Assembly: GCF_001294645.1 (NCBI RefSeq)
Contig: NZ_CP011868.1
Coordinates: 2,480,001-2,544,000 of the forward strand
From: Pseudonocardia sp. HH130629-09
Lineage (GTDB): Bacteria > Actinomycetota > Actinomycetes > Mycobacteriales > Pseudonocardiaceae
Direction: 5' to 3'
DNA length: 64,000 nucleotides
In this document: positions 1 to 64,000 of the stretch, one piece after another
Numbering within the stretch: the first letter of the stretch is position 1
Layout of the letters: every line of letters starts with the position of its first letter
Notes under the pieces: model-generated
Told to the model about the DNA's origin: nothing
What the model saw: the letters and a program-made list of their open reading frames with translations, nothing else
The model's database searches: none
Translations under genes and position numbers: made by a program

Positions 1-169
1 GTGAGCGCGCCGTCCAGTCGCGCAGGATGTCCTCCGGTGCGGATGCGCCCGCGAACCCGATGACCCGGTGGGAGAGGTCCTCCAGCACGACCGCCCGGTC
101 GACCAGCTCCGCGCAGCGAGCCAGGATCACGTCGACGGGGGCGCCCTCGACCCCCAGCGGTCCGAGCAC
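1..169 (-). CDS. PucR/CdaR-like transcriptional regulator, N-terminal part (runs off the window)
   Basis: This is the 5' end of a gene reading leftward off the window edge. From a GTG at 169 it gives about 56 residues including AVVLEDLSHRVIGFAG and DWTARS. That resembles the start of PucR/CdaR-type regulators, where a ligand-sensing segment of the form xVVLEDxxxRV precedes a distant C-terminal helix-turn-helix. The HTH is outside the window, so the family call is tentative. The gene diverges from the dehydrogenase at 368, and the roughly 200 bases between them would hold both promoters, so it may control that gene. The start is uncertain because no clear ribosome binding site is visible. Confidence 0.4.
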   Translation of the reverse strand, partial: MLGPLGVEGAPVDVILARCAELVDRAVVLEDLSHRVIGFAGASAPEDILRDWTARS

Positions 170-367
170 CCGGTGAGCCCGGCGCGCGGTAGGCAACAGC
201 GAACGGGGTCGAGCGACTCGCCCCGACGACCGCGGTGACGTCGTGCAGGTCGCTCTCCGGCTCGTCTGCGGGTAGACCGGGTCCGACGAGATGGAGCGGA
301 TCCGACGGCGGACGACCGGCGACGCCGCGTCCGCCGTCCGACCACGGCCCCGACACGGAAGAGGATC

Positions 368-1873
368 ATGACGAGCACGCTGCAGAAGACGCTCCACCAC
401 TGGGTCGCGGGCACGCGGGTCGAGGGCACCTCCGGGCGGACCTGCGAGGTCACCGACCCCGCCACCGGCGAGGTCACCGCGCACCTGCCCCTCGCGAGCG
501 CCGACGAGGCCGCCACGGTGATCGCCGCGGCGAAGGCCGTGTTCCCCGCCTGGCGCGACACCAGCCTCGCCAAGCGCACCCAGATCATGTTCCGCTTCCG
601 CGAGCTGCTCGATGCCCGCGCCCCGGAGCTGGCCGCACTCATCACCGCCGAACACGGCAAGGTCCTCTCCGACGCCGCCGGCGAGGTCGCCCGCGGCCAG
701 GAGGTCGTCGAGTTCGCCTGCGGCATGCCGCACCTGCTCAAGGGCTCGGCGACCGAGAACGCCTCCACCGGCGTCGACGTCCACTCGATCCGCCAGCCAC
801 TCGGCGTCGTCGGGATCATCAGCCCGTTCAACTTCCCGGCGATGGTCCCGATGTGGTTCTTCCCCATCGCGATCGCCACCGGCAACACCGTGGTGCTCAA
901 GCCGTCGGAGAAGGTCCCCTCCGCCGCCCTCTGGATCGCCGAACTCTGGTCGCAAGCCGGCTTGCCCGACGGCGTGTTCAACGTCCTACACGGCGACAGG
1001 ACCGCCGTCGACACCCTGCTGACCAGCCCGGACGTCAAGTCGATCAGCTTCGTCGGCTCCACCCCGGTCGCCCGCCACGTCTACGAGACCGGTACCGCCC
1101 ACGGCAAGCGCGTCCAGGCACTCGGCGGGGCGAAGAACCACATGGTCGTCCTCCCCGACGCCGACCTCGACCTCGCCGCCGACCAGGCCGTCAACGCCGG
1201 GTTCGGCTCCGCGGGTGAACGCTGCATGGCCGTGTCCGCGCTGGTGGCCGTCGGCGACATCGCCGACACCCTCGTCGCGAAGATCGCCGACCGCGCCCGC
1301 GACCTGCGCACCGGCGACGGCCGCCGCTCCTGCGACATGGGACCGCTCGTGACGCGGGCGGCCCAGGAACGGGTGTCGGGCTACATCGACGCCGGCGAGT
1401 CCGAGGGCGCCACCGTCGTCGTCGACGGCAGACAGGGCGAGTTCGACGCCGACGGGGCCGGCTTCTTCATCGCCCCCACCCTGCTCGACCACGTCACCCC
1501 CGACATGAGCGTCTACACCGACGAGATCTTCGGCCCGGTCCTGTCGGTGGTGCGCGTCGCGACCTACACCGACGCCGTGGAGCTGATCAACGCCAACCCC
1601 TACGGCAACGGCACCGCGATCTTCACCAACGACGGCGGCGCCGCCCGCCGCTTCCAGAACGAGGTCGAGGTCGGCATGATCGGCGTCAACGTCCCGGTCC
1701 CCGTCCCGATGGCCTACTACAGCTTCGGCGGCTGGAAGAACTCCCTGTTCGGCGACACCCACGCCCACGGCACCGAAGGCGTGCACTTCTTCACCCGCGC
1801 CAAGGTCGTCACCACCCGCTGGCTCGACCCCAGCCACGCGGGGCTGAACCTCGGCTTCCCCACCAACACCTGA
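368..1873 (+). CDS. mmsA: CoA-acylating methylmalonate-semialdehyde dehydrogenase
   Basis: This 501-residue protein is of the MmsA/IolA type. The family oxidises methylmalonate or malonate semialdehyde with NAD and CoA to propionyl- or acetyl-CoA, in valine, inositol or beta-alanine breakdown. ISPFNFPAMVPMWFFP and KPSEKVPSA are the family cofactor segment, FVGSTPVARHVYETG follows, and the catalytic cysteine lies in GSAGERCMAVSALV near residue 285. LGGAKNH stands where ordinary aldehyde dehydrogenases have the general-base Glu, which marks the CoA-dependent branch. The ATG has GGAAGAGGAT just upstream. The gene leads a run with the broken PuuD-like and M20 genes, suggesting a former amine or amino-acid catabolic operon. 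Confidence 0.9.
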   Translation: MTSTLQKTLHHWVAGTRVEGTSGRTCEVTDPATGEVTAHLPLASADEAATVIAAAKAVFPAWRDTSLAKRTQIMFRFRELLDARAPELAALITAEHGKVLSDAAGEVARGQEVVEFACGMPHLLKGSATENASTGVDVHSIRQPLGVVGIISPFNFPAMVPMWFFPIAIATGNTVVLKPSEKVPSAALWIAELWSQAGLPDGVFNVLHGDRTAVDTLLTSPDVKSISFVGSTPVARHVYETGTAHGKRVQALGGAKNHMVVLPDADLDLAADQAVNAGFGSAGERCMAVSALVAVGDIADTLVAKIADRARDLRTGDGRRSCDMGPLVTRAAQERVSGYIDAGESEGATVVVDGRQGEFDADGAGFFIAPTLLDHVTPDMSVYTDEIFGPVLSVVRVATYTDAVELINANPYGNGTAIFTNDGGAARRFQNEVEVGMIGVNVPVPVPMAYYSFGGWKNSLFGDTHAHGTEGVHFFTRAKVVTTRWLDPSHAGLNLGFPTNT

Positions 1874-1884
1874 GAGGCCCCACC

Positions 1885-2603
1885 ATGCGAAGGCCCCTGC
1901 GTATCGCCGTCCCCGACCGGCTCGACTCGTCGACGACCGACCCCCGCGAGGCCTCCGCACGCCGGCTGCTGCACGACGTCGTGGCGATGATCGCCGCCCG
2001 GGGGCTCGGGGCGGTGCTCGTCCGGGAGACCCACCTCGACGGGTTCGACGGCCCGGTGCTGCCCGGCGGGAACGACATCGACCCCGTGCGCTACGGCGCA
2101 CAGCCGTGCGCCGAGGTCTACGGCGTGCAGCCCGACCAGGACGCACTCGACTGCGGGCTCGCCGAGGCCGCGCTGTCCGCCGGCGTTCCAGTGCTCGGGA
2201 TCTGCCGCGGGCTGCAGGTGCTCAACGTCGTCCGCGGCGGGACGCTGGTGCCCGACCTGCCCCCGGGAACGGTGCTGCACCGCGACTCGACCGCGGCCGG
2301 CCCCCGGTGGGCGTGGCACGAGGTCGCGCTCCGCGCGGGGTCGCTGCTGGCCGAGGAGGTCGGTGCGCCCCGGTTGCTGATCGCCTCCGGGCACCACAGG
2401 CGGTCGACCGGCTCGGCGCGGGACTCACCGTGGATGCGGTGGCCGACGACGGGGTCGTCGAGGCGTTCTCCGACGCCGAGCACGACGTGCTCGCCGTGCA
2501 GTGGCATCCGGAGGCGACCGGTCGTGAGGACGAGGGGCAGGCCGCACCGGTGCGCTGGTTCGCCGCTGCCGTCACACGGCGAGCGACGGCGGTGGCGGCG
2601 TGA
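1885..2603 (+). pseudogene. gamma-glutamyl-gamma-aminobutyrate hydrolase-like class I glutamine amidotransferase, frameshifted
   Basis: The first frame from 1885 gives LPGGNDIDPVRYG and the nucleophile elbow LGICRGLQVLN, both typical of PuuD-type peptidase C26 enzymes that cleave gamma-glutamyl-GABA in putrescine breakdown. At about 2395 the sequence reads CACCACAGG where the family needs CACCACCAGG (Ser-Gly-His-His-Gln). One base is missing, and the rest continues in another frame with DRLGAGLTVDAVADDG and the catalytic His/Glu pair VQWHPEATG, ending at 2603. Both halves are otherwise intact, so this is a very recent break or a sequencing error. The start is 11 bases after mmsA, so the two were probably co-transcribed. 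Confidence 0.8.
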
Positions 2604-2818
2604 CCGCCGCGCGGGCGAAGGAGGCGGCCACCCGGCGCATCGGCGAGATCGAGCGGGACGTCGTCGGGCTGAGCCGACGCATCCACTCCCGCCCGGAGCT
2701 CGCCTTCGAGGAGACGCGGGCTGCGGCCTGGGTGGCCGAGGCGGCGCAGGCGTGGACGGGGTGCGGTCCCGCCGTCGGCGTCGGTGGTCTCCCGACCGCG
2801 CTCTCCGTTGTGAACGAT
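2600..2818 (+). pseudogene. M20-family amidohydrolase/peptidase, N-terminal remnant
   Basis: A GTG at 2600 overlaps the stop of the preceding gene (GTGA). It opens about 73 residues resembling the start of M20 amidohydrolases: VGLSRRIHSRPELAFEE, AAAWVAEA and VGGLPTALSVV. Functional relatives are about 400 residues and bind two metals further downstream. Here similarity stops at about 2818, and no metal-binding motif or continuation is seen in any frame. The remnant probably marks one edge of a deletion. Confidence 0.6.
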
Positions 2819-3376
2819 CGATCAGATGAGCGCGCGCCTGCCGCCGTTCTCGATCGGGTTCGGGGCCCCGGTCAGGACGTCCGGGTACGGCGGATCCGAG
2901 GAGGACCGGCGGCGGGCAGCGGCCGGGTGTACTCGTCGCCGAGGCTCGTCCGCCCGCCGACGCGGGGATAGCCGCCAGGTGGCGGGGTCGATGCGGCGCG
3001 CCGTCGAACGGCAGCTGCGGGGCAAGGCTGCGCGGGGGCATCGGCAGGCCGGCGGCGGACACCGCCGGGGCCGGGGATCGTGTCCTGGGGGCGACCAGCA
3101 GGTGAGGGCCGCGACCGAACAGCGCCGCGGAGTCGGACGTCGGCGACGACCGGCGCGCTCTACCGCGACGTCACCATCCGCGTCGGCTGCAATCCAGGGA
3201 CGGGGTCGGGCGCACACGTGCAGGGCCGACCGCGCCGGTCGCAGCGACGGTGCTCGTCGGGGGCGGCGCGGTCGGCTCCGAGGACGGACCGGGGTCAGGC
3301 CCGGGCCCCGGGGCGGCGGGGACGCGGCCACCGTCCGCCCGGGACCGCTCGGGCACCGGCACCGAGCGGCCGGGGC
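2819..3376. other. 558-base stretch with no recognisable gene
   Basis: This lies between the truncated M20 remnant and the end of nusB. Open frames exist on both strands but translate to Arg/Ala/Gly/Pro-rich sequence with no family motif, as expected from random high-GC DNA. It may hold the decayed remainder of the M20 gene or the product of a deletion. No repeat, RNA gene or clear terminator is seen. Confidence 0.5.
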
Positions 3377-3796
3377 CTACAGGGTGGCGCGCAGGTGCTC
3401 GGCGATGTCGGAGATCTGGCCCAGCACCCCGTTGACGTAGCGCGGGGAGTCGTCGGTCGACAGCGTCCGGGCCAGCTCGACGGCCTCGGTGATCGCGACC
3501 GGGTCGTCGACGTCGTCGACCCACAGCAGCTCGTAGATCCCGAGCCGCAGCAGGCCGCGGTCGACCGCGGGCATCCGGTCGACGTCCCAGCCCTCGGCGT
3601 GCTCGGCGATCAGCTGGTCGATCCGCTCCTGGTGGGTGGCGACACCCTCGACGAGCCGCGCCGCGTAGTCCTGGACGGGCGGCGCGTCGTCGGTCTCGCG
3701 GCGCGCGGTGAGCACGGACAGCGCGTCCTCACCGCGGGCCTCGGCCTCGAACAGGATGTCCAGTGCCCGCTTACGGGCCTTGGTGCGTGCGCGCAC
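3377..3796 (-). CDS. nusB: transcription antitermination factor NusB
   Basis: This 139-residue protein has the usual NusB length and all-helical pattern: RTKARKRALDILFEAEARG at the N-terminus, then DRMPAVDRGLLRLGIYELL and AITEAVELARTLSTDDSP with YVNGVLGQI near the C-terminus. NusB binds boxA RNA together with NusE (ribosomal protein S10), and supports antitermination of rRNA operons. The start lies one base beyond the stop of efp, so the pair is surely co-transcribed, matching the standard actinobacterial efp-nusB order. Confidence 0.95.
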   Translation of the reverse strand: MRARTKARKRALDILFEAEARGEDALSVLTARRETDDAPPVQDYAARLVEGVATHQERIDQLIAEHAEGWDVDRMPAVDRGLLRLGIYELLWVDDVDDPVAITEAVELARTLSTDDSPRYVNGVLGQISDIAEHLRATL

Positions 3797-3797
3797 C

Positions 3798-4358
<561 letters not shown>

Positions 4359-4463
4359 GTGCGCGCTCTCCTGCTCGGATCTCGGATTCGTGCGTCGGTC
4401 AGGGTACCGCCACCGGGTTCACCGGCCAGCCCGAGGGGCGGGCGACCTGCCAGGATGGGCGCC

Positions 4464-5129
4464 ATGACGGTGCGGGTGGTGGTGGCCGACGACCAGGCCG
4501 TGGTGCGGGCGGGGCTGCGGACGGTGCTGGCGGCGGCACCGGACATCGACGTCGTCGGGGAGGCAGGGGACGGCGCCGAGGCCGCCGAGCTGGCCGAGAC
4601 GCTGCGTCCGGAGGTCGTCCTGATGGACGTGCGGATGCCCGGCACCGACGGCATCGAGGGGACCCGGCGGATCCGCGCGTTGCGCGACCCCGGCATCCGC
4701 GTGCTGGTGGTGACGACCTTCGACCTGGACCGCCACGTGTACGACGCGCTGCGGGCCGGCGCGTCCGGCTTCGTGCTGAAGGACGTCGAGCCGGAGGACC
4801 TGCAGGTCGCGGTACGCACCGTGCACGCAGGGCACGAGCTGTTCGCGCCGTCGGTCACGCGGCGGCTCGTCGGCTCGTTCGTCCCGACCGACCCGCCCGC
4901 GCAGGCCGGGCCGGCCGCCGCGCTGACGGAGCGGGAGCGGGAGGTGCTCGGGCTGGTCGCCGCCGGGCTGTCCAACGCCGAGATCGCCGACCGGCTGGTG
5001 CTGGGCGGGACGACGGTCAAGACCCACGTGTCGAACCTGCTCACCAAGCTGGGGCTGCGCGACCGGGTCCAGCTGGTGGTGTTCGCCTACGAGCACGGGC
5101 TGGTGGGAGCGGCCGGTGCCAACGGCTGA
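4464..5129 (+). CDS. NarL/LuxR-family two-component response regulator
   Basis: This protein of about 221 residues has a receiver domain (VVVADDQAVVRAGLR, phospho-acceptor Asp near 54 in VVLMDVRMPG, Lys in VLKDVEP) and a C-terminal LuxR helix-turn-helix (ALTEREREVLGLVAAGLSNA, TTVKTHVSNLLTKLGL). The ATG at 4464 gives the standard receiver start; an in-frame ATG at 4455 is also possible. The reading frame overlaps the following histidine kinase by 14 bases, so the two are translationally coupled and form a pair. The adjacent ABC exporter is the likely target operon. Confidence 0.9.
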   Translation: MTVRVVVADDQAVVRAGLRTVLAAAPDIDVVGEAGDGAEAAELAETLRPEVVLMDVRMPGTDGIEGTRRIRALRDPGIRVLVVTTFDLDRHVYDALRAGASGFVLKDVEPEDLQVAVRTVHAGHELFAPSVTRRLVGSFVPTDPPAQAGPAAALTEREREVLGLVAAGLSNAEIADRLVLGGTTVKTHVSNLLTKLGLRDRVQLVVFAYEHGLVGAAGANG

Positions 5130-7227
5130 GCCCGGCGCGGACGCTCCCCCTGCACCGCTGCCCGGCAGCCGCGCCGGGGACATCGCGCTCGCGGTCCTGG
5201 CGCTGCTCCTCGCCGCCCAGGAGATGGTGACGACCCTGGTCGTCAACACCTACGGCTACGTCCACCGGCTGCCGTTGCCGCTGGAGGTGGCACTGGCGGT
5301 GGGTTTGAGCCTGGCGGCGGCCGCGGCGATGCTGCTGCGCCGCCGGCGGCCGCGGTGTGCCTACCTGGTCCTGGCCGTGATCTCCGCCCCGGGGATCGCG
5401 TTCCTCGGCGGGGCCGCGGCGCTGGTGTGGCCGCTGCTCGCGTTCTCCGTCGCACGGGCGCCGCAGCGCGGCCCGGTCGGTGCTGCGGCGTGGGTGGCCC
5501 TGCCCTGGCTCGGTTCGCTCGGACTGGCCGGGCTCCTGCGCCTGCCGGTCTCGGCGGACGTGGCGACCGACACCGGGCTGATCGTCGGCGGCGCGACGGT
5601 CGTGATGCCGATGCTGGTGATCGCCACCGTGGCGGGGCGCTGGAGCCGGTCCGCGGCGCTGCGCGCCGAGCGCGAACGGGCCGAGACCGACCGGCTGCAG
5701 CACGGCACCGCGCTGGACGCCGAGCGGTCCCGGATCGCCGAGGAGATCGGCGGTGGCGTGCTCAGCGGTCTGCGCAGCCTGGTCGCCCAGGCCGGGGCAC
5801 TGGGCCCCGACGCGACCGAGGCCGACCTGCGGGCCGCGCGGGAACGGGCCCGGTCCGTGCTGGCCGCGATGCGCCGGGTCCTGGGCGTGCTCCGCGCCCC
5901 CGCCGCCACCGCCGCCGCCGAGCCGGGACACCTCGTCGTCCCGGTGCCGGCCCCGGTCCCGGCAGCGTCCGCGCAGCGTCGCCGGATGCCGCTGCCCGAC
6001 CGGGCCGGGCTGTGGGCGCTCGTCGCGTTCGTCGTCCCGGCTCTGCTGGTCGGTGCGCTCGTCTCCTCGGCGGGCGACGTGGACACCGGGCTGGTGGTCG
6101 TCGACGGGCTCCTGCGCCTGCTGCAGCTGCCGTGGGGGAACCCGGCCGCGGCGCTGGTCGTGGCGGTGCAGTTCGCACTCGTCACGTGGTGGCGGACCGC
6201 GCCGGTGCCGGCGCTGCTGCTCGCCGGAGTGGCGTCGTTCGTCGCGACCATGCTCGACGGATCCAACACGTTCGCCGAGGCCACCTGGATACTTCTGGTG
6301 TGGGGCGCGGCGTCGACGGCGCCGGTCGTGACGTCCGCGGTGGCGGTGTCGGTGTCGACGCTGATCGTCCTCACCGGGGGCGTCCTGACGGGGGTGTGGC
6401 ACCGGCTCGGGACCCCGGCGTCGGTGGTCGTGCTCAGCTTCCTGGCCGTGGTGCCGCTGTGGGCGGCCGGGGTCGCGGTCCGCCACCACCGGCTCGACAC
6501 CGCGACCCGGCGACGCGCGCTCACCGAGGCCGGGGTGCGCGACGCACTCACCTGCGAACGCCTGCGGGTGGCCCGCGACCTGCACGACGTCGTCGCCCAC
6601 CACGTCTCTGCGGTGGCGGTACAGGCCGGGGCGGCGCGGCTCGCCGCCGACCCGGCGGCCCGCGCCGAGGCGCTCGGGCACATCGCGGACTCGGCCCGCC
6701 GGGTCGCCGAGGCGCTGCCCGCCCTCGCCGACCTGGGGCCGGACCCGGACGGCGCGGACCTGTCCCCCGCCGCGCTGGAGGCCCTGGTCGCACCGTCACG
6801 CGCAGCAGGGCTGCCGGTCACGGTGACGGTCGAGGGCTCCCCGACGCCGACGCCCGGCGAGGCCGAGCTGTTCGCGCGGCGCATCGTCACCGAGGCACTG
6901 ACCAACACCCTGCGCCACGCCGGGCCCACCCCCACCCGGGTGCGGGTCGTCCACGGCGGCGCCGCCGAACCCCTCGTCGTGGAGGTCGACGACGACGGCC
7001 CGGTGACCGGCCACCGGCCCGACGACACCGGCTCCCGCCTGGGCCTGCTCGGGATGCGGGAACGGGTCGCGCTGCTCGGCGGCGAGCTGTACACCGGCCC
7101 CGGCGACGGTCGGGGCTGGACGGTCCGCGCGGTGCTGCCCCGCAGCCCGCTCGTCCGCGAGGACGACCCCGCCGCGGCACCGATCTCGTCCTTCGCGCCG
7201 ATCCGCGAGGGCACCCCCGGCTCCTAG
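5116..7227 (+). CDS. membrane histidine kinase (HisKA_3 type) with a second, degenerate kinase-like module
   Basis: This 703-residue protein looks built from two sensor-kinase halves. The first has several membrane helices (about 15-170) and then a dimerisation-like helix, RSRIAEEIGGGVLSGLRSL near residue 210, where the phospho-accepting His is replaced and no ATPase domain follows. A second membrane block (about 290-460) leads to an intact HisKA_3 segment, VARDLHDVVAHHVSAVAVQA, with His near 489, and a HATPase domain (TEALTNTLRHA; VEVDDDGP; SRLGLLGMRERVALLGGEL). It pairs with the overlapping response regulator and presumably reports envelope stress or a drug to the downstream exporter. The ligand is unknown. 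Confidence 0.88.
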   Translation: MPTAEPGADAPPAPLPGSRAGDIALAVLALLLAAQEMVTTLVVNTYGYVHRLPLPLEVALAVGLSLAAAAAMLLRRRRPRCAYLVLAVISAPGIAFLGGAAALVWPLLAFSVARAPQRGPVGAAAWVALPWLGSLGLAGLLRLPVSADVATDTGLIVGGATVVMPMLVIATVAGRWSRSAALRAERERAETDRLQHGTALDAERSRIAEEIGGGVLSGLRSLVAQAGALGPDATEADLRAARERARSVLAAMRRVLGVLRAPAATAAAEPGHLVVPVPAPVPAASAQRRRMPLPDRAGLWALVAFVVPALLVGALVSSAGDVDTGLVVVDGLLRLLQLPWGNPAAALVVAVQFALVTWWRTAPVPALLLAGVASFVATMLDGSNTFAEATWILLVWGAASTAPVVTSAVAVSVSTLIVLTGGVLTGVWHRLGTPASVVVLSFLAVVPLWAAGVAVRHHRLDTATRRRALTEAGVRDALTCERLRVARDLHDVVAHHVSAVAVQAGAARLAADPAARAEALGHIADSARRVAEALPALADLGPDPDGADLSPAALEALVAPSRAAGLPVTVTVEGSPTPTPGEAELFARRIVTEALTNTLRHAGPTPTRVRVVHGGAAEPLVVEVDDDGPVTGHRPDDTGSRLGLLGMRERVALLGGELYTGPGDGRGWTVRAVLPRSPLVREDDPAAAPISSFAPIREGTPGS

Positions 7228-7256
7228 CGTCGGTGCCCACAGCGGGGGAGGGACCG

Positions 7257-8195
7257 ATGACCACACAGCAGCAACAGCTCCGGGCCGGGCCGGTGGCGGA
7301 CACCGGCGCCACACTCGAGATCGACGCGTTGACCAAGCGCTACGGCGGCACCGTCGCCCTGGACGGAGTGAGCTTCGACGTCCGCCCGGGCGAGATCTTC
7401 GGCTTCGTCGGCTCCAACGGCGCCGGGAAGACGACGACGATGCGGATCGCCCTGGGCGTGCTGGCGGCGGACTCCGGACAGGTCCGTCTCGGTGGGCGCC
7501 CGGTCGACCTCGACGTCCGCCGCACGATCGGCTACATGCCCGAGGAGCGCGGGCTGTACCCGAAGATGAAGGTCGGTGAGCAGCTCGCCTACCTGGCCGA
7601 GCTGCACGGCGTCGACCGGGTCGCTGCGCGCCGGGCGGTGCTGCGCTGGGCCGAGCAGCTCGGCGTCGACCACCGGCTCGACGACACCGTCGACGCGCTC
7701 AGCCTGGGCAACCAGCAGCGCGTCCAGCTCGCCGCGGCACTCGTGCACGACCCGGCCGTGCTGGTGCTCGACGAACCGTTCTCCGGGCTGGACCCGGTGG
7801 CCGTCGACGTGATGAGCGAGGTGCTGCGACAGAAGGCCCGCGCCGGGGTGCCGGTGCTGTTCTCCAGCCACCAGCTCGACCTGGTGCAGCGGCTCTGCGA
7901 CCGGGTCGGGATCCTCGTGGCCGGCCGGATGCGGACCGTCGGCACCGTCGGCGAGGTCCGGCGCGGTGGCGGCACCCGGCTGGAGGTGCGCGCCCCCGCC
8001 GCCCGCCCCGGCTGGGCACACGGGCTGGCCGGGGTCACCGTGCTCGCCGAGGAGCGCGGCCGCACCGTGCTGGCGCTCGGCGACGGCGTCGACGACCAGC
8101 GGGTCCTCGCCGCCGCGCTCGCCACCGGACCGGTGCACGGCTTCACGGTCACCACCCCGTCGCTGACCGATCTGTACCGGGAGGTCGTCGCATGA
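7257..8195 (+). CDS. ABC-2 type exporter, ATP-binding protein (NatA-like)
   Basis: This 312-residue ATPase has Walker A GSNGAGKTTT, a Q-loop region reading IGYMPEERGLYPKM, the signature LSLGNQQRVQLAAAL (an LSxGN variant common in the NatA/YhaQ branch), Walker B VLVLDEPFSGLD and the switch His in FSSHQ. A C-terminal domain of about 80 residues follows, as in drug and sodium exporters. The ATG has GGGGGAGGGACCG upstream. Its stop overlaps the permease start by four bases (ATGA), so subunit synthesis is coupled. Together with 8192-9397 it forms a membrane exporter under the two-component system just upstream. The substrate cannot be inferred. Confidence 0.92.
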   Translation: MTTQQQQLRAGPVADTGATLEIDALTKRYGGTVALDGVSFDVRPGEIFGFVGSNGAGKTTTMRIALGVLAADSGQVRLGGRPVDLDVRRTIGYMPEERGLYPKMKVGEQLAYLAELHGVDRVAARRAVLRWAEQLGVDHRLDDTVDALSLGNQQRVQLAAALVHDPAVLVLDEPFSGLDPVAVDVMSEVLRQKARAGVPVLFSSHQLDLVQRLCDRVGILVAGRMRTVGTVGEVRRGGGTRLEVRAPAARPGWAHGLAGVTVLAEERGRTVLALGDGVDDQRVLAAALATGPVHGFTVTTPSLTDLYREVVA

Positions 8196-9397
8196 GCGCC
8201 CCGTCCACCACCCTGCCCGCGCGGCGCGCGGTCGCGCTGGTCGCCCGTCGCGAGTTCCGCGTGCAGGTGCACAAACGCAGCTTCTGGGTCAGCAACGCGA
8301 TCATGCTCCTGCTCATCGCGGGCAGCATGATCGCCTTCTCGCTGTTCGGCACGGGCGACGACCGGCCCTCGGTCGGCGTCGCCGGTGACCCGGCACTGGC
8401 CGCCGCCGTCACCTCCGCCGCGGAGCGGCTCGGGTCACCCGTCGACGTCCGGGAGATCGCCTCCGCCGGCGACGGCCGGGCCGCCGTCGCCTCGGGGGAC
8501 CTCGACGTCGCCCTGCTCGGCGACCACTCGGGGCCGGGCGCGACGGCCGTCGTCGACTCCGAGCTCGCCCCGGCGACCCGGGCCGTCCTCGACGCAGCAC
8601 TGGCCGACCGGGCCACCGGCGTCGGGCTCGCCGTGGTGGGCGTGACCCCGTCCCAGCTGGCGGCCGCGACCCCGCCCGCCGGGCTGACCGTGGACGCACT
8701 CGACCCCGCCGAGCCGGAGGCCGGGCAGCGGTCGGCGCTGTCCTTCGCGGTGCTGATCGTGATGTTCCTGCAGATCGTCGGTTTCGGGCTGACCGTCGCG
8801 ATGGGCGTGGTCGAGGAGAAGTCCAGCCGGGTGGTGGAGCTGCTGCTGTCCACGATCCGCCCGCTGGACCTGCTCTGGGGCAAGGTGGTGGGAATCGGCG
8901 CGGCCGGGCTGGTCCAGCTGCTGCTCTACGGCGTCGTCGGGATCGCGACCGGGCTCGCCACCGGGCTGCTGACGATCACCGGCACCGCGGTCGGGGTGTT
9001 CGGCGCGGCGCTGGCCTGGTTCGTGCTCGGCTACGCCTTCTTCGCCGTCCTCTACGCCGCAGCCGGGTCGCTGGTGTCGCGCCAGGAGGACGTCAACTCG
9101 ACGACCGGGCCGCTGATGATGCTGCTGTTCGCGATGTACGGCGCCTCGTTCTGGTACCTCGGCTCGCCGGACGCGATGGCGCTGCAGGTCCTGTCGTGGA
9201 TCCCGCCGTTCCCGGCGATGCTCATGCCGCTGATGGTCGCCCAGGGCACCGTCTCGGCCTGGCACGTGGCCGGCTCGGCGCTGGTCATGATCGTCGCCGT
9301 GGCGCTGCTGGCCCGCGCCGGGGCCCGCGTGTACGAACGGTCCGTGCTGCGGATCGGTGCCACGGTGCCGTGGCGGGAGGCGCTCAGATCTCGATGA
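8192..9397 (+). CDS. ABC-2 type exporter, permease (NatB/YhaP-like)
   Basis: This 401-residue membrane protein starts with VALVARREFRVQVHKRSFW before a first helix (AIMLLLIAGSMIAFSLF). A large extracytoplasmic domain of about 130 residues and five or six further helices follow. VVEEKSSRVVELLLSTIRPLDLLWGK is cut here to its core EEKSSRVVELLLSTIRP, the coupling segment typical of ABC-2 permeases of the NatB type. The four-base overlap with the ATPase gene shows the two are partners. The last 14 bases overlap the 3' end of the convergent peptidase gene at 9384. Confidence 0.9.
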   Translation: MSAPSTTLPARRAVALVARREFRVQVHKRSFWVSNAIMLLLIAGSMIAFSLFGTGDDRPSVGVAGDPALAAAVTSAAERLGSPVDVREIASAGDGRAAVASGDLDVALLGDHSGPGATAVVDSELAPATRAVLDAALADRATGVGLAVVGVTPSQLAAATPPAGLTVDALDPAEPEAGQRSALSFAVLIVMFLQIVGFGLTVAMGVVEEKSSRVVELLLSTIRPLDLLWGKVVGIGAAGLVQLLLYGVVGIATGLATGLLTITGTAVGVFGAALAWFVLGYAFFAVLYAAAGSLVSRQEDVNSTTGPLMMLLFAMYGASFWYLGSPDAMALQVLSWIPPFPAMLMPLMVAQGTVSAWHVAGSALVMIVAVALLARAGARVYERSVLRIGATVPWREALRSR

Positions 9398-10463
9398 GCT
9401 CGCGGGGCAGCCCGGTCAGTGCCCTGGCCGGGCCGCCCGCGGCCACGTGCAGGGTGTCCTCGATCCGCACCCCGCCCCGCCCGTCGAGGTAGATGCCCGG
9501 CTCGACGGTCACGACGGTGCCGGCGTCGATCCGGCCGGTGGCGGTGGTCGCGAGCCACGGCGGCTCGTGCACCGCGAGCCCGACCCCGTGCCCGAGCCCG
9601 TGCAGGAACCGTTCGCCGTGCCCGGCGGCGGTGACGAGGTCCCGGGCCGCCGCGTCGACGGCGGTCACCGAGGCCCCGTCGACGAGCGCGGCCCGCCCGG
9701 CCGCCGCCGCGGCGTCGACCAGGGCGTGCAGCTCACGCTGCCAGTCCGCGGCCGGGCCCAGGCAGAACGTCCGGGTGGTGTCGGAGTGGTAGCCGTCGAG
9801 CGCCGCCCCGAAGTCGATCTTGACGAGGTCGCCGCGACGCAGCTCGGTGCCGGTGGGGCGGTGGTGCGGCACCGCGGAGTGCGGGCCCGCGGCGAGGATG
9901 GTGTCGAAGGCGGGGCCGTCGGCACCCAGGCGGCGCATCCGGTCGTCGAGCTCACGCGCGACGTCGGCCTCGGTGCGTCCCGGGCGCAGGCCGCCGTCGT
10001 CGAGCAGGCCGCGCAGCGCGGTGTCGGCCAGCGCGCAGGCGGCGGCGATCCGCTCGACCTCGTCGGCGTCCTTCACCGCGCGCAGCCGCCCGACCAGGCC
10101 GGGTGCCCGGCGCAGCCGGCGGCCGGGGACGGCGTCGCGCACGGCCGCCAGGCCGTCGACGGTGAGCGTCGCGGAGTCGTAGCCGAGGGTCCGCCCGGCC
10201 CGGACGCGGGCCGCGGCGGCCGGGGCACTCGGCCGCTCGACGAGGATCTCCAGGCCGGGGCACTGCTCGGCGGCCTGGACGCGGTAGCGCCCGTCGGTGC
10301 AGAGCAGGTCCTCCCCCGGGTCGACGGCGATCACCGCGGCGGCGTTGGAACCGGTGAACCCGGTGAGGTAACGGACGTCGAGCAGGTCGGTGACCAGCAG
10401 CGCGTCCAGTCCGGCGGCGGGGAGCAGGGCGCGCAGGGTGTCGCGCCGGGCGGGGTGGGACAT
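9384..10463 (-). CDS. pepQ: Xaa-Pro aminopeptidase/dipeptidase (M24B)
   Basis: This 359-residue protein has a creatinase-like N-terminal domain (DVRYLTGFTGSNAAAV) and a pita-bread catalytic domain. All five expected metal ligands are visible: two Asp in KIDFGAALDGYHSDTTRTF, His in HGLGHGVGLAVHEPP, and Glu in TVEPGIYL and GVRIED. Such enzymes release an N-terminal residue ahead of proline. In the usual actinobacterial order pepQ sits between aroB and efp; here aroB is 16 kb away on one side and efp 5 kb away on the other. The ATG at 10463 gives the natural start (MSHPARRDTLRALL). Confidence 0.92.
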   Translation of the reverse strand: MSHPARRDTLRALLPAAGLDALLVTDLLDVRYLTGFTGSNAAAVIAVDPGEDLLCTDGRYRVQAAEQCPGLEILVERPSAPAAAARVRAGRTLGYDSATLTVDGLAAVRDAVPGRRLRRAPGLVGRLRAVKDADEVERIAAACALADTALRGLLDDGGLRPGRTEADVARELDDRMRRLGADGPAFDTILAAGPHSAVPHHRPTGTELRRGDLVKIDFGAALDGYHSDTTRTFCLGPAADWQRELHALVDAAAAAGRAALVDGASVTAVDAAARDLVTAAGHGERFLHGLGHGVGLAVHEPPWLATTATGRIDAGTVVTVEPGIYLDGRGGVRIEDTLHVAAGGPARALTGLPRELIEI

Positions 10464-10493
10464 GCCCCGAACCCTATGTCTAGGGTCGCGGCC

Positions 10494-11210
10494 ATGGGTC
10501 TCTACTTCCGCCAGCTGCTGTCGGGCCAGGACTACGCCGTGGGCGACCAGGTGGCCACCCAGATGGTCAACTTCTCGTACCTGATCGGCGACGACGAGAC
10601 CCGCGAGGCCGTCGTCGTCGACCCGGCCTACTCCCCCGACGAGCTGGTCGCGACCCTCGACGCGGACGGCATGCGCCTGACCGGGGTGCTCGCCACCCAC
10701 CATCACCCCGACCACGTCGGCGGCACGATGATGGGCTTCGACCTCGTCGGCGTCGCGCAGCTGATCGGGTCGCACCCGGTGCCGATCCACGTGCAGCGCG
10801 CCGAGGCCGACTACGTGACCCGGGTGACCGGACTGTCGGCGACCGACCTGACCCCGCACGACCACGACGACGTCGTCGAGGTCGGGAACGTCGCGATCCG
10901 GCTGCTGCACACCCCCGGCCACACCCCGGGCTCGCAGTGCTTCCTGGTGCCGGACCCGGACGGCGACCGGCTCGTCGCCGGGGACACCCTGTTCCTTCAG
11001 GGTTGCGGGCGCACCGACTTCCCGGGCGGCGACACCGCGCAGATGTACCACTCACTGCAGCAGCTGGCGGCGCTGAAGGGCAACCCGACGGTGTACCCGG
11101 GGCACCGCTACTCCCCGGCGTCGCACGCCCCGCTGGCCGAGGTGCAGCGGACGAACACCGTCTACCGGGCGACGTCGGTGCAGCAGTTCGTGGCGGCGTT
11201 CGGCTCCTGA
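10494..11210 (+). CDS. MBL-fold metallo-hydrolase (glyoxalase II-like)
   Basis: This protein of about 238 residues has the full metallo-beta-lactamase set: THHHPDHVGG (HxHxDH), HTPGHTPGSQC, LVAGDTLF with GRTDFPGGD, and VYPGHRY with a final metal His. The residue pattern places it with glyoxalase II and persulfide dioxygenase-like hydrolases, which act on thioesters or low-molecular-weight thiol adducts. In an actinomycete the thiol would be mycothiol, but substrate is not shown by the sequence. An in-frame ATG at 10476 exists, but 10494 (MGLYFRQLLSGQDYAVGD) matches the family start. It diverges from pepQ. Confidence 0.85.
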   Translation: MGLYFRQLLSGQDYAVGDQVATQMVNFSYLIGDDETREAVVVDPAYSPDELVATLDADGMRLTGVLATHHHPDHVGGTMMGFDLVGVAQLIGSHPVPIHVQRAEADYVTRVTGLSATDLTPHDHDDVVEVGNVAIRLLHTPGHTPGSQCFLVPDPDGDRLVAGDTLFLQGCGRTDFPGGDTAQMYHSLQQLAALKGNPTVYPGHRYSPASHAPLAEVQRTNTVYRATSVQQFVAAFGS

Positions 11211-11273
11211 GCCGACCCGGCGTCGTGTGGGTGGTGATCACGGCCCGGACGGCGACCGCCTGCTCACGCTGCC

Positions 11274-11699
11274 TCAGTGGGTCTCGTCGTAGTCGAGCCG
11301 GGACACCTGGACGTGCGTCTGGTGCCGCTCGGCCCAGTCGGTGAGCAGCGACAGGGTCCGCGCGAGCTCCCGGGCCGCCTCGGTCAACCGATACTCCGCC
11401 CTGGGCGGCACCGTCGCGTACACCGTGCGAGTCAGCAACCCGTCCCGCTCCAGGTTCCGCAGCGTCAAGGTCAGCATCCGTCTACTGATGCCCGGGATGC
11501 CCCGCTAGAGCTCGGTGAACCGCGCGACCTCCTCCGCACCGATGAGCGTGAGCACACCGATCGCCCACTTCCCACTGACCCGGTCCAGCACCTCGTTCAA
11601 CGGACAGACGTGGTGGACGGCGTCGTGCCCGCCGGAGGGACGGGGTCGAGCGGCCTCGTCGAACGCCGAGGCCTGGTCACTGTTCGACACCTCCGTCAT
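11274..11699 (-). pseudogene. HxlR-family transcriptional regulator, broken by an in-frame TAG
   Basis: From the ATG at 11699 the frame gives VCPLNEVLDRVSGKWAIGVL, the winged-helix start of HxlR regulators. After RFTEL there is a TAG at 11505-11507, and the same frame continues with RGIPGISRRMLTLTLRNLE and AEYRLTEAARELARTLSLL, the rest of the family domain, to 11274. The stop replaces what is normally a Gln or Arg codon (CAG to TAG fits). Only this single substitution breaks a normal-length gene of about 140 codons. HxlR proteins usually sense electrophiles or redox state and repress a neighbour, possibly the metallo-hydrolase here. Confidence 0.8.
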
Positions 11700-11781
11700 C
11701 GTAGGTGGCCAAGGCGCCGTGGCCGAGGAGGATCTCCGTCGCCGATCGCACGGCTGCCTCCGCGCTCGTGAAGCTGCTGGA

Positions 11782-12133
11782 TCATGCGGCAACCCAGTCC
11801 GGGGACCAGACCTGGTCTGCCGTGGCGGTGCGGTGTGCTCGGAGGTGGTCGCGCAGTCTGTCGAGGACGGGGTGCTGGTGGCCGGAGCGGGTGAGCAGCA
11901 CGTGCGGGTAGAGCGGCGTCGGGTCCCGTAGTGGGATGCGGCGCAGCCGGTAGCTCTCGGGCCACAGGTAGCGGTCACCGGCACCGACCAGGGTCGCCTG
12001 ATCCGCGGAGTCGGCCAGAGCGTCCATGAGTGCCTCGTCGCCGAAGTGGGGGCCCAGCGCGTCGCATGGTGAGCCCGAACTGCTGCGAGAGTGACCGGTA
12101 GAAGTCTGCCCACTCGGTACCCGGCCGGATCCC
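11782..12133 (-). pseudogene. LysR-family regulator, C-terminal part (split by the IS3-family element, plus a frameshift)
   Basis: This is the 3' half of the LysR gene whose 5' half lies at 13405-13987. Next to the insertion it reads GTEWADFYRSLSQQFGLTM. A C-run (five C on the coding strand, + strand 12048-12052) then shifts the frame, after which GPHFGDEALMDALADSADQA and YLWPESYRLRRIPL complete the effector-binding domain. With four C the frame would be open. Removing the IS and one TCCC repeat rejoins the two halves in frame as HRVWIPGI-RPGTEW, so the insertion target is certain. The frameshift is a separate event. Confidence 0.85.
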
Positions 12134-12179
12134 TGCGGTTCCCCCATGATCGGGGAGGCATCAGCTATAAGGGGTAGCG

Positions 12180-12470
12180 ATGCCAGAGGTACGGAAGCGC
12201 TACGACCGGGAGTTCCGTGACGGAGCGGTCCGGGTCGTGGAGGAGACGGGCAAGCCGATCGCCCAGGTCGCCCGTGACCTGGGGGTCAACGAGGGCACGC
12301 TGGGCAACTGGGTGGCCCGTGCACGAGAGGCCCGCGAGGACACCGAGGGCCTGTCTCGCGGCGGCGTCGAGGAGCTCAAGCGGCTGCGCGCGGAGAACGC
12401 CGAGCTGCGGATGGAGCGTGATGTCCTCAAGCGATCCGTGGTCCTGTGGGTCAAGGAGGCGACGAAGTGA
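12180..12470 (+). CDS. IS3-family transposase OrfA (helix-turn-helix subunit)
   Basis: This 96-residue protein starts RKRYDREFRDGAVRVV, continues with the helix-turn-helix IAQVARDLGVNEGTLGNWV, and ends in a leucine-rich coiled coil (LKRLRAENAELRMERDVLKR). That is the standard OrfA layout for binding the terminal repeats. The stop overlaps the GTG of orfB (GTGA at 12467-12470). In many IS3 elements the two frames are joined by -1 frameshifting into one transposase; here the overlapping start suggests coupled re-initiation may be used instead or as well. Confidence 0.93.
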   Translation: MPEVRKRYDREFRDGAVRVVEETGKPIAQVARDLGVNEGTLGNWVARAREAREDTEGLSRGGVEELKRLRAENAELRMERDVLKRSVVLWVKEATK

Positions 12471-13375
12471 GCGTGGCCCGTTTCATCGCCGACCAGAGGA
12501 CCTTCCACCGGGTGCCGCACACGCTGGCCTGCGCCCTGTTGGGGGTGTCGATCTCCTGGCTGTACAAGTGGCTCGACCGCGCCGCGCGTTCCGACGGTGG
12601 TGCCACCGCGACCGAGAAGCGCCGCTGCGCGTTGGACGCCGCCGTGGCCGTGGCGTTCGACGACGCCCAGCGGCTACACGGCTCACCCCGTCTGCACGCC
12701 GACCTGTGTGAGGCCGGATGGCGGGTGTCGGAGAAGACCGTGGCGGACTCGATGCGCCGCCAGGGCCTGGTCGCCCGCCGGATCAAGCGGCACAACGGGC
12801 TGACCCGCCAGGACCGCACGGCGCCGAAGTTCCCGGACCTGCTTCGTCGGGGTTTCACTGCGGCCGAGCCGAACCGCAGATGGGTCGGGGACATGACCGA
12901 GATCCCCACCGCGGCCGGGAAGTTGTATCTGGCCACGGTGATCGACCTGTACTCGCGGCGGCTGCTCGGCGCGGCCACGGGGCTGCACCCGAACGCCGAG
13001 CTGGCGTGTGCGGCGATCCGGATGGCGGTGGCGGCCCGCGGCGGGGCGGACCGAATCGCCGGGGTGATCTTCCACACCGACCGCGGGTCGACCTACACCG
13101 CGGGCGCGTTCACCGCTCTGTGTCGGCGGCTCGACATCCGTCAGTCGATGGGCCGGGTCGGGTCGTGTTTCGACAATGCCGCGGCGGAGGCGTTCTTCTC
13201 CAGCCTGGAGTGGGAAGTGCTGTCCCGCAACGACTTCGACACCATCAGTAGGGCGCGGGCGGCGGTCATCGACTGGTGTTACGGCTTCTACAACCACCGG
13301 CGGCGACACAGTGCCGCCGCCGGGCTCTCACCGATCAACTACGAGAACGCCGCCCTCACCCGAGACGCGGCATAA
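12467..13375 (+). CDS. IS3-family transposase OrfB (DDE integrase domain)
   Basis: Starting at the GTG at 12467 this gives about 302 residues. HTH_21-like RLHGSPRLHADLCEAGWRVS precedes the rve integrase core. The catalytic triad is visible: Asp in WVGDMTEIPT, Asp in IFHTDRGSTY, and Glu in DNAAAEAFFSSLE. The C-terminus has the characteristic FYNHRRRHSAAAGLSPINYE. No frameshift or stop is seen. It acts with OrfA on the inverted repeats at 12134 and 13404. Confidence 0.95.
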   Translation: MSVARFIADQRTFHRVPHTLACALLGVSISWLYKWLDRAARSDGGATATEKRRCALDAAVAVAFDDAQRLHGSPRLHADLCEAGWRVSEKTVADSMRRQGLVARRIKRHNGLTRQDRTAPKFPDLLRRGFTAAEPNRRWVGDMTEIPTAAGKLYLATVIDLYSRRLLGAATGLHPNAELACAAIRMAVAARGGADRIAGVIFHTDRGSTYTAGAFTALCRRLDIRQSMGRVGSCFDNAAAEAFFSSLEWEVLSRNDFDTISRARAAVIDWCYGFYNHRRRHSAAAGLSPINYENAALTRDAA

Positions 13376-13404
13376 GAACCCTCCACGATCTCGGGGGAAC
13401 CGCA

Positions 13405-13987
13405 TCCCGGGGATCCAGACCCTGTGCCCGGCGAGATCCTCCGGGCGGAGCTGGTCTGCGCCGGCCAGGGGGTGGGCAGGGCCGAGCAGGGCCTGCAGCG
13501 GGTTGTCCAGGAGCCGCTCGGCCCGGACCCCGGGCGGGATCTGGTCAGCCCGGATGGCGCGGAAGGAGACGTCCACACTCCCGTCCAGGACGGTGCGGAC
13601 TGCGTCGAGGGCTCCCTGTGCGGCCAGGGTGACCGTGTCCAGAGCGGTGCCCGGGTTGGCGCGGTAGAAGGCGTAGACGGCCTGGGCCGGGGCGATGCGC
13701 CGGTTGAGGACGTCCACCCGCAACGGCCTGCGCTGCGGGTGGACCGCCTGCTGAGCCTGCTCGACCGCGGCGAGGATCTTCTTCGCGTGGGGGAGGAACG
13801 CCTGCCCGTCCAGGCTCGCCCGCGACCCGCGGGAGCTGCGTACCAGGAGCGTGACCCCCAGGTGTTTCTCCAGGGCGGCCACCCGTTTGGAGACGGCCTG
13901 CTGGCTGATCCTCAGGTCGTCGGCGGCGGCCTGGAACTGCCCGGTCTCCGCCACGGCCACGAATGTGCGGAGCGCCTGGAAGTCCAC
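13405..13987 (-). pseudogene. LysR-family regulator, N-terminal part (split by the IS3-family element)
   Basis: From a GTG at 13987 the frame gives the LysR winged helix-turn-helix: [40 protein letters not shown] and [10 protein letters not shown]. The first half of the periplasmic-binding-like effector domain follows, up to [10 protein letters not shown], where the IS begins. The gene diverges from the acetyltransferase at 14078 with about 90 bases between, the usual arrangement for a LysR regulator and its target. The split gene cannot make a full protein, so the target is probably now unregulated. Confidence 0.88.
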
Positions 13988-14077
13988 GCCCTGACTGTAG
14001 GAGCACAACCGGTGGTTGTGGCCAGGGGCGCGCGGTTGTTTGATCCGTGTCCGGGTGCGCTGCTGGGATCAGGCCTC

Positions 14078-14629
14078 ATGAGCACCCGCACAGACCAGGT
14101 CATGCATGTCCGAACTCGCAACTTCGCGCGTTTCGCGGCGCGGATCGCGGAGGTGACCGATGCGACGTCCCGACTGAACGTGCTTGCGTTCAGCGACACC
14201 GAGACCCGCGCTGAACTCCTGGCAGTTGTCTTCGGCAGGCCGCTGCCGGAGACGGTGACGATCTACCCGCCGTTCTTCACCGAGCACGGCCTGCGTACAC
14301 GGTTCGGGACGAACGTCTTCGTCAACCAGGGCTGCACCTTCATGGACGGTGGCGGCATCACCATCGGTGACGACGTCATGATCGGCCCGAAGGTCAACCT
14401 GATCACCGGTGGGCACCCCCTACCTCTGGCAGAGCGACGTGAGTACACCGCCAGCGCCCCGATCGTGATCGAGGACGACGTGTGGGTCGGGGCGGCTGCC
14501 ACCATCACGCAGGGCGTGACCATCGGCCCCGGCGCGGTCGTGGCGGCCGGAGCGGTCGTGACCCGGGACGTTCCCGCCGGGACCGTGGTGGCCGGGGTGC
14601 CCGCACGGGTGGTCAAGACCATCGGCTGA
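14078..14629 (+). CDS. hexapeptide-repeat sugar O-acetyltransferase (LacA/Maa-like)
   Basis: This 183-residue protein has an N-terminal Mac-type helical part (residues 1-60) and a left-handed beta-helix: [39 protein letters not shown] with the catalytic His in [24 protein letters not shown] and [20 protein letters not shown]. Such acetyl-CoA-dependent enzymes acetylate galactosides, maltose or related sugars. The start ATG at 14078 is preceded by a weak AGG. It diverges from the broken LysR gene, its probable former regulator. Confidence 0.88.
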
Positions 14630-14746
14630 TCACGGGCAGCCCCCTGGGCCCTGCCCACGCGCGGACCGCCCGCGCCGTCCTGCGACTACGCCGCCACGAC
14701 CCGACAACCGGTGCTAGCTGCCGCTGGTCAGGAAGTTCTTGATCCC

Positions 14747-16156
14747 TCAGCGCTGCTGCGCGAGGACCTCCCCGAGGATGATCGCCGCTTGGTCGAACGC
14801 GTCAGGGTTCGGGCCTGCGAAGCTGAGGCGTACGTACGGAGCCGTGGGCTCGGCGGGGAACCACTCGTTCCCCGCAGCGACGGCGAGGCCGCGCAGCTCC
14901 GCTTCCTGTGTCAAGCGGGCGAGGTCGGTCCCGTACGGGAGACGGACCCAGAGGCTGAGGCCGCCCGCAGGGATTCCCTCGATCGTCGCGTCGGAGGTGT
15001 GCGTTGTGAGCGCGGCGACGAGGAGATCCCGTCGGGCGCGGAGCTGCTTGCGGAGGGCACGGCGGTGTGATCGCCATGCGGGCTGCGTCACAACGTCGAG
15101 GGCGGCGGCCTGAAGCAGTCCGCTCACGTACATCGACTGGGGCTGCAGCTCCGTGAGGAGACGATGGTGGAGCGGGCCGCGGGCGACGAGCGCGGCCACG
15201 CGGATGGCCGGCGAGACGCTCTTGGTCAGGGAGCGCAGGTAGACAACGTGCCCGGAGTCGTCCCTCGTGACGACCGGTACGGGGTCAGCAGTGATGCCGA
15301 AGTCGTGGGCCCAATCGTCCTCGATGAGGAACGCGCCGTGCGCGCGGACGATTTCGAGGACGTGGGCGGCGCGTGCGGCGGACCATCGCGCACCAGTGGG
15401 GTTGGCGAAGTTCGGCTGCGCGTAGAAGCCGCGCGCGCCGGTCTCGGTGAAGGCGCGCTCGAGAGCGCTGACGTCGGGGCCCTCGGTGCTCGCGGGAACG
15501 GGCACGAGGGCGGTGCCGACCTGACCAGCGGCGAGGATCGCTCCCCAGTACGTCGGCGATTCGATGAGGATCGCGCCGCCCGGTCCCGCGATGCTACGGA
15601 ACAGGACGGCGAGGCCGAGCTGGCTGCCGGGCACGATGATCACGTCCCGCGCCGAGGGGCCGGTGACGTCTGCGGGCGTCTGGGCGGCGATCTCGGCGGC
15701 GAACCAGGCTCGGAGCCCCGCGAGCCCTGCCGACCCGGTGCGTTCGAGTGCCGCGTCGCCGCGGCCCGCCCGGGCAATTGCCGGCCGCAGGAGGCGTTCG
15801 GGGAGCAGGCCGCGGTCGGGGTAACCCGAGTGCAGGGAGATCGCATCGCTGCGGACCGTGCGGAGAGCACTCGACGCGGCGGCGGGGACTGCTCCTGCCG
15901 CCCCGAGGGTGGCGGTCTGCCAGGAGAGGTCCACCGGGCGCAGCTCACGGGTGGCACTGACGAACGTCCCCGCGCCGGGGCGGGTCTCGATGAGCCCACG
16001 ACACACCAGCGATCGCAGAGCCGCCTGAACCGTGACCGGACTGACGCCGTGGTGCGCCGTCAGTTCGCGCGTCGACGGCAGGCGCGCACCGGGCGCGGCG
16101 GAGGAGATCCATGTCTCCAGAGCCGCCTCGACCAGCCCACTGCTACGCTGATTCAT
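14747..16156 (-). CDS. MocR-type regulator (GntR helix-turn-helix fused to an aminotransferase-like PLP domain)
   Basis: This 469-residue protein has a GntR winged helix at about 10-75 (ARLPSTRELTAHHGVSPVTV, GLIETRPGAGTFV) and then a fold-type I aminotransferase domain. The latter includes PGSQLGLAVLFRSIAGPGG, NFANPTGARWS and the PLP Lys in LRSLTKSVSPAIRVAALVA. MocR proteins bind PLP or an amino-acid aldimine and usually regulate a divergent gene. Here the start codon at 16156 overlaps that of the EamA gene at 16155. The last residues (IILGEVLAQQR) end normally. Confidence 0.92.
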   Translation of the reverse strand: MNQRSSGLVEAALETWISSAAPGARLPSTRELTAHHGVSPVTVQAALRSLVCRGLIETRPGAGTFVSATRELRPVDLSWQTATLGAAGAVPAAASSALRTVRSDAISLHSGYPDRGLLPERLLRPAIARAGRGDAALERTGSAGLAGLRAWFAAEIAAQTPADVTGPSARDVIIVPGSQLGLAVLFRSIAGPGGAILIESPTYWGAILAAGQVGTALVPVPASTEGPDVSALERAFTETGARGFYAQPNFANPTGARWSAARAAHVLEIVRAHGAFLIEDDWAHDFGITADPVPVVTRDDSGHVVYLRSLTKSVSPAIRVAALVARGPLHHRLLTELQPQSMYVSGLLQAAALDVVTQPAWRSHRRALRKQLRARRDLLVAALTTHTSDATIEGIPAGGLSLWVRLPYGTDLARLTQEAELRGLAVAAGNEWFPAEPTAPYVRLSFAGPNPDAFDQAAIILGEVLAQQR

Positions 16157-17138
16157 GAGTGAGGATAGTAGCGCTACTGTCTCTCCCGGCCGTCCGCTAT
16201 CGCTGTTCGTTCTACCGTCTCGTCCAGGCCTGAGCTGGGGCTTCCTCGGCGTCCTCGCCTTCTCGTTCACCGTCCCGCTGACTCGGCTCGCCCTCGGGTC
16301 CGGGCACCTGTCGCCGCTGTTCGTCGGCAGCGCCCGCGCGGTGGTTGCCGCGTTGCTTGCAGGTCTGGCGCTCTGGTTCTCGCAGTCCCCACGTCCACGC
16401 GGACGGGAGTGGATCGGCGTCGGGGTCGTGGCAGCTGGTGCCGTGCTCGGCTTCCCGCTACTCACCTCGATCGCGCTGACGCAGACGCCCGCGAGCCACG
16501 GGGCAGTGGTCATTGCACTCCTGCCCGCCACCACTGCGATCGTCTCCGTCGTTCGCACGGGCGAACGACCCGGTCGCATGTTCTGGGTCACCTCGGCAGG
16601 CGGGGCGGTCGCCGCCGTGCTGTTCGCCGCGGTACAGGGACATACATTCGGACAGCTGCAGGCCGCCGACGTCCTGCTGTTCGCAGCCGTGATCGTCTGC
16701 GCCCTTGCCTACGCCGAGGGCGGGATCCTGTCCCGCCGCCTCGGAGCCTGGCAGACGATCTCGTGGGCGCTGCTCGCTACCGCGCCGGTGACCGTCCTCC
16801 TCACCGGATGGGCAGTCGTCGACCAGCCACCGGCCGGAACGCCGGCTGAGTGGCTCGCCTTCGCCTACCTGGGCGTCGTGAGCATGTTCCTGGGCTTCGT
16901 CGCCTGGTACCGCGGCCTCGCGATCGGCCCACTCGCGCAGGTCAGCCAGATCCAGCTCGCCCAGCCCGTGATGAGCATCGGCTGGGCGGCGCTGATCCTC
17001 CACGAGAGCATCACCTGGCCAACACTCCTCGGCGGCGTCGCGGTCGTCGCGTGTGCGCTCGTCGCCGTCCGATCACGCACCCGGCCATCGTCGACGTTGC
17101 GCAGGCACGCACACTCGGGCGACAGGGTCGGGCAGTGA
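16155..17138 (+). CDS. EamA-family (DMT) transporter
   Basis: This 327-residue protein has ten hydrophobic segments arranged as two EamA halves: WGFLGVLAFSFTVPLTRLAL and SHGAVVIALLPATTAIVSVV in the first, VLLFAAVIVCALAYAEGGIL and SMFLGFVAWYRGLAIGPLAQ in the second. The family exports or imports small metabolites, often amino acids or vitamin B6-related compounds when paired with MocR. The only early in-frame start is the ATG at 16155, leaving about 27 non-membrane residues and no upstream ribosome binding site, because the preceding bases belong to the MocR start. Translation may be leaderless. Confidence 0.88.
   Translation: MSEDSSATVSPGRPLSLFVLPSRPGLSWGFLGVLAFSFTVPLTRLALGSGHLSPLFVGSARAVVAALLAGLALWFSQSPRPRGREWIGVGVVAAGAVLGFPLLTSIALTQTPASHGAVVIALLPATTAIVSVVRTGERPGRMFWVTSAGGAVAAVLFAAVQGHTFGQLQAADVLLFAAVIVCALAYAEGGILSRRLGAWQTISWALLATAPVTVLLTGWAVVDQPPAGTPAEWLAFAYLGVVSMFLGFVAWYRGLAIGPLAQVSQIQLAQPVMSIGWAALILHESITWPTLLGGVAVVACALVAVRSRTRPSSTLRRHAHSGDRVGQ
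16167..16178. promoter_or_regulatory. palindromic operator candidate between MocR and EamA starts
   Basis: AGTAGCGCTACT is a perfect 12-base palindrome, just inside the first codons of the EamA frame and 11 bases upstream of the MocR ATG on the other strand. A related half-site, CTGCTACGCTG, lies at 16140-16150 on the other side of the two starts. This is the expected place for the MocR protein to control both genes. Assignment is by position and symmetry only. Confidence 0.5.
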
Positions 17139-17331
17139 GGCGGGCGTCCGGCCGGTCCATCGTCGGAACGCACTGCTCACTGGCGGAAGGGGCGTCAGCG
17201 TCAAGTCGCGGGGCCCCCGAGCACAGCGGCTCACTGCCGCACAGGAAGTACCGAGCAACTCAACTGAACACAGTGTCCACCATAAGTTACGCTGTGCCAA
17301 CTACGGCAATGGCGCTACTGGAGGTCGGTGG

Positions 17332-18363
17332 ATGTCGGGACGTCGGTTCAGGGGACACGCGATCATGCTGGCGGTCGCGCTCGTCCTGATGACGGTCGCG
17401 CCGGGCTTCGCGGCGGCGGCGCCCGGGCCGTCAGGCCCACGGGGCGAAGACCGGGACGAGTCCTACACCAGCGCTGAGGGGGTTCTGCGCTACCAGGTAC
17501 ATCTCCCGCCGCCGCGGCCCGGAGGCTCGACGGGCGCGCCGCCGGCGGTCGTCGTCGCGATCCACGGGTGCGCGATGACCGGCTTCGGGCTCAACTCGAT
17601 GAAGGACACCACGCGGCTCAACGATCTGGCCGACCGCGAGGGCTTCATCGTCGTCTACCCGACCCAGTCCGTGCTGCGGAACCCACAGCTGTGCTGGAAC
17701 TCGCTGTCGCCCGAGCACCAGCACCGCGGTCGTGGTGAGCCGGAACTGATCGCCGGAGCCGTGCGGCAGGTCGTGGCCACGCACCACGCCGACGGTGACC
17801 GCGTCCACGCCCTCGGCGTGTCCTCCGGAGCGGGCACGGCCGTCATCCTCGGCGTGACCTATCCCGACCTGTTCGCGACGGTCACGTCCGTGGCCGGAGG
17901 CGAGTACGGATTCCGGCGCGAGTTCGCCGAGCAGCCCGTCCCGCCGTCACCGGCCGAGACGGCGGTGCCGGCTCGCGCCGAGATGGGGCCACGGGCTCGC
18001 CAGGTCCCGCTCCTGGTCGTCCAGGGCGACCAGGACACGACCGTTCCGCCCGTCATGGCGGAGCGACTCGTGCAGCAGTGGGTCGCGCTCGGCGAGCTCA
18101 TCGAGGGCCGCACCCCGGACGCGTCGACTCCGGTCCGCCCCGACACGACGGTGCACTCCACGCCGCCGGACGGACACGCCTTCGAGACCGACACCTACCG
18201 CCGCCCCACCACCCCCGGTCTCGTCATCCAGCGGTTACTGATCCACGGACAGGGCCACGCATGGTCAGGTCCCCGCAGCACAGGGCTCTTCGTCGACCGG
18301 CATGGCCCCGACCTTGCCGCCGTGATGTGGGATTTCGTGTCGGAGCGTCGGCTCTCGGGGTGA
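17332..18363 (+). CDS. secreted PHB depolymerase/feruloyl esterase-like alpha/beta hydrolase
   Basis: This 343-residue protein begins with a signal peptide (RRFRGH, then a hydrophobic core and AAAAPG cleavage region). The lipoprotein Cys is absent, so it is probably released. The catalytic set is oxyanion HGCAMT, nucleophile GVSSGAG, Asp in VQGDQDTTVPP and His in GQGHAWSG, the pattern of LpqC/esterase PHB depolymerases that cleave short polyesters or aryl esters. The ATG at 17332 has GGAGGTCGGTGG upstream. The 193 bases before it hold a CACAG...CTGTG inverted repeat (about 17268-17296), possibly bound by the TetR protein encoded next. Confidence 0.85.
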   Translation: MSGRRFRGHAIMLAVALVLMTVAPGFAAAAPGPSGPRGEDRDESYTSAEGVLRYQVHLPPPRPGGSTGAPPAVVVAIHGCAMTGFGLNSMKDTTRLNDLADREGFIVVYPTQSVLRNPQLCWNSLSPEHQHRGRGEPELIAGAVRQVVATHHADGDRVHALGVSSGAGTAVILGVTYPDLFATVTSVAGGEYGFRREFAEQPVPPSPAETAVPARAEMGPRARQVPLLVVQGDQDTTVPPVMAERLVQQWVALGELIEGRTPDASTPVRPDTTVHSTPPDGHAFETDTYRRPTTPGLVIQRLLIHGQGHAWSGPRSTGLFVDRHGPDLAAVMWDFVSERRLSG

Positions 18364-18413
18364 CCGTCGAGTGGGCGCAGGTCGACACCGCGCGGCGACG
18401 TACCGTCTCGTAC

Positions 18414-19016
18414 ATGACCGAGCGACCCCCGCGACGGCGCCTGTCCCGCGAGGCCAGGCAGGCGCAGCTGGTCGCCGTCGCCGAGCGCCTCTTCGCCGAG
18501 CGGGGCTTCGAGGGCACGAGCATCGAGGACATCGCCCGGGAGGCCGGGGTCAGCCGCACGATCGTCTACGCCCACTACGCCACCAAGGACGACATCTTCG
18601 TCGCATGTGTCCGACAGGCCCGCGCCGAACTCGAGGACCGGGTCCGCGAGCCGGAGATCCTCATCGAGGCCGGCGCCGACGCCCGCACCGTCATCACGCG
18701 GGCGGGCGAGGTGTTCTTCGGCATTCTCGAACGCGACCCGCACCGCTGGATGGTGCTGTTCAACCCCAGCACCGCCCTGTCCCCGGAACTGAACGCACGG
18801 CTCACGGAGCTGCGTGAGCAGACCATCACGCGGATCGCGGGAATGGTCCGGAACCTCGGGTCCTTCGACGACGAGCGCAGCCTCGCCTTCGCCTACGCCA
18901 TCAGCGGGGTCGGCGAACAGCTCGGACGATGGTGGCTCACCCGGCCCGACATCCCCCGCTCGACGGTCGTCGCCTACTACCGCGACTTCATCACCCCCGG
19001 CCTGGACCTTCGATGA
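18414..19016 (+). CDS. TetR/AcrR-family transcriptional regulator
   Basis: This 200-residue protein has a clear N-terminal TetR helix-turn-helix: VAVAERLFAERGFEGTSI, DIAREAGVSRTIVYAHYATK and DDIF. The helical ligand-binding domain that follows (residues 60-200) is not diagnostic. The gene lies 50 bases after the esterase in the same direction and may repress that gene and itself. The ATG at 18414 is close to a TACCGTCTCGTACATG segment that may be part of its own promoter or operator, so the transcript could be nearly leaderless. Confidence 0.9.
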   Translation: MTERPPRRRLSREARQAQLVAVAERLFAERGFEGTSIEDIAREAGVSRTIVYAHYATKDDIFVACVRQARAELEDRVREPEILIEAGADARTVITRAGEVFFGILERDPHRWMVLFNPSTALSPELNARLTELREQTITRIAGMVRNLGSFDDERSLAFAYAISGVGEQLGRWWLTRPDIPRSTVVAYYRDFITPGLDLR

Positions 19017-19157
19017 GCGCACCGCGGCCACAGAGGCCCGGTTCCGGACCGGCGACGACCAACGCCGTCCCCACGCTCGTTGCACACCGGTTGACCAGCT
19101 CGGCGGAGCCTGAAATCGGACCGCGCGGATCGGCGGACGTGGCTAGGGTCGTCGCCG

Positions 19158-19564
19158 ATGACCACGATCGTGAGGTTGATCCGTTCTGCCCGCTTGTCCG
19201 ACGTGGCGGAGTACGCCTATGCCGCGACCGCGCCCGCGGATGCACGACTGATCTTCCTGGCGGGCAGCTGCCCCCTCCACGCCGACGGCTCGACCGCGCG
19301 GTCGGGGACGTCGCAGGCCAAGCAGCGCACGGCGTCGAGAACATGAGAACCGCGTTGGCCGAGAGCGGCGCGTCGCTGAGTGACGTCATCAGCACCCGGG
19401 TGCTCGTCGCGTCCAGCGAGCAGGCCGATCTCGTGGACGCTTGGGAGGTGGTCCGTAACGCCTTCGGTGACCACGACCCGCCCAGCACCCTCATGGGGGT
19501 GACCGTGCTCGGTTATGACGATCAGCTCGTCGAGATCGAGGCGGTCGCCGCGGTCCGCGACTAG
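19158..19564 (+). pseudogene. RidA-family (YjgF/YER057c) protein, frameshifted
   Basis: The first frame from the ATG at 19158 gives LSDVAEYAYAATAPADARLI and FLAGSCPLHADGST. At about 19295-19302 one base appears to be lost, and the family continues in another frame as VGDVAGQAAHGVENMRTALA, VISTRVLVASSEQADLVDAW and VTVLGYDDQLVEIEAVAAV, ending at 19564. RidA proteins hydrolyse reactive enamine/imine intermediates of PLP enzymes. Everything except the single indel looks normal, so it is either freshly dead or a read error. Confidence 0.78.
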
Positions 19565-19624
19565 TTCCTCCTCCGACGTCGACGTCCGGGGGTCGGTGGT
19601 CGACTGTTCGCGGTCGTTGATCGC

Positions 19625-19639
19625 CCAGTAGTGTACTGG
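19625..19639. promoter_or_regulatory. palindromic operator candidate upstream of the MFS exporter
   Basis: CCAGTA-GTG-TACTGG is a perfect inverted repeat with a 3-base centre, 39 bases upstream of the MFS start codon at 19678. Its spacing suits repressor binding over the promoter. No regulator of this gene is adjacent except the TetR gene 0.6 kb upstream. Confidence 0.45.
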
Positions 19640-19677
19640 CTCGAACCCTGAGTGTCCGACGCGTTGCTGTTCGTGAC

Positions 19678-20925
19678 ATGGTCAGCGGGCCGACTATGAA
19701 CGATGCCGACTCCGCAGCCGCCGTGCCGAGGCCCCGGCGCCTGACCGAGGTCTTCACGCTTCGCGAGTTCCGTGCGCTCTGGTCTGCCGAGGTCGTCTCG
19801 ATCCTGGGCGACCAGCTCGCTCGGGTGGCGTTCTCGGTGCTGGTCTACGAGCGCACCAGCTCAGCGGCGCTGTCGGCGGCGGTGTACGCGTTGACATTCC
19901 TCCCTGCGCTGCTGGGCGGCGCACTGTTGGGCTGGGTCGCCGACCGGTATCCGCGTCGGCGGGTCATGATCGGCAGTCACCTCACCAGAGCGGCGCTCGT
20001 CATGCCGATGGCGTGGCCCGGCCTCCCGCTGCCCGTGCTGTGCGCCCTGATCGTGGTCCTGGTGCTGGCGGGTTCACCGCACTCCGCCGCGCAGGGGGCG
20101 TTGTTGCCGGAGATCCTGCGCGGTGACCTGCTCGAACGCGGCTATGCCGTCCGTCAGGTGACGGGCCAGCTAGCGCAGGTTGCCGGGTTCGCGACCGGCG
20201 GAGCGCTGCTGGCCCTGCTGAGTCCGCACGCCGCGCTGGTCATGAACGCGGTGACCTTCGTGCTGTCCGCGGCGGTGTTGGCCTGCGGGGTCGCGCCTCG
20301 TCCCGCGCCTGCCCCTGCCGCCGGTGCGGTCCGTTCCTGGTCGGGCGACATCGCTGCCGGAGCGCGCACGGTCTTCGCGGACCCCTCGCGTCGCACGCTG
20401 GCCGTCGTGGTCTGGCTGGCCGGGACCTACATCGCCCCGGAGGGAGTCGCCGTTCCCTATGCCGCGCAGCTCGGCGCCGGGCCGGTCGCCGTCGGGCTGC
20501 TCCTGGCCGCCATCCCGGCCGGCAGTGTCGTGGGGGCGATCGTGTTCACGCGCTGGGTCCCCCAGCGGACCCGGGAACGGTGGATGCTCCCGCTCGCCGT
20601 GGCTGCCGGCGTTCCGTTGATGGTGAGCGCGCTCGCGCCGTCCGTCGCGGCGATCACCGTGTTGTGGGCACTCAGCGGCGCGGCCGTGGCCGCCGCGCTG
20701 ATCCAGGCGCAGGCCGGTTTCGTACGCCGGACCCCGGCCGAGGCGCGGGGGCGCGCGACCGGCCTCGCGGCCGCCGGGCTGATCGGCGCGCAGGGGCTCG
20801 GTCTCCTCACTGCCGGTCTGCTCGCCGAGTGGTCCTCCCCCGGCGTGGCGGTGGCGGTGACCGCCGCGGTGGCCGCGGCGGGGCTCGCAGCCGTGGCCAC
20901 GTCACGGCCCGCGCGAGGACTCTGA
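19678..20925 (+). CDS. MFS transporter (MFS_3-type drug or siderophore exporter)
   Basis: This 415-residue protein has about 12 hydrophobic segments. It opens with LREFRALWSAEVVSILGDQL, the typical start of the MFS_3 (enterobactin/macrolide exporter) group, and has the loop-2 motif GWVADRYPRRRVM. An alternative ATG at 19696 would remove six residues. A palindrome lies just upstream, suggesting induced expression, and a hairpin just downstream. It is convergent with the MRNWNW micro-ORF array, which begins 158 bases beyond its stop; a functional link as an exporter is possible but not shown. Confidence 0.87.
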   Translation: MVSGPTMNDADSAAAVPRPRRLTEVFTLREFRALWSAEVVSILGDQLARVAFSVLVYERTSSAALSAAVYALTFLPALLGGALLGWVADRYPRRRVMIGSHLTRAALVMPMAWPGLPLPVLCALIVVLVLAGSPHSAAQGALLPEILRGDLLERGYAVRQVTGQLAQVAGFATGGALLALLSPHAALVMNAVTFVLSAAVLACGVAPRPAPAPAAGAVRSWSGDIAAGARTVFADPSRRTLAVVVWLAGTYIAPEGVAVPYAAQLGAGPVAVGLLLAAIPAGSVVGAIVFTRWVPQRTRERWMLPLAVAAGVPLMVSALAPSVAAITVLWALSGAAVAAALIQAQAGFVRRTPAEARGRATGLAAAGLIGAQGLGLLTAGLLAEWSSPGVAVAVTAAVAAAGLAAVATSRPARGL

Positions 20926-20940
20926 GGGGCGGGTCGCCCC
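20926..20940. terminator. short GC hairpin after the MFS gene
   Basis: GGGGCG-GGT-CGCCCC forms a perfect 6-bp stem with a 3-base loop immediately after the TGA of the MFS gene. There is no T-run. It could end transcription of the MFS gene and, from the other strand, of the convergent micro-ORF array. Confidence 0.4.
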
Positions 20941-21082
20941 GGACGCCTCACGACTCCCCGCCACCTCATCGACGTCGCGCGTCGCGCCTTCCCCGGCCGG
21001 ACGTCGCCGGCGCGTGCTTCAGATCCGTACACGGCTACATGTCACGAGTTGCCTCTTCCAGATCTCGGACAGCACTACCACG

Positions 21083-21103
21083 TCACCAGTTCCAGTTGCG
21101 CAC
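21083..21103 (-). CDS. micro-ORF 6 of the array, peptide MRNWNW
   Basis: GTG CGC AAC TGG AAC TGG TGA with GGAGAGGGGAG 6 bases upstream. An ATG two codons earlier would give MAVRNWNW but would abut the Shine-Dalgarno. About 30 bases further on, GGCAACTCGTGA may be a decayed seventh copy. Confidence 0.6.
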   Translation of the reverse strand: MRNWNW

Positions 21104-21144
21104 AGCCATCTCCCCTCTCCGCTCGTGCCCGTCGATCACAGCGC

Positions 21145-21165
21145 TCACCAGTTCCAGTTGCGCAT
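21145..21165 (-). CDS. micro-ORF 5 of the array, peptide MRNWNW
   Basis: ATG CGC AAC TGG AAC TGG TGA with GGAAAGGGGA 7 bases upstream. A longer frame (71 codons from 21360) ends in the same residues but reads through copies 3 and 4 in another phase and has no coding character. Confidence 0.62.
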   Translation of the reverse strand: MRNWNW

Positions 21166-21242
21166 CCCGCATTCCCCTTTCCGACGATCCCCGCCGGCGC
21201 CGACAGCCGGATGGCTCGACACCCGCCCCGACTCGGTCACCG

Positions 21243-21263
21243 TCACCAGTTCCAGTTGCGCAT
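21243..21263 (-). CDS. micro-ORF 4 of the array, peptide MRNWNW
   Basis: ATG CGC AAC TGG AAC TGG TGA with GGGGAGG 8 bases upstream, a near-ideal Shine-Dalgarno distance. An in-frame GTG inside the Shine-Dalgarno itself is unlikely to be used. Confidence 0.62.
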   Translation of the reverse strand: MRNWNW

Positions 21264-21311
21264 CGCCCACACCTCCCCGCCTACTTCTCGACACGTCGTT
21301 GCATCCACGCC

Positions 21312-21332
21312 TCACCAGTTCCAGTTGCGCAC
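21312..21332 (-). CDS. micro-ORF 3 of the array, peptide MRNWNW
   Basis: GTG CGC AAC TGG AAC TGG TGA. This copy has the weakest ribosome binding site (GGCGAG close to the start). An in-frame ATG 13 codons upstream would give a 19-residue peptide ending in VRNWNW, so the start is less certain here than in other copies. Confidence 0.5.
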   Translation of the reverse strand: MRNWNW

Positions 21333-21401
21333 GCTCGCCGGGCCTGTCTCGCCTCGCCACCCACCCCTCATCTCAGACACCGTTCCGCTCGATCACTGCA
21401 G

Positions 21402-21422
21402 TCACCAGTTCCAGTTGCGCAT
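21402..21422 (-). CDS. micro-ORF 2 of the array, peptide MRNWNW
   Basis: ATG CGC AAC TGG AAC TGG TGA with GGAAAGGGGG ending 5 bases upstream. This copy is decisive: the frame above it back to the in-frame TGA of micro-ORF 1, 24 codons away, contains no ATG, GTG, TTG or CTG. If translated at all, it makes only the hexapeptide. Confidence 0.65.
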   Translation of the reverse strand: MRNWNW

Positions 21423-21473
21423 TACGCCCCCTTTCCGATGGAGTGGAGAATCTTTACACCGAACCGCGCTCCG

Positions 21474-21494
21474 TCACCAGTTCCAGTTACGCAC
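21474..21494 (-). CDS. micro-ORF 1 of the array (promoter-proximal), peptide MRNWNW
   Basis: GTG CGT AAC TGG AAC TGG TGA. GGAGAGGGGGAG lies 3 bases upstream of the GTG. The Arg codon is CGT rather than CGC, the only change inside any copy, and it is silent. The reading frame upstream stays open into IS256-family DNA, so a longer product exists on paper, but its 5' end would come from the insertion. Confidence 0.6.
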   Translation of the reverse strand: MRNWNW

Positions 21495-21789
21495 GACTCC
21501 CCCTCTCCGGGCAGCCCCTTCTATCGGGTTACTGCGAACGGCCCAGTCGCCGACCGTCCGCCGACGGCGAGCCGCCGAGGCACCGAGCTCTGCCTCGGGG
21601 CCTGTCTCGTGATCGGTGTTTCGGCGTCGTTGCTCAGTAGGTCTCGGCTCCCGGCCAGCGGTCACCGAACGTGATGGCGAACGCGTTGATCACGGGCTTC
21701 CAACGCATCGTCCACCTCGTGCGGCCCGTCCCGGTCGGGTCCAGGCTGCGAGTCACAAGATACAAGCATTTCATCGCAGCCTGCTCAGT

Positions 21790-22776
21790 GAGCCTTTCCC
21801 AGTAGGTGCTGGTTGATCATGTGGTTCGGTCGTGCTCGACGTGGAGCAGGACGAGCGCGGCGGCGGTGATCGCGCCGATCCGCCAGGGGCAGAAGCTGAC
21901 CCGGCGTAGCGCCTTGAAGGTGGTCTTGAGCAGGGAGTTCCCGCGTTCGGCCAGGGCTCGGGTGGCGGAGTGCAGCGTGTTGACGGTGCGTTTGTCCACC
22001 GACAGTCCGCCGCCGGTGGGGGTCTTGAACGGGCAGGTCAGGCGGGTGTTCTCACCCTCGTAGCCGAGGTCGGCGAGCACGACGTGGGTGTCGTCGGTCC
22101 AGCCCTCGATCGCGTCGAGCAGGCCGGGGTGACCGCGGGCGCAGGTGGTGTCGTGCTCGCGGCCCGGGCGCACCGGGGAGGTCCACAACGGCCACCCGTC
22201 AGGCGCGGTGAGGACCTGAACGTTCCCGCCGTGGACGTGGTGCTTACCCGACCACCACAGATCCACTCCCGGGGTCGGTCCGGGAGTGCGGGAGCGGTCA
22301 GTGTGGATCACGGTGCCGTCGAGGTGAACGTGGGTGTGCCCGGCGGTGCGGGCCGCGAGCAGCGCGCCGGGCAGTCCAGGCGCGGCGGCGGCCAGAACGT
22401 CGATACCTTCGTGCAGGTAGCGGTAGGTACTCGACAGGCTCAGCCGGTTGTCGGCGGCGAGCTGGGCGACCCGGGTCGCGTCGAGGAACCAGCGCAGCAC
22501 CAGCACCGCGTGGCGGTCACAGTCCAGCGCCCGACGCCCGCGCCGGGTCCCGCGCCGGAGGCGTTCCTCGGCCAACAGCCGCGACAGCAACGACGCGGTG
22601 GGCTCCCCGATCGGGAGCACGGCGGTGTAGGTGACAGGATCGGGCACGCGGGACCTCGGTGGTGAGTCGATCTTTGAGCGGACCGACCTCTTCTACCGGG
22701 GTCCCGCACCCTCGTTGAGCACCTCCACGCCCCCGGCGTGTCGCCGCCAGCCGCTCCCCACTACTGGGAAAGGCTC
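21790..22776 (-). mobile_element. nested IS5-like insertion sequence, 987 bp
   Basis: Terminal inverted repeats GAGCCTTTCCCAGTAG (16 bases, perfect) lie at 21790 and, reversed, at 22776. They are flanked by a 3-base duplication AGT (21787-21789 and 22777-22779). The element holds one transposase gene on the minus strand. Size, short direct repeat and single DDE_4-type gene suit the broad IS5 group, though the subgroup is not assigned. It inserted in the transposase gene of the older IS256-family element, giving a clear order of events. Confidence 0.9.
21817..22647 (-). CDS. IS5-like transposase (DDE superfamily 4)
   Basis: This 276-residue protein has an N-terminal helix-turn-helix (AADNRLSLSSTYRYLHEGID) and a DDE core: Asp in HVHLDGTVIHTDR, then GGNVQVLTAPDGWPLWTSPV, Asp in VVLADLGYEGE, and Glu in RALAERGNSLLKTTF. 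The C-terminus reads WRIGAITAAALVLLHVEHDR. It is intact, so this small element may still be active. It is the only gene of the 21790-22776 insertion. Confidence 0.9.
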   Translation of the reverse strand: MPDPVTYTAVLPIGEPTASLLSRLLAEERLRRGTRRGRRALDCDRHAVLVLRWFLDATRVAQLAADNRLSLSSTYRYLHEGIDVLAAAAPGLPGALLAARTAGHTHVHLDGTVIHTDRSRTPGPTPGVDLWWSGKHHVHGGNVQVLTAPDGWPLWTSPVRPGREHDTTCARGHPGLLDAIEGWTDDTHVVLADLGYEGENTRLTCPFKTPTGGGLSVDKRTVNTLHSATRALAERGNSLLKTTFKALRRVSFCPWRIGAITAAALVLLHVEHDRTT

Positions 22777-24013
22777 AGTGGGGAAATGACCACGCGCCCG
22801 CACCGCGCGCCGGTAGCGGGCGTTAAGCGATTCGATCGCATTCGTAGAGCAGATCACCCTTCGAATCTCGACGTCGTAGTCCAAGAACGGCACGAACTCT
22901 TCCCACGCGTTGCGCCATAGCCGGATCATCGCCGCGTACTTACGGCCCCATTTCTCGTCGAGCTCATCCATAGCGATAAGTGCTGCATTCGGGTTGGGCG
23001 CGGCATAGATTGGTTTGATGTCGCGCTTCACCGCGTCCCAGTCCTGTCGACCCACCAGCCGGAAAGTGTTTCGGATCAGGTGCACGACGCAGGTTTGGAC
23101 AATGGTTTGCGGCCACACGTTGGCCACGACCTCCGGGAGTCCTTTGAGGCCGTCGCAGACCAGGAACAGCACGTCACGCACGCCGCGGTTCTTCAGGTCG
23201 ACCAGCACGCTCATCCAGAACTTCGCGCCCTCACTGCCGACGCCCATCCACAGCCCCAGCACGTCCTTGCAGCCGTCCACGGTGACGCCGATGGCTGCGT
23301 AGACCGGCCGGTTGGCGACCTGCCCGTCCCGGACCTTGACGTGGACAGCGTCGATGAACACCGCGGCGTACACCGAATCCAACGGCCGACCAACCCAGTC
23401 ATTCATCTCGGCGACGACCTTGTCGGTGATCCGCGAGACCGTCTCCTTCGATACTGACGCCCCATAGATGTCAGCGAAATGTGCGGAAACCTCCCCGGTC
23501 GTCATCCCTTTCGCATACAGCGACAGTACGACCTCGTCGACATCTGTGAGGCGCCGCTGACGCTTCTTCACGATCTGCGGCTCGAAAGTGCTGGCCCTGT
23601 CTCTCGGAACGTCGATCTCCACGTCACCCGCGGCATCCGAGAGAACCGTCTTCGAGCGGGACCCGTTCCGCACGTTGGTGGATTCCCGGCCGGGGTCGGC
23701 CCGGTTCTTGTCGTGCCCGAGGTGCTCGGTCATCTCCTCGTTCAGCGCCGTTTCCAGAACATTCTTGGTAAAGAGCTTCAACAGGCCGTCCGGGCCGGTC
23801 AACGCCAGCCCGCGCGCCTTCGCCTCGGCCACCATCGCCGCCGCAGCGGCCCGCTCCGCCGACGCCTGCCGAGCAGGCTTCGGGTCACCCTCGCTTGGAT
23901 CCACAAGGTCCGATGTCATCACTGTCCGTGCCCATCTCGCCGGACCTCAGCCCGGCGTGTCGGGCCGAAAACACCGATCTTGAAACAGTCCCCTGCCTCG
24001 CGGCGACCTCGAC

Positions 24014-24042
24014 AGGGTAGGCGAGAAGCATCACCACGTCAG
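24014..24042 (-). promoter_or_regulatory. sigma-70-type promoter candidate facing the micro-ORF array
   Basis: On the minus strand CTGACG (24042-24037) and TACCCT (24019-24014) are separated by exactly 17 bases, a good match to TTGACR-N17-TANNNT. Predicted start of transcription is about 24007. The IS256 target site begins at 24000, so before insertion the transcript would have reached micro-ORF 1 after a leader of about 100 bases. Now 2.4 kb of IS DNA lies between. Confidence 0.5.
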
Positions 24043-24185
24043 CGCCTTAGTTGATCTTGGCGGGTCATTCGAGCCCGGGTGGCGCCCAGCAGATCGGTGA
24101 GAGCGACACGACTGAGCAGGGATGAAACCGCTGGACGACGTCTATGCTGACACGAGAGATAACGATCTACGATTCGGGGATTTCG

Positions 24186-25541
24186 GTGACCTCATCCACC
24201 GCGCGAGACACCGACCGGAGTGCGCTCCGGTCGTGGCTGGCGGCGTGGCAGCTGTGGTCACTTCCGATCGGCGTCCGAGCGCTACTCCTCGCGGTAGAGC
24301 TCGCCGCTGTGTGCCTACTCACCGTCGATATCCTCCTCGGCGGCGTCCCGCGCGATCTGTCGGCATGGCTGATCGCAGGCACGCTGGTGATCTTGAGCGG
24401 GTTCCACGCCGAGATCTCACTGCGTGCCGAACGACTACGGCGGCGCATCGCCGAGACCAGATACGTCGACCTGAGTTCGGTGTGGACGTTCGCGGGCGCG
24501 TTGTTGCTACCGCCGATGCTGGCAGCGGCCACGGTGATCGCCAGTTACACACATCTGTACTTCCGCGTGTTCCGACCCGCAGGAACTCCAACGCATCGAC
24601 AGCTCTATTCGACGTCGACGGTCGTCCTGGCCGTCTACCTGGTTTCCGCGGTCACACTGATCTTTCCCGGATCCGGCGGATTCGACTCCTGGTGGGCGAT
24701 CGTCGAGATCGCTGCGTGTCTGGTGGTCTACACCGGGACGAACATGTTGCTGGTCGTGAGCGTCATCCGGCTCGCGCAGCCGGGCAGCACATTCCTCGCG
24801 ATCCTCGCCGGAGGGGAGATCGCGCTGGAGACCGCCACACTGAGCCTCGGCGGAATCGTGGCGACTGTCATCGTCCCCGACCACGTCCTGCTCGTCTGGC
24901 TGCTGATCCCGGCGCTCGTGTTGATGGAGCAGACGACCCTCATCAGGCAGCTGGAGACACGGGCAGCGACGGACGCGAAGACCGGTCTGCTGAACTCCGA
25001 GGGCTGGCGTTCCCGCGCGCTGCAGCTGCTCGGCGCGGCGAAGCGCGACTGCACCTGCGCCGGCGTGCTCATCCTCGACCTGGACTTCTTCAAGGAGGTC
25101 AACGACCGCTACGGGCACCTGGTCGGTGACGCGGTGCTCCGCGCGGTCGGCGAGGCGATCGTCGCCGAGATCCGCGACGACGACGCCGCGGGTCGCTTCG
25201 GCGGGGAGGAGTTCGTCATCGCGCTGGCCGGGATGTTCACCTCGGCCAGCCGCAACGCAGAAGCGGTCCTGGAGGTGGGGGAGCGGATCCGACGCAGGAT
25301 CGAGCGCCTGGCGGTCCACGTCGACGACGAGGTCCCCCCGGTCGCGGTCACCGACCTCACCGCCTCGATCGGGGCCGCGGTCTACCCGCAGGCCGGTCGC
25401 GAGCTCGACGTCCTGCTCGCGGCCGCCGATGAGGCCCTCTACGCCGCGAAGAACGCCGGCCGTAACCAGGTCCTGGTCAGCCACGGCCCGGCCGCTCCTC
25501 CGTCCGACCCGTCGGTGCCGTCGCCACGCCCGGGAACATGA
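24186..25541 (+). CDS. membrane-bound diguanylate cyclase (GGDEF)
   Basis: This protein of about 451 residues has a membrane-integral sensor with roughly eight helices (residues 20-260, for example VRALLLAVELAAVCLLTVDI and HVLLVWLLIPALVLMEQ) and then a GGDEF domain. The active site is GGEEF in RFGGEEFVIALAG, DLDFFKEVNDRYGH is present, and RDDD five residues before GGEEF is a product-inhibition (I) site. It makes cyclic di-GMP from GTP. I prefer the GTG at 24186 (GGGGATTTCG upstream) over an ATG at 24144, whose extra residues look non-coding. No EAL domain follows, so this is synthesis only. Confidence 0.87.
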   Translation: MTSSTARDTDRSALRSWLAAWQLWSLPIGVRALLLAVELAAVCLLTVDILLGGVPRDLSAWLIAGTLVILSGFHAEISLRAERLRRRIAETRYVDLSSVWTFAGALLLPPMLAAATVIASYTHLYFRVFRPAGTPTHRQLYSTSTVVLAVYLVSAVTLIFPGSGGFDSWWAIVEIAACLVVYTGTNMLLVVSVIRLAQPGSTFLAILAGGEIALETATLSLGGIVATVIVPDHVLLVWLLIPALVLMEQTTLIRQLETRAATDAKTGLLNSEGWRSRALQLLGAAKRDCTCAGVLILDLDFFKEVNDRYGHLVGDAVLRAVGEAIVAEIRDDDAAGRFGGEEFVIALAGMFTSASRNAEAVLEVGERIRRRIERLAVHVDDEVPPVAVTDLTASIGAAVYPQAGRELDVLLAAADEALYAAKNAGRNQVLVSHGPAAPPSDPSVPSPRPGT

Positions 25542-25793
25542 GGACGTACGCACCGACGACGCAGGCGCCACCTGATCTCGACCGGTGTCGGCCTCTGTTC
25601 GGGGTCACGCCCTCGGCGAGCTCGACGGTCGGGTCGACCACTCCCGCCATGCTGCCCGTGCCGCCTTCAACTACCTGGCGTCACAAGATCCGTTGCGCTT
25701 CGTGCAGGCGGTTGGTCTCACCAGGTGACGGAGTGCTCGATCGTGTGGCACTACAGGCCGCAATGTGTTGTATCCGCTGCTCCATCCCGCCGG

Positions 25794-26546
25794 ATGAGCG
25801 CCAACGGGCTCGGGCGGCCAAGCGACGTGTTCACGGAGGCTGCGCAGGTGACCGCGCGCGACAGCTGGCAGCTCGGTGGAGCTGCTGCCCCGTCACGGGT
25901 CGGCGCCGAGCTGACCTGGTGGGGTGCGGCGCTGCCGCACGCAGGTCAGCTGATCGTGGCCGATCCGCTGTTGCCCCGGCCGTTGATGATGGCGTTGTTG
26001 TCCGACGCCGCCGACACCGCGACCGAGCCGGGGCCCCGCCGGGCGCGCCTGATCGTGGTCTCGCTGCTGGTCGGTGGCGGGCTCGGCGCAGCAGTCCTGC
26101 AGGCGTCAGAAGCGCTGCTGGTGCTCCTTCTGCTCACTGTTGCGACCGGCTTCGTCGCCTGGGCGTGCCGCATGCGCAGCCGCGAGCGAGCGGTCCGGGA
26201 GCGCGAGGGGGCACGGCCGCTGTTCGCGGTACGTCCGGCCGCCGGCGAGCCGACCTGGGACCTGCTCGCCCATCTCGACGACCAACAGGCCTCCAGGTCG
26301 GACGACGCCTACCTCGCCGCGGCCCGTCATCTGCTGTGGCGGGTCGCGCACCTGAACCCGCGCGACGACGCCGCCATCGCCCGTCTCACCGCACGCGCTC
26401 GCGACGGCGAGTTGTCCTCGGCCGAGCAGCTGTGGGCCGCGGCGGACGACCTGACGGCCCTGGCCGTCGCCTCCCCGCGTGACGTGCGCCGTTCGGTGCC
26501 CCAGCTGGCCGTCCTGTACCGCTACGAGTCCCACGCGACCCGCTGA
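25794..26546 (+). CDS. hypothetical membrane protein with two helices
   Basis: From the ATG at 25794 this gives about 250 residues. I do not recognise a family. The N-terminal half is polar (MSANGLGRPSDVFTEAAQV, GAELTWWGAALPHAG). Two adjacent hydrophobic segments form a hairpin near residues 85-125 (LIVVSLLVGGGLGAAVLQAS, ALLVLLLLTVATGFVAWAC). The remainder is helical and cytoplasmic-like. The frame is open back to a GTG at 25725, but that part lacks coding character. It stands alone between the GGDEF gene and the convergent aroB. Confidence 0.55.
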   Translation: MSANGLGRPSDVFTEAAQVTARDSWQLGGAAAPSRVGAELTWWGAALPHAGQLIVADPLLPRPLMMALLSDAADTATEPGPRRARLIVVSLLVGGGLGAAVLQASEALLVLLLLTVATGFVAWACRMRSRERAVREREGARPLFAVRPAAGEPTWDLLAHLDDQQASRSDDAYLAAARHLLWRVAHLNPRDDAAIARLTARARDGELSSAEQLWAAADDLTALAVASPRDVRRSVPQLAVLYRYESHATR

Positions 26547-26602
26547 CCCCGGCGACCACGGCGAGCGGAGCGAGGACATCGGCCCGCGGCACGGGCACGG
26601 TC

Positions 26603-29615
<3,013 letters not shown>

Positions 29616-29619
29616 CCTC

Positions 29620-30276
29620 TCACCCGGCCCCGACGGCACCCGACGGCACCACGACCGTCGCGGCGACGGCCACCAGGGCGGCACCGAGCAGCACCGGCCC
29701 GTGCGGGAGCCTGCTCCCCCACCCGGCCCGGCCGGCCGCGACCACGACGAGCGCCACCACCGCCGAGGCGACCGCGGCGCCCACCGCCACCACCGGCAGC
29801 AGCGCCCACCCCGTCCCGGCGGCCGCGGCTCCCACCGGGGCGGCCAGCTTCACGTCGCCGCCGCCCATCGCGTGCGGCGAGACCAGGTGCACCACCAGGT
29901 AGGCGCCGCCGAGCAGCACCGCGCCGGCCAGGCCGCGCAGCACGGCGCCGCCCCCGGCCGGGACGAGCGCGGCCAGCACCAGCACGAGCCCGGGCACCGT
30001 GAGCGCGTTCGGCAGCCGGCGGACCAGCAGGTCGGTCGCCGAACCGGCCACGGCCAGCCAGGACAGCACCGCGAGCAGCGCCGCCCACCGCGGATCGAGC
30101 CGTCCGGTCTGCACCGCCAGCGCGACCGCCGCCCAGCACAGTGCCGTCCCCGACGCCGTCCCCGGCCCGCACCACCGCTCCGGTACCGGCGCCCCGCGGG
30201 GCGCCCGGGCCAGCAGGTACCGGGTACCCGCACCGGCGACGAGACCCAGGGCGGCGGCGAGGACGACGAGGCTCAT
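29620..30276 (-). CDS. A24-family prepilin peptidase
   Basis: This 218-residue protein is nearly all membrane-spanning (seven or so helices). It has both catalytic Asp motifs of the TFPP/A24 group: Asp in [18 protein letters not shown] and [13 protein letters not shown]. It lacks the cytoplasmic N-methyltransferase domain of PilD, so it is a short CpaA/TadV-like form that cleaves prepilin leaders. No pilin or tad gene is visible in the window. The same peptidase next to aroC is known in other actinobacteria. Confidence 0.87.
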
Positions 30277-30354
30277 ACCCCGATCCTGGGGCCCGGAGCG
30301 CCGCCCGGACCGACCGACCGCCCGCCTGTGGACAACTCGTCGGGCCGGGGCAGG

Positions 30355-31458
30355 ATGACCGGAATGGGATCCCGTGCGCCGCAGGACGACCGTCGGGCCG
30401 GCGCGGTGGTCCGCGCCGAGGTCGACCACGGCGTCGCCGAGCTGGTGCAGGACGCGGCGCGGCCGTCGTCGTGGACGTTGCTGCTCGACGGGACCGCCCA
30501 GTCCCACGTCGACCTCGACGCCCCCGAGCACCTCGAGTTCGAGTACGTCCGCCGGATCGGCCACCTCGTGGACCTCGCCGCGCCGCCCGCCGTGCCGCTG
30601 CGGGTGCTGCACCTGGGCGGCGGGGCCTGGACGCTGGCCCGCTACGTCGCCGCGACCCGCCCCGGGTCGGCTCAGACCGTCGTCGAGCTCGACGCCGAGC
30701 TGGCAGCCCTCGTCGCGCACCGGCTGCCGGGCCCCGGCGTCGCGGACGGGCTGGCCGTGGTCACCGGGGAGGCACGCGCCACCCTGGGCCGGTTCGCGCC
30801 CGGGTCGTTCGACGTCGTCGTCGTCGACGTGTTCGCCGGCGCCCGCACCCCGGCCCAGGTGACGACGGCGGAGTTCCTCACCGCCGTCCGCCGGGTGCTC
30901 GCGCCGACCGGGATGCACGTGGCGAACCTCGGCGACGGCGCCCCGTGGCCGTTCCTGCCCGGCCAGATCGCGACGGCCGGCGCGGCGTTCGCCGAGCTGG
31001 CACTCGTCGCCGCGCCGGACGTGCTGCACGGTCGCCGGTTCGGGAACCTCGTGCTCGCCGCGTCGGACCGGGAGCTCCCGGCGCCCGGCGTGACCCGCCG
31101 CGCGGCCGGGGACCCGTTCCCGGCCCGGGTCCTCGACGACGCCGACACCCGCGCCCTCGGCCGCGGCGCGGGCGTCGTCACCGATGCGTGCGCGGTCGGC
31201 CGCCGGAGGGCTTCTGGGGGCAGTGATCCCCGGTCGGGGACCCCGGTCAGGCCAGGGACGGGTCGACCAGGACCTTCATCTTCCGGCCCGCGTGCAGCGC
31301 CTCGAAGCCCTCCTCGACGACGTCGCGCATCGCGATCTTCTCCGTCCATCCGGTGGTGTCGTAGTGGCCGCCCGCCATCAGTTCGATCACCGCCCGGTAG
31401 TCGTCGTGGGTGTAGCAGAGCGAGCCCTGGATGCGGGACTCCCCGAGGACCAGGCTGA
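30355..31458 (+). CDS. spermidine synthase-like methyltransferase-fold protein, probably frameshifted near its end
   Basis: The frame from the ATG at 30355 has the spermidine/spermine synthase-like Rossmann fold: EHLEFEYVRRIGHLVDL, LRVLHLGGGAWTLARYVAAT, TVVELDAELAALV and FDVVVVDVFAGARTPAQVTT. No membrane part is present. True polyamine synthesis is unproven. Normal sequence ends near VVTDACAV; the frame then runs 260 bases as Arg/Pro/Ser-rich residues into the convergent dehydrogenase gene. One base inserted near 31195 would instead read RPPEGFWGQ and stop at about 31226, a more natural end. Confidence 0.75.
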   Translation: MTGMGSRAPQDDRRAGAVVRAEVDHGVAELVQDAARPSSWTLLLDGTAQSHVDLDAPEHLEFEYVRRIGHLVDLAAPPAVPLRVLHLGGGAWTLARYVAATRPGSAQTVVELDAELAALVAHRLPGPGVADGLAVVTGEARATLGRFAPGSFDVVVVDVFAGARTPAQVTTAEFLTAVRRVLAPTGMHVANLGDGAPWPFLPGQIATAGAAFAELALVAAPDVLHGRRFGNLVLAASDRELPAPGVTRRAAGDPFPARVLDDADTRALGRGAGVVTDACAVGRRRASGGSDPRSGTPVRPGTGRPGPSSSGPRAAPRSPPRRRRASRSSPSIRWCRSGRPPSVRSPPGSRRGCSRASPGCGTPRGPG

Positions 31459-32299
31459 GCAGCGGGGTCACCAGGGGCGTCTCGTAGATCGCGACGCTGA
31501 CCATCGGACGGCCGGCATCGAGGGTGTCCAGCGCCGTCGCGACGGCCGGGGCGACGCCCGCGGCGTCGTAGCAGGCGTCGGCGCCGCGGCCGTTCGTCAG
31601 GTCGGCCACGATCGCCGGCACGTCCTGGGAGGTCGGGTCGAGGGTCTGGGCGCCGAGCCGCTCGATCGCGCCGCGCCGGGTCGCCGACGGCTCGACGACG
31701 CGGACGTTCTCCACGCCCATGCCGCGCAGCGCGAACCACAGCCCGATCCCGATCGGCCCGGCGCCGAACACCAGGGCGGTGTCGCCCGGGTCCACCGCGC
31801 CGAGCTTCGCCGCGTGGTAGGCCACCGACATGGGCTCGACGAGCGCGCCCATCTCCAGCGACACGTTCTCCGGCAGCGGGTGCAGCATGTGTGCCGGGAC
31901 GACCGTCGACTCGGCCATGCCGCCGTCGGCCATCAGCCCGTGGAAGCCGATCTGCGCGCACACGTTCTCGCGGCCCTCGGCGCAGCGCGAGCACGCCCCG
32001 CAGCTGTAGAGCGGCATCACCGCGACCCGGTCGCCCTCGGTGACGCCCTGGACCCCCGACCCGATCTCGACGACGGTGCCGGAGAACTCGTGGCCGAGGG
32101 TCAACGGCAGCTCGCGGCCGGTCAGCGGGTGCTTGTGCCCGTTCGGGATGAAGATCGGCCCCGCGTAGTACTCGTGCAGGTCCGAGCCGCAGATGCCGTT
32201 GAACCCGACCATGAGCCGGACCTCGCCGGGGCCCACCTCGCCCTCGGGCACGTCGGTGATGTCGAGGTCCCCGCGTCCCCGGTAGACGACCGCACGCAT
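31247..32299 (-). CDS. zinc-dependent alcohol dehydrogenase, 2,3-butanediol dehydrogenase-like
   Basis: This 350-residue medium-chain dehydrogenase has catalytic-zinc residues GICGSDLHEYY and TLGHEFSG, the structural-zinc cysteines CGACSRCAEGRENVC, and a Rossmann fold ALVFGAGPIGIGLW. The Glu in VEPMSVAYHAA and HKHPLTGRELPLTLGHEFSG are typical of (R,R)-butanediol dehydrogenases and relatives. It oxidises a secondary diol or alcohol with NAD. It sits where aroE is normally found in this gene order, and its 3' end overlaps the run-on of the convergent gene. Confidence 0.88.
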   Translation of the reverse strand: MRAVVYRGRGDLDITDVPEGEVGPGEVRLMVGFNGICGSDLHEYYAGPIFIPNGHKHPLTGRELPLTLGHEFSGTVVEIGSGVQGVTEGDRVAVMPLYSCGACSRCAEGRENVCAQIGFHGLMADGGMAESTVVPAHMLHPLPENVSLEMGALVEPMSVAYHAAKLGAVDPGDTALVFGAGPIGIGLWFALRGMGVENVRVVEPSATRRGAIERLGAQTLDPTSQDVPAIVADLTNGRGADACYDAAGVAPAVATALDTLDAGRPMVSVAIYETPLVTPLLSLVLGESRIQGSLCYTHDDYRAVIELMAGGHYDTTGWTEKIAMRDVVEEGFEALHAGRKMKVLVDPSLA

Positions 32300-32402
32300 C
32301 GTTGGCTCCTCTCGCCTGACGTCGTTGTCGGGACCGGTCTACCGGTGGAGGGTGAGCGCCGTCACGGGTTGGGGCGGGGTTGCATGCGCGCCCGGTGATG
32401 GG

Positions 32403-33539
32403 TCAGAACGCTCCGGCGGCGCGGGCGCGGTCGACGTTGCCGAGGTGCTCGGGGTAGGTCGTGGCGAAGCAGGAGGCGCCCTCGGTGGTGCACCGCACGA
32501 AGAACAGCCAGGGCCCCGCGGCCGGCTTCTCCGCGGCCGCCAGCGCGGCGGTGGACACCGAGGCGACGGGCGTCGGTGGCAGCCCGGTGTTGAGGTAGGT
32601 GTTGTACGGGCCCGGGGTGTCGCGGGCCTCCGCGGTGGTACGCAGCGCCTGCACGTCGAGCGGGTAGTTGACGGTGGAGTCCATCTCCAGGCGCTGGTTC
32701 GCCGCGAGCCGGTTCTCGATCACCCGTGCCACCTTGGGCATGTCGGGGACGAGCGCCTCCTTCTCCACGACCGAGGCGAGCACGAGGGAGCGGTAGGAGT
32801 TCGCGCCGCCCAGCCCGGCCGCGTCGAGCCGCTTCGCCGAGGCGGTGAGGACCTGGCGCAGCACCTGCTCGGGGGTGCCACGCGGATCCAGGTCGTAGGG
32901 GCCGGGGGCGACCAGGCCCTCCATCCGGCGCTCGGGCGCCGCGGCCCGGTAGCCGGCGCGGGCCCAGTCGGGGACGGCGATCGCGGCCGGGTCCGCGTCG
33001 GCCATCGCGGTGCGCAGGGCGTCGACGCTCGTGCAGGTGGGGTCGCCGTCGGCGGCGCCGAGGCAGGTGGCGCGGGAGATCTGGGACAGCACACCCGGGG
33101 AGACGGTGCCGTCCGGCGCACGGGTGTCGTCGAGCTGGACGCCGCCCTTGACGTCGAAGAACCCGACGCGCCGCTCCGGGTCGAGCAGCGCTTCCACCGC
33201 GGAGTCGCCGGACATCTGCGAGCGGAGCTCGTAGTAGCCGGGCTGGACCCGCTGGATGCCGGGCTCCTCGGCGGCGGCCTCGACGAAGGCCGCCCGGGAC
33301 CTCACCACGTCCAACCCGACCAGGGTGTCCCCGATCGCGCTGGTGGAGTCGCCGGACTCGACCCGCACCACCACCGAGCCGCTGCCGGAACCGGTGTAGT
33401 CGTCGGCGCCGCGCAGGTACAGACCCACCGCGACGAGCACCGCGCCGGCCAGCAGCGCCGAGCCCAGCAGGGCGAGCCGCCGCCGCCGGAAGTGCACCGG
33501 GGTCGGACGGTGCCGCACGGGGCCCGCGGTCGTGCTCAC
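32403..33539 (-). CDS. mltG: endolytic transglycosylase MltG
   Basis: This protein of about 378 residues has a cytoplasmic basic stretch (HFRRRR), one membrane helix (residues 22-45), a LysM-like subdomain (VVVRVESGDSTSAIGDTLV) and the YceG catalytic domain. The catalytic Glu is in VLASVVEKEAL; MDSTVNYPL and YNTYLNTGLPPTPVAS are the other family landmarks. MltG cleaves nascent glycan strands and sets their length. A GTG at 33623 would extend the N-terminus by 28 Arg-rich residues and leave a 16-base gap to ruvX, so the start is not settled. Confidence 0.9.
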   Translation of the reverse strand: MSTTAGPVRHRPTPVHFRRRRLALLGSALLAGAVLVAVGLYLRGADDYTGSGSGSVVVRVESGDSTSAIGDTLVGLDVVRSRAAFVEAAAEEPGIQRVQPGYYELRSQMSGDSAVEALLDPERRVGFFDVKGGVQLDDTRAPDGTVSPGVLSQISRATCLGAADGDPTCTSVDALRTAMADADPAAIAVPDWARAGYRAAAPERRMEGLVAPGPYDLDPRGTPEQVLRQVLTASAKRLDAAGLGGANSYRSLVLASVVEKEALVPDMPKVARVIENRLAANQRLEMDSTVNYPLDVQALRTTAEARDTPGPYNTYLNTGLPPTPVASVSTAALAAAEKPAAGPWLFFVRCTTEGASCFATTYPEHLGNVDRARAAGAF

Positions 33540-33638
33540 ACCGGGCCCCGGGACGTCACGTCGTACTCGCCGGCGCCGGTCACGGGCACGAGGGTAACGG
33601 CCCGGCGCCCGCCCGGTGGTCACCCCCGGTGGCGGTGA

Positions 33639-34088
33639 TCAGCCGCCGCGGGTGGTATCCAGCCAGCCCTGCAGGATGGCGACGGCGGCCTGCTGGTCGA
33701 TCACGGAGCGTTGCTTGCGGCCGCGCACGCCGCGCCCGGCGAGCTGCCGGGTCGCGACGACGGTGGTCATCCGCTCGTCGGTGAGCTCGACCGGCACCGC
33801 GCAGCCGGCGGTGGCGAGACCCGCCTCCAGCGCGGCCGCGAACTCCCGCGCGGCGACGGCGGCCGGGCCGTCCTCGCCGCGCAGGTTCCGGGGCAGCCCG
33901 AGCACGATCCCGACGACGTCGTGCTCGGCCACCAGCTCGGCGATCCGGCGCACGTCGGCGCCGCCCTCGGCGTCGCGCGCGACGGTCTCGACCGGGGTCG
34001 CGAGGATCCCGTCCGGGTCGCACATCGCGATGCCGACGCGGACGGCGCCGACGTCGATGCCCAGGCGCCGCCCGCGGACCGGCGTCAC
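33639..34088 (-). CDS. ruvX: Holliday junction resolvase-like RuvX (YqgF)
   Basis: This 149-residue RNase H-fold protein has the first catalytic Asp in [19 protein letters not shown], Glu in [14 protein letters not shown] and Asp in [11 protein letters not shown], ending with [19 protein letters not shown]. YqgF proteins are nucleases linked to 16S rRNA 5'-end processing and junction resolution. The GTG start overlaps the alaS stop (GTGA), matching the conserved alaS-ruvX-mltG order. Confidence 0.95.
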
Positions 34089-36742
34089 GGACGCAGCGCG
34101 GTGCGCAGCTTCCGCACCGCGGCGTCGATCCCGGCCGGGTCGGTGCCGCCGCCCTGGGCGAGGTCGGGCTTGCCGCCGCCGCGCCCGCCGACCGCCGGGG
34201 CGAACTCGCCGATCAGCTTCCCGGCGGCGACCCCGTTGTCCCGGGCCGCCTTCGTGGTGGCGACGACGAACGACACCTTCTCCCCGTCGACGCCGAACAG
34301 CACGACCACGCCGGGCCGGTCGCCCAGCTTGCCGCGCACGTCGGCGGCGAGGGTCCGCAGGTCGTTGCCGGTCACTCCTTCCGGGGCGGTGACGGCGACG
34401 AGCGCGGTGCCGTCGAGGTCCTCGGCCCTCTCGGCCAGCGCCCCGGCCGAGGCCAGGACGGCGTCGGCGCGGTGCTTCTCCAGGTCCCGCTCGGCGGTCC
34501 GCAGCCGCTCGACGATCCCGTTGATCCGTTCCGGCAGCTCCTCCGGGCGGGCCTTGAGCTGGTCGGCGAGCTGGTTGACCAGCAGGTGCTCGGTCGTGGC
34601 GTGATTGAAGGCGTCCAGGCCCACCAGCGCCTCGACCCGACGCACCCCGGAGCCGATGGAGGCCTCGGACAGCACCCGGACCAGGCCGAGCTCGCCGGTG
34701 CGCCCCACGTGGGTGCCACCGCACAGCTCACGCGAGTAGTCGCCCATGTCGACCACGCGCACGCGGTCGCCGTACTTCTCGCCGAACAGCATCATCGCGC
34801 CGAGCGAGCGGGCCTCGTCGATGGAGGTCTCGTAGGTCTGGATCTCCCGGTCCTCCTGCAGGACCGAGTTCACCTCCTCCTCGATCTCGACCAGCGCCGC
34901 GGGCGGCACGGCCCCGGTCGGGGAGGTGAAGTCGAACCGCAGCCGGCCCGGGGCGTTGAGCGACCCGGCCTGCGCGGCGGCGCTGCCCAGCGCACCGCGG
35001 ACCCCGGCGTGCACGAGGTGGGTGGCGGTGTGGGCGCGCGAGATCGCGGACCGGCGGGTGCGGTCGACGTCGGCGACGACCTCGGCGTCGAGGGTCACGG
35101 TGCCGGCGGTGACGACGCCGCGGTGCACCCGCAGCCCGGCCACCGGCGACTGGACGTCGTCCACCCGGACCTCGAACGACACACCGCGCAGCACACCGGT
35201 GTCGGCCTGCTGGCCGCCGGCCTCGGCGTAGAACGGGGTGCGGTCGAGCAGCACCTCGACCTGCTCGCCCTCCTCGGCCGCGGGCACGGTGTCGCCGTCG
35301 CGCAGCAGCCCGACGACCCGGGCCTCGGACTGCAGCGTCTGGTACCCGGTGAAGTCGGTGGCGCCGTGGGTGTCGAGGACGGCGCGGTACACCGAGGCAT
35401 CGACGAAGCCGACCTTGCGCCCGGCGGCGTCGGCCTTGGCCCGCGATCGCTGCTCGTCCATCAGCGCGGTGAACCGCTCCCGGTCGACGGTGAGTCCGGC
35501 CTCGGCGGCCATCTCCAGCGTCAGGTCGATCGGGAAGCCGTAGGTGTCGTGCAGCGCGAACGCCTGGTCACCGGGCAGGGTGTCGCTCCCGGCGGATCGA
35601 GCCTTCGACACCGCGCCCTCGAAGATCCGCTCCCCGGCGGTCAACGTGGCGCGGAAGGTGTCCTCCTCGGCCCGGATGACCGCGGAGATGCGCTCGAAGT
35701 CGGTGGTGAGCTCGGGGTAGGTGGGCGACATGGTCTCGCGCACGACCTCGGCGAACTCGCCCAGGCAGGGACCGGTGACGCCGAGCAGCCGGGCGGAGCG
35801 CACGATGCGGCGCAGCAGCCGGCGCAGCACGTAGCCGCGGCCCTCGTTGCCCGGGGTGACGCCGTCACCGACGATCATCATCGAGGACCGGGCGTGGTCG
35901 GCGATGACGCGGAAGCGGACGTCGTCGGCCTCGTTCTCGCCGTAGCGGCGGCCCGAGAGCTGCTCGGCCTTGGCGATCACCGGTCGGACGAGGTCGGTCT
36001 CGTAGACGTTGTTGACGCCCTGCAGCAGGAAGGCGACCCGCTCGACGCCCATCCCGGTGTCGATGTTCTTGTGCGGCAGCGTGCCGATCGGCGGATGCCC
36101 CTTCTTCGGGGACAGCTCGCCGCGCTCGTCCTGCATGAAGACGAGGCTCCAGATCTCGAGGTAGCGGTCCTCGTCGGCCTCGGGGCCGCCCTCGGCGCCG
36201 AACTCCGGGCCGCGGTCGACGTAGATCTCCGAGCAGGGTCCGCCGGGGCCGGGGACGCCCATGTCCCAGTAGTTGTCGTCGCCGCCGCGGCGCTGGATGC
36301 GTTCCTCGGGCAGGCCCGCGATCTCCTTCCAGAGCGCGATGGCCTCGTCGTCGTGGTAGACGGTGACCCAGATGATCTCCGGGTCGAAGCCGTAGCCGCC
36401 CTCGTCCTGGCTGCGGGTGATCAGCGACCAGGCGAACTCGATGGCGCCGCGCTTGAAGTAGTCGCCGAAGGAGAAGTTCCCGGCCATCTGGAAGAACGTG
36501 GTGTGCCGGGTGGTCTTGCCGACCTCGTCGATGTCCGGCGTGCGGACGCACTTCTGGATCGACGTGGCGCGCGGGTAGGGCGCGGGGACGTCTCCGAGGA
36601 AGTACGGCTTGAACTGCACCATGCCCGCGTTGACGAACAGCAGCTGCGGGTCCTCGAGGATCAGCGAGGCGCTGGGGACGGACGTGTGCCCGTTGCTCTC
36701 GAAGTGGGCGGTGAAACGACGGACGATCTCGTGGGTCTGCAC
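34085..36742 (-). CDS. alaS: alanyl-tRNA synthetase
   Basis: From a GTG at 36742 this gives 885 residues, the normal AlaS length. The class II catalytic core includes [36 protein letters not shown] and the [20 protein letters not shown] segment. The editing domain shows [13 protein letters not shown] and [12 protein letters not shown] (zinc ligands), and the C-Ala domain reads [16 protein letters not shown]. It charges tRNA-Ala and clears mischarged Ser/Gly. The gene overlaps ruvX by four bases. The region upstream shows no leader structure that I can recognise. Confidence 0.97.
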
Positions 36743-36864
36743 CGGTGGGTCTCTCGTGACGGGTACGGCTGGCGACGGGTCGGCGACGGGGCGGGCGCCC
36801 TGCGCCCGCGCCACACCGTAGGCCGCGCGGCGTGGGGACGCCGCGGGAGGCCGGTCGTGCCAGG

Positions 36865-37803
36865 TTACCGGCACCCGCAGCAGCGACGGCCGGCGCCGGT
36901 GCGCGCCCGAGCGCACCGGCACCGGCCGCCTGCGGGCCGCGCCGTGCTCCCGGTCCGGGGGGTCGACCGGGGAGCGGGCGGGCCCGCCGTCACGCCGCGG
37001 TCACACCGCGACCGGCAGCGGGGCGTCGAGTGGGGGCCGCGGCGCGGGGACCGCGGGGACGAGGGCCGCGGGGACGAGGGCCGCGGGGACGAGGGCCGCG
37101 GGGGCGCGGACGGGGCCCGCGGGGCGGGGACGGCGACGACCCGGGCACCCGCCCGGCGGGACGCGCGGTCCTCCAGCTCGCGGCGCAGCCGCTGCAGCGC
37201 GCGGTGCTGGGCGACGCGGACCGCACCCGGGGTGGAGCCGAGCACGTCGGCGGTCTCCTCGGCGCTCAGCCCGACCGCGACGCGCAACGTGAGGATCTCG
37301 ACCTGGCGCGGGCCGAGCAGGCCCATGAGGTCGGACAGCCGGTCGTCGCGCTCGGCGTGGAGCACGAACTGCTCCGGGTCCTCCTCGCGGCTGAACCGCT
37401 CGGGGACCTCCTCCACGGCGTCGCAGCGGTTGCGGGCCATCGCCCGGAACGCGTCGGCGACCTTGTGCCGGGCGATGCCGAACACGAACGCGCGGAACGA
37501 CATCCCCGAGGGCCGGTAGTCCGGCAGTACGGAGAGCACGGCCATGCAGACGTCCTGTGCGACGTCGTCGGCGCAGCCGAGGATGGTCTCGCGCCGGCCC
37601 AGCCGGGCGCGGCAGAAGCGCGCCACCTGCGGATGCACCTTGGCCAGGAGCAGTGCGACGGCGCGCTCGTCGCCGGCGACGGCGGCGGCCAGCATCTCCG
37701 GCGGGAGCAGGTCCGGCGCCTGCCCGGGGTCGGTCTCCTCGACGGTGTCGTCGGGTGCGGTGTCATCGGGTGCGGTCGCGATGGCCACGGGTCCGTCGTG
37801 CAT
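36865..37803 (-). CDS. ECF-like sigma factor (SigD/ShbA type) with an anomalous C-terminal tail
   Basis: Residues 35-215 are a complete sigma factor: region 2 [20 protein letters not shown] and [20 protein letters not shown], and region 4 [20 protein letters not shown] with [21 protein letters not shown]. The pattern is of SigD/ShbA. ShbA drives the principal sigma gene in Streptomyces; the role here is inferred. The tail after residue 215 is about 95 Arg/Pro/Ser residues containing [15 protein letters not shown], encoded by a 15-bp tandem repeat. One base fewer in the G5 run at 37100-37104 would instead give AALVP repeats and [10 protein letters not shown] ending at 37001. Confidence 0.85.
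37051..37095. repeat. three perfect 15-bp tandem repeats in the sigma-factor 3' end
   Basis: CCGCGGGGACGAGGG occurs three times head to tail and a partial fourth copy follows. Being a multiple of three, copy changes keep the frame. In the frame as given it encodes PSSPR, in the frame reached by a one-base loss in the adjacent G-run it encodes AALVP. Slippage here would vary the tail length without disturbing the sigma domains. Confidence 0.8.
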
Positions 37804-38180
37804 CTACCCAGCTCTCCTCGGTCGCGCCCCGGGGGGCGCGTCAGGCGCCGGCACCGCCCGTCCGACCCCGGGAGAGGTCGGGCGGTGCGACTGTCGCGCT
37901 GTCCTCCGCCGGTGGTGGTCGGCGCTGCCGGCAGGTCCGCCCGGCCGCGCCCCGGCCTGCGTTCAACCCTCGCGGTGCACCCTTTCGGGGTCAATCACTA
38001 TGCACAATTTGCGGTACGTAACAACGGACAGTAGGAGCCTCGGACCCTGACGGGGGTGACCCAGGCCACGGATGGACGTCTCCGTCTCACAGTGGGGTGC
38101 CGTCCGTCTGCGGGGCGTGACCCACGCGGAGCAGCGTCGTTGGGCCGGGTGTCACGCTCCGCCCGCCCGAAGGAACGCTC
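37804..38180. promoter_or_regulatory. divergent promoter region between sigma factor and protease genes
   Basis: These 377 bases hold no gene. An unusually AT-rich patch at about 37985-38035 (around CACTATGCACAATTTGCGG and TACGTAACAACGG) stands out in this GC-rich DNA. For the minus strand TTGTTA and CATAGT are 16 bases apart there, a plausible promoter for the sigma gene. No clear promoter for the protease is seen. GGAACG precedes the protease GTG. Confidence 0.4.
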
Positions 38181-39233
38181 GTGCCTCTGCGTCGCCCGCA
38201 CCGTCTCCTGCTCGCCGCTCTCGGCACCGTCGCGATCGGTGTGGCGGTGGCCGTGCCGGCGACCGCGGCGCCCGAGCCGCCCCCGGTCACGGTCGGCGAC
38301 GACGCGGCCGCGGCGCTGGTGCCGACGGTGACCGAGGCACTCGGCCCCGCACTGGCCGGGACGTGGCTGGCCGGCGACCGGCTGATGGTGGGCACCTGGG
38401 ACGCCGGGACCGCCCCGCTGATCACCGCGCTCGGTGCGACGCCGGTGGTGCGCGACGAGCCTCGCCGCGACCCGGCCGCGGTGCTGTCGGCGCTGGCCGC
38501 CCGCACCGCGACCGGGATGCCCGCCGGCCTGGACTCCTACGGCGTCGACCCCCGCACCGAGCAGGTCGTGCTGAGCGTGGTCGACGGGCCGGGTGCCGAC
38601 GCGCTGGCCGCGCGCCTGACCGGTGGGCTCGACCCGTCCGAGGTACGGGTGGAACGGGTCGCGGCGCCGGCGCACCGGCAGGCCGCGGTCGGTGGGGGCG
38701 ACACCATCACCGACGGGACCCGCCGCTGCACGGCCGGGTTCGCCGCCTCGGACGGCAACAGCGACTGGCTGATCACCGCCGGGCACTGCACCCGGAACTC
38801 GTCGTCCTGGTACGCCGTCGACGGCTCGACGATCGGCTCGGAGGTCGAGACCGCGGGCGGCGGGGTCGACGTCGGGGCGATCGCGGTCGATCCGGGCAGC
38901 GTGTCGCCGACGGTGTCGGGCATCCGGGTCGCCGGCAGCCGTCCGGCGCCCGTCGGCTCCTCGGTCTGTCTCCACGGCTCCACCAGCGGGCGGTCCTGCG
39001 GCACGATCCAGCGCACCGACATGACGGTGAACTTCGAGGGCCAGAGCCAGTCCGGCCTGACCTCGGTGGCGGCGTGCGCCCAGGAGGGCGACTCCGGCGC
39101 CCCCTACATCACCTCGTCCGGGCAGGCCCAGGGCGTGCACACCGGTGCCGGCGGCGACGGCAACTGCACCAGCTACTTCACCCCGATCCGCACCGCGACC
39201 GGAGCGCTCGGGCTGACCCTGCGCACCGGCTGA
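38181..39233 (+). CDS. secreted S1-family serine protease (streptogrisin-like)
   Basis: This 350-residue protein starts with a signal peptide (RRPHRLLLAALGTVAIGVAV, cleavage near ATAA) and a pro-region of about 140 residues. A chymotrypsin-like domain follows. The triad is His202 (LITAGHCT), Asp230 (GGVDVGAIAV) and Ser305 (QEGDSGAPYI). Paired cysteines fit disulfides (CTAGF/GHC; CLHGSTSGRSC; ACAQEG/GNC). The pro-region probably aids folding, as in streptogrisins. The gene is alone and convergent with rarA. The GTG start gives the only complete signal peptide. Confidence 0.92.
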   Translation: MPLRRPHRLLLAALGTVAIGVAVAVPATAAPEPPPVTVGDDAAAALVPTVTEALGPALAGTWLAGDRLMVGTWDAGTAPLITALGATPVVRDEPRRDPAAVLSALAARTATGMPAGLDSYGVDPRTEQVVLSVVDGPGADALAARLTGGLDPSEVRVERVAAPAHRQAAVGGGDTITDGTRRCTAGFAASDGNSDWLITAGHCTRNSSSWYAVDGSTIGSEVETAGGGVDVGAIAVDPGSVSPTVSGIRVAGSRPAPVGSSVCLHGSTSGRSCGTIQRTDMTVNFEGQSQSGLTSVAACAQEGDSGAPYITSSGQAQGVHTGAGGDGNCTSYFTPIRTATGALGLTLRTG

Positions 39234-39240
39234 TCCGGGC

Positions 39241-40617
39241 TCAGTCCCCGGTACCGCGCACGACGCGCCGCAGCTTCGGCAGGCGCTCGGCCAGGACGCG
39301 TTCGTGCCCGCGCCCGGACGGCGCGTAGTAGTCGACGCCGACGACGTCGTCGGGCGGGTACTGCTGGCGCAGGACGCCGTCGGGGTCGTCGTGCGGGTAC
39401 CGGTAGCCGGCGGCGTTGCCGAGCTTCTGCGCGCCGGCGTAGTGGCCGTCGCGCAGGTGCGGGGGCACCCCGCCGACCTTGCCGGAGCGGACGTCGGCCA
39501 TCGCGGCGTCGATCGCGGTGATCACGGCGTTCGACTTGGGCGCGGTCGCCAGGTGCACGGTGACCTGGGCGAGCGCGATCCGCGCCTCGGGCATCCCGAC
39601 GAGCTGCACGACCTGGGCGGCCGCGGTGGCGGCGGGCAGCGCGGTCGGGTCGGCCAGCCCGACGTCCTCCGAGGCGTGGATCATCAGCCGGCGTGCGATG
39701 AAGCGGGAGTCCTCCCCCGCGACGAGCATCCGGGCCAGGTAGTGCAGGGCGGCGTCGGGGTCGGAGCCGCGGATGGACTTGATGAACGCGCTGATGACGT
39801 CGTAGTGCTGGTCGCCGGCGCGGTCGTAGCGCACGGCGACCTCGGTGACGGCGCGCTCGACGGCGGCGAGATCGATCACCGGGTCGCCGCCGTCGAGCGC
39901 GCCGAGGACGCCGTCGGCGGCCACCTCCAGCGCGGTGAGCGCGCGGCGCCCGTCGCCCGCGGACAGCCGGACCAGTGCCTCCTCGCCGTCCTCGGCGAGC
40001 TCGACGGTCGCGTTCAGGCCGCGCTCGGAGGTGACGGCGCGACGGAGCAGGGTGCGCACGTCCTCCTCCCCGAGGGACTGCAGCTGCAGCACGAGGGAGC
40101 GGGACAACAGCGGGGACACGACGGAGAACGACGGGTTCTCGGTGGTCGCGGCGACGAGCAGGACGAGCCGGTCCTCGACCGCGCCGAGCAGGGCGTCCTG
40201 CTGGGTGCGGGAGAAACGGTGGACCTCGTCGATGAACAGCACCGTGGTCGTGCCGCTGCGGTCGCGACGCCGGCGCGCCTCCTCGATGACCGCCCGCAGC
40301 TCCTTCACCCCGGCCGACAGCGCCGACAGGGCGACGAAGTGCCGCTCCGCTCCCCCGGCGCCGGCCATCAGCCGGGCGAGAGTGGTCTTGCCCGTGCCGG
40401 GCGGGCCGTAGAGCAGCACCGACGCCGCGACACCGCCGTCGAGGAGCCGGCGCAGCGGGGCGCCGGGCTTCAGCAGGTCGGCCTGGCCGACGACCTCGTC
40501 GAGGGTGCGCGGACGCATCCGGGCGGCGAGCGGCGCGTCGGGGCGGACGGCGTCGCCGTCACCGGTGTCGCGCTCGTCGCCCCCCGGGTCGATGTCGAAC
40601 AGGCCGTCGGTGCTCAT
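39241..40617 (-). CDS. rarA: replication-associated recombination protein A (RarA/MgsA AAA+ ATPase)
   Basis: This 458-residue AAA+ ATPase has Walker [20 protein letters not shown], Walker [20 protein letters not shown], sensor 1 [14 protein letters not shown] and the MgsA C-terminal region ([52 protein letters not shown]). It acts at stalled replication forks as a tetramer on single-strand/double-strand junctions. The alaS-side position followed by the Pro/Gly-rich membrane gene matches the M. tuberculosis Rv2559c-Rv2560 region. Confidence 0.95.
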
Positions 40618-40660
40618 CGCATCCAGCCTGCCAGGACACCGGCCCCGGGGGACGAGCGCC

Positions 40661-41893
40661 TCAGGCCCGGTCGATCTCGTCGGCGAGGACGGGGGTGTGC
40701 ACCGGGTTGTGCTCGTGGAAGCGGCACTCCGCGTAGGTGACGATCATGGCGGCGACACCGGCCATCTGCAGCGGCAGCTGCAGCAGGACCGCCACGAGCT
40801 CGCCCAGGACGGGGCTGAGGAACATCAGCGGCGTGGCGATGACCAGCGAGATGATCATCGAGTACACGACCGCGATCAGGAAGAAGACCACCAGCCGGCC
40901 GAGTACGGGGAAGAACCGCGGGTTGACCAGTGTAAACGCCCGGCCGATCCCGGCCCGCTCGATCACCACGACCCCCATCAGCGCGCCCGTGAACACCACG
41001 CCCAGGTAGATGGCCGGGATGACGAGCAGGAAGAACCCGATGACGAACAGCAGCCCGGCCAGCAACGACCAGCCGATCACCGGGAGTGCGCGGTTCTTCG
41101 CGAACGCGATGACCTGGTCCTGGTTCCACGGGCGCTGGGCCGCGTCGCGCACGACGACGAAGACCGACGCCGCATAGCCGAGAGCCGACAGCACGAGGGT
41201 GACCACGGCCAGGAGCAGGGTGGTCAGGCCGAGGCCCGCCACGACGCCGGCGCTCAGGTCGAGGACGTAGCCGAGCGCGCTGAGGATCGCGGTCGGGATC
41301 AGCACGATCAGGTTGATGACCAGCAGCGGCTTCAAGCTCCGCTGCAGCACGCCGACGATCTTGGAGAACCAGTCGCCGAAGGAGAACGGCACCAGCGGAT
41401 CCGGGGAGGTGCCGCTGGGCGGGGCGCCGCCGGCGGGGTAGGCCGGCTGGCCGTAGCCCCCCTGGGGGTACGGACCGCCGTACTGCTGGCCGGTCGGGTA
41501 CTGGGCGGGGTACTGCCCGGCCCCGGGGTACTGGCCGGGGTACGGGGTCCCGGGCTGCTGGCCGCCGTAGGGCTGGCCCGCGCCGGGGTACTGACCGGGG
41601 TACGGCTGCTGACCGTACTGCGACCCCGGCTGGCCGGGCTGCCCCGGCTGCCCGGGCTGGCCGTACTGGCCGTACTGCTGCCCCGGGTCCTGCCCGTACT
41701 GCTGGCCCGGCTGCCCGTGCCGCGTGCCGGGGTCCTGCCCGTGGGGAGCCTGGCCGTACTGCCCACCCTCCGGCGTGGCCGGCCGGTCGCCGCTCCCGGC
41801 CGCGTGGCCGGGCTCCTGGGCGCCACCGGGCGTCGCGGCGCCCCCGGGACCGGCCTGGGGGTCCTCGCCCCGCGGCGGTTCGTTGCTGCTCAT
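40661..41893 (-). CDS. Gln/Tyr/Pro/Gly-rich membrane protein (Rv2560-like)
   Basis: This 410-residue protein has two parts. Residues 1-160 are low-complexity Q/Y/P/G sequence with repeats such as [15 protein letters not shown] and [10 protein letters not shown] and no charged core, probably disordered and cytoplasmic. Residues 165-400 have about six membrane helices ([59 protein letters not shown]) resembling the DUF7847/GDPD-membrane fold. Function is unknown. The repeat-rich tract could form a condensate or adhesive tail, which is speculation. Confidence 0.8.
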
Positions 41894-42072
41894 GCGCGCG
41901 GACCCTAGTTGGGGACCGGGTGCGGCGGCGCCGAACTCACCGGCTCACCCCCGATTCGTGACCGTCGCGTACGCACCGTGATCGTCTCCGACCCCGGATC
42001 GTCGCCGGATCGCAACGCCGCGGACGCGCGGTGTCACCGCCTCGCAACAGATCCCGTGCACGCTCACAGGGC

Positions 42073-42291
42073 ATGGACACGATCCCGAGTTGCCCGCTCT
42101 GTTCTCGTCCGCGCACCCCCGCCGACGTCCGCGGAGTCGCGTGGAGCAGCCACCACGGCCCGGCCGGCACGGTGTACGTGTGCGGTCCGTGCACGCGGCT
42201 GCACCTCGTCGACCTGGAGTGCGGGCTGCTCGACCCGGCCCGCGGCGCCGTCGCACCGGGCGTCGCGGCCCCGCTGCCGCGCGCGGCCTGA
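42073..42291 (+). CDS. small zinc-ribbon protein
   Basis: This 72-residue protein has two CxxC pairs, CPLCSRPRTP and VCGPCTRLHL, spaced about 35 residues apart as in a zinc ribbon. The C-terminus is Ala/Pro-rich. The ATG at 42073 has CACAGGGC upstream. I do not recognise a named family. It precedes the Lrp-type regulator by 77 bases in the same direction. Confidence 0.65.
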   Translation: MDTIPSCPLCSRPRTPADVRGVAWSSHHGPAGTVYVCGPCTRLHLVDLECGLLDPARGAVAPGVAAPLPRAA

Positions 42292-42368
42292 CCGGTCGGA
42301 CGGGGCGGGCCACGACCGACCCGCCCGGCCCGCGGCGCGACGACGGGCGGTCGTCGTAGGGTCACGCC

Positions 42369-42884
42369 GTGCGCGAGATCCTCGAGTTGCTCGAACGTGA
42401 CGCGTCGTTGAGCCACGACACCGTCGCCACCATGCTGGGGCTGACCCGGGACGAGGTCGACGCCCGGATCGCGGAGTGGGAACGCTCCGGGGTGATCCGC
42501 AGGCACAAGGCCGTCGTGGACTGGGCCCGCTACGAGGACGGCGGCGACGGCCACTCCGGCGCGGGCCGCGCCGGTGCGCAGGTGACGGCGTTCATCGACG
42601 TCTCGGTGGCCCCGGCCCGTGGGGTCGGGTTCGACGACGTCGCCGCTCGCATCTCCCGGTTCGACGAGGTCCGCGACTGCTACCTCGTCTCCGGTGGGCA
42701 CGACCTGCGCTGCACGGTCGTCGGCCCGGACATCCGCGCGGTCAGCGACTTCGTGTCCCAGAAGCTGTCCACGATCGACCGGGTCCGCTCGACCGCCACG
42801 CACTTCGTGCTGGCCACGCACAAGCGCGACGGCGACTCCTTCGCCGAGCCGGAGCCCGACCACCGGCTGCCGGTGACCCCGTGA
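42369..42884 (+). CDS. Lrp/AsnC-family transcriptional regulator
   Basis: This 171-residue protein has an N-terminal winged helix (LLERDASLSHDTVATMLGLT and ARIAEWERSGVIRRHKAVVD) and a C-terminal RAM/ACT-like ligand domain (DVRDCYLVSGGHDLRCTVVG with the start cut as EVRDCYLVSGGHDL). It probably senses an amino acid and controls the aminotransferase gene whose GTG overlaps its TGA (GTGA at 42881-42884). The two-gene unit is a common actinobacterial arrangement. A GTG at 42369 is the start. Confidence 0.9.
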   Translation: MREILELLERDASLSHDTVATMLGLTRDEVDARIAEWERSGVIRRHKAVVDWARYEDGGDGHSGAGRAGAQVTAFIDVSVAPARGVGFDDVAARISRFDEVRDCYLVSGGHDLRCTVVGPDIRAVSDFVSQKLSTIDRVRSTATHFVLATHKRDGDSFAEPEPDHRLPVTP

Positions 42885-44035
42885 GGCCGCTCAACACGAC
42901 GATCTCGGCGATCCCGCCGTCGGGGATCCGGCGGTTCTTCGACATCGCCGCCGAGATGGACGACGTCATCTCCCTCGGTGTCGGTGAACCCGACTTCGTG
43001 ACGCCGTGGCGGATCCGCGAGGCCGGCATCTACGCCCTGGAGCGCGGCTACACCACCTACACCGGCAACGCGGGCCTGCCGAAACTGCGTGAGCTGGTGT
43101 GTGCGGACCTGGCGTCGCGCTACGACGCCCACTACGACCCCGCCACCGAGTGCCTCGTGACGACCGGGGTGTCCGAGGGGCTCGACCTGGCGTTCCGGGT
43201 GCTGCTGAACCTGGGCGAGGAGGTCATCGTCCCGGAGCCCTGCTACGTCGCCTACCAGCCCTGCGTCGCGTTCGCGGGGGGTGTCCCGGTCGGGGTGCCG
43301 ACCCACGCCGAGGACGGGTTCGCCATCGACATCGCCGCGGTCGAGGCCGCGGTCACCCCGCGGACGAAGGCGATCCTGATCGGCTCGCCGGCCAACCCGA
43401 CCGGCGCGGTGCAGCCGCCCGAGGTGCTGCGCGAGCTCGTCGCGCTGGCCGAGCGGCACGACCTGTACCTGCTCTCCGACGAGATCTACGACCGCCTCAC
43501 CTACGTCGGCACCCACACCTGCCTGGGTGCGGTCCCCGGTGCGCGGGAGCGGACGGTGGTCCTGGGCGGGTTCTCCAAGGCCCAGGCGATGACGGGGTGG
43601 CGGGTCGGCTGGCTCGCCGCGCCGGAGCCGATCGCCGAGCTGTGCCTGCGGGTGCACCAGTACACGATGCTGTGTGCGCCGCACGTCTCGCAGATCGCCG
43701 CGGTGGAGGCGCTGACCAGCGCGGAGGGCGACGTCGCGGAGATGGTGGCCGACTACGACCGTCGCCGACGGGTGTTCGTGAAGGGCCTGCGCGAGGCCGG
43801 GCTGGACTGCCCGGAGCCCGCGGGCGCGTTCTACGCGTTCCCCTCGATCCGCGCCTCCGGCCTCGACTCGGAGACCTTCGCCGAGCGGCTGCTGCGGGAG
43901 GAGTCGGTCGCCGTCGTCCCGGGCAGCGTGTTCGGGTCGCCCGGGGAGGGGCACATCCGCTGCTCGTACGCGACGGCGCTGCCACAGCTGGAGCAGGCCG
44001 TGGAGCGGATCGGGAACTTCCTGCGACGCCTGTAG
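42881..44035 (+). CDS. class I/II PLP-dependent aminotransferase
   Basis: This 384-residue fold-type I enzyme has SLGVGEPDFVTPWRIREAG, Tyr in YTTYTGNAGLPKLRELV, VPEPCYVAYQP, SPANPTGAVQP, LLSDEIYDRLTYVG and PLP Lys in LGGFSKAQAMTGWRVGWLA, ending with IRCSYATALPQLEQAVERIG. That order is typical of aspartate/aromatic aminotransferases of the AspC/PatA group. The exact amino acid cannot be read from sequence. It is translationally coupled to the Lrp regulator, which likely senses its substrate. Confidence 0.92.
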   Translation: MRPLNTTISAIPPSGIRRFFDIAAEMDDVISLGVGEPDFVTPWRIREAGIYALERGYTTYTGNAGLPKLRELVCADLASRYDAHYDPATECLVTTGVSEGLDLAFRVLLNLGEEVIVPEPCYVAYQPCVAFAGGVPVGVPTHAEDGFAIDIAAVEAAVTPRTKAILIGSPANPTGAVQPPEVLRELVALAERHDLYLLSDEIYDRLTYVGTHTCLGAVPGARERTVVLGGFSKAQAMTGWRVGWLAAPEPIAELCLRVHQYTMLCAPHVSQIAAVEALTSAEGDVAEMVADYDRRRRVFVKGLREAGLDCPEPAGAFYAFPSIRASGLDSETFAERLLREESVAVVPGSVFGSPGEGHIRCSYATALPQLEQAVERIGNFLRRL

Positions 44036-44072
44036 CGGGGCTCCCCGGCTCCGACGCTGGACGGGGCACGGG

Positions 44073-44947
44073 TCAGGCCGAGAGCCTGCGCACCCGCGCC
44101 CCCTCCACCAGGCCGCGCACCATCACCGGCCCGAGGTCCCGGCCCCGCCGCACGAGCCACGGCACGCCCTGCACCACCAGCCACGCCCCCCGCTGCCAGG
44201 CCGTCACCTCCCGGCCACCGGCGGCGTCGAGCCCGACCTCCCCCGGTACCGCGAACCCCGCGGCGCCGAGCAGCCCGGCGAAACCACGCGCCAGCAGCCG
44301 GTGGCCCAGCTCGGACGGGTGCAACCGGTCCACGCTCCACGCCGCCGGGTCGTAGCTGCCGGCGGTGTCGAGGTCGAGGATCCCGACGGCGGACCGTCCC
44401 GTCGCGGCGACGGCGTCGGCCACCGCTCCGTCGACGGCCCCGTTCAGAGCGGAGATCCGGGCGGCGAGCGCCCGCTGCAACAGGCCCGGCAGCGGCCAGA
44501 CGCGGGTGTGGTCGTGGAAGCGGAGCAGCAGCACGGTCGCACCGGCTCCCAGCAGCAGCTCCAGCGACTCCGCGCAGTCCCGCCGGATCCCGGCCGGGGC
44601 GAAGTCCGAGCGGAGGGTGTCGTTCATCCCGACGCACAGCACGACCACGTCGGGCCCCGACGCCGCGGCCACGGGAACCTGCCCGTGCCGGGCGTCGGCC
44701 ATCCGCGCCCCGGTCCGGGCGTGGTTGTCCAGCCGGACCGAGCCGGGGCGGGCGGGATCGTCGAGGGCGTCGCGCAGCAGTGGGCCGACACCCGCCAGCC
44801 ACCGCCCGGCAGGGGATCCCCCAGCCCGACGGCGGTGGAGTCGCCCAGCAGCACGAGGTGCCGGACGGGCCGCCCGGTCGCACGCGGTGCGGCGACGGGA
44901 CGGACGGAGCGCAGGACCGGATCGACGACGGACGGGCGCGCGGTCAT
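44073..44947 (-). pseudogene. SGNH/GDSL hydrolase, frameshifted
   Basis: Block I with the nucleophile, VRHLVLLGDSTAVGLGDPLP, is read from an ATG at 44947 in one frame. From about 44806 the protein continues in another frame as GVGPLLRDALDDPARPGSV, DNHARTGARM and block III VVLCVGMND, with the Asp/His pair SVDRLHPSELGHRLL before the 44073 end. A missing C in CTGCCGGGCGG (CTG CCC GGG CGG expected) explains the break. SGNH hydrolases deacetylate or de-esterify small substrates or glycans. The damage is only this one base. Confidence 0.82.
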
Positions 44948-45056
44948 CGGGGACACGCCGACACCCTCACCGCCGCAGCCACCGTTTCCGTGTGCAACCG
45001 GTGACGCGTCTCGTACCGCCGTGGGAACTCTCGGGGCAACGCTGTCGTGCAGACCC

Positions 45057-46262
45057 CTACCAGTCGCCACCACGGAAGGCCGGGAACAGCGGCAGCGTCG
45101 ACGAAGCGTCCGGGAAGCGGGTGTCCAGTGCGGTCACCACGGCGTCGGCCAGCGCGGCCGTGCCGGGCCGGGCCGTCGCCTCCGCGGTGACACCGAGGCG
45201 TCGCCAGTAGTGCCGCAGTGCCGTCGAGATCCGGGGGGACCGGCCGGCGTCGGGGCCGATCGGCCCGTCGCGCTCGGGCACCCGCGGCAGCAGCCGCCAG
45301 GTCGACCACCACACCCACAGCACCTGGGCGTCGGCGAGGCGCGACTCCAGCAGCTCGGGGTCGTCCAGCTCGGGCCACACCGGCGCGACCTCGGCCCGCC
45401 AGGCGTCGAGCATGGCGTCGGCGACGGCGTCGGGCAGGGCGAAGCTCGACGAGCACCCGGGGAAGGGCACCCGCACGTAGGCCGCGTCGAGGACGACGTC
45501 GCGGAAGCAGCCCCACTCGAAGTCGACGAACCGCACCCCGCGGCTGGTGACCAGGTTGTTGTCCGGGCACGTGTCGGACGGGCTGAACGCGCGGAACCCG
45601 GTACCGCCGAGCAGGCGCACCCCGCCCTGGGCCTCCCTTGACGCCAGCTCCGGCACCTCGACACCCAGGATCCCGGCCAGCAGCTCCGGCAGGCCGGCCA
45701 GCGCGGCGCGGGCCTGGTCGGCGACCGGGTCCCGGCGTGCCTTCTCCCCCAGCCGGCGCAGCAGCGCGCTGAAGTCACCCTCCCGCCCGGCGGTCGCGGC
45801 CTGCATCCGGCCCAGGCCGCGGGCCCAGCCGAGCAGGCAGGTGCGGGCGGCGTGGGCGTCCGGGCCGAAGAGCTTGTCGGCCAGGGTCAGGCTGCGGCCG
45901 AGATCCTCCAGGACGAGCAGCCGCTGCTCGGGGTCGTGCGCGATGATCACGGGGCTGGGCCGGACGTCGCTGGGCAGCGCGGTGAACAGCTGGCAGGACG
46001 CGACCTCGTAGCGGAACGGGTCCGACACCAGGTCCGCGCCGGCCGAGCCGTCCTCGGGCGGCGCGTAGTGCTTCACGACGACGCTGCGCCGGTCGGAGAA
46101 CGGGTTCTTCGCCATCCGCGCCCGGGCGACGACCGAGCGGCCGCTGCCGCCGAGGTCCTCGGGCTCGTACAGCTCGACCTCCGAGCCGGCCCGCCGCGAC
46201 AGCAGGCGCGCGGCCCCGGCCACCGCCGCGACCGCGCCCGGAGTCGACTGCGGATCGGTCAT
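45057..46262 (-). CDS. aminoglycoside phosphotransferase-family (APH/ChoK-like kinase) protein
   Basis: This protein of about 401 residues has a kinase-like fold: the Lys of SVVVKHYAPP, LLVLEDLGRSLTLADKLFGP, CPDNNLVTSRG in place of the usual HxDxxxxN catalytic loop (only DNN kept) and DFEWGCFRD for the metal-binding Asp. Such proteins phosphorylate small hydroxylated substrates. The catalytic loop is SPSDTCPDNNLV, where the first His is replaced by Ser, so substrate or activity may be atypical. It is followed upstream by the DUF389 gene. Confidence 0.78.
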   Translation of the reverse strand: MTDPQSTPGAVAAVAGAARLLSRRAGSEVELYEPEDLGGSGRSVVARARMAKNPFSDRRSVVVKHYAPPEDGSAGADLVSDPFRYEVASCQLFTALPSDVRPSPVIIAHDPEQRLLVLEDLGRSLTLADKLFGPDAHAARTCLLGWARGLGRMQAATAGREGDFSALLRRLGEKARRDPVADQARAALAGLPELLAGILGVEVPELASREAQGGVRLLGGTGFRAFSPSDTCPDNNLVTSRGVRFVDFEWGCFRDVVLDAAYVRVPFPGCSSSFALPDAVADAMLDAWRAEVAPVWPELDDPELLESRLADAQVLWVWWSTWRLLPRVPERDGPIGPDAGRSPRISTALRHYWRRLGVTAEATARPGTAALADAVVTALDTRFPDASSTLPLFPAFRGGDW

Positions 46263-46273
46263 CGAAGGCGACC

Positions 46274-47215
46274 CTACCCTTCGGAGAGCGCGCGGTCCGC
46301 GCCCCGACGTCGCGACCCGCGCCGGGCGAACGCCAGCACCGCTGCCGCGGCGCCGATCGCGCCCACCAGGTTGACCCCCAGCTGCAGCGCCGACAGTGCC
46401 GCCTCGTTCCAGCGTCCCTCGATCACCGCGACCGAGGCGTAGGCGGCGGCGGGGACGGTCGTCACCGAGATGACCACGCCGACCATCGCCGACGACCGCG
46501 CCGAGGTCAACGACAGCATCCCGGCCGCCCCGGCGAGCACGGCGACGACCAGCGAGAACGGCCCCACCTCGTAGATGAAGTCCATCTGCTCGAGGCTGTC
46601 GAGCCCGGCCGAGGACAACCAGCCGAGCAGGTCGAACACCAGGGTCGCGACGGCGGTGACGGCCATCGCCAGCGGGAACCCCACGGCGACCGCGAGCGCG
46701 CCGCGCGAGACCAGGTCGCGACGGCGCAGCACCAATCCGACCGCCATCGCGGCCATCGGGCCGAACTCCGGGCCCAGCACCATCGCCCCGACCACGGTGA
46801 CCGGCGAGTCGGTGACCGCGCCGACGGCGGCGAGCAGGCAGGCGACGGTGAGGAAGGTCAGGAACGTCCCCGACAGCCGCGACTCCTCGCCGGTGCGCTG
46901 GATCAGCTCGTCCCAGACGACGGCGTCGGCGCCGTCCCCCGGGGCGGCCTCCTCGGCGGCGTCGGCCCGGTCGGACAGCACCGTGTCGAGCTGTTCGAGG
47001 GTGATGCCGCCGTCGTGGTCTACGCCGAGATCGGACAGCCTGCCCAGCAGGTCGTCGGCGCACTCCCGGGCGACGTCGGCCTCGATCAGGTCACCGGCCG
47101 GATGCACCGCCACCCCGGGGTGGACCACCAGGTGGGCCACCCCGGGTTCGGCGTCGAGGACGGTGCGGACGTCGGCGGTCCGTCCGGCTGGACAGACCAC
47201 CCGCAGGTGCAGCAC
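46274..47215 (-). CDS. DUF389 membrane protein
   Basis: This 313-residue protein starts with a soluble part of about 115 residues (MLHLRVVCPAGRTADVRTVL and an acidic stretch) followed by six membrane helices: TFLTFLTVACLLAAVGAVT, VVGAMVLGPEFGPMAAMAVG, LAMAVTAVATLVFDLLG, VGPFSLVVAVLAGAAGMLSL, AMVGVVISVTTVPAAAYASV and LGVNLVGAIGAAAAVLAFA. GAMVLGPEFGPM is the family hallmark. Function is unknown; bacterial relatives are linked to inner-membrane stress or transport. Its GTG abuts the aspS stop exactly. Confidence 0.88.
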   Translation of the reverse strand: MLHLRVVCPAGRTADVRTVLDAEPGVAHLVVHPGVAVHPAGDLIEADVARECADDLLGRLSDLGVDHDGGITLEQLDTVLSDRADAAEEAAPGDGADAVVWDELIQRTGEESRLSGTFLTFLTVACLLAAVGAVTDSPVTVVGAMVLGPEFGPMAAMAVGLVLRRRDLVSRGALAVAVGFPLAMAVTAVATLVFDLLGWLSSAGLDSLEQMDFIYEVGPFSLVVAVLAGAAGMLSLTSARSSAMVGVVISVTTVPAAAYASVAVIEGRWNEAALSALQLGVNLVGAIGAAAAVLAFARRGSRRRGADRALSEG

Positions 47216-49057
47216 CTACGCGGCCGGGCCGGGCTTCTCCGGGGCGCCGCCGCCGGTCTCGGACGACGGGCCGGGCACGGAACCCCCGGGCGCGGCCGCG
47301 GCGGGCTTCGCGTCGACGCCGGCCTCCTTGCGCTGGGCGGCGGTGATCGGAGCGGGTGCCTGGGTCAGCGGGTCGAACCCGCCGCCGGTCTTCGGGAAGG
47401 CGATGACCTCGCGGATCGAGTCGACGCCGGCGAGCAGCGCGGTGATCCGGTCCCAGCCGAACGCGATCCCGCCGTGCGGCGGCGGACCGTAGGCGAAGGC
47501 GTCGAGCAGGAAGCCGAACTTCTCCTGCGCCTCCTCCGCGGACAGACCCATGACCTCGAAGACCCGCTTCTGCACCTCGGCCGAGTGGATACGGATCGAG
47601 CCGCCACCGATCTCGTTGCCGTTGCAGACGATGTCGTAGGCGTAGGCCAGGGCGTTGCCCGGGTCCTTCTCGAAGCTGTCGATCCACTCCGGGGTCGGCG
47701 AGGTGAACGCGTGGTGCAGCGCGGTCCACGCACCGCCGCCGACGGCGACGTCGTCGGTGTCGGCGGCCGACTCGAACAGCGGGGCGTCGACGATCCAGAC
47801 GAACGACCAGGCCGACTCGTCGATCGCACCGATGCGCCGCGCGATCTCGCCCCGGGCGGCACCGAGCAGTGCGCGGGCCTCACTCGGCGTGCCCGCGGCG
47901 AAGAAGATGCAGTCACCGGGGTTCGCGCCGACGGCCTCGGCCAGCCCGGACCGCTCGGCCTCGGACAGGTTCTTGACGACGGGGCCGCGCTCGTCGACCT
48001 GCCCGTCCTCGCCGATCAGCACGTAGGCCAGGCCGCGGGCGCCACGCTGCTTGGCCCACTCCTGCCAGCCGTCGAGCACCTTGCGGGGCTGCGACGCCCC
48101 GCCCGGCATGACGACGGCGCCGACGTAGGGGTTCTGGAAGACCCGGAACCCGGTGCCCGCGAAGTACGACGTGAGTTCGGTGAGCTCGATGTCGAACCGC
48201 AGGTCGGGCTTGTCCGAGCCGTAGCGGGCCATCGCCTCGGCGTAGGGCATCCGGCGGATCGGGGTGGGCACGTCGTAGCCGACGAGCTTCCACAGCGCGA
48301 CCAGCACCTTCTCGGCCAGCGCGATGACGTCGTCCTGCTCGACGAAGCTCATCTCGATGTCGAGCTGGGTGAACTCCGGCTGCCGGTCGGCGCGGAAGTC
48401 CTCGTCGCGGTAGCAGCGCGCGATCTGGTAGTACCGCTCCAGCCCGCCGACCATCAGCAGCTGCTTGAACAGCTGCGGGCTCTGCGGCAGCGCGTACCAG
48501 GAGCCGGGGCGCAGCCGGGCCGGGACGACGAAGTCGCGCGCGCCCTCCGGGGTCGACCGGGTCAGGGTCGGCGTCTCGACCTCGATGAAGTCCTCGGCGG
48601 CGAGCACGTCGCGGGCGGCCTTGTTCACGTCGCTGCGCAGCTTCATGGCCGCGGCCGGCCCGGGACGGCGCAGGTCGAGGTAGCGGTGGGAGAGCCGGAT
48701 CTCCTCGCCGACGCCGGTGTGCTCGTCGATCGGGAACGGCAGCGGCGCGGACTCCGACAGCACGGTCAGCCCGGTGACCGTGACCTCGATGTCGCCGGTC
48801 GGCAGATCGGCGTTCTCGTTGCCCGCGGGCCGGCGGACGACCTCGCCGACGACCTGGATGCAGAACTCGGAGCGCAGCCGGTGCGCCCGCTCGGCCATCT
48901 CGCCCTCACGGAACACCACCTGGGCCGATCCGGAGCGGTCCCGCAGGTCGATGAAGATCACGCCACCGTGATCGCGGCGGCGGGCCACCCATCCGGCGAG
49001 GGTCACGGTCTGGCCGGCGTTCTCGGCACGCAGGGTTCCGACGGGGTGGGTTCGCAT
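47216..49057 (-). CDS. aspS: aspartyl-tRNA synthetase (probably non-discriminating)
   Basis: This 613-residue class II synthetase has the OB-fold anticodon domain ([20 protein letters not shown]), motif 2 [19 protein letters not shown], the bacterial GAD insertion (residues 300-420) and motif 3 [16 protein letters not shown]. Actinobacteria usually lack AsnRS and make Asn-tRNA via AspRS and GatCAB, so it may also charge tRNA-Asn; this is inferred from the phylum. The C-terminal 30 residues after [17 protein letters not shown] are Ala/Pro-rich. An ATG at 49057 gives [16 protein letters not shown]. Confidence 0.97.
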
Positions 49058-49117
49058 CACGGCGGTCAAGGCTATCGGCACCACCCAGGCCGCCTGCCAC
49101 CAGGTTTCGGCGCCGCC

Positions 49118-51119
49118 TCACAGCAGGCTCAGCTGCCCCGCGTCCGGGTCCGGGGGCCGCACCGGCGCGACCCGCTGCCGGGTCCACCCCGGGGCCCGCG
49201 GGTTCGCTTCGGGCCGGTCCAGGCCGTGCCGGGCCAGCAGCGGGGAGACCCGCCGGGCCAGGGCCCTGCGGTAGTCCGGTGTGGCGTAGGCCCCGCCGCG
49301 GTAGAGCCGCTCGTAGCGCGGCAGCAGCGCGGGGTGGGTCCGCCCCAGCCAGGCCAGGAACCACTCCCGGGTCCCGGGGCGCAGGTGCAGCGCGAGGACC
49401 GTGGCCCGGCTCGCCCCGGCGGCGGCGATCTCGCCCAGCAGTGCGTCGAGGGCCTCGGTGGAGTCGGTCAGCCACGGCAGCACCGGGGCCACCATGACCC
49501 CGCAGGGCAGGCCCGCATCGGTGATCCGGCGGACCAGGTCGAGCCGGGCCCGCGGGCTCGGCGTGCCCGGCTCCAGGTGCGACTGCAGCTCCCGGTCCAG
49601 CAGCGCGATCGATACCCCGGTGCCGACGCGCACGTCGGCGTTCGCGGCCGCGAGCTGCGGCAGGTCCCGGCCCAGCACGGTGCCCTTGGTCAGGACGGAG
49701 AACGGCGTGCCGGAGCGGGCCAGCGCGCCGATCACCCCCGGCATCAGCCGGTAGCGGCCCTCCGCCCGTTGGTAGGGGTCGGTGTTGGTGCCCATCGCGA
49801 CGTGCTCGCGCCGCCACGACGGCCGGGCCAGCTCCCGCTCCAGCACCCGGGCGACGTTCACCTTGACCACGATCTGGGAGTCGAAGTCCGCGCCCGCGTC
49901 CAGGTCCAGGTAGGTGTGGGTGTTGCGGGCGAAGCAGTTGTGGCTGACCACCCCGGCGGCGACGAAGTCACCGGTGCCGGTGGTGATGTCGACCATCGGA
50001 CGGAGGGTGCCGGTGTCGCGGACCGACACCACCCGCGGCGCTCCCCCCGGGCGGCTCCTCGACGCGGGCGCCGCCGACGTCACGCATCCGGGCCACGGCC
50101 GGGTCGGTCACCGCGACCAGCCGCAGCTGCTCGGCGACCCCGCCCAGCACCCGCAGCGCCCGCACCCCGGGCCGGGCCGAGGGCTCCGAGGCCACCCGGA
50201 ACCCGAGCCGCCGCAGCGCGTCGACGCAGGCGCGGGCGAGCGTCTCCTCGCCGGGCACGATCCGCAGCACCCCGGCGGAGACCTCACCGCAGGCGTCGAC
50301 GATCCCGCCGACGAACCCGGCCGACCAGCCACGGGCGGGCCGGTGCGGCCAGGCCGTCGGCGACGGTGCGGGCGCCGCGAGCATCCCGGCGGCCACGGGC
50401 ACCGGCCGCGCGGTCAGCAGGTGGTGGGCGCGGGCGAGCGCCTCCAGCTCGACCCAGCCGGTCGGGAACGGCTCGGCCCGCACCCGCCCGCGCACCGCGT
50501 CGGCCCGGACCAGCCCGCAGAGCCAGCCCTCGGCGTACCCGTCGGGCCGTGGCCCGCCCGGGACCGCGGCCGCACCGGGCCCGACCAGTGCCGTCCCCGG
50601 TGCCAGGTGCGGCCGGTCCGCCGAGGAACGGCAGCGCCCCGGGCGCACGTGTGCCCAGCCGGAGGTGGTGAGGAAACGGTGTTCGGCGGAGGTGACGAGC
50701 ACCGTGCCGTCGTCGAGGATCACCTCCTGCGCCCGGCGCCGGGTCGACCAGCGCGCGAGCACCGGGGTGCGGACGAACCGGCGCCGCCCGCCGCCGTCCG
50801 CGAGGGTGCCGACCACCTCGTCACCCGGGCGCAGCTCCCCGATGGGCCGGGACCGGCCGTCGGCGGTGAGCACCGGGGTGTCCGGGACGAGGCAGTAGGT
50901 GCAGGCGTGCGAGCAGCCGCGGTAGGGGTTGACCGTCCACCCGAACGGCACCGGCGACGACGACGGCACCCGGTTGAGCACCGAGCGCGCCTCGACCTCG
51001 TGGAACACCGTGTCCGCGAACCCGGGGGTGCGCACCGAGCGCAGCAACCCCCGCATCCCCGGCAGCGCCGTCGCGTGTCCGACCCCGTCCGCCCCGACCT
51101 GCTGTCCGTCCCATCGCAC
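49118..51119 (-). CDS. Rv2578c-family radical SAM protein containing an intein, with a frameshift in the intein
   Basis: From a GTG at 51119 the host starts RWDGQQVGADGVGHATALPG, RSVRTPGFADTVFHEVEARS and GWTVNPYRGCSHACTY. After the intein it continues FARNTHTYLDLDAGADF, YQRAEGRYRLMPGVIGAL and LTKGTVLGRDLPQL to 49118. Joined, the cluster motif is CSHACTYCFAR (CxxxCxxC), so the intein sits right before the third Cys. A run of six C at 50043-50048 (+ strand) puts the last part out of frame; five would repair it. As given no full protein is made. M. tuberculosis has the same host gene near aspS/hisS. Confidence 0.82.
49937..50894 (-). other. intein (Hint domain plus LAGLIDADG endonuclease) in the radical SAM gene
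   Basis: The N-terminal splicing block CLVPDTPVLTADGRSRPI starts with Cys1, and block B is TSAEHRFLT. The C-terminal end is GVVSHN followed by Cys+1, the extein Cys and third cluster ligand. Between are two LAGLIDADG-like segments, AEGWLCGLVRADAV and SAGFVGGIVDACGE, so this is an endonuclease-bearing mini-mobile element. Its length is 958 bases, 319 codons plus one, which is the frameshift. The penultimate His and final Asn needed for splicing are present. Confidence 0.85.
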
Positions 51120-51228
51120 CACCCTAGTCGAACACAAGTTCGAACGCCGGACAACCGGTCGTCGCCGGGCGGTCGCGTCCGGGCGAACGGCACCCCGCAG
51201 GCCGAAGATCGTTTGCAAGGATGCAGAG

Positions 51229-52899
51229 GTGCCCCCGCCCCCGCCCGTCCCGCGCGACCCGTCCGCCCCCGACGGCGGCCCGCCCAGCGCTCCGCGGACG
51301 GGGGGACGGCGGCGCGCCGAGGACCGGGCACCGGGCGCCTCGGGCGGGCACCGGCTCCCGGCTGAACCGGCGCGGCACCGGGCCCGGCGGACACAGGACA
51401 CCCGGACACCCGCCCCGCGCCGCCCGTCCCGCGAGGAGAACGGCGCCGGCGCCTCCCCCGCACCGGCAGGCCGAGCCGCGCCGGGCCCCGCCGGCGGCAG
51501 CACCGACAGCAGCACCGACGGCAGGGACGACGACAGCGCCGAGACCGGTCCGATCCCCCGCGCCGGGCACCCGGGCGGCTGGGGCGACTGTCCCGGCGCG
51601 GCGGGGCCCGGCACCACGACCGGCGCGCCGGCACCGCCCGCCACCGGGCACGACCACGGCGCGGGACTCGGCGAAGGACACCGAGACGGACAAGGAGACG
51701 GACACCGAGAGGGACACAGCGCGGCACACGGCCAGGGACACGAGCAGGGACACGGCCACGGGCACGGCGCCGCGGCCCCGGCCGGACGACGGGTGCGGAG
51801 GCTGCTCGTCGCGCTGCTCGTGCCGTGCGTGCTCGCGACGCTCGCCGGGGTGGCCCTGCTGTGGCCGGGGGCGACCCCGGTCCCGGAGATCCCGCCCACC
51901 CAGCAGGTGCACGGCACCGTCACCTCGGTGCAGGTCGCGGACTGCTCCCCCGGCGCCGGCGACCGTCGCTGCACCGGGGTGACGGTCGCGCTGTCCGACG
52001 GGCCCCGTGCCGGACGGGACCTGGTGCAGCTGGTGCCGAACGAGCCGTCGACGCCGCGGTTCGCGGTGGGCGACCCGGTCACCCTGTCGTGGTCGGGCGC
52101 CAACCCCGACGACGCGGGCTCCTACCAGCTCGTCGACTTCCAGCGCGGCGCCCCGCTGGGGTGGCTGGCGGCGGCGTTCGCCCTGGCCGTCGTCGTGCTG
52201 GGACGGCTGCGCGGGTTCGCGGCGCTGGTCAGCCTGGCGCTGAGCTTCGTCATCCTGCTGTGGTTCGTGCTGCCCGCGATCCTGTCCGGTGGCTCCCCGC
52301 TCGCGGTCGCGGTCACCGGCGCCTGCCTGATCATGTTCGTGGTGCTGTACCTGACCCACGGGTTCACCGCGCGGACGTCCTGCGCGGTGCTCGGCACACT
52401 CGCCTCGCTCGCCCTGATCGGGCTGCTCGGCTACCTGTTCACCGTCACCTCCCGGCTCACCGGGCTCGACGACACCACCGCCACCCTGATCGGCACGCTC
52501 GGCCCGGGCGTGCCGATCGACCCCCGCGGCCTGGTGCTGGCCGGGCTGGTGATCGGGGCGCTCGGGGCGCTGGACGACGTCACCGTCACCCAGGCGTCCG
52601 CGGTGTGGGAGCTGGGCGCGGCGAATCCGGGGATGAGCGTGGGCGAGCTGTTCGCCGCCGGGATGCGGATCGGCCGCGACCACGTCGCGTCCGCGGTGAA
52701 CACCCTCGTGCTGGCCTACGCCGGGGCAGCGCTGCCGCTGCTGCTGTTGTTCACCGTCGCCGCCGGCGGGGTGACGCAGGTGCTGACCAGCCAGGACGTG
52801 GCGACCGAGATCGTGCGGACGCTGGTGGGCAGCATCGGTCTGGTCGCCGCAGTCCCGGTGACGACCGGGCTGGCCGCGCTGGTCGTCGGGCGGCGCTGA
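51229..52899 (+). CDS. YibE/F-like membrane protein with a histidine-rich N-terminus
   Basis: This 556-residue protein begins with about 185 disordered residues (Pro, Arg, Asp, then a His tract with GHDHGAGLGEGHRDGQGDGH-type repeats and GHGHGHG). A first membrane helix follows (LLVALLVPCVLATLAGVALL), then an extracytoplasmic domain with two Cys, and seven or so helices of the YibE/F family (WLAAAFALAVVVLGRLRGFA, IDPRGLVLAGLVIGALGALD, TVTQASAVWELGAANPGMSV). The family is uncharacterised in detail. The His tract suggests nickel, zinc or cobalt binding. The GTG at 51229 follows GGATGCAGAG. It diverges from the radical SAM gene. Confidence 0.83.
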   Translation: MPPPPPVPRDPSAPDGGPPSAPRTGGRRRAEDRAPGASGGHRLPAEPARHRARRTQDTRTPAPRRPSREENGAGASPAPAGRAAPGPAGGSTDSSTDGRDDDSAETGPIPRAGHPGGWGDCPGAAGPGTTTGAPAPPATGHDHGAGLGEGHRDGQGDGHREGHSAAHGQGHEQGHGHGHGAAAPAGRRVRRLLVALLVPCVLATLAGVALLWPGATPVPEIPPTQQVHGTVTSVQVADCSPGAGDRRCTGVTVALSDGPRAGRDLVQLVPNEPSTPRFAVGDPVTLSWSGANPDDAGSYQLVDFQRGAPLGWLAAAFALAVVVLGRLRGFAALVSLALSFVILLWFVLPAILSGGSPLAVAVTGACLIMFVVLYLTHGFTARTSCAVLGTLASLALIGLLGYLFTVTSRLTGLDDTTATLIGTLGPGVPIDPRGLVLAGLVIGALGALDDVTVTQASAVWELGAANPGMSVGELFAAGMRIGRDHVASAVNTLVLAYAGAALPLLLLFTVAAGGVTQVLTSQDVATEIVRTLVGSIGLVAAVPVTTGLAALVVGRR

Positions 52900-52945
52900 G
52901 TCCGGCCGACGCCCTGCCCGAGACCCTGCCCGACACGCTGTCGGC

Positions 52946-53255
52946 CTATCCGGCGGGCTGGAGCACGAAGTCGTAGCGGGCCTCGTACCAGGGGGCGTCG
53001 CTGTGCCCGCCGTCCGGCGTGGGGCCGGGCTCGTGGCGGTCGAACGCCACGACGAGCTCGCGCTTCACGCCGAACACGACGTCGGAGTCGAGGTACTCGG
53101 TGTCCTCCCGGAACAGGTGGGTGATGAGCGGTGCGTAGCCGGGCACGGCGAGCAGGAAGTGGATGTGCGCGGGCCGCATCGGGCTGATATCGGTGCGCGA
53201 GATCAGGTCGCCGACCGGGCCGTCCATCGGGATGGCGTAGCGGGCCGGTTCGTGC
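52946..53255 (-). pseudogene. intradiol ring-cleavage dioxygenase, C-terminal remnant
   Basis: About 100 residues of a catechol/hydroxyquinol 1,2-dioxygenase remain: PARYAIPMDGPVGDLI, MRPAHIHFLLAVPGY with the iron-binding His pair, VFGVKRELVVAF and the end YDFVLQPAG. The two Tyr ligands are partly lost with the N-terminal 150-200 residues. Similarity stops at about 53255, where sequence of a plus-strand amidohydrolase begins. The frame is open further, but that part is antisense to the amidohydrolase. The two remnants meet head to head, implying a deletion that removed both 5' halves. Confidence 0.75.
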
Positions 53256-54236
53256 TCGCCTACGGCAACATCCACGACGCCCCCCGCGAACTGGACCGCC
53301 GACCCCGGGTTCGCGGAGTTCGTGTCGCGGCGCATCACCCCCGGCGACGACATGCTGGGCTTCCAGCTGGCCTTCGACGTCACCGGCGACCCGGCGTTCC
53401 CCGAGCGTCCCGCGTTCGAGGTGGCCCGCGAGCTCGGCGTCGACGTCACCACCCACGCCGGGGTGCGGGACGCCACCAACGACGACGGCGTCCGGCTCAT
53501 GCACGAGCACGGGTTCGCCGGCCCGGACACCGTCTACGTGCACGCCGCGTCGCTGTCCGCGGACTCCTACCACCGGATCGCCGCGACCGGCGGCTCGGTG
53601 TCGGTGTCCACCGAGAGCGGGCAGAGCGCCGGTCAGGGCTACCCGCCCACCTGGGCGCTGCGCGAGCACGGCATCCCGGTGTCGCTGTCGATGGACTCGT
53701 CGATGTGGTGGAGCGCGGACCTGTTCTCGGCGATGCGCACCACGCTGGGCGCCGACCGGTCCCGCGAGCACCTGGAGGCGCACGGGCGCGGGGACACCGT
53801 CACCCACTCGTCGCTCCGGGCCGAGCAGGTCGTCGAGTGGGCCACCCGCGGCGGGGCCCGCGCGATCGGGCGCGAGTCGGACCTGGGCTCCGTCGAGGTC
53901 GGGAAGAAGGCCGACCTGGTGCTGCTGCGCAACGACCACTCACCGGTGTCGTTCCCGGTGCTGCACCCGCACGGCCACGTCGCGTTCCAGGCCCGGCGCG
54001 GGGACGTGCACACGGTCCTGGTGGACGGGCGCGTGGTGAAGCGCGACGGGCGTCTCGTCGACATCGACCTGCCCGCCGCCCGCGCAGCGGTCACCGCGAC
54101 CGTGGAGCACCTGCGCGCGACGATGGGCGAGCAGGCGTGGCAGGCGGGGATGAACCCGGAGATCCCGCAGACCAAGGTCCTCGACAACCCCTACACCCAC
54201 ACCGACGACCGCAGCGCGGCGACGCACGGCGGCTGA
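53250..54236 (+). pseudogene. amidohydrolase-family (TRZ/ATZ-like) metal-dependent hydrolase, 5'-truncated and frameshifted
   Basis: Similarity begins with RFVLAYGNIHDAP at 53250, breaks in a six-C run (about 53281-53286; five would keep the frame), and continues as ANWTADPGFAEFVSRR, THAGVRDATNDDGVRLMHEH, YVHAASLSADSYHRIAATGG, VSLSMDSSMWWSADLF and VEVGKKADLVLLRN. The N-terminal HxH metal site, about 150 residues, is missing. The His of VTTHAG and Asp of SMDSS are metal ligands of this family. A start at 53322 would yield a 304-residue remnant that should be inactive. Confidence 0.78.
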
Positions 54237-54250
54237 GCGGCGGCGCCCGT

Positions 54251-54796
54251 TCAGGCGGGGGCGCGGGCGACGAGGTGCGCCTCGCCGTCGCCCTCGCGGT
54301 GGGCGAGGACCTCGAGGCAGGCGAACGCCGCGGTGAGCTCCCCCGGCGCCGCCCGGAACGCCCCGCCCGTGTCGCCGACCTCGGACAGGACCGTGACCAC
54401 CAGCAGCCCGCCCGGGGCGAGCGCCGCGGCCATCGCCGGGTAGAGCGCCGGGTCGCGGAAGCGCTGGCACACGACGAGGTCGTAGCGGTCGTCCTCGGCC
54501 GGGAACCCGGCGTCGAGATCCGCCTCCACCCAGCGCACGCGACCGGGCGGCTGCTCGCGGGTCACGAGCTCGGCCCCCGCGGCGAGCGCGGCCGGCGACA
54601 CGTCGACGGCGACGACGTCGAGCCCGCGCCCGGCGAGCCACACCGCGACGCTCCCCCGCCCGCAGGCCACGTCCAGCGCCCGGCCGGACGACGGGAGCAG
54701 GTCGAGGTGCCCGCGCAGGGCATCCGGCGGGGCGGAGGTGCCGGTGCCGAGGGCGCGGTGCTTCGCGTCCCACCGGTCCCGGTCGGTCCGGGCCAC
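54251..54796 (-). CDS. class I SAM-dependent methyltransferase
   Basis: This 181-residue protein has a methyltransferase fold: GRALDVACGRGSVAVWLAGR (motif I), VVAVDVSPAALAAGAELV (motif II), RYDLVVCQRFRDP and LAPGGLLVVTVLSE. It is of the small TehB/UbiE-like type. Substrate is unknown. The GTG at 54796 lies eight bases after the end of hisS in the same direction, so the pair is co-transcribed. The N-terminus begins ARTDRDRWDAKHRALG. Confidence 0.85.
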   Translation of the reverse strand: MARTDRDRWDAKHRALGTGTSAPPDALRGHLDLLPSSGRALDVACGRGSVAVWLAGRGLDVVAVDVSPAALAAGAELVTREQPPGRVRWVEADLDAGFPAEDDRYDLVVCQRFRDPALYPAMAAALAPGGLLVVTVLSEVGDTGGAFRAAPGELTAAFACLEVLAHREGDGEAHLVARAPA

Positions 54797-54804
54797 GGCG
54801 GGCC

Positions 54805-56106
54805 TCAGCCCGCCAGGGCGGTCACGACGGCGTCGGTGACCGCGTCCAGCGGGACGTCCTGCTGCTCACCGGAGACGAGGTCCTTGAGCCCGACGGTGCC
54901 GTTCTCCAGGTCCCGGTCTCCCAGGACCAGCGCGAACCGCGCCCCGGACCGGTCGGCGGACTTCATCGCGCCCTTGATTCCCCGGCCACCGTAGGCCAGG
55001 TCGACCCGCAGGCCCCGGGCCCGCAGCTGCGCGGCGATCACGACCAGGCGGCGCTGCGCGGCGTCGCCGAGGGACACCCCGAACACCTCGACCCGCGCGT
55101 CCGACCAGGGCGCGACGCCCTCGGCGCGGCAGGCGAGCAGCGTGCGGTCGACGCCGATGCCGAACCCGACGCCGGACAGCTCCGGTCCGCCGAGGGTCGC
55201 CATGAGACCGTCGTAGCGGCCGCCACCGCCGATACCGGACTGCGCGCCGAGGCCGTCGTGGACGAACTCGAAGGTCGTCTTGGTGTAGTAGTCCAGGCCC
55301 CGGACCATGCGCGGGTTCGGCGTGTAGGCGACGCCGAGGTCGTCGAGGTGGGCCAGCACGCGGGCGTGGTGGTCGGCGGCGGCGTCGGACAGGTGGTCCA
55401 TCAGCAGCGGCGCGTCGGCCATCGCGGCGCGGATCTCGGGGCGCTTGTCGTCGAGCACCCGCAGCGGGTTGATCTCCGCCCGGGCCCGGGTCGCCTCGTC
55501 GAGGTCGAGCCCGGCGAGGAACTCCTGCAGCAGCGCGCGGTAGGCGGGACGGCACTCGGCGTCGCCGAGGGAGGTGATCTCCAGCCGGTAGCCGGTCAGG
55601 CCGAGGGCCTTGAACCCCTCGTCGGCGATCGCGATGACCTCGGCGTCCAGGCTTGCGTCGTCCACCCCGATCGCCTCGACGCCGACCTGCTGGAGCTGCC
55701 GGTAGCGGCCGGCCTGGGGGCGCTCGTAGCGGAAGAAGGGTCCGGCGTAGCGCAGCTTGACCGGCAGTCCCTGCTTGTCGAGGTTGTGCTCGATCACCGA
55801 GCGGACGACGCCCGCGGTGCCCTCGGGGCGCAGCGTCACCGAACGGTCGCCGCGGTCGGCGAAGGTGTACATCTCCTTGGAGACGACGTCGGTGGACTCC
55901 CCCACCCCGCGGGCGTAGAGGCCGGTGTCCTCGAACACCGGCAGCTCGATGTGGCCGTACCCGGCGCGCTCGGCGGCGGCGGCGAGGGTGTCCCGCACGT
56001 GCACGAACCCGGCCGAGGACGGCGGGAGGTACTCGGGGATGCCCTTCGGCGCGGCGAACGGCTCGGGCCTGCGGGCCCGGCTCACCTGCGGCTCGGTGGC
56101 GGTCAC
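54805..56106 (-). CDS. hisS: histidyl-tRNA synthetase
   Basis: This 433-residue class II synthetase has [18 protein letters not shown], motif 2 [20 protein letters not shown] and [20 protein letters not shown], HisA motifs [17 protein letters not shown] and [14 protein letters not shown], and a C-terminal anticodon domain ([20 protein letters not shown]). It attaches His to tRNA-His. The start is a GTG at 56106. Divergent from the PPIase gene at 56240. Confidence 0.97.
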
Positions 56107-56239
56107 GGTGGTTGCACGTCCTCTCCGGGGATCAGATCGGTCCTCCCAGCCTAGAACCGGTGTCTCTCAGCTTTCTCCCCAGGTCGCCCCGATACCCTCA
56201 CCGCGCGTACGGATGATCAAGTCAGGGAGTTGGCGGGAC

Positions 56240-57088
56240 GTGGCGACGAACGAGCAGCGCCGGGAGGCGGCCAAGCGCAAGCTGGAGGCGCAGCAGGCCC
56301 GCCGGGCCGAGCGCGAGCAGAAGCGCAAGCGGAACACGACGATCGCGGCCGTGGTGACCGTGCTGGTCGTCGTGCTGGCCGCGGTCGGGATCTACGCGCT
56401 GACCTCGGCCTGGGGCGGCCCCGACGCCGCCACCCCGCCCGCCGCCGCCCCGCCCGCCGGTGACGGCCCGGACACCTCCGGGCTGCCGACCGTCGCCCTG
56501 CCGAAGCGCCCGACGGCCCTGCCGGCCTCGGTCGACTGCACCTATCCCCGGGCCCCCGAGCCCGCCGCGAAGCCGGTGAACCCGCCGGCCGCCGGCGCCA
56601 CCCCGGCACAGGGGACGGTGACCGCGGACCTGCAGACCAGCGCCGGCCCGATCGACCTGACGCTGGACCGCGCCCTCGCGCCGTGCACGGTCAAGAGCTT
56701 CGCGAGCCTCGCGCAGCAGGGCTACTTCGACGGGACCTCCTGCCACCGGCTCACCACCAGTCCCGGCCTGCAGGTGCTGCAGTGCGGCGACCCGTCCGGC
56801 TCCGGCCGCGGCGGCCCCGGCTACTCCTTCGCCGACGAGGTGTTCCCCGGCCTCACCTACGGCCGCGGCCTGCTGGCGATGGCCAACGCCGGGCCGGACA
56901 CCAACGGCAGCCAGTTCTTCATGATCTACGGCGACGCCCAGCTCCCGCCGAGCTACACCGTGTTCGGCACGATCGGCACCGAGGGTCTCGCGACCCTGGA
57001 CGAGGTCGCCGCGGGCGGCGAGTCCGTCGGCTCCGGAGACGGCCTGCCGAGCATCCCGGTCGACATCCAGCGCACCACCGTCGGCTGA
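56240..57088 (+). CDS. membrane-anchored cyclophilin-type peptidyl-prolyl isomerase
   Basis: This protein of about 282 residues starts with a charged segment (TNEQRREAAKRKLEAQQARR), one membrane helix (TTIAAVVTVLVVVLAAVGIY), a Pro/Ala-rich linker and an outward cyclophilin domain: CTVKSFASLAQQGYFDGTSC, HRL, MANAGPDTNGSQFFMIYGDA and YTVFGTI. Some active-site residues of PpiA differ (FHR becomes CHR). M. tuberculosis has the equivalent gene (Rv2582) next to relA. A GTG at 56240 with GGGAGTTGGCG upstream is preferred over an ATG at 56213. Confidence 0.88.
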   Translation: MATNEQRREAAKRKLEAQQARRAEREQKRKRNTTIAAVVTVLVVVLAAVGIYALTSAWGGPDAATPPAAAPPAGDGPDTSGLPTVALPKRPTALPASVDCTYPRAPEPAAKPVNPPAAGATPAQGTVTADLQTSAGPIDLTLDRALAPCTVKSFASLAQQGYFDGTSCHRLTTSPGLQVLQCGDPSGSGRGGPGYSFADEVFPGLTYGRGLLAMANAGPDTNGSQFFMIYGDAQLPPSYTVFGTIGTEGLATLDEVAAGGESVGSGDGLPSIPVDIQRTTVG

Positions 57089-57095
57089 CCTGGCT

Positions 57096-57125
57096 CCCGG
57101 CCCGTCCCCTCCGGGGCGGGCCGGG
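57096..57125. terminator. strong bidirectional hairpin between PPIase and relA
   Basis: The arms 57096-57108 (CCCGGCCCGTCCC) and 57113-57125 (GGGGCGGGCCGGG) pair over 13 bp with one G-T wobble around the loop CTCC. It lies between the PPIase stop at 57088 and the relA stop at 57128, two convergent genes, so it can end both transcripts. No T-run follows, as is usual in actinobacteria. Confidence 0.7.
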
Positions 57126-57127
57126 GG

Positions 57128-59461
57128 TCAGGCGGCGCTGGTGACCCGGTAGACGTCGTAGACGCCCTCGATGTTGCGCACCGCCTGCAGCAGGTGCCCG
57201 AGGTGCTTCGGGTCCCCCATCTCGAAGGAGAACCGGGAGATCGCGACACGGTCGCGGGAGGTCGTCGTCGTCGCCGAGAGGATGTTGACCTTCTCGTCGG
57301 CCAGCACCTTGGTGACGTCGGACAGCAGCCGGTGCCGGTCCAGTGCCTCGACCTGGATGGCGACCAGGAACACCGACTCCGGCGAGACCGACCAGGTCAC
57401 GTCGACCAGGCGCTCCTCCCGCGCGGTCAGGTCCCCGGCGTTGGTGCAGTCGGTGCGGTGCACGCTGATGCCGCCGCCACGGGTGACGAACCCGAGGATC
57501 GCGTCGCCCGGCACCGGGGTGCAGCAGCGGGCGAGCTTGACGTAGAGGTCACCGACGGCCAGGCCGTCCTCGCCGGTGACGACGACACCCGCGTTGCCCG
57601 ACGGGCGCCGGTGGCGGACCGTCGAGGGCGTCGCCCGCTCGGCGAGCTCCTCCTCGGCCTCCTCCTCGCCGCCGAACCAGGCCACGAGACGCTGCACGAC
57701 GTGCTGGGCACTGGCCTGGTGCTCGCCGACGGCGGCGTAGAGCGCGGAGACGTCGGAGTAGTGCATCTCCCGGGCGAGCGCGGACATCGCGTCGGCGGAG
57801 ATGAGCCGCTGCAGCGGCATCCCGGTGCGGCGTGCCTCCCGGGTGATCGCCTCCTTGCCCTCCTCGACGGCCTCCTCGCGACGTTCCTTCGCGAACCACT
57901 GCTTGATCTTGGCCTTGGCCCGCGGGGACTTCGCGATCTGCAGCCAGTCCCGGCTCGGCCCGGCGGCCTCGGCCTTCGAGGTGAAGATCTCGACGACGTC
58001 GCCGGAGGACAGCTGGCGCTCCAGCGCGACGAGCTTGCCGTTGACCCGCGACCCGATGCAGCGGTGGCCGACCTCGGTGTGCACGGCGTAGGCCAGGTCG
58101 ATCGGGGTGGAGCCGGTCGGCAGGGTGACGACGTCGCCCTTCGGGGTGAAGACGAAGATCTCCCGCGCGGCGAGGTCGAAGCGCAGCGAGTCGAGGAACT
58201 CGCCGGGGTCGGCGGCCTCGCGCTGCCAGTCGAGCAGCTGGCGCATCCACGCCATCTCCTCGACCTCGACCTCCTTGTTGCCGCCGCCCTTGACCTCCTT
58301 GTAGCGCCAGTGCGCCGCGATGCCGTACTCGGCGGTGCGGTGCATGGCGCGCGTGCGGATCTGCACCTCGAGAGGCTTGCCGTCGGGCCCGATCACGGTG
58401 GTGTGCAGCGACTGGTAGACCCCGAACCGGGGCTGGGCGATGTAGTCCTTGAACCGGCCGGGCATCGGCTGCCACAGCGCGTGCACCATGCCGATCGCGG
58501 CGTAGCAGTCGCGCACCTCGTCGACGAGCACGCGCACGCCCACGAGGTCGTGGATGTCGTCGAAGTCGCGGCCCTTGACGATCATCTTGCGGTAGATCGA
58601 GTAGTAGTGCTTCGGACGGCCCTCGACCGTGGCCGGGATCCGCGCCGAGTCCAGCTGTGCCGAGACCTCGTCGATGACCTGGCGCAGGTAGGTGTCGCGC
58701 GAGGGCGCCCGGTCGGCGACCAGCCGCACGATCTCCTGGTACTTCTTCGGCTGCAGGATCGCGAAGGACAGGTCCTCCAGCTCCAGCTTCACCGTGGCCA
58801 TGCCGAGCCGGTGCGCGAGCGGGGCGAACACCTCGAGGGTCTCGTTCGCCTTCTTGACCTGCTTCTCCGGGCGCAGGAAGCGCATCGTGCGCATGTTGTG
58901 CAGCCGGTCGGACAGCTTGATGACCAGCACCCGCGGGTCCCGCGCCATCGCGACGACCATCTTGCGGATCGTCTCGGCCTCGGCGGCGGTGCCGAACTCG
59001 ACCTTGTCGAGCTTGGTGACCCCGTCGACGAGGTGCGCGACCTCGTCGCCGAAGTCGGCGCGCAGCCGTTCCAGGGAGTAGTCGGTGTCCTCGACGGTGT
59101 CGTGCAGCAGCGCCGCGACCAGAGTCGTGGTGTCCATGCCCAGCTCGGCCAGGATCGTGGCGACGGCGAGCGGGTGGGTGATGTAGGGGTCCCCGGACTT
59201 GCGGGTCTGCCCGTCGTGCTTGTCCTCGGCGACGTCGTAGGCGCGCTGCAGCAGCACCAGGTCGGCCTTGGGGTGCAGCGACCGGTGGACCGCGGCGAGC
59301 GGCTCCAGCACCGGGGTCACGATGGCGACGCGCTGCGGGGTCATCCGCCGGGCGATCCGGGCGCGGACCCGGCGGGTCGCGGACGGGCGTGGCGGCTCGT
59401 CGTCGGCAGGCGACAGGGGCCGCGTGGCCGGGTGGGTGCTCGTCCGGTCGACCTCGGTCAC
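57128..59461 (-). CDS. relA: bifunctional (p)ppGpp synthetase/hydrolase
   Basis: This 777-residue Rel protein has all domains in order. The hydrolase has [20 protein letters not shown] and [17 protein letters not shown] (HD motif). The synthetase has [17 protein letters not shown] and [20 protein letters not shown] (RFKD marks bifunctional enzymes). TGS has [20 protein letters not shown], a zinc-finger region includes [10 protein letters not shown], and the ACT domain ends [16 protein letters not shown]. It makes and degrades the stringent alarmone, controlled by the ribosome. The start ATG at 59461 gives about 40 disordered residues. The order relA-apt-secF-secD is the actinobacterial standard. 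Confidence 0.97.
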
Positions 59462-59539
59462 CGCACCTCCTGCTCGTGCTCGGGTGGCGGGCAGGTCCCC
59501 GCCACCCGAGGATAGTCCGCGTTCGGGCCCACGTCGTCG

Positions 59540-60115
59540 TCAGGCGTTCAGCAGGGCGTCGATCCGCAGGTCACCGAGCTTCGCCCGGCCGTTCAGCGCG
59601 GTCAGCTCCAGCAGCGTGCCGAACCCGACGACCTCCGCCCCGACGTCGGCGAGCAGCGCGCAGGCCGCCGTGGCGGTGCCACCGGTGGCGAGCACGTCGT
59701 CGACCACGTAGACCCGGGCCCCCGGCTCGACGACGCCGGCCGGCAGCTCCAGAGTGGCGCTGCCGTACTCCAGGTCGTAGCTGCGCGACGCGGCGACCGC
59801 GGGCAGCTTGCCCGCCTTGCGGACCGGTACGGTCCCGACCCCGGCGACGAGCGCGACGGCGGCGCCGAGCAGGAACCCGCGCGCCTCCACCCCGACGACG
59901 AGGTCCGCCTGGCCGGCGCCCGCGGCCAGCTCGGTGGTGACGGTCGCGAAGGACTCCCCATCCGCCAGCACCGGGGTGATGTCCCGGAACAGCACACCGG
60001 GCTGCGGGTAGTCGGGCACCGAGCGGACCAGCTCGGCGACCCTGAGCAGGTCCTCGGCGGAGTCGCCGCTGATCCCGGGCCCGACCCGGATGCCGTCGAC
60101 CTGTGCCCCGGTCAC
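59540..60115 (-). CDS. apt: adenine phosphoribosyltransferase
   Basis: This 191-residue protein converts adenine plus PRPP to AMP. Key motifs are SVPDYPQPGVLFRDITPVLA, VVGVEARGFLLGAAVAL, VPVRKAGKLPA and the PRPP loop VYVVDDVLATGGTATA. The GTG start at 60115 overlaps the secF stop by four bases, so the gene is coupled to secDF. The first 20 residues (VTGAQVDGIRVGPGISGD) are an extra N-terminal stretch. Confidence 0.95.
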   Translation of the reverse strand: MTGAQVDGIRVGPGISGDSAEDLLRVAELVRSVPDYPQPGVLFRDITPVLADGESFATVTTELAAGAGQADLVVGVEARGFLLGAAVALVAGVGTVPVRKAGKLPAVAASRSYDLEYGSATLELPAGVVEPGARVYVVDDVLATGGTATAACALLADVGAEVVGFGTLLELTALNGRAKLGDLRIDALLNA

Positions 60116-61290
60116 CCGCGACGCCGTCCGGTCTTGCCGGTCGGGCGGGCGCCGGGCCGCGGGGCGGCGGGTGCGGAGGAGCTCACGGCGGCGAGGGTAT
60201 CGGTGGCCGGGCCGCCGTCGACGTCGGAGCCGGTCCCGGTGTCGGGCCCGGAGTCCGTCCCGCCGCGGCCGGCCGCGCGGGCACGCCGGGCCTCGACCCG
60301 GGCGGCCTGGTCCCGGACCCGCTTGTCGCGCAGCTTGATGTCCACCAGCACGGGGGTGGCCAGCAGCAACGAGGAGACGACACCGGAGATCATGCCGACC
60401 AGCTGGACCAGGGCCAGGTCGGCCAGGGTGCCGACGCCGAGCAGCCCGACGCCGATCACGAGCAGGCCGAGCACCGGCAGGATCGCGATCAGCGAGGTGT
60501 TCATCGACCGCATGAGCGTCTGGTTCAGCGCCAGGTTCGCGGCCTCGGCGTAGGTGCGCCGGGTCAGCTTGAGCAGTCCGCGGGAGTTCTCCCGGACCTT
60601 GTCGAACACCACGACGGTGTCGTAGAGGGAGAACCCGAGGATGGTGAGCAGCCCGATCACCGTGGCCGGGGTGACCTCCAGACCGATGATCGAGTACACG
60701 CCCGCGGTGACGACGATGTCGTTGATCAGGGCCACCAGCGCGGCGGCCGCCATCGCCCGCTCGAAGTAGAACGCCAGGAACAGCGTGACCAGCACGATGA
60801 ACACGGCGAGCGCGATCAGCGCCTGTGTGGTGACCTCGCCGCCCCAGGTGCCCGAGACCTGCGAGTCGCTGATCGAGGCGGCGCTGGGGGTGCCGTCCGC
60901 GCCGAGCGGCTGCAGCTGGGTGAACAGCGCCTCGCGCAGCGGCACGAGCTGCTCGGAGGTCAGCGGCGCGGACTGCAGCACGATCGACGCGGCGTCGCCG
61001 GACCCGACGGACTGGGTGACCTCGGGCGCGGAGCCGATCACACTCTCGTAGACCCGGTCGACCTGCTGGGTGCTGATCGCGCCGTTCGCCCCGGTGGCGG
61101 GCATCTGGATCTGGGAGCCGCCGGTGAAGTCGATCCCGAGGTTGAAGCCCCGGAAGACCAGCGACAGCAGGCAGATCGCGATGAGCACGCCGAACCCGAT
61201 GTACCAGGTCTTCCGGCGGCCGATGATGTCGACGTTCGCGGTGCCGGTGGTGAGCCGGGTCCAGCCCGACATCGACTCGGGGTTCGTCAT
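60112..61290 (-). CDS. secF: protein-export membrane protein SecF
   Basis: This 392-residue protein has six membrane helices and the SecF signatures: RRKTWYIGFGVLIAICLLSL, GIDFTGGSQIQMPA, ITVAGVYSIIGLEVTPATV-like text reading TAGVYSIIGLEVTPATVIGL, LGFSLYDTVVVFDKVRENSR and LNQTLMRSMNTSLIAILPVL. With SecD it couples the proton gradient to late steps of Sec translocation. The C-terminal 60 residues are Ala/Gly/Pro-rich and cytoplasmic. The ATG overlaps the secD stop (ATGA). Confidence 0.96.
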   Translation of the reverse strand: MTNPESMSGWTRLTTGTANVDIIGRRKTWYIGFGVLIAICLLSLVFRGFNLGIDFTGGSQIQMPATGANGAISTQQVDRVYESVIGSAPEVTQSVGSGDAASIVLQSAPLTSEQLVPLREALFTQLQPLGADGTPSAASISDSQVSGTWGGEVTTQALIALAVFIVLVTLFLAFYFERAMAAAALVALINDIVVTAGVYSIIGLEVTPATVIGLLTILGFSLYDTVVVFDKVRENSRGLLKLTRRTYAEAANLALNQTLMRSMNTSLIAILPVLGLLVIGVGLLGVGTLADLALVQLVGMISGVVSSLLLATPVLVDIKLRDKRVRDQAARVEARRARAAGRGGTDSGPDTGTGSDVDGGPATDTLAAVSSSAPAAPRPGARPTGKTGRRRG

Positions 61291-63032
61291 CCGCCCGTTC
61301 CCTTCCCGGTGGTGGCCGCGCGCCTGCCGACGGCCGGCTTCTCACGGCGGTGCCGCTGCCCGATCCGGTCGACGGCCGCGAGCCCGGACAGCCCGGGCCT
61401 GCCCAGCGACTTCGACCGGGAGATGAGCACGACCAGCGGGAACGTCACGAGGAACACGACGACGAGGTCGAGGACCGTGGACATGCCCAGGGTGAACGCG
61501 AAGCCGCGGACCTCGCCGACGGCCAGGATGTAGAGCACCGCGGCGGCGAGGAAGCTGACGGCGTCGGCGGTGAGGATCGTGCGCCGCGCCCGCTCCCAGG
61601 ACCGCGGGACGGCCGAGCGGAACGTGCGGCCCTCCCGCATCTCGTCCTTGAGCCGCTCGAAGAAGATGACGAACGAGTCGGCGGTGATGCCGATGGCGAT
61701 GATGGACCCGGCGACCCCGGCGAGGTCGAGGGTGAATCCGATCCAGAGCCCGAGCAGGATCAGCACCGCGTAGACGACCAGGCCGGACAGGACCAGCGAC
61801 AGGATCGTCAGGATGCCGAGCAGCCGGTAGTAGAACAGGCAGTAGACGAACACCAGGGCCAGTCCGACGGCGCCGGCGAGCAGCCCGGCCTCCAGCGAGG
61901 CGAGCCCCAGGGTGGCCGAGACGGTCTGGGCGTTGCCGGAGTCGAACGACAGCGGCAGCGAGCCGTAGCGCAGTACCTGGGCGAGCTGCTGGGCCCGCTC
62001 CTGGTTGAACTGCCCGGAGATCTGGGTCTGCCCGTAGATCGGCTGGTTGATCGTGGGGGCCGAGACGACGTCGCCGTCGAGCACGAACGCCACGTTCTTG
62101 CCGACGTTGTTCGTCGTGTACTGCCCCCAGGTGTCGGCGCCCTGCGGCTTGAAGGTCAGCGAGACCACCCAGCCTGCGCCCTGCGGGTTCTGCTGGGCCT
62201 GGGCCGAGGCGATCTCGGTGCCCTCCAGGAAGGAGGGGCCGAGCAGGTACTTGTTCTGCTTGTCCTCGCTGCACGCGACCAGCGGCTTCGTCGGGTCGTC
62301 GTAGCCCTGCAGCGGGTCGGGGGCGTTGCAGTCCAGGGGCAGCAGCGCCTGCAGCTGGGTGGCCTGGTCGGTGCTCTGCCGGGTCTCACGGAGCTTCGTG
62401 ACCTCGGCGGCGACCCGCGGGTCGTCCGGGGCGAGCCCGCCAGGGCCCGGAGCGGGGGACGGCGCGGGTGTCGGCGGCGGGTCCTGCAGCGGCGAGACCT
62501 GCGCGACCGGGGCGACGGGGTGGCTCTGCTCGCCCATCCCCTGCGGCTGCGCAGGGGCAGGGCTCGCGGGGTCCGGGCTCGCCGGGGCCTGACCGGTCTG
62601 CGCGCCCTGGCCCGGTGCGGGCTGCCCGCCTGCGGCCTGGTTCACCGGGACCGGGCCCTGCAGCACCTCCCGGAAACGCAGCTGCGCGGTCTGCCCCAGG
62701 GAGCGGGCCTGCTCGCCGGCGTCACCGGGGACGGTGATGACGATGTTGTTGCCGTCCAGCTGGACCTCGGCGCCGCTGACACCGAGCCCGTTGACGCGCT
62801 GCTCGATGATGTCCTGCGCCTGGACCAGCTGGTCACGCGGCGGTGGCTGCCCGTCGGTGGTGCGCGCGGTGAGCGTGACGCGGGTGCCACCCTGCAGGTC
62901 GATGCCCAGCTTCGGTGTGAGGTTGCCGCCCCCGGTGAGGAACACCAGTGCGTACAGCACCACGACGATGCCTGCGAAGGCCGTCAGGTAGCGCCAGGGG
63001 CGCACGTGCTGCTGCCCCGACGACGTTGCCAC
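61287..63032 (-). CDS. secD: protein-export membrane protein SecD
   Basis: This 581-residue protein has a first membrane helix (LTAFAGIVVVLYALVFLTGG), the P1 region starting LGIDLQGGTRVTLTAR, then an insertion of about 90 Pro/Ala/Gln-rich residues (about 130-215), the rest of the periplasmic head (NVGKNVAFVLDGDVVSAPTI) and five more helices with LAGVAGSIIAIGITADSFVI and FFERLKDEMREGRT. The insertion makes it longer than the usual actinobacterial SecD core and looks flexible. It acts with SecF and YajC on the SecYEG channel. Confidence 0.96.
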   Translation of the reverse strand: MATSSGQQHVRPWRYLTAFAGIVVVLYALVFLTGGGNLTPKLGIDLQGGTRVTLTARTTDGQPPPRDQLVQAQDIIEQRVNGLGVSGAEVQLDGNNIVITVPGDAGEQARSLGQTAQLRFREVLQGPVPVNQAAGGQPAPGQGAQTGQAPASPDPASPAPAQPQGMGEQSHPVAPVAQVSPLQDPPPTPAPSPAPGPGGLAPDDPRVAAEVTKLRETRQSTDQATQLQALLPLDCNAPDPLQGYDDPTKPLVACSEDKQNKYLLGPSFLEGTEIASAQAQQNPQGAGWVVSLTFKPQGADTWGQYTTNNVGKNVAFVLDGDVVSAPTINQPIYGQTQISGQFNQERAQQLAQVLRYGSLPLSFDSGNAQTVSATLGLASLEAGLLAGAVGLALVFVYCLFYYRLLGILTILSLVLSGLVVYAVLILLGLWIGFTLDLAGVAGSIIAIGITADSFVIFFERLKDEMREGRTFRSAVPRSWERARRTILTADAVSFLAAAVLYILAVGEVRGFAFTLGMSTVLDLVVVFLVTFPLVVLISRSKSLGRPGLSGLAAVDRIGQRHRREKPAVGRRAATTGKGTGG

Positions 63033-63184
63033 GTGATCGTTCTCCTGATCCGACTCGTGCGGCGGCCGCGGCCGGCCTCACGGTCGGTCGCCGTCCCACC
63101 GGGCCGGTGCGGCAGAGCCGCGGCCGGGCCCGGTACGGACGCCGAGGCCGCCGGAACGGGCCGTCCGGCCCGTTCCCGACGTGC

Positions 63185-63559
63185 TCAGTGGATGGTCGGC
63201 TTGTTCTCCGACGCGTCCTTGTCGGCCGGCTCGGCGACGGTCTCCTCCGTCGCCTCGTCGGTCGTGACCTTCTCCCGGATCGCCGCACGCAGCCAGGTGG
63301 TGACCACGCCGTCGGCGATCTCGAGGTCGATCGTGTCCTCGTACGAGGCGTCGACGATGGTGCCCCGCAGCCCGGACGTGGTGACGACGACGTCGCCGTC
63401 CTCCAGCGCCTGCTGCATCGCCTGCGTCTCCGCCATCTGCCTGCGCTGCTTGCGGCCGTTGAGGAACAACGGCACGAACAGCAGCAGGATGATGAGGAAC
63501 GGCAGCAGTGAGAAGATGCTCGAGCCGCCACCGGCCTGCTGGGCGAGAATTGATGTCAT
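63185..63559 (-). CDS. yajC: preprotein translocase subunit YajC
   Basis: This 124-residue protein has one membrane helix (LLPFLIILLLFVPLFLNGRK) and the YajC cytoplasmic domain (RRQMAETQAMQQALEDGDVV, TTSGLRGTIVDASYEDTIDL). The tail is acidic (EATEETVAEPADKD). It associates with SecDF. An ATG at 63559 gives MTSILAQQAGGG. It lies 152 bases upstream of secD in the same direction, that gap holding no visible gene. Confidence 0.95.
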   Translation of the reverse strand: MTSILAQQAGGGSSIFSLLPFLIILLLFVPLFLNGRKQRRQMAETQAMQQALEDGDVVVTTSGLRGTIVDASYEDTIDLEIADGVVTTWLRAAIREKVTTDEATEETVAEPADKDASENKPTIH

Positions 63560-63912
63560 CGTGCGGGGTCTCCGTCTCGTCTCGTAATCGTGAGTGTGCC
63601 AGCCGGGACCGACACCGACGGCCTGCCCCCTCCCGGTGGCGGACCGCTCGTCGCAGTGCGGCGGGCCGAACGGCGTCGTCCGGGAGCTGTCGACTGTCCG
63701 ACCTGCCCCGGAACGAGTCGAACGCCCGGATCGTTCCGACGTCCCGGTCCGGGTCACCGGTCGGGGCACGCGGTGTCCGGAGGGCCCCGCGCGGTGTGCG
63801 GGCACCAGGGTGCCCGTCGTCCCGGCCGGGCGCTGCCCGATCCGTTCGGTCCGTCCGGATCCTCCCATGTGCGACCGGCCGTGCGCTCCGGTGCCCCGGC
63901 GGCGTGCCCGGG
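63560..63912. other. 353-base gap between ruvB and yajC, no gene seen
   Basis: No frame shows protein family features, and the yajC frame extending upstream is Arg/Thr/Gly-rich. It presumably holds the yajC promoter. I see no clear hairpin or RNA gene. Confidence 0.5.
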
Positions 63913-64000
63913 TCAGAACAGCGGGTCGATCCGGTGCCCGGCCGGCGCGTCCGCGGGCGGGGTCAGCCCGAGGTGGGTCCAGGCCAGCGGGGTCGCGACC
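63913..64000 (-). CDS. ruvB: Holliday junction branch-migration ATPase RuvB, C-terminal end
   Basis: The last 28 codons of a gene entering from the right read VATPLAWTHLGLTPP and end DPLF. This resembles the end of actinobacterial RuvB (GRVATPxAWxHLGLxPP). Its place just before yajC-secD-secF is the standard order (ruvC-ruvA-ruvB-yajC). The ATPase core is outside the window, so the call depends on this tail and synteny. Confidence 0.75.
   Translation of the reverse strand, partial: VATPLAWTHLGLTPPADAPAGHRIDPLF

Follow-up and report, generated by a model that had tools for sequence, protein, structure and literature searches.

Tandem arrays of minimal peptide genes, constrained at the level of the encoded peptide, lie beside the gene for a membrane diguanylate cyclase in Pseudonocardia and other actinomycetes, and at many of these loci an MFS transporter gene lies close by as well. 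Taken together, arrays, cyclase and transporter look like an undescribed peptide signalling system. The array described here is found in a 64,000-nucleotide stretch of DNA from Pseudonocardia sp. HH130629-09 (C1:2480001-2544000), the whole of which is referred to as the window. We consider it slightly better than an even bet that the locus in the window combines an exporter (the MFS protein), an array of genes for a leaderless peptide and a peptide-sensing membrane diguanylate cyclase in a peptide-to-c-di-GMP circuit. This reading builds on computed features, namely selection at the peptide level, linkage to two partners, an orientation divergent from the cyclase, co-variation of the peptide with sensor and transporter, and intact cyclase motifs.

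Positions 21083-21494 of the window hold, on the minus strand, six micro-ORFs for the hexapeptide MRNWNW (Table 1). The repeat TCACCAGTTCCAGTTGCGCA occurs at 21083, 21145, 21243, 21312, 21402 and 21474, five times exactly and once with a single change, and its minus-strand copies read [A/G]TG-CG[C/T]-AAC-TGG-AAC-TGG-TGA; 100 dinucleotide shuffles of the window produced zero copies of it. An SD-like purine tract precedes five of the six copies, the exception being the one that starts at 21332. For the copy that begins at 21422, no other possible start precedes it back to an in-frame stop 18 codons upstream, while possible in-frame starts are present upstream of the other five. The preliminary description of this DNA had claimed that six repeats encode MRNWNW on the minus strand, that purine tracts precede five of them and that the second copy (21402) lacks an alternative start; all three statements hold, the last for this copy uniquely. 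An Rfam search of 19500-24500 returned just two matches, both sub-threshold and implausible, and a promoter and terminator consensus scan of 20800-21850 gave no match. The array and the cyclase gene are 2.6 kb apart because two adjoining transposase genes (21817-23922) lie between them. The segment 23991-24332 resembles the sequence just upstream of, and extending into, the cyclase gene of one relative (L057).

Table 1. Features of the array locus, in window coordinates
Feature	Position	Strand	Remarks
MFS transporter, 415 aa, proposed peptide exporter	19678..20925	+	Convergent with array; Pfam MFS_1 4.6e-25, MFS_3 1.1e-15
Micro-ORF copy 6 (array order)	21083..21103	-	GTG start, MRNWNW, SD-like gagaggggag
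Micro-ORF copy 5	21145..21165	-	ATG start, MRNWNW, SD-like gaaagggg
Micro-ORF copy 4	21243..21263	-	ATG start, MRNWNW, SD-like ggggagg
Micro-ORF copy 3	21312..21332	-	GTG start, MRNWNW, single copy without SD-like tract
Micro-ORF copy 2	21402..21422	-	ATG start, MRNWNW, SD-like ggaaaggggg, without alternative upstream start
Micro-ORF copy 1 (nearest cyclase)	21474..21494	-	GTG start, CGT Arg codon, MRNWNW, SD-like ggagaggggg
IS transposase DDE_Tnp_4, outside system	21817..22647	-	Pfam PF13359 2.1e-25
Second IS transposase Transposase_mut, outside system	22693..23922	-	Pfam PF00872 1.5e-122
Membrane diguanylate cyclase, 465 aa, proposed receptor	24144..25541	+	Helical N-terminal sensor domain ~24234-24971; GGDEF residues 274-442

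The same genome carries related arrays. The exact motif RTG-CGN-AAY-TGG-NNN-TGG-TRR is found nine times in its 6.3 Mb, as six MRNWNW copies in the window, one MRNWDW (L010) and two MRNWEW (L011), and all nine fall in three loci, at every one of which a member of a single cyclase family is present. A one-mismatch match at C1:3648434, the final codon of which is TGG, was excluded from this count; the reversed-pattern control gave one match at one mismatch for this pattern and zero at two mismatches for a stricter one. Across the genus the motif is present in 14 of 60 genomes including this one, with one false member (G009, whose last codon is TGG, which TRR permits), and the reversed pattern has zero matches across the 60. 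At family level it occurs in 6 of 297 genomes, all of the same genus. Other genomes have N, D, E, G, H or T at residue 5 of their arrays, uniformly within each array bar one R copy. The codons for this residue differ (AAC/AAT, GGT/GGC/GGG, ACC/ACT), as do the Arg codons (CGC/CGT/CGG). A search on sequence alone found 61 RNWxW copies that have a stop, in 21 loci, and an SD-like tract accompanies 60 of them, compared with 16% of random positions (2038/12600). With any NTG allowed, they start with ATG 35 times, GTG 25 times, TTG once and CTG never.

Two loci illustrate how these hexapeptides vary. At L041 (8796-8956 and just upstream), MRNWTW hexapeptides are mixed with two heptapeptide reads that are one codon longer, RNWVWN and RNWIWN. 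At L011, an MRNWEW array (6601-6694) and its cyclase gene (7036-8433) occupy the dxs locus, where orthologues have MRNWGW. The L011 cyclase groups in the MRNWGW clade of the sensor tree, and residue 5 seems to have changed at this locus; MRNWEW is also found in the separate clade of L052.

All 21 of these array loci (3 in this genome and 18 in other genomes) adjoin a divergent gene of one cyclase family, which is interrupted at L045. That locus (3735-8581) has a seven-copy array, a transposase-like gene that splits the cyclase directly behind its sensor, and another insertion-like ORF in the gap from array to cyclase, both insertions having been named by eye; its array contains the only off-type copy, VRNWRW, a single case. 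Members of the family carry GGDEF behind an N-terminal domain that is some 245 residues long. The GG[DE]EF motif is intact in 191 of 192 homologues with complete frames, and in 76/76 of those with arrays, the window included. The AlphaFold model of the window cyclase is of high confidence, with a pLDDT of 90, and its GGDEF part superposes on solved diguanylate cyclases; among the best 50 structure matches, most cover residues 244-450. The sensor domain of the window member matches 0 Pfam families. Among 40 members examined, MASE9 is matched by three (best 1.5e-4) and a cation-efflux model by one, with no further Pfam family at E 0.01, and no sequence relative of the sensor is found among solved structures at E 1. 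The family resembles MASE-type sensors in placing a multi-helix membrane domain N-terminal to GGDEF, but differs in that just 3 of 40 members have MASE9 matches and the window member has none.

Homologues of the sensor domain extend well beyond the MRNWxW group. With the sensor-domain query A2, and with the present genome counted at every level, they were found in 59 of 60 genomes of the genus (E 1e-10), in 52 of 70 genomes and 34 of 46 genera of the family (1e-6) and in 22 of 148 genomes of the class (1e-12), while a broader alignment, A3, found them in 3 of 296 phylum genomes at 1e-10, own genome included. The regions around them were scanned de novo with a detector that is blind to the peptide, calling SD-led ORFs of 5-8 codons in which the last four residues recur, and run on the 197 of 212 unique cyclase homologues with at least 800 nt upstream. 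Repeated micro-ORFs (two or more) were detected on the divergent strand at 76 of 197, on the sense strand at 0 of 197 and downstream on either strand at 0 of 171. The homologues were found with a profile made from array-linked proteins, and 76/197 is thus a biased frequency. The other 121 have one micro-ORF or zero, and the window locus itself was scored as array-less because of its IS genes. In 1406 window-strands of the fetched loci, repeats occur in 62, all 62 of which share cores of the divergent arrays.

The 76 arrays comprise 344 copies within 1450 nt at a median spacing of 67, with a median of 266 nt from the first copy to the start of the sensor domain, and the longest counted has 22 copies (L138). 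Their peptides are 5-8 residues long and include MRNKSW, MRNHNW, MRNKNW, MRNRAW, MRNRSW, MRNRTWI, MRSWDW and MANRDN/MTNRDN, as well as MRSRDN, MREKIW, MRDNTWT, MRDTTWS and MRANSWD. Repeated arrays are present in Actinophytocola too. In one genome of the genus (G016), 21 copies, 18 of MRNKSW and 3 of MSNKSW, lie between an MFS gene at about 3,050,765-3,051,949 and a sensor domain at about 3,054,057. The tail of the peptide is its conserved part, as seen for MRNKSW/MSNKSW at L138 and for VASWDW, VRSWDW and MSRSWDW at L104, and therefore the signal may consist of the final four or five residues, perhaps once the peptide has been trimmed. Single micro-ORFs are seen in other settings. Ten Amycolatopsis loci (L218, L235-L237, L239, L241, L246, L250, L253 and L261) have a lone MNGRED between the MFS and cyclase genes. 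Eight loci (L043, L044, L047, L049, L051, L053, L055 and L130) contain a second, convergent cyclase with its own MRNRGW/MDNRGW micro-ORF, single in all except L047, where it is double; the MFS gene lies behind the second cyclase in six of the eight.

Codon usage within the 76 arrays indicates what is being conserved. Among 83 codon differences, 70 are synonymous and 13 non-synonymous, where 10.6 synonymous differences would be expected. Units differing from the commonest unit at no more than two bases entered this test, and its p of 2.7e-49 is too strong, as copies in an array are not independent. A looser set of units with up to four mismatches, judged to include chance matches and replaced by the stricter one for that reason, gives 60 synonymous against 46 other differences at an expected synonymous fraction of 0.124, and the excess remains. 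The copies start with ATG (200), GTG (140) or TTG (4) and stop with TGA (328), TAA (8) or TAG (8), and their spacing modulo 3 is spread as 124/84/60. At seven orthologous loci beside dxs, two micro-ORFs are kept and the spacers have diverged. The arrays are minimal peptide genes constrained at the peptide level. The proposal in the preliminary description that selection acts on the peptide is borne out by the synonymous excess, the exchange of valid starts and stops and the out-of-frame spacing, and a search among relatives for repeats kept with loss of frame, start or stop, or for spacers that are themselves kept, favours coding.

The second partner is an MFS transporter, whose gene in the window stops 157 bases short of the array. 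In NCBIfam it scores 156 bits against TIGR00900 (cut-off 319.6) and 74.6 bits against EntS (cut-off 324), both under the cut-off. The 60 genus genomes hold 49 homologues at 1e-60, in 47 genomes, and at least 44 of the 49 lie within 5 kb of a sensor-GGDEF match when tested against the 89 matches among those listed; two of the five without a nearby cyclase are within 700 bases of a contig start. In the 44 MFS-cyclase pairs, the MFS gene is upstream on the same strand 34 times, divergent 8 times and downstream twice. Across 49 MFS-cyclase loci, two or more repeated divergent micro-ORFs lie between the genes at 40, a single NRGW ORF at 5 and none at 1, with the MFS gene on the other side at 3; removing seven duplicates leaves 42 unique loci, with 34 in the repeated class, 5 with the single NRGW ORF, 2 with MFS on the other side and 1 with none. 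Sense-strand repeats occur at 1 of 49.

Counted from the arrays, the MFS gene is upstream in the standard order at 45 of 76, on the far side of the cyclase at 10 and missing from the available flank at 21. Where at least 3.8 kb is available upstream, it is found at 18 of 30 arrays, five of these past a second cyclase. Among the 16 MRNWxW-type arrays in that analysis it is found only at L050 and the G and T types, and among homologues with the same length of flank but without a micro-ORF match it is found at 9 of 19 (one of the nine being the window, and six being the second cyclase in a cluster). One class-level family (f21) has the same order at 11 of 12 array-bearing loci, with MFS identities of 36-42%, and MFS and cyclase can lie in one open frame (L221). 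The preliminary description had held that no modifying enzyme is adjacent and that any partner is elsewhere or lost. The first part stands, none having been seen beside the array; the second does not, with the MFS gene so near and the cyclase just past two IS genes.

A survey of neighbours used 352 filtered genes from 51 loci with 3.5 kb or more on each side; 23 families recurred in at least two peptide cores, and 8 of these in at least three. The biggest recurring family is the cyclase, merged in places with MFS, which does not form a separate family there. Pfam searches of 11 of the other 14 largest families identified dxs, histidine phosphatase, HIT, alpha-amylase/CBM48, 3'-5' exonuclease, PNPOx, luciferase-like monooxygenase, thiolase, acyl-CoA dehydrogenase and lysine/ornithine monooxygenase, with one family matchless; no P450 or ThiF is among these eleven. 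The annotated recurrent neighbours are ordinary housekeeping genes, mostly shared synteny of the dxs locus. The preliminary description had proposed a search of other genomes for conserved neighbours; the P450 that it named among the candidates was not seen in these eleven families, and the evidence for the MFS transporter comes from the locus counts given above.

Peptide, sensor and transporter vary together. In a co-variation set of 115/116 loci, peptide distance correlates with sensor distance at 0.519 and with GGDEF distance at 0.377. Partial Mantel tests (n=115) give 0.385 for peptide and sensor given GGDEF (p 0.005), but 0.023 for peptide and GGDEF given sensor (p 0.33). At the 61 loci with MFS, peptide and MFS correlate at 0.368 given sensor (p 0.005), while peptide and sensor fall to 0.059 given MFS distance (p 0.15), which means that specificity of the transporter fits at least as well as specificity of the receptor. 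The peptide varies with the sensor and the transporter and not with the catalytic domain, and sensor and transporter are inseparable in this respect. At the level of single residues, co-variation with the peptide reaches a comparable level in the GGDEF domain. In a FastTree sensor tree most peptide types fall into clades, with a minimum of 52 changes over 115 rows, a count without a shuffled baseline; support is weak for 32 of the 112 inner branches of this tree.

Read as a signalling locus, every micro-ORF of the array would be a minimal gene in its own right, all of them encoding one leaderless peptide, within a unit of up to three parts. The ribosome would initiate at every ATG or GTG and release MRNWNW, with copy number setting the peptide dose. 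The MFS transporter would then export the peptide, and the N-terminal membrane domain of the cyclase would sense it and alter c-di-GMP synthesis by the GGDEF domain; that the peptide is translated in the cell, exported and sensed is what we infer, as is the direction in which c-di-GMP responds. Several arrays in one genome, each with its own peptide and cyclase, would act as private channels, and in the MRNWxW group residue 5, which is N, D or E in the arrays of this genome, would define the channel. By analogy, the whole would work like a peptide pheromone circuit. The suggestion in the preliminary description of a multicopy minimal peptide system serving as a signal is the best-supported direction, as these are minimal genes selected for the peptide. 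We propose more tentatively, and at somewhat less than an even chance, a general actinomycete system in which tandem minimal genes encode leaderless pheromones of 5-8 residues, with dedicated MFS export, peptide-gated cyclases, channels that differ by one residue and array length tuning the dose.

Several other explanations have to be weighed against this one. The peptide may be an intracellular ligand, acting on the cyclase either from the cytoplasm or inside the membrane to gate it, with the MFS protein clearing the peptide or having some other role. ORFs of just 5-8 codons without a leader or signal sequence would suit such a ligand, as would the 21 of 76 arrays that have no MFS gene on the available flank. 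However, the genus MFS homologues sit with the cyclase in at least 44 of 49 cases and MFS distance tracks the peptide, and we regard an intracellular ligand as rather unlikely. Export could also serve a different end, the peptide being an antimicrobial or other effector and the cyclase a regulator of its production or an accessory. Microcin C7 is made from the MccA heptapeptide with the MFS exporter MccC and the adenylating enzyme MccB. Short MR-peptides beside an MFS exporter recall this plan, and a copy number of up to 22 fits a bulk product. Against an effector, there is no modifying enzyme among the annotated recurring neighbours, and the sensor of the cyclase, which is the constant partner, tracks the peptide. 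The ThiF model has three matches in this genome, all more than 160 kb away from any array, and an MccB-like partner enzyme was rejected on this ground; an effector is unlikely overall.

Control of a downstream gene in cis, with the micro-ORFs serving as leader peptides or stalling the ribosome, is improbable. Many of the peptides end in Trp, and at the MFS-divergent loci of the genus (8 found) an MRNRAW-type array is codirectional with MFS in 5 of 5 fetched. These MRNRAW-type loci, though, are the only ones with MFS downstream and codirectional. In 34 of 44 MFS-cyclase pairs MFS and then cyclase follow on one strand, with the array on the opposite strand where scanned, and the gene downstream on the array strand is inconstant, being dxs at L011, the lysine/ornithine monooxygenase at L010 and the convergent MFS gene in the window. 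Some of the peptides, moreover, have no Trp.

The preliminary description had pointed to kinship with biarylitides, in which case the micro-ORFs would be RiPP precursors of the biarylitide or atropopeptide kind, cross-linked by a P450 encoded elsewhere. Five-residue biarylitide precursors do exist (PMC13417212), and the MRNWxW group has the W-x-W spacing. This kinship is not supported. The genome encodes many P450s, but in a PF00067 search of all of it the matches closest to each of its three arrays are some 42 kb off or further, and sister peptides of the system (MRNKSW, MRSRDN, MNGRED) lack aromatic residues at i and i+2; a P450 partner was rejected, and such a precursor is very improbable. 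That the repeats are non-coding binding sites for a protein or RNA elements, as strong nucleotide conservation of the unit within an array might suggest, is next to impossible given the synonymous excess, the start and stop swaps, the frame-free spacing and the different peptides that relatives encode at the same place.

The closest known systems share parts of the proposed signalling circuit. In the pheromone systems of Gram-positive bacteria (agr/AIP-AgrC, ComX-ComP and RRNPP), the precursors are longer and are processed. The arrays resemble these in that a short ribosomal peptide is encoded beside a sensor gene and that peptide and sensor change together, although here this change is inseparable from that of the transporter; they differ in having 5-8 codons, up to 22 repeats, a candidate MFS exporter and a diguanylate cyclase as output. 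With microcin C7 they share a directly translated, short MR-starting peptide and an MFS transporter, which lies beside the array in the window (19678-20925) and in the standard order at 45 of 76 arrays. Microcin C7, in contrast, has a single peptide gene and an adenylating MccB, whereas these arrays have a cyclase and no such enzyme near. Biarylitides, which combine a five-residue precursor with a P450, are likewise of the smallest class of functional peptide gene, but the arrays have many copies, other neighbours and no P450 nearby. Among quorum-sensing ligands in c-di-GMP networks, the accessible part of a 2022 review (PMC8846402) gives direct evidence for BDSF (RpfR) and AI-2 (dCACHE cyclase); this part names no peptide ligand as tested and places MASE1 among domains without discernible purpose. 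In these systems too a signal molecule acts on a c-di-GMP enzyme, but the ligands are a fatty acid and AI-2.

In the literature searched, which leaves most subscription journals outside its scope, MRNWNW, MRNWDW, MRNWEW, MRNWGW, MRNWHW and MRNWTW are absent, and no system of peptide signals with diguanylate cyclases was found. Genes of 5-8 codons fall below usual gene-calling limits, and a whole system of this kind can therefore be missed. On plasmid p1 of Pseudonocardia sp. DSM 110487, three MRNHNW ORFs lie upstream of a GGDEF gene in a stretch annotated without genes, in a gene table that describes itself as incomplete. If the signalling reading is true, peptides would join the signals sensed directly by c-di-GMP enzymes, a largely unassigned membrane sensor family would gain a ligand class, and actinomycetes would possess a set of signals and receptors coded by residue. 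Peptides this short can be synthesised and tested straight away.

Two observations concern the region between cyclase and array. A GTGATC motif is enriched in the divergent intergenic regions, yet occurs in only 20 of 76 arrays, mostly those of the orthologous MRNWxW group. The MRNWGW loci have a conserved GTGATCGAT element and a TAGGAT element, possibly of promoter type, between the cyclase and the array.
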